From: a virus
Length of the DNA stretch: 28,854 nucleotides
Strand: one strand, 5' to 3'
IMG/VR virus record: IMGVR_UViG_3300042894_003656
Location: 1-28,854 of that record
Positions 1 through 28,854 of this stretch are shown piece after piece (positions within the stretch are counted from its first letter, which is position 1; each line of letters opens with the position of its first letter). The position numbers were made by a program, and so were the translations under genes. The notes under the pieces are model-generated. The model was not told the origin of the DNA. It ran no database searches and was given only the letters and a program-made list of their open reading frames with translations.

Positions 1-64
1 GTGGTAAACTTAAATTAAAAATTTATTTGGTTTAATATGAATAATTTATTATAATATTTTGGTT

Positions 65-1414
65 ATGAGCATGAAAATAGTTATTGTAGGAGCAGGTGTT
101 GCAGGCATCAATGCAGCAACTAAATTGGTAGATAATGGTTATCCTGGAAAAGATATTACTATTATTGATATGGGTAAAGATCCCCACAACAGACTTCCTG
201 AAGAAGTAATGGAAGGAATGTTAGGAGCGGGAGGATGGAGTGATGGTAAATTAACTTACCACACAGCAATTGGTGGTCAATTATCAAAATACTGTGGTGA
301 AGAAAAAGCAATGAACTTGATGGATCAAGTGATTAGTAATTTTAGAAGATTCCACCCAAAACCTGAAGAAATATTTATGTCTAATCCAGAAGAAGAACCA
401 GAGTTCATTAAACCTTATTTTGGTTTAAGAATGTTTCCTGTATGGCATATTGGTAGTAATTACCTTCATGAAATTGCTAAAAATTGGTATCAATATTTAG
501 TTGATAAAGATGTAAACTTTCATTGGGAAACTAAAGTAACTAATATTGATTTTACTCAAGAACTTATAGTTTGTGATGTTTTAAACAGTGAGTTGAATTT
601 AGAAATAGATTATGAAGAACTTATATTTGCAGTAGGCAAATCAGGCATTGATTTTGCTCAACAATTAGCTAATCAATATCAACTACCAGATGAACCTAAA
701 TCAGTTCAAATTGGAGTTCGATTTGAAGCACCACAACATTATTTTCAAAAATTAATTGATATAAGTTATGATTTTAAGTTATATCAAAAGTTCGATGATG
801 TTAGTTTACGTTCATTCTGTACTAACAATAATGCTGCTTATGTTGCTGTAGAAGAAACATATGGTGATGTTACTTATAATGGACACGCTAAAAAAGGTGA
901 AGAATACAGAAATAATATGACTAACTTTGGCATCATTATGGAAATCAAAGGCATTGAAAATCCATTTGAATGGAGTCGTAATGTTGTGTCTAAATTACAA
1001 AAAGACGGAACAGGATTGTATTACAGTCCATCAAGAGTAGCAGGTATTACATCAGAAGGTGAAATGGTTAGTAGTCATCCTGTTGCAGAAACATCTCAAA
1101 TTGAAGAAGCTATGGGTGAATATTGGACTTACATTAAAAACTTCATTGATGATATGAATAAAGTATTTGATTTTGGTGATGATTGGGGAGTTTATGTACC
1201 TGAAGTAAAATATCTTTCACCTGAACCACTTGTTAAATATAAAAATTTGAGTCTTACTAAATATCCAAATGTTTATTTTGTAGGAGATGCATTATCAGCA
1301 AGAGGAATTACAGTAAGTGGTGCTCATGGAATTTATGTTGCTGAGTCTTTACTTAACGACAAATACCATCTAGAAGATGTATGGTATGATGGAGATTTAA
1401 CACTTTTTATTTAA
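65..1414 (+). CDS. FAD-dependent dehydrogenase, COG2509-like
   Basis: A 449-residue flavoprotein. An N-terminal Rossmann dinucleotide-binding loop GAGVAG sits at residues 9-14, the signature GAGGWSDGKL near residues 54-63, an AVGKSG segment mid-protein, and a C-terminal FAD-binding segment with FVGDALSARGI near residues 405-415. This combination matches the uncharacterised FAD-dependent dehydrogenases of COG2509. The length is close to full size and no key segment is broken. The substrate is unknown; a role as an auxiliary metabolic gene is inference. No signal peptide or membrane segment is visible, so it should be cytoplasmic. The reading frame is open from a TTG at 59, but ATG at 65 (or 71, giving MKIVIVG) is more plausible. 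It is followed after 17 bases by a small unknown gene and then a P-loop kinase. Such an enzyme is unusual next to phage packaging genes. Confidence 0.8.
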   Translation: MSMKIVIVGAGVAGINAATKLVDNGYPGKDITIIDMGKDPHNRLPEEVMEGMLGAGGWSDGKLTYHTAIGGQLSKYCGEEKAMNLMDQVISNFRRFHPKPEEIFMSNPEEEPEFIKPYFGLRMFPVWHIGSNYLHEIAKNWYQYLVDKDVNFHWETKVTNIDFTQELIVCDVLNSELNLEIDYEELIFAVGKSGIDFAQQLANQYQLPDEPKSVQIGVRFEAPQHYFQKLIDISYDFKLYQKFDDVSLRSFCTNNNAAYVAVEETYGDVTYNGHAKKGEEYRNNMTNFGIIMEIKGIENPFEWSRNVVSKLQKDGTGLYYSPSRVAGITSEGEMVSSHPVAETSQIEEAMGEYWTYIKNFIDDMNKVFDFGDDWGVYVPEVKYLSPEPLVKYKNLSLTKYPNVYFVGDALSARGITVSGAHGIYVAESLLNDKYHLEDVWYDGDLTLFI

Positions 1415-1431
1415 ACTATATACAATAAGTT

Positions 1432-1671
1432 ATGCAAACAATTAAAATGAAAACCGTTGATGGTAAAATTATTTATTATTTCAACAATGACGAACGTAGA
1501 GTACTACATAATTGGGATGGTCCTGCATTGATTCATTCAAAAGATCAAAAACAAAAACCAGAATATTATATTTTTGGAGAACGAAAAACTAAAGAACAGT
1601 GGGAAGAAGCTAAAAGAGACTTTAATGGCATTCCACCATCAAAAGATCCACGTTACGAACAATCAATGTAA
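1432..1671 (+). CDS. Small hypothetical protein
   Basis: This 79-residue protein has an N-terminal half of probable beta strands (MKTVDGKIIYYFNNDE), then a HNWDGPALIH segment and a YYIFGERKTKEQWEEAK segment. The pattern Asp-Gly-Pro-Ala followed by Tyr-Tyr-x-x-Gly and Glu-Gln-Trp recurs in small uncharacterised phage proteins, as far as I can recall; no function is established. It is charged and soluble, with no signal peptide. It lies between the flavoprotein and the kinase genes; its stop is 4 bases before the kinase ATG at 1676, which suggests co-transcription. ATG at 1432 is the only sensible start. I cannot assign a role. Confidence 0.65.
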   Translation: MQTIKMKTVDGKIIYYFNNDERRVLHNWDGPALIHSKDQKQKPEYYIFGERKTKEQWEEAKRDFNGIPPSKDPRYEQSM

Positions 1672-1675
1672 TAAT

Positions 1676-2206
1676 ATGAAAATAGGTTTAACAGGTACAA
1701 TGAGTGTAGGTAAAACTACATTGGTAAATGCTTTAAGAGCACATGATTTTTTTAAGAATTATGAAACTGCTACTGAACGAAGTAAATACTTAATGAGTTT
1801 AGGCATTCCTCTTAATACTGATAGTACTTTAAAAGGTCAATTTATATTTTTAGCAGAAAGAAGTACTGAATTGATATTTGATAATATTATTACAGACAGA
1901 ACTGTGTGGGATGTTTGTAGTTTTACAGCTTTATCTAAAAGTATTCCTAATAGTCAAAAGTATGATTTTGAACATGCTGCTATGAATCTTAAAGATGAAT
2001 ATGATTTAGTAGTATATGTGAAATCTGATGGGGTAGAAATAGAGGATAACGGAGTTCGTGAAACTAATAGTAAATACAGAGATCAAATTGATTACCAAAT
2101 TCAAAATCTTTTAGAAGCATATCCACCTAAAAATTTATTAGTAGTAAGTGGATCTACAGAAGAACGTGTGAAAGCTATATTTGAACATATTTATACTAAA
2201 ATGTAA
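1676..2206 (+). CDS. P-loop nucleoside/nucleotide kinase-like protein
   Basis: A 176-residue P-loop NTPase. The Walker A motif GTMSVGKT is at residues 7-14, directly after an N-terminal strand (MKIGLT). A Walker-B-like ITDR segment near residues 72-75 resembles the Asp-Arg pair of deoxynucleoside and thymidylate kinases. An Arg-rich lid-like segment (NGVRETNSKYRDQID) lies near residues 125-139. The arrangement fits small ATP-dependent kinases of the AAA_28/NadR-kinase or dNMP-kinase type; the substrate cannot be read from sequence. The frame extends upstream to 1574, but that would overlap the previous gene by almost 100 bases, and ATG 1676 places the P-loop at the usual position. It is closely coupled to both neighbours. 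A role in nucleotide or NAD metabolism during infection is inference. Confidence 0.7.
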   Translation: MKIGLTGTMSVGKTTLVNALRAHDFFKNYETATERSKYLMSLGIPLNTDSTLKGQFIFLAERSTELIFDNIITDRTVWDVCSFTALSKSIPNSQKYDFEHAAMNLKDEYDLVVYVKSDGVEIEDNGVRETNSKYRDQIDYQIQNLLEAYPPKNLLVVSGSTEERVKAIFEHIYTKM

Positions 2207-2208
2207 AT

Positions 2209-2694
2209 ATGGATAATATAGACTTTTCAAACGATTTATTTAGAAAAATGGTACAAGCTTTTAAACCTCAATCAATAAATGAGGTAGAAGACGTACAAGA
2301 AGCTGTACCTTTTAAAAAACACGCTTTTGGTGAAATGAAACTAAAAGACACAGATATCAAACTTAAAAAAGATTCTTTAGATGAAGTAGATCCTTCTTCT
2401 TTAGTAGTAGGTAAAGAATATGATTATACAGGAACTATGCCTGGAGAAAGAGGAGAAGATATTTTAAAATTAAAATATAAGGGCACAGTAAAAGATTCTA
2501 AAGGAACAACATATCATTTATTCTCAGATGATAAAGGAAGTTCAGGAGTGTTTGGAGATGAAGGTATTAAAACAAATTTTAAAACTCCTGAAGAATCTAT
2601 GAGAGCTAAATTTGATATGTGGAGAACATCATTGGAAGAAGAAGATTTTGATGTTAATGATGATCTTAAGACAATGTCTGATTTAGGATTATAA
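2209..2694 (+). CDS. Hypothetical acidic phage protein
   Basis: A 161-residue, charged, soluble protein that I do not recognise. The N-terminal third (to about residue 60) is probably helical and low-complexity. The middle (residues 65-110) has the feel of a small beta-barrel: GKEYDYTGTMPGERGEDIL, then KYKGTVKDSKGTTYHLFSDD. The C-terminus is strongly acidic (SLEEEDFDVNDDLKTM). ATG 2209 follows the previous stop by two bases. An ATATTTAT octamer inside the previous gene (2187-2194) ends exactly 14 bases before this ATG, the same spacing seen before three other genes, so it may have its own promoter. No function is proposed. Confidence 0.6.
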   Translation: MDNIDFSNDLFRKMVQAFKPQSINEVEDVQEAVPFKKHAFGEMKLKDTDIKLKKDSLDEVDPSSLVVGKEYDYTGTMPGERGEDILKLKYKGTVKDSKGTTYHLFSDDKGSSGVFGDEGIKTNFKTPEESMRAKFDMWRTSLEEEDFDVNDDLKTMSDLGL

Positions 2695-2695
2695 T

Positions 2696-3037
2696 ATGAA
2701 AAATCCATCAAGTGTTTTGATTTTAGTTGTTATAATAGTTGTGTTATATTTTTGGTTTCATAAACCAATCCCACATTATTCTAGCGATAAAGAACAACAG
2801 TATTATAATACTATAGACAGTTTAAATAAAGAAATAGCTAAAGATAAACAAAAAATAGCTAGTTTAGACTCAGTAAAAAATGTTTTAGCTGCTCAAATTG
2901 CTAAAGATAAGAAAGATTTACAAGCCGCTGCTAAAAGAGCATCGGAATATAAAGAACAATATGAAGAAGAACGTAATCGTCTTAATGGTATGTCTAATGC
3001 TGACATTGCCAGTAAGTTCACAAAAACTTTTAAATGA
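2696..3037 (+). CDS. Inner-membrane-anchored coiled-coil protein, i-spanin candidate
   Basis: A 113-residue protein with one N-terminal membrane segment (about residues 7-21, VLILVVIIVVLYFWF), a short linker, and then a long, charged, probably coiled-coil region (residues 30-95; DKQKIASLDSVKNVLAAQIA, KKDLQAAAKRASEYKEQYEE). This is the usual layout of a phage inner-membrane spanin (Rz type), which with an outer-membrane partner disrupts the outer membrane at lysis. The next gene begins inside this one in the +1 frame (ATG 2961) and overlaps it by 77 bases, an arrangement typical of spanin pairs. No endolysin or holin gene lies beside it. Identification rests on topology and overlap, not on sequence family, so a different membrane role is possible. 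Confidence 0.5.
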   Translation: MKNPSSVLILVVIIVVLYFWFHKPIPHYSSDKEQQYYNTIDSLNKEIAKDKQKIASLDSVKNVLAAQIAKDKKDLQAAAKRASEYKEQYEEERNRLNGMSNADIASKFTKTFK

Positions 3038-3374
3038 TACTAATGTAGTAGTACCGGTTTCTGCTTTAAGGAATGCATTAGAGGTAAAAATAGAACGAGA
3101 CTATTTAAAAAAACAACTTACTATTAGTAGAGACACCATTAAAAGTCAGTCTAGTATTATTAAATCACAAGATTCTACAATAAAAGTTAGTGATATTCAA
3201 ATAGCTTTATATAAGAAAAATGAAACTAGACATGATAGTGTAGTTACTAGTTATAAAGGTGTGATAACAGAAAAAGAAAATCAAATAAGTGATTTACAAA
3301 CTAAATTAAGTAAATCCTATGTACTTACTGGTATAGTAGCGGCAATTAGTATATTTTTAATAGTATTGTTATGA
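2961..3374 (+). CDS. Secreted coiled-coil protein with C-terminal membrane anchor, spanin-partner candidate
   Basis: A 137-residue protein with an N-terminal signal peptide (MKKNVIVLMVCLMLTLPVSS, cleavage likely just before Gln), a periplasmic helical region rich in Lys/Ser/Asp/Gln, and a hydrophobic segment at the extreme C-terminus (about residues 119-137, LTGIVAAISIFLIVLL). I chose ATG 2961 because it gives a perfect signal peptide; an in-frame ATG at 2898 would bury it. It overlaps the upstream membrane gene by 77 bases in another frame and shares ATGA with the terminase start. Signal plus C-terminal anchor recalls single-molecule u-spanins, but no clear lipobox is visible: the only cysteine of the signal lies in VLMVC. 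Function as a lysis protein is inferred from context. Cleavage before Gln is common in Bacteroidota. Confidence 0.5.
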   Translation: MKKNVIVLMVCLMLTLPVSSQKLLNDTNVVVPVSALRNALEVKIERDYLKKQLTISRDTIKSQSSIIKSQDSTIKVSDIQIALYKKNETRHDSVVTSYKGVITEKENQISDLQTKLSKSYVLTGIVAAISIFLIVLL

Positions 3375-4999
3375 GCGAATTAAATGACATTCCAAAACAA
3401 CTTTCTATAAAAGAAGCTATTCAACAAGAACTTCTTAAATGTAAGCAAGATCCTATTTATTTTTGTAAAAAATATTACATGATTCAACACCCTACCAAAG
3501 GTAGAGTTCATTTTAATTTATATCCGTTTCAAGAAAGTGTATTAAGACTATTTTTAAAAAACAAATTTAGTTTAATAAATAAATCAAGACAATTAGGAAT
3601 TAGTACATTAAGTTCATCGTATGCTTTATGGCTTATGCTTTTTAATACTGACAAAAACGTATTGTGTATTGCTACTAAAACAGAAACAGCAAAAAACATG
3701 GTAACTAAGGTAAAATTCGGATATGATAATTTACCTAGTTGGATGAAAATTAAATCTTTAGAAAATAATAAACTTAGTATACGATTATCAAATGGCAGTC
3801 AGATGAAAGCCGTATCAGCTGCTGGTGATAGTGCGCGAAGTGAAGCCGTATCTTTGTTGCTTATTGACGAGGCCGCGTTTATCGATAATATTGAAGAGGT
3901 ATTCGTATCTGCCCAACAAACCTTGGCGACAGGTGGTGGGTGTATTGCTATGTCTACACCATATGGCACAGGAAACTGGTTCCACAGAACTTGGGTAAAA
4001 GCAGAAGAAGGTCAAAATAGCTTTTTGCCAATTAGATTACCATGGGACGTTCATCCTGAACGAAATCAAAGTTGGAGAGACCAACAAGATGTGGATTTAG
4101 GACCTAGAATGGCTGCTCAAGAATGTGATTGTGACTTTACAACTTCTGGTGACACAGCTATTGATCCTGCTATTTTAAACTGGTATTTAATTCAAGTAAA
4201 AGAACCTTTAGAACGTAGAGGTTTAGATGGTAATCTTTGGGTGTTTGAAAGACCAGACTATTCAAAAATGTATGCTGTTGTTGCTGATTGTGCTCGAGGA
4301 GATGGAAAAGATTACAGCGCTTTCCATGTTTTCGACATAGAAACTAATACTCAAGTAGCAGAATATAAAGGACAAATAGGAACTCGTGACTATGGTCATT
4401 TTTTAGTTGGTATAGCTAGTGAATATAATAATGCTTTGTTGGTTATTGAAAATGCTAACGTAGGATGGGACGTAGTTCAAACAGCAATTGAACGAGGTTA
4501 TCCAAACATGTATTATAGTCCAAGACAAGACGCAGCTCTTACTAATGTAGAAATGTACTTAAATAAATTTGACTCAGGACAAGGAATGGTACCTGGTTTT
4601 AGTACAACTTTACGTACTCGTCCATTAGTTATCGGAAAAATGATTAGTTATTTACATGAAAAAAGTGTAACTATTCAAAGTAAACGTACTTTAGAAGAAT
4701 TAAGAACATTTATTTGGAAACATGGTAAAGCTCAAGCACAAGATGGCTATCATGATGACTTAGTAATGGCTTTGGGTATTTGTATGTTTTTAAGAGACAC
4801 AAGTCTTAAATATAAACAAACAGGAGATCAATTAACTATAGCAAGTTTAGAAAATTTTGGAAAATCAACAACATCTGTAGGACCTAGTGTCTATCAAGGT
4901 GGAAGCTACAGAGGAATAGGCGGAGGAAATGGAGTTCCTAACCAATGGAATATGGATATTGGTAATGGACAGATGATGGATTTAACTTGGCTAATTTAA
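3371..4999 (+). CDS. Terminase large subunit, T4 gp17-like
   Basis: The DNA-packaging motor, 542 residues: an N-terminal ATPase that pumps DNA through the portal and a C-terminal nuclease that cuts concatemers. The ATPase has a variant Walker A SRQLGIST (residues 72-79), Walker B LLLIDEAA (162-169) and the coupling motif MSTPYGTG (194-201). The RNase-H-fold nuclease shows acidic residues at VADCARGDGKDYS (about 304-316), LLVIENANVGWD (356-367) and HDDLVMALG (461-469). The length is near that of the T4 family (about 600). The start overlaps the previous stop by ATGA. The portal gene follows after only 24 bases, so the tail sheath and tube genes that sit here in T4 are absent from this position. 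Confidence 0.95.
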   Translation: MSELNDIPKQLSIKEAIQQELLKCKQDPIYFCKKYYMIQHPTKGRVHFNLYPFQESVLRLFLKNKFSLINKSRQLGISTLSSSYALWLMLFNTDKNVLCIATKTETAKNMVTKVKFGYDNLPSWMKIKSLENNKLSIRLSNGSQMKAVSAAGDSARSEAVSLLLIDEAAFIDNIEEVFVSAQQTLATGGGCIAMSTPYGTGNWFHRTWVKAEEGQNSFLPIRLPWDVHPERNQSWRDQQDVDLGPRMAAQECDCDFTTSGDTAIDPAILNWYLIQVKEPLERRGLDGNLWVFERPDYSKMYAVVADCARGDGKDYSAFHVFDIETNTQVAEYKGQIGTRDYGHFLVGIASEYNNALLVIENANVGWDVVQTAIERGYPNMYYSPRQDAALTNVEMYLNKFDSGQGMVPGFSTTLRTRPLVIGKMISYLHEKSVTIQSKRTLEELRTFIWKHGKAQAQDGYHDDLVMALGICMFLRDTSLKYKQTGDQLTIASLENFGKSTTSVGPSVYQGGSYRGIGGGNGVPNQWNMDIGNGQMMDLTWLI

Positions 5000-5001
5000 T
5001 A

Positions 5002-5009
5002 ATATTTAT
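5002..5009 (+). promoter_or_regulatory. ATATTTAT octamer upstream of portal gene
   Basis: An exact ATATTTAT lies in the short gap between terminase and portal genes and ends 14 bases before the portal ATG at 5024. The same octamer with the same spacing occurs before three other genes in the window (2187, 6968, 14057). It is a candidate phage late promoter -10 element; assignment is by recurrence only. Confidence 0.45.
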
Positions 5010-5023
5010 TATCATATATAATA

Positions 5024-6958
5024 ATGGATATATTTGACAAATTAAAACGACTCTTTAGTTCTGATGTAATTATTAGAAATGTAGGAGGAGACGAACTAAA
5101 AATACTAGATACAAACAATATTCAAACAACAGGGGTATTAGCAACAAATTCTGTTGTAGATAGATTTAGTAGAGTTTACACAACATCTGGCGTAGCAGCT
5201 TATGCTGGACAGATGGCTATAAATTATCCTTCACTTCGTCCTCAACTTTATAGTGATTATGAATCAATGGATACTGATGCTATCGTAAGTAGTGCTTTAG
5301 ATATTATAGCGGATGAATGTACATTAAGAAACGAATCAGGTGAAATGCTTCATATTCGTTCTAGTGACGAAAATATTCAAAAGATTTTATATAATTTGTT
5401 TTATGATGTATTAAATATTGAATTTAATTTGTGGTCATGGGCAAGAAATATGTGTAAATATGGTGATTTTTTCTTGAAGTTAGAAATTGCTGAGAAATTT
5501 GGAGTATATCAAGTTATACCATTTTCAGCATTTAATATTTTAAGAGAAGAAGGAATGGATCCTAAAAATCCATCATATGTACGATTTAAATATGATGCCG
5601 CCGCTGCTGCTGGTTATGGAACAACAGCTGGAGGATGGGCAAGTTATGGTGGAGGACAAAAAGATGAAGACGCATTTTATTTTGAAAATTATGAAATGGC
5701 TCATTTTAGACTATTGAGTGATCTTAATTATCTTCCATATGGTAGAAGTTATCTAGAGCCAGCTCGTAAATTATTTAAACAGTATATTTTGATGGAAGAT
5801 GCGATGTTAATTCACCGTATCACCAGAGCCCCAGATAGACGATTATTCTACATTAATATTGGTTCTATTCCTCCAGCAGAAGTAGAAAATTACATGCAAA
5901 AAATGGTGTCTAAACTTAAAAAGACTCCATTTATGGATGAAAAAACAGGCCAATATAATCTAAAATACAACGTAATGAATATGTTGGAAGATTATTATAT
6001 TCCTGTAAGAGGTAATGATACTACAACTAAAATTGATTCTGTAAAAGGATTAGAATATGATGGTATTAAAGACGTAGAATACTTACGAGAAAAATTATTT
6101 GCTGCTCTTAAAGTACCTAAAGCCTTTATGGGTTATGAAAAAGACTTAACTGGTAAAGCAACATTAGCTGCAGAAGATATTCGTTTTGCTCGTACAATTG
6201 AACGAATTCAACGTATATTAGTGAGTGAATTAACAAAAATTGCATTAGTTCACTTATATACTCAGGGTTACGACGGTGAAGCTATGACAAATTTTGAACT
6301 TAGCTTAACTACCCCTTCAATTATCTACGATCAAGAAAGAATTGCATTGTTAAAAGAAAAAGTTGAATTAGCTAAATCAATTCAAGAATCAGGATTAATG
6401 CCTACAGATTGGATTTATGACAACGTATTCCATTTCAGTGAAGATGAAATTGATGAGTATAGAGATTTAGTTATTGAAGATAAAAAACGTCAATTTAGAT
6501 ACAAACAAGTAGAAGAAGAAGGAAATGATCCAGCAGAAACTGGACAGGCATATGGAACACCACATCAATTAGCTACAATTTATGGTAAAGGAAGATACAC
6601 CCAAGTACCGAATGCTCCAACTGATATTCCTATGGGTTACGATGAAAACGAGCCTAATATTGTAAGATTACCTGGTAGACCTCAAGAAAAAACTAGTATT
6701 AAAGATACTCAACAAAGCCCATTCGGTAAAGATGCTTTAGGTCGTAAAGAATACTCATCATCTGATGATGGAGAGGACAAGTACGGTAAAACAAATCATA
6801 AAGGAGGTAGTCCTTTAGCTTTAGAAAGTAAAGCTCAATACTATAAAAATAAGTTTATGTTTGATATGATGCCTAAACCAGAAAGTAGAAAAATCCATTT
6901 ATTTGAAAGTAAAGACGACGATGGTATATTGAGTGAAGACAATATTATGCCTTTATAA
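5024..6958 (+). CDS. Portal protein, T4 gp20-like
   Basis: The 644-residue portal vertex protein: a dodecameric ring at one capsid vertex that nucleates prohead assembly and forms the DNA channel. Recognition rests on the gp20-type core: MDTDAIVSSALDIIADECT near residues 83-101, YLPYGRSYLEPARK near 240-253, and the highly characteristic RAPDRRLFYINIGSIPP near 271-287, followed by the stem/crown region LRDKLFAALKVPKAF-like (near 356-370). A Gly/Ala-rich insert (AAAAAGYGTTAGG, near 189-201) and a disordered, charged C-terminal tail after about residue 500 are additions to the core. The tail holds a PFG motif at residue 566 that recurs in three other head genes here. It is preceded by an ATATTTAT octamer. 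Confidence 0.93.
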   Translation: MDIFDKLKRLFSSDVIIRNVGGDELKILDTNNIQTTGVLATNSVVDRFSRVYTTSGVAAYAGQMAINYPSLRPQLYSDYESMDTDAIVSSALDIIADECTLRNESGEMLHIRSSDENIQKILYNLFYDVLNIEFNLWSWARNMCKYGDFFLKLEIAEKFGVYQVIPFSAFNILREEGMDPKNPSYVRFKYDAAAAAGYGTTAGGWASYGGGQKDEDAFYFENYEMAHFRLLSDLNYLPYGRSYLEPARKLFKQYILMEDAMLIHRITRAPDRRLFYINIGSIPPAEVENYMQKMVSKLKKTPFMDEKTGQYNLKYNVMNMLEDYYIPVRGNDTTTKIDSVKGLEYDGIKDVEYLREKLFAALKVPKAFMGYEKDLTGKATLAAEDIRFARTIERIQRILVSELTKIALVHLYTQGYDGEAMTNFELSLTTPSIIYDQERIALLKEKVELAKSIQESGLMPTDWIYDNVFHFSEDEIDEYRDLVIEDKKRQFRYKQVEEEGNDPAETGQAYGTPHQLATIYGKGRYTQVPNAPTDIPMGYDENEPNIVRLPGRPQEKTSIKDTQQSPFGKDALGRKEYSSSDDGEDKYGKTNHKGGSPLALESKAQYYKNKFMFDMMPKPESRKIHLFESKDDDGILSEDNIMPL

Positions 6959-6967
6959 TTTTAATAC

Positions 6968-6975
6968 ATATTTAT
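6968..6975 (+). promoter_or_regulatory. ATATTTAT octamer upstream of 6990 gene
   Basis: The octamer lies in the 31-base gap after the portal gene and ends 14 bases before the ATG at 6990. Sequence and spacing are identical to those before the portal and PhoH genes. Candidate late promoter element; no experimental support. Confidence 0.45.
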
Positions 6976-6989
6976 TATTAGAGCTTCAC

Positions 6990-7841
6990 ATGAATCAAAT
7001 TAAACATTCAAAGTATAAAAATACTGGAATTATCTTTGAACTATTAGTTCGCCAGGTAACTAATGATGTCTTGGCTACTGGAGATTCTTCTTCAGTAAAG
7101 ATTTTAAAAAAATATTTTTCAAATACTGAATTAGCTAAAGAGCAAAGACTTTATAACTTAGTAAATACACAAGAAAGATTTACAGAAGGTAAAGCGGAAA
7201 CTATTTTACAAACTATTGCTGAATCAGCTTTAAAATTTGATTTACAAAAGTTAAATAAAGAAAAGTATAATTTAATTAAAGAAATTAAAAAACACTACGA
7301 TTTAAATAATTTTTTTAAAAATAAAATTAGTAATTATAAAACTAGTGCTAGTATTTATACATTGTTAGAATCTTATCGTTTACCTTACTTTACAGATCCT
7401 AAACAAGTAGTAAATAGTAAAATTACTCTTTTAGAGCATTTAACTCAAAAAGAAATTATTAACAAAGAAAATGAGGAAATAAAAGAATTTTTACAAGAAA
7501 GTAAAGATATTCGTATTTTAACTTATAGAATGTTAATAGAAAAGTTTAATGACAAATATAATAATTTTACTCCCCAACAAAAAGTTATATTAAAAGAATA
7601 CATCAATAACATTAATGACTCAGCTAAATTAAAAAAAGTAGTAAACGATCATTATAATTATTTAAAACTTACTTTAAGTAGTTTTGCAGAAAATATTCAA
7701 GAACCTGTTACAAAAATTAAAATAAACGAAGGTATCAAATTGATTAAACCTATCCAGAAGAATGAATCTCCTAAAGAAGAACATTTAATTAATTTATTGC
7801 AATATTATGAGTTGTTAAGCGAAATTAAAAAAGTAATTTAA
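6990..7841 (+). CDS. Conserved-type prohead-region protein of unknown function
   Basis: A 283-residue, Lys- and Asn-rich, largely helical protein beginning MNQIKHSKYKNTGIIFELLV. I recall proteins with a similar HSKYKNTGI-FELLVRQ start in the gp20-gp21 interval of marine T4-like phages, where they are unnamed. In T4 this interval holds the prohead core genes 67 and 68, so a head-assembly role is plausible but unproven. The frame continues upstream to 6933 inside the portal gene; ATG 6990 is preferred because the conserved-looking start lies there and an ATATTTAT octamer sits 14 bases upstream. No membrane segment, signal or catalytic motif is visible. The stop shares an A with the ATG of the next gene (TAATGG junction at 7841). 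Confidence 0.7.
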   Translation: MNQIKHSKYKNTGIIFELLVRQVTNDVLATGDSSSVKILKKYFSNTELAKEQRLYNLVNTQERFTEGKAETILQTIAESALKFDLQKLNKEKYNLIKEIKKHYDLNNFFKNKISNYKTSASIYTLLESYRLPYFTDPKQVVNSKITLLEHLTQKEIINKENEEIKEFLQESKDIRILTYRMLIEKFNDKYNNFTPQQKVILKEYINNINDSAKLKKVVNDHYNYLKLTLSSFAENIQEPVTKIKINEGIKLIKPIQKNESPKEEHLINLLQYYELLSEIKKVI

Positions 7842-8899
7842 TGGACAAAAAACAACTTAAAGAAAGAATTAAAAAGTTTGCTGAAAATCGCTTAAAGGAA
7901 ATGTCTACTGGAGCTGGTGCTACTAGTGGATTTCAAACAGGTACTGGTTATCAACATCAAGGTAAAAAATCAAAAAACGAAACTAAACAAAAAGTATTTC
8001 AAAAACCACCTAAAGATGGTAAAGGAATTCCTTCTGTATTCACACCAGGCGCTAAAGATTTAAGCGCATATAAAAGTATTGGATATAGAGAAGTAAAACC
8101 TAGTGAAATGATTGATGCTAAGTATCTTTGGGCTGGTAAAGGTGGATTAAAAGAAAATATTACTAAAATAGTAGATATTGATCCAAATCCTATGGATGAT
8201 GTTCCCTCTATCAAAGTAGATTTAGTAAACGACCCAAATTCACCAGACGCATTTTTTAAAATGAGTGCTATGTATCATAGTGGTGATAATGGAAAAATGA
8301 AAATTTTCAAAAACAATCCAGGATTACAAAAAGCTGTCACTGCTTTACTACAAAAAGAATTTCAAAAAACTTTTAGAAAAGTAATTCATGGTACTTTAGG
8401 AGAACCTTTTGGATTAAAAGAATCAACTAATCCTAAAGACACAATTAAAACAGACGTTCCTTTGTTTATTCGCTTATTAGAATATGCTCGTGAAGATGCT
8501 AAAACAGACATGGATCTTCATAATGTTACTGAAAATATTATTAAGTTAAGCGGCACAGGAAATACCCTTACTATGGCTAATTATGATACCATAGTAAAAA
8601 AACAAGAATTAAACGAATCTCGTTATAGTCAGTTTAAAAAACAAACTGAAATAGTAAAGCCATCTACCCAGATGCACGTTGCGATTAAAGAAATAAAAAA
8701 ACGTTTACAAGAAGTAAACAAAATCGCTAGTTACACAAAACAATTAAAAACTGAGTTAAGTGAAACTAACAATGTTTCTTACAATAAGCGTACTGAAGCT
8801 TATTTAGGTCAATTGATGAAAGAAACAGCAACGTTGTATCAAAATTTAAAACAAATAAAGGAAAATGGCAAAGGTAAAGACAAAAACATCGTCAGTTAA
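7841..8899 (+). CDS. Probable prohead core/scaffold-associated protein
   Basis: A 352-residue basic, mostly helical protein of unknown family. Residues 25-38 (GAGATSGFQTGTGY) closely resemble residues 64-77 of the major capsid protein, and in both cases the segment follows a Leu/Ile-x-Glu sequence (LKE at 18-20 here), the type of site cut by T4-type prohead proteases. A PFGLKE motif begins at residue 189 and is shared with other prohead proteins in the window. The C-terminal third is probably coiled coil (IKEIKKRLQEVNKIASYTKQ onwards). Together with its position between portal and protease, these features suggest a core protein that is processed at maturation; this is inference. It overlaps the next small gene by 35 bases. 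Confidence 0.7.
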   Translation: MDKKQLKERIKKFAENRLKEMSTGAGATSGFQTGTGYQHQGKKSKNETKQKVFQKPPKDGKGIPSVFTPGAKDLSAYKSIGYREVKPSEMIDAKYLWAGKGGLKENITKIVDIDPNPMDDVPSIKVDLVNDPNSPDAFFKMSAMYHSGDNGKMKIFKNNPGLQKAVTALLQKEFQKTFRKVIHGTLGEPFGLKESTNPKDTIKTDVPLFIRLLEYAREDAKTDMDLHNVTENIIKLSGTGNTLTMANYDTIVKKQELNESRYSQFKKQTEIVKPSTQMHVAIKEIKKRLQEVNKIASYTKQLKTELSETNNVSYNKRTEAYLGQLMKETATLYQNLKQIKENGKGKDKNIVS

Positions 8900-9011
8900 A
8901 GTTTTTCAAGTAAAACCTAAACGTAGACGTCCAGGAGTTCATGCTAAAACAAAAGCAAGTAAATCAAAATCTAGTAAAAATTACGTAAAAAGATACGTAG
9001 GACAAGGATAA
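8865..9011 (+). CDS. Very basic 48-residue protein
   Basis: A short gene starting at ATG 8865 inside the end of the previous gene, in another frame, and stopping at 9011, 15 bases before the next gene. The product has 16 Lys/Arg and no Asp or Glu in 48 residues: MAKVKTKTSSVKVFQVKPKR at the start, then RRPGVHAKTKASKSKSSKN, ending in YVKRYVGQG. The clean start just before the upstream stop, the extreme but ordered composition and the filling of an otherwise empty gap support a real gene. Similar short basic proteins occur, to my recollection, in the head regions of T4-like phages. Binding to DNA or to the acidic scaffold encoded downstream is a guess. No function is known to me. Confidence 0.65.
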   Translation: MAKVKTKTSSVKVFQVKPKRRRPGVHAKTKASKSKSSKNYVKRYVGQG

Positions 9012-9014
9012 CAC

Positions 9015-9022
9015 ATATTTAT
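9015..9022 (+). promoter_or_regulatory. ATATTTAT octamer upstream of 9027 gene
   Basis: The octamer lies in the 15-base gap between 9011 and 9027, only 4 bases before the ATG. The spacing is too short for a normal leader at this ATG, so if it is a promoter the transcript would begin at or inside the gene. It may instead be chance in AT-rich DNA. Confidence 0.25.
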
Positions 9023-9026
9023 TACC

Positions 9027-10127
9027 ATGAGTAATCCTAATAAATCTTACTTTGATAAATACATCACTCCCGTAGTTCGTGAAATAGACAAAGTCAATGT
9101 TTACGAATTTGAAAATGGGATGGATTATGAATTAACAACTTCTGGAAAAACCATTAACGTTGATACTATCAAAGAAGCCCAAAGTAAAGTTTTGAAAAAT
9201 CTTAAAAAAGATCCTAATTTCTACACCAACATGTTAGTAAATGAAACTATTAAAATGGTAGGTGAGTATGGATCTGGTAAAAAGCCTGGAGTAAAAAGTA
9301 CTGCTAAAAGTGCAGAAGCCGTAAAAAAAGACGGTAAAATGCCTAAAGCTGATAAACAAGACGCTCCATTTGGTCTTAAAGACGAAGTAAAAGGTAAATA
9401 CAAGTCTTCTGGAATGGAACCAGCTAAAAAAGTTCCTGGTTCATTAAATGAGGGATATGATGTTTATACACTCAATCCAGCATCTTATTTAGCCGCTATG
9501 GATCATAATGGACAACTTATTAAAAGTGTTAGAGATGCTATTAAAGGAGATGTTGCTTTAAAGAATATTGTTGTTAAAAAATTAAAACAATACGCTGAAA
9601 AACACGACAAAGACGAAGAAATTCAAGACAAAGTAAAGAAAGCTGTTAAAACAATAAATGATGCTCCAATGCGTGAGTCTAAAGGTATTCCATCCGAACA
9701 GTTAACAAAGTTGAAACAGTTAGTATCTAAATTAAAAGAAGAAGGTAAAAAAGATTTAGCTAGTGCTTTAGAAAGACTTCTTGATAAAGGTGTAGAAGAA
9801 GGAATGGATTACACAATTAGTAATCAAGAAACCGCTGATAAACCAGGTCCTGGATTTTATAATCAAGGATCATTGAGTGGTTTTGAAGAAGACATAAACG
9901 AAGACGTAAACGTAAAAGATTCTAGAAAAATTAAGTTAACTCCTACTACTAAAAATCAAATTTTGACTTTAGTTCATGAAATGGCTAAATCAATGAAAGA
10001 AAATAATGCTTATGATTTTAAAACTTCATCTGGAAATACTATAACAAAATCATTTAGTAGTGATAATGCTGCTAGACAGTTTGATGCAGATAACCAAAAT
10101 ATTAATGGTTTTAAGAAAATCCAATGA
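9027..10127 (+). CDS. Hypothetical prohead-region protein
   Basis: A 366-residue, Lys- and Asp/Glu-rich protein that I do not recognise. The N-terminus (residues 1-70) looks folded (VYEFENGMDYELTTSGKTIN, then a helical KEAQSKVLKNLKKD). A low-complexity middle contains DAPFGLKDEVKGKYKSS (from about residue 112), sharing the PFGL motif with the 7841 gene and the scaffold. A helical domain follows (SEQLTKLKQLVSKLKEEGKK near 230), then a C-terminal KIKLTPTTKNQILTLVHEMA region. Position between portal and protease suggests a minor head or core component. The stop overlaps the protease start by ATGA, implying translational coupling. No signal, membrane segment or enzyme motif is seen. Confidence 0.65.
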   Translation: MSNPNKSYFDKYITPVVREIDKVNVYEFENGMDYELTTSGKTINVDTIKEAQSKVLKNLKKDPNFYTNMLVNETIKMVGEYGSGKKPGVKSTAKSAEAVKKDGKMPKADKQDAPFGLKDEVKGKYKSSGMEPAKKVPGSLNEGYDVYTLNPASYLAAMDHNGQLIKSVRDAIKGDVALKNIVVKKLKQYAEKHDKDEEIQDKVKKAVKTINDAPMRESKGIPSEQLTKLKQLVSKLKEEGKKDLASALERLLDKGVEEGMDYTISNQETADKPGPGFYNQGSLSGFEEDINEDVNVKDSRKIKLTPTTKNQILTLVHEMAKSMKENNAYDFKTSSGNTITKSFSSDNAARQFDADNQNINGFKKIQ

Positions 10128-10753
10128 GCAAACAAGTTTTAATAGAATATTTAGCATTTAAACCTTCACCTCAGTCTCTTAATGAGGCTAAGATGAATCC
10201 TACTAAAAATTTAGTGGTAGAAGGTATTGTACAACGTGCAGATGCTAAAAATGAAAATGGTCGTGTTTACCCTAAAACAATACTTCACAGAGAAGTAGAA
10301 AAATACATTGCAGGCCCGATTGCCCAAAACAGAGCTTTGGGTGAATTAGATCACCCAGAGTCTTCTGTTATTAGTTTAAAAAATGTTTGTCATAATATTA
10401 AACAATTGTGGTGGGAAGGCGATGATTTATTTGGTCGTATTGAAGTTCTTAACACACCTAGTGGAAATATTTTAAAAGACTTATTATTAAATAACATTAC
10501 TGTAGGAATTAGTTCAAGAGGTATGGGTAGTGTTAAACAATTGGGAGAAAATACCGTAGAAGTACAAGATGATTTTGATTTAGTATGTTGGGATTTTGTA
10601 AGTACACCAAGTACACATGGTGCTTACATGAAACCAGTAAGTTTAGCTGAAAGTAAACAATATACTCAACAAAATTCTAACCAATATTCAAAAATCAACT
10701 CACTGATTACAGATATTATTTGTAATCAAACGGGAGTTTGTTGTATAAAATAA
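10124..10753 (+). CDS. Prohead maturation protease, T4 gp21-like
   Basis: A 209-residue serine protease expected to sit in the prohead core, where it degrades scaffold and trims the capsid protein before DNA packaging. The family signature is clear: a VVEGIVQRADAKNENGRVYP start to the domain (residues 31-50), the catalytic His in GELDHPES (H77), and the catalytic Ser in TVGISSRGMG (S130/S131). This matches the T4 gp21 family (MEROPS S80). The length agrees with T4 gp21 (212). It overlaps the upstream gene by four bases and lies directly before scaffold and capsid genes, the T4 order. Expected cleavage is after Leu/Ile-x-Glu; candidate sites are noted in the capsid protein and the 7841 product. 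Confidence 0.92.
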   Translation: MSKQVLIEYLAFKPSPQSLNEAKMNPTKNLVVEGIVQRADAKNENGRVYPKTILHREVEKYIAGPIAQNRALGELDHPESSVISLKNVCHNIKQLWWEGDDLFGRIEVLNTPSGNILKDLLLNNITVGISSRGMGSVKQLGENTVEVQDDFDLVCWDFVSTPSTHGAYMKPVSLAESKQYTQQNSNQYSKINSLITDIICNQTGVCCIK

Positions 10754-10891
10754 AATTTTTTACTAGTTTTGCATGTTTCTGGATAGCCCTATATATTTAT
10801 GGACATCCATACAGAATCTTTAATATTCTGTCGCACAAATTAAAAATCTTATATTGTCTCTCTAATAGACAGTGCGAAACAAAAAAAACAA
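10754..10891 (+). promoter_or_regulatory. Structured leader of scaffold-capsid unit
   Basis: This 138-base gap is long for this genome. It contains an ATATTTAT octamer at 10793-10800, a dyad TATGGA-CA-TCCATA at 10798-10811 overlapping the octamer end, a perfect 7-base inverted repeat ACAGAAT/ATTCTGT at 10811-10817 and 10825-10831, and TGTCT/AGACA at 10855-10859 and 10867-10871. TGGAT at 10780-10784 could pair with ATCCA at 10805-10809 as an alternative to the first dyad. A promoter with a possible operator and a roughly 85-base structured 5' leader for the highly expressed scaffold and capsid genes is the natural reading. No Shine-Dalgarno site precedes ATG 10892; the leader ends in an A-rich run. 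Confidence 0.45.
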
Positions 10892-12259
10892 ATGTCAAAC
10901 AACCAACAATTATTTAAAGACGCAATTGCTGACGCCAAAACTTTACGTGAAGTTGCCGTCGCTAACGCAAAAGCCGCTCTTGAAGAATCTTTTATGCCTC
11001 GCATCCAAAGCATGTTTGAAAGACGTGTAATGGAAGCCGATGAATTAGAAGAAAAGAAAGAGGACGAGCTTAAAGAAAAAGCTACGTACATCGTAGACAA
11101 AGACAACCTCATTGATTCATTAGACGAAACTGAAGAAATGGAAGAAGGTGAAGATCTTGATCTTGAAGAACTTTTCAATTCTCTTTCTGAAGAAGACGAC
11201 GACAACATGATGGAAATGAATTCTGAAATGAGCGAAGAAGATTTAGAAGAAGATTACGATCTTGAAGAAATCTTACGTGAGCTTGAAGAAGAATCTAACG
11301 AAATCTATGAAGGCGATGATGAAATGGAAGAAGGTAAAGAAGAACTCGAAGAAAACACTATGTTTGAAAAAGCTAGTGGAGGTGAGAGCATCGACGAAGT
11401 AACAGTAGACGAACTTCGCGACATGATCCAAGACGCTATTAGAGCTGTCATGGGTGGTGAAGCTGGTGCTGCTGGAGACGAAGAAGCCGACATGGACATG
11501 GATATGGACATGGGTGGTGCTGAAGGTGACGATGAATTTAACTTAGACATCGAAGACGAAACTGAAGAAACTGAAGAAAAGCCTAAAAAGAAAAAGTCAA
11601 AAGAAGAAGAATTAGACGAATTATTTGCTCTTTACGAAAGAAAGAAAAAAGAAAAAAAAGAGCTTGATGAGCGTGCTAAGTACAAAGGTAGAAAAGATGA
11701 AAAAGAATTAGATGAAGCCTTTGATAAAAAAGCTAATGCTCCTTTCGGTTTAGGTAAATCAAAGAACAAAATCGGAGCTCCATATGGTGCTTCAGGTGAC
11801 AAGAAATCTGGTTTCAATGGTGCTTACAAAAACAAACTTTCTATGAAGCTTAACGAAAAAGTTAAAGAAGTAGATGAAGCTAAAAAGAAAGAAAAAGAAT
11901 TAGAAGAAGCAATCAATGTAATTAAGAGTCTTCGTGGCCAATTAAATGAAGTTAACTTGTTAAATGCTAAATTGATTTATGTAAATAAATTATTTAAAGC
12001 AAGCAACTTGACTGAAAATCAAAAAGTAAATGTTGTTAATAGCTTTGATAAAGCACAAACTTTAACTGAAGCCAAAAACATTTACGAAGTGTTGAAAAAC
12101 ACAGTAAAAACTTCTAAAGTAAGTTCTAAAACTACTTTGAAAGAACACAAATCATTTGCTTCTAGCATCGTAGGTGGTACAACAGCTAAGTCACCTATTA
12201 TCAGTACAGATGATCAAATTACAAGAATGCAACAATTAGCTGGTATTATCACAAAATAA
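10892..12259 (+). CDS. Prohead core scaffold protein, T4 gp22-like
   Basis: A 455-residue scaffold expected to fill the prohead and be degraded by the protease. The N-terminal two thirds are extremely acidic (runs such as EETEEMEEGEDLDLEELF-like segments, and DMDMDMDMGG near residue 200), mixed with Lys-rich stretches, consistent with a flexible coiled-coil core. The recognisable family part is the C-terminal third: LNEVNLLNAKLIYVNKLFKA (about residues 352-371), LTENQKVNVVNSFDKAQTL and a final DDQITRMQQLAG, typical of gp22 relatives in non-coliphage T4-like viruses. It is much longer than T4 gp22 (269) because of the acidic region. A PFGL motif is at residue 284. Codons end in C more often here than in upstream genes, suggesting high expression. 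Confidence 0.85.
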   Translation: MSNNQQLFKDAIADAKTLREVAVANAKAALEESFMPRIQSMFERRVMEADELEEKKEDELKEKATYIVDKDNLIDSLDETEEMEEGEDLDLEELFNSLSEEDDDNMMEMNSEMSEEDLEEDYDLEEILRELEEESNEIYEGDDEMEEGKEELEENTMFEKASGGESIDEVTVDELRDMIQDAIRAVMGGEAGAAGDEEADMDMDMDMGGAEGDDEFNLDIEDETEETEEKPKKKKSKEEELDELFALYERKKKEKKELDERAKYKGRKDEKELDEAFDKKANAPFGLGKSKNKIGAPYGASGDKKSGFNGAYKNKLSMKLNEKVKEVDEAKKKEKELEEAINVIKSLRGQLNEVNLLNAKLIYVNKLFKASNLTENQKVNVVNSFDKAQTLTEAKNIYEVLKNTVKTSKVSSKTTLKEHKSFASSIVGGTTAKSPIISTDDQITRMQQLAGIITK

Positions 12260-12277
12260 AAAACACATTAAAATAAA

Positions 12278-14005
12278 ATGTCAACAATTAATCAACTTCT
12301 CGAATCTGCTAACCCATGGCAGTCTTTGCAAGGCGACGCGACTCGTTTAGCAAACAAATGGGCTAAATCTGGTTTGTTGGAAGGTTTGAACGGGTACGAC
12401 AAAACAAACATGTCAATGTTGCTCGAAAACCAAGCCAAGGAACTTATCGTTGAAACTAACACTACTGCTGGTGCTACATCTGGCTTCACAACTGGTCAAG
12501 GTTACCAGTGGGCTGGTGTTGCTCTTCCAATGGTACGTAAGATTTTTGGACAAGTAGTGGCTAAAGAATTCGTTTCTGTTCAGCCAATGCAAATGCCAAC
12601 TGGTCTTATTTTCTACTTGGATTTCCAATACGGTACTACTAAAGCTCCTTTCACAGCCGGTGATTCTATGTATGGTACTCCAGCTGCCGGATTCGGTAAC
12701 AGCAACTTCGACAACTTAGCTGAAGGCGGTTACTATGGTGCTGGTAGATTCGGTTACTCTCGTAACGAATACTCAGCTTCTCTTTCTGGTAGCCAATTGT
12801 CATCAGTAACTGCTTTAGGAAGTAGCACTTTCTACGAAATCAACTTTGATGATAACTACTCAGCTTCAATGGCTGCTGGTCAAATCTGGAAAGTAACTGT
12901 ACCTAATGCTGCTGTAAATGCTAACGCTATTGCTTCTGGTATTGCTAGTGGTTACACTACATCTTCTGTAGATACTTTTGGTGTACAAGCTTTCTATTTG
13001 CTTTCTAGCACTGCTTCTATTGTTGCTGCTGATGTATTAGCAGATTACACTTACATTAACAACACTAGCACAGTATTCTTCGTATCTGCTTCTGGTGCTG
13101 AAGCTGCTGCTTTGTCTTCATCAGCTAGTCCTTCTCAGTTGTACTTCTTGAAACAAGGTTCTATGAACCCATTCAACGTTGGTGATTACGAATCTGGTAA
13201 CAACCCATTAGCTTCTCCTAACTTATTGTCATACAATGATATTGAATTCCCTGAATTGAATATTAAGTTGGTTTCTGATAGCATTACTGCTGAAACTCGT
13301 AAGTTGAAAGCTCAGTGGACTCCTGAATTCGCTCAAGATTTGAACGCATACCAAAACTTAGATGCTGAAGCTGAATTGACTTCAATGTTGTCTGAGCAAA
13401 TTTCAATGGAAATTGACCTTGAAATTTTAGGTATGTTGATCACAGGTGCTTCTTCTTCTAACACTCAATACTGGAGTGCTAAAGTTGGTAACCAAATCAA
13501 CGGAAACGGTACTGCTTTCACTAGCAACACATCTGGTGTTTACTACAACCAAATGTCTTGGTTCCAAACTTTAGGAATTAAATTACAAAAAGTTTCTAAC
13601 TTGATCCACCAGAAAACATTGCGTGGTGGTGCTAACTTTATGGTAATTTCTCCTTCAGTTGCTACTATTTTGGAATCTATCCCTGGATTCGCCGCTGACA
13701 ATACAGATGCAGAAACAATGAAGTATGCATTTGGTGTTCAGAAAATCGGTTCAGTTAATGGTCGTTACAAGGTGTACAAAAACCCATACATGAAGTGGAA
13801 TACTATCTTGTTGGGTTACAAAGGAACTCAGTTCTTGGAAACTGGTGCCGTTTATGCTCCTTACGTTCCATTGATCATGACTCCATTGATCTATGATCCT
13901 ACAACATTCACACCACGTAAAGGTGTAATGACTCGCTACGCTAAGAAAATGCTTCGTCCTGATTACTACGGTAAGATCGAGGTTGCTGACATGAACGTAG
14001 TTTAA
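12278..14005 (+). CDS. Major capsid protein, T4 gp23-like
   Basis: The 575-residue shell protein with the HK97-type fold expected of gp23. The conserved core segment AETRKLKAQWTPEFAQDL (338-355) followed by LDAEAELTSMLSEQISMEID (361-380) is diagnostic, as is GVMTRYAKKMLRPDYYGKI-like sequence near the C-terminus. Residues 1-59 form a probable pro-peptide ending in ELIVE; cleavage after Glu59 would match the Ile-x-Glu rule and the position of the T4 site (65). The segment after it, AGATSGFTTGQGY, recurs in the 7841 product. A Ser/Ala-rich stretch (about 165-300) is probably an insertion domain exposed on the shell. A strong terminator follows. Codon use is shifted to C-ending codons, as expected for the most abundant virion protein. 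Confidence 0.95.
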   Translation: MSTINQLLESANPWQSLQGDATRLANKWAKSGLLEGLNGYDKTNMSMLLENQAKELIVETNTTAGATSGFTTGQGYQWAGVALPMVRKIFGQVVAKEFVSVQPMQMPTGLIFYLDFQYGTTKAPFTAGDSMYGTPAAGFGNSNFDNLAEGGYYGAGRFGYSRNEYSASLSGSQLSSVTALGSSTFYEINFDDNYSASMAAGQIWKVTVPNAAVNANAIASGIASGYTTSSVDTFGVQAFYLLSSTASIVAADVLADYTYINNTSTVFFVSASGAEAAALSSSASPSQLYFLKQGSMNPFNVGDYESGNNPLASPNLLSYNDIEFPELNIKLVSDSITAETRKLKAQWTPEFAQDLNAYQNLDAEAELTSMLSEQISMEIDLEILGMLITGASSSNTQYWSAKVGNQINGNGTAFTSNTSGVYYNQMSWFQTLGIKLQKVSNLIHQKTLRGGANFMVISPSVATILESIPGFAADNTDAETMKYAFGVQKIGSVNGRYKVYKNPYMKWNTILLGYKGTQFLETGAVYAPYVPLIMTPLIYDPTTFTPRKGVMTRYAKKMLRPDYYGKIEVADMNVV

Positions 14006-14030
14006 TCATAGTCTGATCTAACTTAATTAA

Positions 14031-14055
14031 GACCCGCTTCGGCGGGTCTTTTTTT
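14031..14055 (+). terminator. Intrinsic terminator after major capsid gene
   Basis: A perfect 7-base GC-rich stem (GACCCGC at 14031-14037 with GCGGGTC at 14042-14048) closed by a TTCG tetraloop is followed directly by seven T residues. This is a textbook Rho-independent terminator, 25 bases after the capsid stop, and is the only strong one in the window. It separates the scaffold-capsid unit from PhoH, which has its own octamer at 14057. Confidence 0.93.
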
Positions 14056-14056
14056 C

Positions 14057-14064
14057 ATATTTAT
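14057..14064 (+). promoter_or_regulatory. ATATTTAT octamer upstream of phoH
   Basis: The octamer sits two bases after the terminator T-run and ends 14 bases before ATG 14079. Its position between a terminator and a gene is the best contextual support for ATATTTAT acting as a promoter element: transcription must restart here for PhoH unless readthrough is used. Confidence 0.55.
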
Positions 14065-14078
14065 CGCCACACAAAGTT

Positions 14079-14792
14079 ATGGACAATAATGTAGAAAGTG
14101 TGGTAAATGCAATAGCAACTCACCACGACAAATTTAAAGAAAAACGTAAACCCAAAAATCCAATCAAATTTAATGTATCTTTAAATCAAGAACAAAAACA
14201 AGCAAAAAGTATTATTTACGACAACACAATTTCAGTACTAACAGGTGCTGCCGGTAGTGGTAAAACATTAGTAGCTTGTCAAGCAGCTTTAGATTTATTG
14301 TTTAACAAAGAAATAGAAAAGATTATTGTGGCTAGACCTGTAGTAACAGCTAAAGAAGACATTGGTTTTCTTCCAGGCGGGTTAAAAGACAAATTAGATC
14401 CATTTATTGCCCCTATTTACGACAACATGTATCGGTTATACAATAAAGAAAAAATCGATAAAGAATTTGCTGAGGGAAGAATAGAAATTATTCCATTTGC
14501 TTTTATGAGAGGTCGAAATTTTAGCAACAGTTTCATTATTTTAGATGAAGCTCAAAACATTACTGATTCTCAAATGGAACTAGCTATTACTCGTTTATGT
14601 GAAGGATCAAAAATGTGTATTGTTGGTGATGTTGGACAAATTGACTTGAAGTTTAAAAAAGATTCAGGACTATATTTTGTAAGTAAAGCAGTAGCTGCTA
14701 TTGATGGTGTTAGTCATTTTCATCTTAAAACAAACCACAGACATCCTATAGTAGAACCAATTTTAGAAATTTATAAAACATTAAGAGATTAA
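14079..14792 (+). CDS. phoH: PhoH family ATPase
   Basis: A 237-residue P-loop ATPase of the PhoH family, whose cellular role is still unclear (RNA metabolism and stress have been proposed). Walker A GAAGSGKT is at residues 56-63 and Walker B FIILDEAQN at 152-160; the family segments ARPVVTAKEDIGFLPG (85-100) and GDVGQIDL (near 188) are present. The length is close to the conserved PhoH core. PhoH genes are widespread in marine and environmental phages, often near structural genes. It stands between the capsid terminator and the neck genes, with an ATATTTAT octamer 14 bases upstream of its ATG, which suggests independent transcription. Confidence 0.93.
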   Translation: MDNNVESVVNAIATHHDKFKEKRKPKNPIKFNVSLNQEQKQAKSIIYDNTISVLTGAAGSGKTLVACQAALDLLFNKEIEKIIVARPVVTAKEDIGFLPGGLKDKLDPFIAPIYDNMYRLYNKEKIDKEFAEGRIEIIPFAFMRGRNFSNSFIILDEAQNITDSQMELAITRLCEGSKMCIVGDVGQIDLKFKKDSGLYFVSKAVAAIDGVSHFHLKTNHRHPIVEPILEIYKTLRD

Positions 14793-14799
14793 TATTTAT
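14792..14799 (+). promoter_or_regulatory. ATATTTAT octamer upstream of 14808 gene
   Basis: The octamer starts on the last base of the PhoH stop and ends 8 bases before ATG 14808 (ATATTTATCG context, the same as at 14057). Candidate promoter for the neck gene cluster. Confidence 0.35.
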
Positions 14800-14807
14800 C
14801 GTCGACT

Positions 14808-16409
14808 ATGTCTCAAGATTATAACTACGCTATATCAACCGCAGATCTATTACCAGTTCCTGGTAATACTCCATTTGGTTACTACGATAATGATCCAACA
14901 TTTCAAAATGATGCACAACGTGCTTGTTTTTATGTAACCAGACGTTTAGGTTTTGGTGTAGTTGACGTAGAACTAGTAGACTTTCAAATATATGCTGCTA
15001 TGGAAGAAGCAGTAACTACTTATGGTAACGAAGTTTATCTTTATAAAGTAAGAGAAAATTACTTGTCAATAGAAGGTAGTTACACAGACAGCTTTTTATG
15101 TGAATACAACGTAAGTTATTTTAATGCTTCTTTATCTTTTAGTCCTCCAGATGTAGCTGTGTCTTCTGATTTTACATCATACCCAGAAATGCAATGGGCT
15201 ATAAATAGTGGAAGTATATTTTATGTTGTTTCCGCTAGTGTTATTCCATCAATGTCTAGAGCTGATTTTAGTTTAGTACAATCTTTTGGTATTGAAGATC
15301 AATGTGGTAATTTTTTACCACAATACACTTACATGAAAGGGGGAGAAATTTATTTTGTTGTAAAGAATCCACTTCCTTTTATTAGTCCTGCAGATTATTT
15401 TTATGTATCATCTAGTTATGTAAATAATAACTATGTTTTAGACACAGATCCTAATGCTAATATTTCATCCACTACTCAAGTAGTACAGTATATAGCTTAT
15501 AAGTCAGATTATAATATGAATACTCGACTTATTGACCGAACTTTGGGTGGAACCATAAGAATCGCCAATAATTATGCGGACCAAGCTTTCATACGCAATA
15601 TTCCCGTATATAGCGCGAGTATTGACCTAATAGACGGTCAACAAACGTACGACTTAAAAGCATTGTTTGTTAGTGAAAGTCTTATTAGTTTAAAAGATAA
15701 TCCTGTAGTAGTTAGAGTATTTTATCAAGCTCCTCCCGCTCAAGCATGGATGACAAGTCCATATCCTGGTTTAGGAGGTGTAGGTGCTACAGCAGATATG
15801 TTTGGATTTTATGGTGGATACGGATACAACTCATACATTCAGTGGCCTGTGTATTTTGACATACAAAGAATACAAGAATGGAACATGCAAATGGATGTAA
15901 GATACAATGGATATAGTTTTAGTGTAAACAATAATATACTTACTATATTCCCAATCCCACCAGGAAATGGAAACAAGTTATGGCTTGAATTTGCTAAGGA
16001 AAGTGATGTTTTACAACAAAACCAAAATCAAAACAGTAACGTTCCACCGTATGATAAACCTATTATAACAGATGTATCTAACGTACCTTACGCAAACCCA
16101 ACATATTCTAGAATTAATTCAATAGGTAAATCATGGATTATGAGGTATGTATTAGCAATTTGTAAAGAAATTTTAGGTTACTCAAGAGGCAAATATCCAC
16201 AAGCAGACGTTCCAAAAGTAGGAGCTATGTCTAGTAGTGACTTAATGAGTCAATCTCAAGCAGATAAAGTAGCCTTGTTAGAAGAACTTAGACTTTTATT
16301 AGATGAAACTTCAAAACAAAAACAATTAGAAAGACAAAAAGCTGAAGATGATGCTAACAATGCTATTATGACTAATATACCTTTACCTTCACCTATTTAT
16401 ATTTTATAA
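14808..16409 (+). CDS. Neck/head-completion protein, possibly gp13-like
   Basis: A 533-residue protein whose N-terminus reads TPFGYYDNDPTFQNDA (residues 21-36), then RRLGFGVVDVELVDFQIYAA and MEEAVTTYGNEV. This pattern resembles the start of neck protein gp13 in environmental T4-like phages, which caps the filled head before tail joining. It is far longer than T4 gp13 (309); the extra length is a beta-rich, Tyr/Ser-rich middle (about 110-330) with a Gly/Tyr-rich stretch (GFYGGYGYNSY near 344). A second conserved-looking part follows (SIGKSWIMRYVLAICKEILG near 440), then a coiled coil at the C-terminus. Adjacent neck-type genes support the call. The stop shares bases with the next ATG. Assignment is from memory of motifs and order, so moderate. 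Confidence 0.6.
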   Translation: MSQDYNYAISTADLLPVPGNTPFGYYDNDPTFQNDAQRACFYVTRRLGFGVVDVELVDFQIYAAMEEAVTTYGNEVYLYKVRENYLSIEGSYTDSFLCEYNVSYFNASLSFSPPDVAVSSDFTSYPEMQWAINSGSIFYVVSASVIPSMSRADFSLVQSFGIEDQCGNFLPQYTYMKGGEIYFVVKNPLPFISPADYFYVSSSYVNNNYVLDTDPNANISSTTQVVQYIAYKSDYNMNTRLIDRTLGGTIRIANNYADQAFIRNIPVYSASIDLIDGQQTYDLKALFVSESLISLKDNPVVVRVFYQAPPAQAWMTSPYPGLGGVGATADMFGFYGGYGYNSYIQWPVYFDIQRIQEWNMQMDVRYNGYSFSVNNNILTIFPIPPGNGNKLWLEFAKESDVLQQNQNQNSNVPPYDKPIITDVSNVPYANPTYSRINSIGKSWIMRYVLAICKEILGYSRGKYPQADVPKVGAMSSSDLMSQSQADKVALLEELRLLLDETSKQKQLERQKAEDDANNAIMTNIPLPSPIYIL

Positions 16410-17023
16410 TGTCAAATAAACCAGGAGCATTTTTTAGAGTACCAGGTCAAAAAGTTACTACTCCAGGTGACTATGAAGCTTTACCATCTCAACCAGATGG
16501 ATTAGCTAGACCTATGCCCTTTGCACCAGGTAATGATATTGACTTTCAAGTAACTTCAATTACAGAAGCTTACAAAAGACTAATGTCAATGCAAGTACCT
16601 TATTATAAAATAAGTGCTACTAATTCAACTACAAATATTTACGGTGAAAGTACTTCAAAATGGTACTATCAACCCGTTCTTATTAAGTGTTATATTGATA
16701 GAGGTGATGAACTTCAAGTAATAGAAGACTACGGTGTAAGTAATACACAAAAATCTCAATTCTGGTTTGTACATGAAATGATGTTAAAAATTGGAGTAAT
16801 GCCTGAAGTAGGAGATATAATTTTAGACAGAGAAAGATACTACGAAATATACAATGTAAATGAAAACTGGATTGATTTTGGGAATGATGATCAATATATA
16901 TATGGTTCTCCTAATTTTGAATCAAGCAGTTTAAATAAAAGAGGTCAAAGTTTAGTATTTGAATTAGATGCAGTAATGACTAGACCTCTTAAACTTAATA
17001 TTTTACCATATAAGATACAATAA
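16409..17023 (+). CDS. Neck protein, possibly gp14-like
   Basis: A 204-residue soluble protein. The central pattern NIYGESTSKWYYQPVLIKCY (near 76-95), followed by an acidic patch, FWFVHEMMLKIGVMPEVGDI (near 120-139) and RYYEIYNVNENW (near 144-155), fits the gp14 neck family, which with gp13 forms the collar to which the tail binds. T4 gp14 is 256 residues, so this is a compact form. The gene starts on the last base of the previous stop (TAATG junction) and ends in the same way at the next gene, indicating a tightly coupled trio. A TATTTAT heptamer at 16394-16400, inside the upstream gene, lies 8 bases before the ATG and may be chance. Confidence 0.55.
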   Translation: MSNKPGAFFRVPGQKVTTPGDYEALPSQPDGLARPMPFAPGNDIDFQVTSITEAYKRLMSMQVPYYKISATNSTTNIYGESTSKWYYQPVLIKCYIDRGDELQVIEDYGVSNTQKSQFWFVHEMMLKIGVMPEVGDIILDRERYYEIYNVNENWIDFGNDDQYIYGSPNFESSSLNKRGQSLVFELDAVMTRPLKLNILPYKIQ

Positions 17024-18252
17024 TGGCTCAAGTAAGAAAACCTATACCAAAAACTCCAGCACAAGAAGTACAAGATAAAATTGTACCTTATGAACTTGCT
17101 AGTTATGGTAAGGAGCCTATGGTTAGTAAACCAAACAGAGCATTAAAAGTATCACAAAAAGGCAGCAGAGAGAAAAATTTTAGTGTTAAATTAATAGACA
17201 TTGATACAGCCGTATTAGAACATATTAAAGATAACATTAAACCTACAGTATATAGCAACACAGAACTTATTGATGTTCCTGTAATATATGCTTATCCTGA
17301 AAGATGGGTAGCAATGCAAAAAGAAGGATTTTTACGTGATGTAAGTGGCAAAATTATTGCACCTCTTATTGTGGTTAATAGAACAGACGTAGCAAAAAAC
17401 CGTAATGTAGGTAGAAATCTTGATGGTAATTTAGCTCAAAACGTTCATGTTTTTGAAAGACAATTTACCAATAAAAATGCTTATGATAATTTTAATGTGT
17501 TAAATAATCGTCAACCTGTAAAAGAAATGATGGTTGTTGCACATCCTGATTATGTAACTATTACATATGAATTGAATGTTTACGCAGATTTTGTAGAACA
17601 ATCAAACAGAATACTTGAAGCTATACAATATGCTGAAAACAGTTATTGGGGAGACAAAAATCGTTATTACTTTAGAGTAAATATAGAATCTTTTCCTACA
17701 ACAGTTCAATATGCTGCTGAAGAAGAAAGAACAGTTGTTAGTAAAATTACAATGAAATTACATGGTTACTTAATACCAGACACTATAAATGCATATTTAT
17801 CACATGACATGTCATATGTAAGTAAAGGTCAAGTAATCTTTAATGAATATGCTGTAGATGATTTAATAATTCCAATAAATGTAAAGAAACCAAAAACAAT
17901 AAATGTGAATCCATTAAGCCCACCAATAATAACTCCAGCATCATTTGCAGCCGTATCACAGTACTTAAATACAAATAATTCAGCTTTAGCTGTTGTAGTT
18001 AGTACAAACCAAGCTGTTATATATGGTAAGCATATTATGGTAGCTCCAGATCCATTACCACCAACAGGAAAAAGTCAATTTATTGTATTAATAAATGGAA
18101 TTAATATAGAACCTAATTTCTTTAATTTACAACAAGTTGGAAACGATATATCATTTACATTTAACACATCATTGTCTGGTTTAGGATTTGAATTAAATTT
18201 ACCTTCAAGTCCTAACCCAGATTCTGTATTAATAATAGGAAAATTCCAATAA
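17023..18252 (+). CDS. Tail-completion/sheath-stabiliser candidate, possibly gp15-like
   Basis: A 409-residue protein whose central part, VPVIYAYPERWVAM (about 87-100), PLIVVNRTDVAKNRN and FNVLNNRQPVKEMMVV (about 157-172), then a WGDKNRYYFRV segment and HGYLIPDTINAYL (near 246-258), resembles proteins placed directly after gp13/gp14 in environmental T4-like phages, where T4 has gp15, the terminator of tube and sheath. From about residue 300 there is a second, Pro/Ser-rich, beta-type domain (VIYGKHIMVAPDPLPPTGKS and FIVLINGINIEPNFF) with no counterpart in T4 gp15 (272 residues). It could be an Ig-like decoration. The gene order gp13-gp14-gp15 is the main support; family identity is tentative. 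Confidence 0.45.
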   Translation: MAQVRKPIPKTPAQEVQDKIVPYELASYGKEPMVSKPNRALKVSQKGSREKNFSVKLIDIDTAVLEHIKDNIKPTVYSNTELIDVPVIYAYPERWVAMQKEGFLRDVSGKIIAPLIVVNRTDVAKNRNVGRNLDGNLAQNVHVFERQFTNKNAYDNFNVLNNRQPVKEMMVVAHPDYVTITYELNVYADFVEQSNRILEAIQYAENSYWGDKNRYYFRVNIESFPTTVQYAAEEERTVVSKITMKLHGYLIPDTINAYLSHDMSYVSKGQVIFNEYAVDDLIIPINVKKPKTINVNPLSPPIITPASFAAVSQYLNTNNSALAVVVSTNQAVIYGKHIMVAPDPLPPTGKSQFIVLINGINIEPNFFNLQQVGNDISFTFNTSLSGLGFELNLPSSPNPDSVLIIGKFQ

Positions 18253-18253
18253 G

Positions 18254-18814
18254 ATGGCAAGAGTAAGACCGGAACAGTTAGGATGGTATTTATCTAATAA
18301 TTTAGCTATTACTGGTAGTATTAGTGAAAGTGTAATAATATCAGGCTCAAATCCATTAACTCTTATTGGATTAGAAAATAACCATTCTGCTTCAAATTAC
18401 TTAACATACGATGCAATAACTGGGTTGGTTTCTTATGCTTCCTCAAGCATGAGTGATGTGTTTCCTTTTACAGGTTCAGCAACAATTTCGGGATCTTTAA
18501 TTGTAAATGGTAATGAAACAATAACTGGATCTTTATTTTTAGTTGGAGGATCTTATTCAGGTTCAGGTGCTAATTTATTTAATATACCTGTATCAGCTGT
18601 TGTTGGATTAAATTTATATCAAATTTCAACAGGATCTATAACAGCTTCTGTAGATGTAAGTTCAAATTTATTTTTAATACAATCATCAAGTGTAGAAATA
18701 TTTAAAGTTCAATCAGATAAAGTAGTAGTGTTAGCTAGTAATACGTCGACACCCACACCAGTTTCTGGAGGAATTTTTTTTTCATCATCTGGTGATTTTT
18801 TCTTTGGATTATAA
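18254..18814 (+). CDS. Small fibre-like structural protein
   Basis: A 186-residue Ser/Gly/Thr-rich protein of repeated short strands such as AITGSISESVIISGSNPLTL, TGSATISGSLIVNGNETITG and FKVQSDKVVVLAS. This composition and the xxGSxxxxGSLxVxG rhythm are typical of phage fibre shafts and match the larger fibre genes downstream. The N-terminus MARVRPEQLGWYLSNN differs from the WKK start of the next two fibres and may be a different attachment segment. It starts one base after the previous stop. No enzymatic motif or collagen repeat is present. A short tail or collar fibre, or an adaptor between tail and long fibres, is plausible. Confidence 0.6.
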   Translation: MARVRPEQLGWYLSNNLAITGSISESVIISGSNPLTLIGLENNHSASNYLTYDAITGLVSYASSSMSDVFPFTGSATISGSLIVNGNETITGSLFLVGGSYSGSGANLFNIPVSAVVGLNLYQISTGSITASVDVSSNLFLIQSSSVEIFKVQSDKVVVLASNTSTPTPVSGGIFFSSSGDFFFGL

Positions 18815-18821
18815 TATTTAT
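18814..18821 (+). promoter_or_regulatory. ATATTTAT octamer upstream of 18844 fibre gene
   Basis: The octamer begins on the last base of the preceding stop and ends 22 bases before ATG 18844. The surrounding ATAATATTTATAG resembles the copies at 5002 and 20570. Candidate late promoter. Confidence 0.4.
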
Positions 18822-18843
18822 AGCATATAACTAATAACACATC

Positions 18844-20079
18844 ATGGCATCTTGGAAAAAAGTCATAGTCTCCGGTTCACAAGCCGAACTATTAAATATA
18901 ACAGCTAGCGCAGGTTTATTTAACACATCGTTAAATGTTGGAACAAATCAACAAATAACTACTAATCCTGCGACTACTTTTTTAAGTGGATCATTTAGTG
19001 GTTCGTTTCAAGGTGATGTAAATATTAATTTAGCTGACTTAACAGCAGGTAATGGTATAGTTGCTTTTTCCTATGATGGTAACTCAGCTCAGACCGTTAC
19101 TTTAGATACAAGCTCGGCTTATTTTACAGCTGGTGTTAGAGGAAAATTATCTGCTGCTGCATATTTAGGGTATGATTCTGCAACAGGCGGTTTTACTTTT
19201 GATAGTGGATCTTATGGAACCTTTGCAGCAGGTGCTGGTTTAACTTCAACTAATGGTATTTTTGCAGTAGGTGCTGGAACAGGTATTACAGTAAATGCTG
19301 ATGATGTACAGTTGAAAAATGCTGGTTCTTTAACAAATAACGTACTAACTAAATGGGATTCTAGTAACGGACAATTAGTAAATAGCGGTTTAACTGATGA
19401 CGGTACTAATTTAGGTATCGCTAGAAATACATCAGTTACTGGATTTTTAAGCGCAACCGGTGCAATAACAGGCTCCGCTATATCAGCTTCAGGAGCAATA
19501 ATAGGTAATACTGTAGATTCATTAACTACTATAGTTGCTGGAACATCTATTCAAGCTGGCACAAATATTACTGCTCCTTCTGGGTATATTAAAGCAGGCA
19601 GTCCAGCAGGTGCTCCTGATACAGTAGGTGCAGTGCAAGGTTCAACAGGTTACTTTACAAACTTAGTAATTCCAGGAAGTGCCTCTATTTCAGGTAACGT
19701 ATCAATTACAGGTGATTTATCAGTAGCAGGTACAGCTTCATTTAACAACTCAACAAGTCTATTAGTTGCTGATAAATTTATATTATTAGCTTCTGGTTCT
19801 ACATCATTAACAGATGGTGGTTTTATAATTCAAAGTGCAACTGGTGGAATTGGTACAGCATTTTATTTAGAAGCTGGTTCAACTGGAGCATATGGTCGTT
19901 TTGCTATTACAGGTAGTTTAAGTGCTGGTGCTAGTACAGCAACGGTTGATGAATTTATGGTATCAGTTAAACAAGCTGCCGGTGTTCCATCTGTTGCTCC
20001 TACTTTTGGAGATACAGGAAATGGATATGGTAACATGTACATAAATTCTTCAAATAGTGACATTTATATTTACGCTTAA
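18844..20079 (+). CDS. Tail fibre protein with WKK-type N-terminus
   Basis: A 411-residue, Gly/Ser/Thr/Ala-rich fibre protein. It begins MASWKKVIVSGSQAELLNIT, nearly the same start as the 992-residue fibre at 20653, so this segment is probably the virion attachment or oligomerisation tag. Middle modules include GAGLTSTNGIFAVGAGTGIT (near 132-151) and NNVLTKWDSSNGQLVNSGL, both common in beta-helical phage fibres. A SISGNVSITGDLSVAGTASF stretch lies near 283-302. The C-terminus (VDEFMVSVKQAAGVPSVAP, GNMYINSSNSDIYIYA) may be a small tip. It has no collagen repeats and no peptidase S74 chaperone domain. A receptor-contacting role is inferred from type and position. Confidence 0.75.
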   Translation: MASWKKVIVSGSQAELLNITASAGLFNTSLNVGTNQQITTNPATTFLSGSFSGSFQGDVNINLADLTAGNGIVAFSYDGNSAQTVTLDTSSAYFTAGVRGKLSAAAYLGYDSATGGFTFDSGSYGTFAAGAGLTSTNGIFAVGAGTGITVNADDVQLKNAGSLTNNVLTKWDSSNGQLVNSGLTDDGTNLGIARNTSVTGFLSATGAITGSAISASGAIIGNTVDSLTTIVAGTSIQAGTNITAPSGYIKAGSPAGAPDTVGAVQGSTGYFTNLVIPGSASISGNVSITGDLSVAGTASFNNSTSLLVADKFILLASGSTSLTDGGFIIQSATGGIGTAFYLEAGSTGAYGRFAITGSLSAGASTATVDEFMVSVKQAAGVPSVAPTFGDTGNGYGNMYINSSNSDIYIYA

Positions 20080-20106
20080 AGTATAATAATTTTGTTGAAA
20101 AAAGTT

Positions 20107-20307
20107 ATGAGTTTAATAAATAAAATACAAGGGAATACCCAAACTTCTGATGTATCTTCTACAACACCAAGTGTGTTTACTAAAGAAGAAGTAGAATTTT
20201 TATTGATTACATTACGAGAAGGTACTTTTAAAGGATCTCAGCTTGAAATAATGTATAATGCCGTTGTAAAATTACAACAAGAATATTCAAAAATAAATAA
20301 ATTATGA
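20107..20307 (+). CDS. Small hypothetical protein
   Basis: A 66-residue protein, MSLINKIQGNTQTSDVSSTT followed by a helical region VFTKEEVEFLLITLREGTFK and VVKLQQEYSKINKL. The frame extends to TTG codons at 20092/20095, but ATG 20107 is the likelier start in this ATG-dominated genome. TAATTTTG at 20087-20094 fits the Bacteroidota -7 consensus TAnnTTTG, though one match is weak evidence. The product resembles its neighbour in carrying a short helical Glu/Leu-rich motif (EVEFLLITL here, EYQVLMVAL there). Its stop overlaps the next ATG (ATGA). Function unknown; placement between two fibre genes suggests a fibre assembly helper, which is only a guess. Confidence 0.6.
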   Translation: MSLINKIQGNTQTSDVSSTTPSVFTKEEVEFLLITLREGTFKGSQLEIMYNAVVKLQQEYSKINKL

Positions 20308-20555
20308 TAGAACAAACGTTTTCGGAAGCTGAATATCAAGTTTTGATGGTTGCTTTAAATGGGTTACAAATTGTTGGAAGAGACGCTAGATTACTGGTAG
20401 CGACAATGGACAAAGTACAAGAATGTTTAGACATGTTTGAATACGCTCGTAGAGAGGCTGAACAAGTTCGTTTAGAAGCAGAAAAACAAAAACAAGAAGA
20501 GCTTCAAACATTAATTGCTGCTGAAAATAAAAAAATTAGTAGAACTAGGAACTAA
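20304..20555 (+). CDS. Small helical hypothetical protein
   Basis: An 83-residue protein, MIEQTFSEAEYQVLMVALNG at the start, then a probable long helix to the end (MDKVQECLDMFEYARREAEQ, then Arg/Glu/Lys-rich EEL-type heptads). The C-terminal half is a good coiled-coil candidate. It overlaps the previous gene by ATGA and shares a similar local pattern, so the two may form a complex. I do not recognise the family. No signal peptide or membrane segment. Position before a very long fibre gene makes an assembly chaperone or adaptor possible but unproven. Confidence 0.6.
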   Translation: MIEQTFSEAEYQVLMVALNGLQIVGRDARLLVATMDKVQECLDMFEYARREAEQVRLEAEKQKQEELQTLIAAENKKISRTRN

Positions 20556-20652
20556 TTTACATTTTATTAATATTTATATCAAACCTATTGTAGGCCCGAA
20601 AGGGAAGTAGGCAGCAACGTCGCTGTTTCTAACCGCAAAAGGAGAGTAAAAT
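20556..20652 (+). promoter_or_regulatory. Promoter and structured leader of 992-residue fibre gene
   Basis: This 97-base gap holds an ATATTTAT octamer at 20570-20577 and then a leader with several stems: CCTA 20584-20587 can pair with TAGG at 20591-20594 or 20608-20611; CCC-GAAA-GGG at 20595-20604 forms a GNRA-type tetraloop hairpin; CAGC 20612-20615 pairs with GCTG 20622-20625. A strong Shine-Dalgarno AGGAG at 20640-20644 ends 8 bases before ATG 20653, unlike nearly every other gene here. Translation of this fibre may be controlled by leader structure. Confidence 0.5.
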
Positions 20653-23631
20653 ATGCCAAACTGGAAAAAACTGATTGTATCGGGGTCGGATGCCTCATTA
20701 AATTCGTTAAATGTTACAAATAATGTAACCGCTCAATCCTTCACAGGTTCTTTTTCGGGATCTTTTACTGCTCCTGGAGCAACAACACAGATAGTTTATA
20801 ATAATGGCGGTGTTTTATCCGCAGACTCTGGATTTGTTTATAGTGGAAGTAACGTAGGTATTGGTACCTCTAGCCCAACATTTAAATTTAATTTAGAAGA
20901 TACCGGAGCAACTTATGTAGCACAGTTTAAAGGGGGTAATAGTACCTATATTATTAGTGGAGATACTTCACTACCAGGAGAAAGCGGACTTAACGCTAGA
21001 AACTCATCTGGACAACTATTTTTAGGGATAGGCCCATCAGGAGATGCATACTTTTCAGGCACATCAGGAGCTACTTCTCTAGGTTTTTATTTAGGAGGTA
21101 CAAATAGAATAGCTGTAAATTCTGCAGGTAATGTAGGTATTGGCACCACTAGCCCAACTCAGAAACTTGATGTTATGGGTAGAGTTTATGTAAGTCAAAG
21201 CTTAAGCGTTGGAACTACATCAACAGCAGGCACAGGACTAACAGTATTTGGAAGTACAGTACTGTTAAGTTTTGCAGAAATACAACAGGGTAATGCACTC
21301 TACTTTTTTAGTTCTGGAAACACCGCTTATTCAACTATTACACAAGTAAGTAACGATTTAATACTAACCCCACAGAGTAACGTTGGTATTGGAACTTCAA
21401 GCCCATCTGCAACTTTAGAAGTAAACGGTAACGTTAAAGCAACCTCATTCACAGGTTCATTCTCAGGATCAATTACACATGCAGTAAGTGCTAGCTATGC
21501 TTTAAGTTCTTCTTATGCATTAACCTCAACAACTGCTTCTTATGCTTTAACAGCATCATATGTTAACCCATTAAACCAAGACTTAATACTAACAGGTTCC
21601 TTTATTGCAACCGGCGGAGTAACAGCCTCTAATGCTTTAATTAACGGAAACTTAACAGTAATAGGAACTGCTTCATTTACATATACAACAGCATCATATG
21701 TCAACGTAGGTGCATCTACCATTACATTAAATACAGATAATCCTGCAGTTAGATTTGGTGGAATAAATGTTGTTGACTCTGGTTCATTCGGAACATCATC
21801 AACAGGTTCATTATTGTGGGACTCAGAAAAGAATAGATGGATTTATTCTAATCCTTCTGGTTCAACTTACGACGGAGGTTTATTGATTTCCGGTCCTAGA
21901 AACACTACAGGATTAGGAAACGAACAAGGTACTACTTTAAATGCCTTAATGAAAGGCCAAGGAGGTGATCATATCACTTCTTCAGGAATGTTTGAAGATT
22001 CTTCTGGAAATGTTGGTGTAGGTACTGCAAGCCCATCAGCTAAATTTGAAGTAGTAGGTAACGTTAAAGCAACCTCATTCACAGGTTCATTCTCCGGATC
22101 AGTTACAGCACCAGGTTCAACTACTCAGATTGTTTATAATGATAACGGTGTATTAGCCGCAAGTAGCGGATTAGTATACAGCGGATCAAACGTCGGCATT
22201 GGTATTTCATCACCAACAGAGAAATTACACATTGTAAGTTCTGCAACAGGAAACCAGTTTGGACGTATAACAGCTACAGATTCAAATTCATCAGCAGCCT
22301 GGGTTGCACAAAACGACCAAGGAGATAATGTAGTATACCGTGTATTTGGTTCTGGAGTAAGTGGAACTCAAATGGGAGCTGCACTCGGAAGAAGTGCTTC
22401 TTTACTTGCTAACTTAGGAGGTTCAGGAGTATTCTTATTAGGTACTTTCTCAAATACAAACTTTATTCTTGGTACAAATAATACCGAGAATATGCGTATT
22501 ACGACTGCAGGTAACGTTGGTATTGGTACGACTAGCCCTGGTGAGGTACTAGAGGTTGTTGGTAACATTAGAGCAAACGTCTCTAATGGTGGAGGATTTA
22601 TGCTGACCGGAGCTAGTGCTTCGGGATTAGTTAGAGCAGGTGCTACCGGTTTAGCTTTAAGGACAAACACCACAGATAGGTTAACTGTTGATAACAGCGG
22701 GAACGTAGGTATTGGTACTACAAGTCCACAGTATAAGTTAGATGTTAATGGAGAAATAAGAATACCTAATAGCAACTATATCTATATAAACAATACGGCC
22801 GGTACAGCTATCCAGGCTATTGGTATGGATTCAGGCGATAACTTAGTTATAAATACTGCTACAGGTGGTGATTTATATTTAAAATCAGGAGGTAGTACTG
22901 TATTTAGAGCTATAAATAATGGTGATATAAATATCGGTGGTTTGAGTGCTACTGCTTCACCACTTGTAAAAATACTTAATAACGGAAATGTAGGTATAGG
23001 TACTACTAGTCCCGGCTACAAACTCGAAGTAGTAGGTGCAGTTTCAGCCTCAACATACTACGGAGACGGTTCTAACTTAACCAATATTGGATCAGGTTCA
23101 ATATCAGCAGCAGGTTCTGATGGTCAACTACAATACAACAACAGCGGACTATTTGGAGGTGCATCACGTCTTTATTATAATGATTCTACCAACAGAGTTG
23201 GTATTGGAACATCAAGCCCCGGATACGATTTAGACGTTTCTGGTTCAGCAAGAGTACAAGACAGATTAAGAGTAGGTGTTGTAAATACAGGAAACGGTGT
23301 AATTCATCAATCATCAGACGCAACCATTAATCCATCAAGTTCAACTATTGTTTGGTCAGTTCCAGGAAGTGCAGGAATTTGTGCATTTATCGAATACTAT
23401 GTATTTAATAGTAACACAGGAGCTTCACAACGTGCGGGTAATATTGTAACAACTTGGAATTCAGCAGGAACTCCTCAAATTACACATACTGAAACCACAA
23501 CCCCGGACATAGGAACTACAGCTCTTGTTACGTTTACTACCTCGATAACACTAGGAGGTGATCCTCAATTGATTGCAACTAATACTAGTGGAGATGTTTG
23601 GTATATGATTATGAATTATAGATATTTCTAA
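20653..23631 (+). CDS. Long tail fibre protein with repeated GIGT modules
   Basis: A 992-residue fibre. It starts MPNWKKLIVSGSDASLNSLN, sharing the WKK-IVSGS tag with the 18844 fibre. It carries nine copies of the NVGIGT(S/T)SP-x-x-K/Y-L-x-V motif (near residues 69, 163, 246, 455, 513, 623, 682, 780 and 849), each ending a beta-rich shaft module. A repeated APG(A/S)TTQIVYN segment precedes two copies, and GNVKATSFTGSFSGS occurs twice. Such modules are typical of phage fibres that often end in a peptidase S74 chaperone, but here the last 120 residues form a different beta domain (IVWSVPGSAGICAFIEYYVF to DVWYMIMNYRYF), probably the receptor-binding tip. No catalytic motif is visible. Trimeric fold is expected for the family type, not shown. 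Confidence 0.82.
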   Translation: MPNWKKLIVSGSDASLNSLNVTNNVTAQSFTGSFSGSFTAPGATTQIVYNNGGVLSADSGFVYSGSNVGIGTSSPTFKFNLEDTGATYVAQFKGGNSTYIISGDTSLPGESGLNARNSSGQLFLGIGPSGDAYFSGTSGATSLGFYLGGTNRIAVNSAGNVGIGTTSPTQKLDVMGRVYVSQSLSVGTTSTAGTGLTVFGSTVLLSFAEIQQGNALYFFSSGNTAYSTITQVSNDLILTPQSNVGIGTSSPSATLEVNGNVKATSFTGSFSGSITHAVSASYALSSSYALTSTTASYALTASYVNPLNQDLILTGSFIATGGVTASNALINGNLTVIGTASFTYTTASYVNVGASTITLNTDNPAVRFGGINVVDSGSFGTSSTGSLLWDSEKNRWIYSNPSGSTYDGGLLISGPRNTTGLGNEQGTTLNALMKGQGGDHITSSGMFEDSSGNVGVGTASPSAKFEVVGNVKATSFTGSFSGSVTAPGSTTQIVYNDNGVLAASSGLVYSGSNVGIGISSPTEKLHIVSSATGNQFGRITATDSNSSAAWVAQNDQGDNVVYRVFGSGVSGTQMGAALGRSASLLANLGGSGVFLLGTFSNTNFILGTNNTENMRITTAGNVGIGTTSPGEVLEVVGNIRANVSNGGGFMLTGASASGLVRAGATGLALRTNTTDRLTVDNSGNVGIGTTSPQYKLDVNGEIRIPNSNYIYINNTAGTAIQAIGMDSGDNLVINTATGGDLYLKSGGSTVFRAINNGDINIGGLSATASPLVKILNNGNVGIGTTSPGYKLEVVGAVSASTYYGDGSNLTNIGSGSISAAGSDGQLQYNNSGLFGGASRLYYNDSTNRVGIGTSSPGYDLDVSGSARVQDRLRVGVVNTGNGVIHQSSDATINPSSSTIVWSVPGSAGICAFIEYYVFNSNTGASQRAGNIVTTWNSAGTPQITHTETTTPDIGTTALVTFTTSITLGGDPQLIATNTSGDVWYMIMNYRYF
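21427..22094 (+). repeat. 38-base exact direct repeat pair within fibre gene
   Basis: Positions 21427-21464 and 22057-22094 are identical over 38 bases and encode the repeated GNVKATSFTGSFS segment. Both follow a GIGT/GVGT module. The copies are 630 bases apart in frame, so recombination between them would delete or duplicate a whole number of codons (210). Confidence 0.85.
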
Positions 23632-23675
23632 TATTTATTATTAAACATCATCCCGGATAGTGAAGGGTCAAACAT
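23631..23675 (+). promoter_or_regulatory. ATATTTAT octamer and short leader of collagen-like fibre gene
   Basis: The octamer at 23631-23638 overlaps the previous stop and ends 37 bases before ATG 23676. The leader contains CCCGGATAGTGAAGGG (23652-23667), with only a weak 3-base CCC/GGG stem, and AAGGG at 23663-23667 could serve as a weak Shine-Dalgarno 8 bases before the ATG. Confidence 0.4.
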
Positions 23676-26600
23676 ATGAGCAATGAATTTATAATTAAAA
23701 ATGGCTTTATAGCCAAAGGAGATTCAACCGTAACCGGATCATTAACAGCAACCGGTGGAATCACAGGATCATTATCAGGTAACGCAACATCAGCTTCTTA
23801 TGCTGTAACTGCCTCATATGCTTTCTTTGCCCAAACACCAACATCGCAAGGTACCCAAGGAACACAAGGTTTAACAGGACCACAAGGTACTACTGGACCT
23901 CAAGGTACAACTGGTGCACAAGGAACTACCGGAACACAAGGACCTACCGGACCTCAAGGAACAGACGGTACTCAAGGAACAACAGGTGCACAGGGTACTA
24001 CAGGTGCACAGGGTACAACTGGTACACAAGGACCAACTGGTCCACAGGGAGCTACAGGTGCACAGGGTACAACAGGACCTCAGGGTACAACAGGTGCTCA
24101 AGGTACAACTGGTACACAGGGTACTCAAGGTATTCAAGGTATTCAAGGTACTAATGCAACAACATCAATAACAAACAACGTAAATAATTACGTAGTAACA
24201 GCAACTGGAGGTCCAACACCATTTAATGGTGAAGCAAATTTACAATTTGACGGAAATACATTGACTATTTCTGGATCTGGATCAACATTATTTGATGTTT
24301 TAGGATCTCAAGGTCAATTATTCTCTGTAACAGATGATTTAACCGGAACTTTATTTACTGTAAGTGATATTTCAGGTTTACCTATTTTACAGGTAGATTC
24401 AACAGATACTGTTACTATGGGTACTTTTGGATTAAATACCTTAGTAGTTTCAGGTTCTCAAATTTACACAAACCAATTACCTAGTTCAGCAGACACAACT
24501 GTTGTTACATTTAATACAACAACTAAAAAATTAGGTTACAACACAGTAGCAGGTCCTACTGGACCGCAAGGTGCTACTGGAGCCCAGGGAACAACTGGAG
24601 CACAAGGTACAACTGGAACTCAAGGTCCTACAGGACCTCAAGGAACTACCGGAACACAAGGTACAACGGGTGCTCAAGGTACTACCGGAACACAAGGTCC
24701 TACAGGCCCACAAGGAACAGATGGTACTCAGGGAACAACAGGAGCTCAAGGTCCTACTGGTCCTCAAGGTACAACTGGCGCTCAGGGAACAACTGGTACG
24801 CAAGGTCCAACAGGGCCTCAAGGAACAACAGGTACTCAAGGTCCTACAGGACCCCAAGGAACAACTGGTACTCAAGGTACAACAGGTCCGCAAGGAACTA
24901 CTGGTGCTCAAGGAACAACTGGAGCACAAGGTACTCAAGGAACACAAGGTATTCAAGGTACTCAAGGTATCTTTGGACCCGTAGCCGGTGCCGCTAACCA
25001 AGTAGTTTATAAAGATGGATCAAATAACCCAGCAGGTTCAAATAGCTTTGTGTTTGATGGAACTAATGTCGGTATAGGAACTTCTAGTCCAAGTGCCCTA
25101 CTGCACGTATCACAACCATCTGCAAATACTATTTTCAGATTAGGTAATAACGCATCATACGACCAGTTTATATACTTCAATGGTGGTAATGATTGGTCGT
25201 TAGGTATGGATTATTCTAATTCTAATGCTTTTGTATTATCCAACGCTTCATCTATCGGTACTAATGATAGATTAGTAGTTACAACTGGAGGTAATGTAGG
25301 TATTGGTACTACTAGCCCAACTGCTAAATTAGAAATTGCAGGATTTTCCACAGGAGCAGGATTAAAATTAAACTACGGTAATTCCTCTGGTACAATTGAA
25401 GCTGTAAACTTTATAGCTAATGGTGGTGCTAATGGTGTTATAGGCATGCAAATGGTAAGTGTTGGAGTAGGAGATTTATGGTTAGGAGGATCAGGAGGAA
25501 GGACATTAACCTTATATAGAGATGGTAACGTCGGAATAGGTACAACAACCCCAACTGCAAAACTCCATATCTCAGGTTCAGCCGGAACCGAATCAGCATT
25601 ATTAGTATACAAATCAGGATCAACAGTAGTAGATATTCAAGGTTCACAAGGTCAATTATTTTCAATTACAGATGATCTAACCGGAACCTTATTTTCAGTA
25701 AATAACATTACTGGTTTACCAGTATTAGAAGTTGATGCAACCAACAAAATAACTATGGGTACTTATGGTGCCAATACTTTAGTTGTTTCTGGTTCTCAAC
25801 TTTATGCAAGTCAATTAACAAACGACAGTGAATTAACTGTTGTAACATATAACACAACAACTAAAAAGTTAAGTTATAATACTATTGCTGGTCCTACTGG
25901 TCCACAAGGTGCAACAGGAGCTCAAGGAACAACAGGAACACAAGGTTCAACTGGTCCACAAGGTACTACGGGTACACAGGGTCCTACAGGTCCACAGGGT
26001 ACAACCGGTGCACAAGGTACTACTGGAACACAAGGACCAACTGGTCCTCAAGGTACAACTGGTGCGCAAGGAACCACAGGAACACAAGGTCCTACAGGTC
26101 CTCAAGGAACTACAGGAACACAAGGTACAACTGGTACGCAAGGACCAACAGGTCCACAAGGTACTACTGGAACACAAGGTACAACTGGTGCTCAAGGCAC
26201 GACAGGTACGCAAGGTCCTACAGGACCTCAAGGAACATCTGCTGCTACTGCAATTACTAATAACGTAGATAATTACATAGTAACTGCAACAGGTAATGGT
26301 CCTACACCGTTTAATGGTGAATCAAATTTAACATTTAATGGAACTACATTAGGATTAACAGGTGTTCTTCAATTTCCTCAAAACCCTCTCGGTCAAACTT
26401 ACGGTAATGGTGTTTCCCTCGTTCCTCCATACATGATTACACAAGGAGCAGGTGACAGTGATGCAATAAGATTGTATGCTGAATCTGCAGCCACTAACCA
26501 AGTAAGTATGGTGTTTGAGGTAAACGATGATATCGAAACTGCTGGTAGTGAGTGGATATGGAGAAATAAACAAACATACACTTCTTATCTTGCAACCACC

Positions 26601-28854
26601 CCTATGCGTCTTAGCGGTGATGGAACATTATATATCTCAAATGCACTTTCAGCAACAACAGCAGTATTGTCTTCAGTTCCTTTAGGTACAACTGAAACTA
26701 ACATCTTAGTTATTGATGGTGGTGGTAATGTAAAATATAGATCAAATTTAAGTTTACAAGGAACACAAGGACCAACGGGACCTCAAGGTGCAACAGGACC
26801 TCAAGGTACCACTGGTACTCAAGGCCCTACAGGACCTCAAGGTACCACTGGAACTCAAGGTACAACAGGAACACAAGGTCCTACAGGCCCACAAGGTACT
26901 ACTGGCTCACAGGGAACAACTGGAACACAAGGACCTACAGGACCTCAAGGTACTACTGGTACTCAAGGAACGACTGGAACACAAGGTCCAACAGGGCCTC
27001 AAGGAACTACAGGTGCACAAGGTGCAACTGGACCACAAGGTACTCAAGGTACACAAGGTATTTTTGGTCCTGTAGCAGGATCGGCAAACCAAGTAGTTTA
27101 TAAGGACGGATCAAATAACCCAGCAGGTTCAAATAACTTTGTATTTAATGGAACTAATGTGGGTATAGGTACCCCAACTCCAACTGCTAAATTACAAGTA
27201 TCTGGCTCATCTAACGTAGTTAACATTGTTGGTTCAGGAAGTATTAGTAATACTACTTTATTCTCAGTAGATGGTAATAATGGTAGATTATTTGAAGTAT
27301 CAGATGACCTATCAGACTCTTTAATGTCTGTAAATACTATTGCTGGTTTACCAGTATTAGAAGTATTTGCAAACAATACTGTAGTAATGGGTACTTTTGG
27401 ACAGAATACATTAGTAGTATCGGGTTCAAATTTATTCGCCAATCAATTACCTAGTACAGCAGATACTGTAGTAGTAACATATAATACATCGACCAAGAGA
27501 CTTGGTTATAACACAGTAGCAGGTCCTACCGGACCAACTGGACCTCAAGGAACAACAGGTCCTCAAGGTACTACTGGTACACAAGGTCCAACAGGACCGC
27601 AAGGAGGAACCGGACCGCAAGGTACTACTGGTACTCAAGGTCCAACAGGTCCACAGGGTACAACAGGAACGCAAGGTACAACTGGTGCTCAAGGTGCAGT
27701 AGGTCCTTTAGGACCTCCAGGTCCACAAGGATCAACAGGCCCTGTCGGCCCTCCTGGTTCACAAGGATCAACAGGCCCTCTAGGCCCTCCAGGCCCACAA
27801 GGATCAACAGGTCCACTAGGCCCTCCAGGTCCACAAGGAACAACAGGTCCTGTCGGACCTCCTGGCTCTCAAGGTACAACAGGTCCTTTAGGTCCTCCAG
27901 GTCCACAAGGATCAACAGGTCCACTAGGCCCTCCAGGACCACAAGGTGCAGTAGGTCCCGTAGGCCCTCCAGGTTCACAAGGTCCAACAGGTCCCGTAGG
28001 CCCTCCAGGTTCACAAGGTACTACTGGTTCACAAGGACCAACAGGACCTCAAGGAACTAGTGCTGCTACGGCAATTACCAACAATGTAAACAATTATCTT
28101 GTAACAGCTACTGGAAACGGACCTACTCCATTCAATGGTGAATCTAATTTAACATTTGATGGTTCAAAATTAACCGTAACCGGTGCTGGAGGAACAGTAC
28201 TTGATGTTCAAGGTTCAGCAGGTCAATTATTCTCAGTAACGGATAGTTTAGTAGGAACATTATTCTCAGTAAATGATGCAACCGGTATTCCAATTTTATC
28301 TGTAGATTCAACAGATACTGTTACTATGGGTACTTTTGGATTAAATACTTTAGTAGTAACTGGATCTCAAATTTATGCTCATCAATTACCAAATAATGGT
28401 GATTTAACAGTAGTAACTTACAATACATCAACTAAAAAATTAGGATACAATACTGTTGCAGGTCCTACAGGTCCTACAGGACCAACAGGTGCCCCAGGAG
28501 CTCAAGGTACAACAGGAACTGCTGGAAGCCCAGGAGGCCCTGGTCCACAAGGTACAACAGGTACAGCAGGAAGCCCCGGAGGACCAGGTCCACAAGGTAC
28601 AACAGGTACAGCAGGATCACCAGGCGGACCAGGTCCACAAGGTACAACAGGTACAGCAGGATCACCAGGAGGTCCTGGACCTCAAGGTGCGACAGGAACT
28701 GCTGGAAGTCCAGGCGGACCAGGTCCACAAGGTACAACAGGAACTGCTGGAAGCCCAGGAGGCCCTGGACCTCAAGGTACAACAGGAACTGCTGGAAGCC
28801 CAGGAGGCCCTGGACCTCAAGGTACAACAGGAACTGCTGGAAGCCCAGGAGGCC
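23676..28854 (+). CDS. Giant collagen-like tail fibre protein, partial (runs off right end)
   Basis: The frame from ATG 23676 stays open to the last base: at least 1726 residues, no stop in the window. Residues 1-57 ([20 protein letters not shown], then [19 protein letters not shown]) form a beta-type N-terminus with segments like those in the 20653 fibre. Then come six uninterrupted Gly-X-Y blocks: 23850-24152, 24552-24974, 25890-26231, 26760-27065, 27522-28052 and 28461 onwards. X/Y are mainly Thr, Gln, Pro and Ala. Globular segments separate them; four carry NVGIGT motifs and four end in the same 80-residue module. Collagen-like triple helices are known in phage fibres, where they make stiff trimeric rods. 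A receptor tip is presumably encoded beyond the window. Antisense frames through the repeats are artefacts. Confidence 0.88.
23850..24152 (+). repeat. Collagen-like block I
   Basis: Thirty-three uninterrupted Gly-X-Y triplets plus Gly-Thr, mainly [12 protein letters not shown] and GPT, ending GTQ-GIQ-GIQ. It follows the N-terminal domain directly and is succeeded by the first globular segment starting NATTSITNN. Confidence 0.9.
24312..24551 (+). repeat. 80-codon pre-collagen module, copy 1
   Basis: First of four equal-length modules (others at 25650-25889, 27282-27521 and 28221-28460), each exactly 240 bases and each directly followed by the first Gly of a collagen block. Shared landmarks: [10 protein letters not shown] start, a T(V)[14 protein letters not shown] middle, and a [12 protein letters not shown] end. 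Confidence 0.85.
24552..24974 (+). repeat. Collagen-like block II
   Basis: Forty-seven Gly-X-Y triplets without a break, again [12 protein letters not shown]-rich with one GTD, ending [12 protein letters not shown]. The following globular segment begins [15 protein letters not shown]. Confidence 0.9.
25650..25889 (+). repeat. 80-codon pre-collagen module, copy 2
   Basis: Same length and landmarks as copy 1: [10 protein letters not shown] start, [17 protein letters not shown] in the middle and [12 protein letters not shown] end, directly before collagen block III. Confidence 0.85.
25890..26231 (+). repeat. Collagen-like block III
   Basis: Thirty-eight Gly-X-Y triplets followed by GTS and the segment [12 protein letters not shown], which matches the segments after blocks I and V. 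Confidence 0.9.
26760..27065 (+). repeat. Collagen-like block IV
   Basis: Thirty-four Gly-X-Y triplets ending GTQ-GTQ-GIF. It is preceded by a different sequence ([20 protein letters not shown]) rather than the 80-residue module, and is followed by [15 protein letters not shown] as after block II. Confidence 0.9.
27282..27521 (+). repeat. 80-codon pre-collagen module, copy 3
   Basis: Same length as the other copies; the most divergent start ([14 protein letters not shown]), then [18 protein letters not shown] and [11 protein letters not shown], directly before block V. Confidence 0.85.
27522..28052 (+). repeat. Collagen-like block V
   Basis: Fifty-nine Gly-X-Y triplets, the longest complete block. 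Its second half, 27702-28025, is nine 12-residue (36-base) units of the form GP(L/V)-GPP-G(P/S)Q-G(S/T/A/P)(T/V), the only part of the fibre with GPP triplets. The first half uses the same GTT/GTQ/GPQ repertoire as blocks I-IV. Confidence 0.9.
28221..28460 (+). repeat. 80-codon pre-collagen module, copy 4
   Basis: Same length as the other three copies: [10 protein letters not shown] start, [18 protein letters not shown] in the middle, [12 protein letters not shown] end, directly before block VI. It shares a 47-base identical run (28302-28348) with copy 1 (24393-24439). Confidence 0.85.
28461..28854 (+). repeat. Collagen-like block VI with 45-base tandem repeats, incomplete
   Basis: From 28506 the DNA consists of 45-base units encoding [15 protein letters not shown]: seven complete copies (28506-28820) and a partial eighth cut by the window end. 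Nucleotide identity between units is highest in the last three copies, suggesting recent duplication. The preceding 45 bases encode [15 protein letters not shown]. Confidence 0.9.

Follow-up and report, generated by a model that had tools for sequence, protein, structure and literature searches.

The three leading genes of the viral DNA analysed here, for a flavoprotein, a small conserved protein and a P-loop kinase, are moderately likely to be a displaced accessory part of phage 7-deazaguanine DNA modification, in which the flavoprotein would replace the QueF/formyltransferase branch. The window, i.e., the whole stretch analysed, is the 28,854-base IMG/VR virus record IMGVR_UViG_3300042894_003656, a fragment carrying a T4-like late region. 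The features considered are the following:

65..1414, + strand: flavoprotein, putative COG2509-like FAD-dependent oxidoreductase of a phage-specific branch, 449 aa; ATG at 65
1432..1671, + strand: small conserved gene, 79 aa; motif LHNWDGPAL...EYY...G
1676..2206, + strand: AAA_28 nucleoside/nucleotide-type P-loop kinase of the DpdA-cassette family, 176 aa; ATG at 1676
3371-4999: terminase large subunit
5024-6958: portal, T4-type

Gaps of 17 bases (flavoprotein to small gene) and 4 bases (small gene to kinase) separate the three genes, and both the coordinates and the AAA_28 match agree with an earlier, sequence-only reading that had described a small gene and then a nucleoside/nucleotide-type kinase closely 3' of the flavoprotein. 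The small gene (1432-1671) has no match in Pfam, PHROG or NCBIfam. Beyond the kinase come an unannotated gene, an overlapping spanin-like pair, the terminase and the portal. The ORF at 2696-3374 is a membrane-anchored coiled coil with an Rz-like spanin match (phrog_89, E 1.6e-4), overlapped by a second ORF in nested-spanin style, with no obvious lipobox there by eye; very long repetitive ORFs of tail-fibre type, including collagen-like GTQG repeats, occupy 20653-28853. Que genes are absent from the 28.9-kb window, and its relatives supply the pathway genes.

Two sets of relatives bear on the linkage of the block. A scan of IMG/VR with the flavoprotein returned 172 relatives among 173 pattern matches, and 80 loci were taken; a second set, also of 80 loci, was anchored on the terminase, which avoids the bias of selection by flavoprotein. 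In the set used for linkage counts (L001-L158, L219 and L226-L300, less four duplicates of contigs already included), 165 loci extend at least 3 kb past the flavoprotein, and 162 of them have the kinase downstream on the same strand; the small gene is present in 144 of the 165 and keeps the same place in most relatives. Among terminase-anchored loci, flavoprotein and kinase are both found in 22/22 with at least 4 kb upstream and in 28/29 with at least 3 kb upstream. The gap between flavoprotein and kinase has a median of 472 bases (186 loci), exceeds 1 kb in 42 and is 9.7 kb at most. Because they are linked across these loci, the flavoprotein-kinase pair belongs to the core gene content of a large uncultured clade, and the linkage therefore supports a shared role, in line with the earlier suggestion of a tight block that could serve one pathway; the genes do travel together elsewhere and are not, as that suggestion would have had to concede, unlinked companions of a single recent capture. 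Contigs binned as Flavobacteriales suggest Flavobacteriia hosts for the window's clade.

Sequence and model together indicate that the flavoprotein is a divergent phage branch of COG2509-like FAD-dependent oxidoreductases, with FAD binding predicted. The full-length ORF at 65-1414, called COG2509-type in the sequence-only reading, is confirmed, and profile and fold show it to be COG2509-like. It matches Pyr_redox_2 in Pfam (E 8e-9) and phrog_12409 'dehydrogenase' (E 1.4e-22), and its profile aligns with that of cellular relatives at an hhalign probability of 100 (E 5.5e-47, 411 columns). For its AlphaFold model (mean pLDDT 82), the nearest structures are VP0956 (3nlc; 382 residues aligned with Z 25.9, rmsd 4.3 A and 20% identity) and a BFVD entry labelled COG2509. 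Pfam FAD-depend_C (PF21688), which we take to be linked to COG2509, has no match above cut-off in the window, and the protein is therefore termed a COG2509 relative, not an orthologue.

The N-terminal FAD-binding GxGxxG and a GAGxxSDGK motif are present, and the invariant motifs are GxG, GAGxWSDGK, SFC (Cys252) and YNGH. QueF binds its substrate through a cysteine, and by analogy Cys252 could do the same; this residue is invariant in all three groups compared, in cellular proteins equally, and so is no proof of a QueF-like role. The flavoprotein has no QueF family match and is proposed at most as a functional stand-in. An alignment of 48 homologues, with a mean column identity of 68%, excludes chance. 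A PDB sequence search gave nothing useful for the flavoprotein, the kinase or the DpdA-like protein described below, and the gene neighbours of cellular COG2509 proteins, read by eye, gave no functional clue.

Such a flavoprotein had been thought rare in phage structural regions. This is true of annotated phages, in which the matches are only 20 Campylobacter records and 10 unverified faecal contigs (about 24-28% identity), but not of IMG/VR, where a broader scan finds at least 559 relatives. The ten faecal 'Bacteriophage sp.' matches look partly bacterial; one of the four examined has, by eye, a long ORF resembling a bacterial metabolic gene, and these four contain no Que, DpdA or kinase match. 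In a phylogeny that includes bacterial homologues, the flavoproteins of Fletchervirus, of contig L199 and of the window's clade form one supported group (100/99) apart from the cellular proteins, in a tree whose long branches make attraction possible. Recent capture from a host is rejected: distant matches (E 7e-9 to 3e-10) occur in 4 of 198 host-phylum genomes, a count that excludes the query's own phage-like contig, and the phage proteins have a branch of their own.

FolE, QueD, QueE and QueC make 7-cyano- (or 7-amido-) 7-deazaguanine from GTP. A 176-kb contig (G001), which matches the window at 96% identity in the flavoprotein and 98% in both terminase and portal, carries FolE, QueE, QueD, ThyX, a phosphoribosyltransferase and QueC together, as found by profile search; among 12 long related contigs QueC passes the cut-off in 9, and the three without it are 66-74-kb pieces. 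G001 also encodes a DpdA-like protein of 259 aa, which is homologous, at 31-33% identity, to Immutovirus gp206, annotated as a DNA-guanine transglycosylase, and to a hypothetical protein of 14 Campylobacter records; it has no Pfam or PDB match, its identity as DpdA being that of the depositor's label of gp206. The DpdA-like profile matches 12 of the 15 flavoprotein contigs of at least 100 kb. Upstream of the flavoprotein in G001 (136.4-145 kb; L237) is a run of small proteins whose beginnings resemble one another (MIKLxDILxE...); this could be an N-terminal tag, common to internal capsid proteins, that directs their targeting.

None of the 15 flavoprotein contigs has QueF above cut-off (three give weak matches, one of which falls on FolE), as against 10 of the 22 DpdA contigs, the other 12 being without it above cut-off; profile search finds the flavoprotein in 0 of these 22. 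The mutual exclusion may be ancestry, because it comes from one clade, to which all 15 flavoprotein contigs belong, plus L199. Profiles of QueF and formyltransferase find no match in G001-G004 and clear matches in Immutovirus. The Que genes lie about 60 kb from the block in the window's clade, which counts against a shared pathway.

On the evidence of homologues the kinase is assigned to 7-deazaguanine DNA modification, and so, less strongly, is the flavoprotein; the 'redox or cofactor metabolism' first proposed for the block was too general. The kinase is of the AAA_28 family (E 4.1e-13; model pLDDT 89.9), with a P-loop GxxxxGKT and a downstream TDR motif. In Immutovirus its homologue sits inside the Que/DpdA cluster, between formyltransferase and QueF, and in Campylobacter phages CP21 and CP220 it directly adjoins the DpdA-like gene; for CP220 and CPt10, one paper reports that dADG takes the place of 100% of the dG (PMC8306585).

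An alignment of DpdA-like proteins, run against IMG/VR, found at least 280 relatives among at least 600 pattern matches, and in the 80 loci taken, profiles detect the kinase in 44 and the flavoprotein in 0. Neighbours of DpdA in the 58 strong loci, counted within 6.5 kb on the same strand and with families checked on one member each, are formyltransferase (47), FolE (42), QueF (40), the kinase (39), QueE (35), QueD (32), QueC (30) and a phosphoribosyltransferase-like gene (15). The kinase is within 2.5 kb downstream of DpdA in 36 of the 49 strong loci with enough flank, and 15 of the 17 DpdA loci of at least 20 kb have it no more than 3 kb from DpdA, with none having it anywhere else; the weaker DpdA loci have it in 5/22. 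The family is taken here as a standing component of DpdA cassettes in many phage lineages. The position beside packaging genes, to which the earlier reading drew attention, is real as regards the nearby terminase and portal but is not a clue to function, the kinase being found in Que/DpdA clusters of other phages. Streptomyces phages account for 66 of 85 kinase-matching records (about 27% identity among the matches listed), and because the gene cluster around it there shows no annotated Que genes in the one stretch read, the family label alone is no proof of the pathway. In Streptomyces phage Karimac (L313) a distant relative (9824-10447) is found next to a methyltransferase, with the terminase three genes downstream and no annotated Que genes around it in the stretch read.

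The flavoprotein is found directly among Que/DpdA genes in a single contig, L199 (6.5 kb, from a Bacilli MAG), which carries on one strand and in this order QueC (PF06508, E 9e-71), the flavoprotein (56% identity), a 74-aa ORF, the kinase (42%) and a DpdA-like gene (28%). Structural genes were not found in L199 by tblastn, and its gene order differs from that of the window's clade. In Campylobacter phage NCTC12673, by contrast, the flavoprotein homologue gp8 (25% identity) lies next but one to a dUTPase gene, and profile search detects no kinase, DpdA-like, FolE, QueC, QueD, QueE or QueF match. Since this homologue stands without Que genes, the link of the flavoprotein to the pathway is weaker than that of the kinase, and its role there is proposed with less confidence. 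The DNA of NCTC12673 is reported to contain deoxyinosine, and this phage too therefore replaces guanine; the texts reached by a literature search gave no settled answer on the source of the Fletchervirus deoxyinosine.

A possible though doubtful alternative is that only the kinase acts in the 7-deazaguanine pathway, the flavoprotein being a general redox enzyme (e.g., for deoxynucleotide or cofactor supply) fixed here by happenstance. This would suit NCTC12673, where the flavoprotein occurs near a dUTPase gene without Que, DpdA or kinase genes, the dADG-type phages CP21 and CP220, which have the kinase and no flavoprotein match in the stretches searched, and the 22 DpdA contigs, all without the flavoprotein. 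It fits poorly with the L199 cassette, with the kinase linkage of 162/165, with the guanine-replacing base that NCTC12673 also has, and with a conservation of the flavoprotein on par with FolE and QueE. In a ranking of 61 reciprocal-best-hit genes of four long contigs by mean identity of G001 to G003 and G004, FolE (78%), the flavoprotein (71%) and QueE (66%) are at the top, with the terminase sixth and the kinase tenth. In all 21 terminase-anchored loci with a terminase below 70% identity and a near-full flavoprotein, conservation of the flavoprotein exceeds that of the terminase (medians 68.8% and 61.5% identity). Rank does not reflect constraint alone, because FolE and QueE are also exchanged between phages. 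The QueE of G003 (76308-77078) is 95% identical to that of Immutovirus (30670-31443), the terminases being only about 57-60% identical, which points to recent exchange between phages.

That the block consists of three unrelated genes, chance neighbours kept together in a late region that is never rearranged, is quite improbable. The whole late region is indeed syntenic, and flavoprotein and kinase are 2-10 kb apart in some relatives; however, the pair is also linked in L199 despite the different gene order there, and a flavoprotein of only 43-47% identity holds the same place in L425, L453, L457 and L458, which have a kinase of ordinary identity and, in three of them, a terminase likewise. This flavoprotein is the product of either in-place replacement or fast divergence. 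When the search was widened to flavoproteins outside the clade, it yielded nothing but divergent forms at this locus.

Very improbable is a nicotinamide riboside kinase in a block for NAD(P) supply or post-defence NAD restoration, with the flavoprotein using NAD(P)H: the kinase is most similar in structure to NadR riboside-kinase domains (8x7f, Z 16.8; 6gyf, Z 16.6), it matches phrog_3462 NMN adenylyltransferase (E 9e-6), and many relatives have an upstream large protein with an N-terminal stretch that is NMNAT-like by eye, but deoxyadenosine kinase scores level with these (Z 16.5) and thymidylate kinase is close (15.4), the large protein has no NMNAT match in Pfam, and distant phages pair the kinase in their genomes with DpdA and not with an NAD gene. 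The kinase, a single domain of 176 aa, has no fused NMN adenylyltransferase domain of NadR type. Thymidine hypermodification combines a 5-hydroxymethyluracil DNA kinase with an FAD enzyme, and this reading was set aside once QueC and the Que cluster appeared in relatives.

For the preferred reading, a part in 7-deazaguanine modification, gene presence, order and fold are observed, and we infer every chemical step and substrate as follows. The phage would make a 7-deazaguanine base from GTP, and the DpdA-like transglycosylase would swap guanines in replicated DNA for this base. The flavoprotein would reduce or oxidise this base, or its precursor, and so stand in for the QueF reductase and the formyltransferase. 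The kinase would serve the base exchange; in the simplest case it would phosphorylate a nucleoside or nucleotide released or used there, and at a guess it might act in salvage of the guanine displaced by DpdA, after a phosphoribosyltransferase. Modified in this way, phage DNA would be protected from host nucleases, and the late-gene position beside lysis and packaging genes would fit action on newly replicated DNA. A bolder version, which is unlikely, makes the phage flavoproteins a new guanine-base enzyme that removes the 2-amino group, yielding hypoxanthine (the deoxyinosine of Fletchervirus) and, here, a 7-deaza-inosine-type base never described in DNA; in a milder form, the flavoprotein may make another undescribed 7-deazaguanine derivative that replaces the QueF/formyltransferase branch.

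If the preferred reading is true, a widespread phage group, almost entirely uncultured, hypermodifies guanine by way of a flavoenzyme branch, and the base in its DNA is probably not yet described. The AAA_28 kinase, usually labelled 'thymidylate kinase', would then be a standing partner of the DpdA cassette, and the flavoprotein a testable candidate for making the deoxyinosine DNA of Campylobacter Fletchervirus. Work by Cui from 2023 is said to treat phage 7-deazaguanine DNA modification; within the texts covered by a full-text search, whose scope lay outside Cui 2023 and Crippen 2019, among them PMC6884629, PMC12783734, PMC8713573, PMC8306585, PMC8056088, PMC8651126 and PMC13329287, no paper was found that ties the kinase or the flavoprotein to this pathway.

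The nearest annotated phage homologues of the flavoprotein are the gp8 group of Fletchervirus NCTC12673, which joins the window's clade in the tree but differs from it in the deoxyinosine reported for its DNA, a gp8 of only 25% identity and no Que, DpdA or kinase genes. The cellular COG2509 flavoproteins and VP0956 (3nlc) have fold and core motifs in common with the phage flavoprotein; in the set compared, the cellular proteins measure about 455-520 aa and some extend further at the N-terminus, and the phage branch (449 aa here) is separate. By terminase, the nearest cultured relative is Immutovirus (Flavobacterium phage immuto; 57%), which like the window's clade has the terminase, portal, Que genes, DpdA homologue and kinase family. 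Unlike that clade, it carries QueF and formyltransferase, has the kinase inside the Que cluster and is without the flavoprotein (genome-wide tblastn; profile search of stretches). Phage 7-deazaguanine DNA modification uses FolE, QueD, QueE, QueC and DpdA (Hutinet 2019, PMC6884629). The window's clade shares with such systems the same precursor genes, a DpdA-type homologue as in Immutovirus and Firehammervirus and the travelling kinase, but differs in that no QueF or formyltransferase was found (G001-G004), in its COG2509-like flavoprotein and in a kinase that lies beside the terminase. Phage 7-deazaguanine modification itself is thus already known; what is new is the proposed flavoenzyme branch and the relocated kinase.
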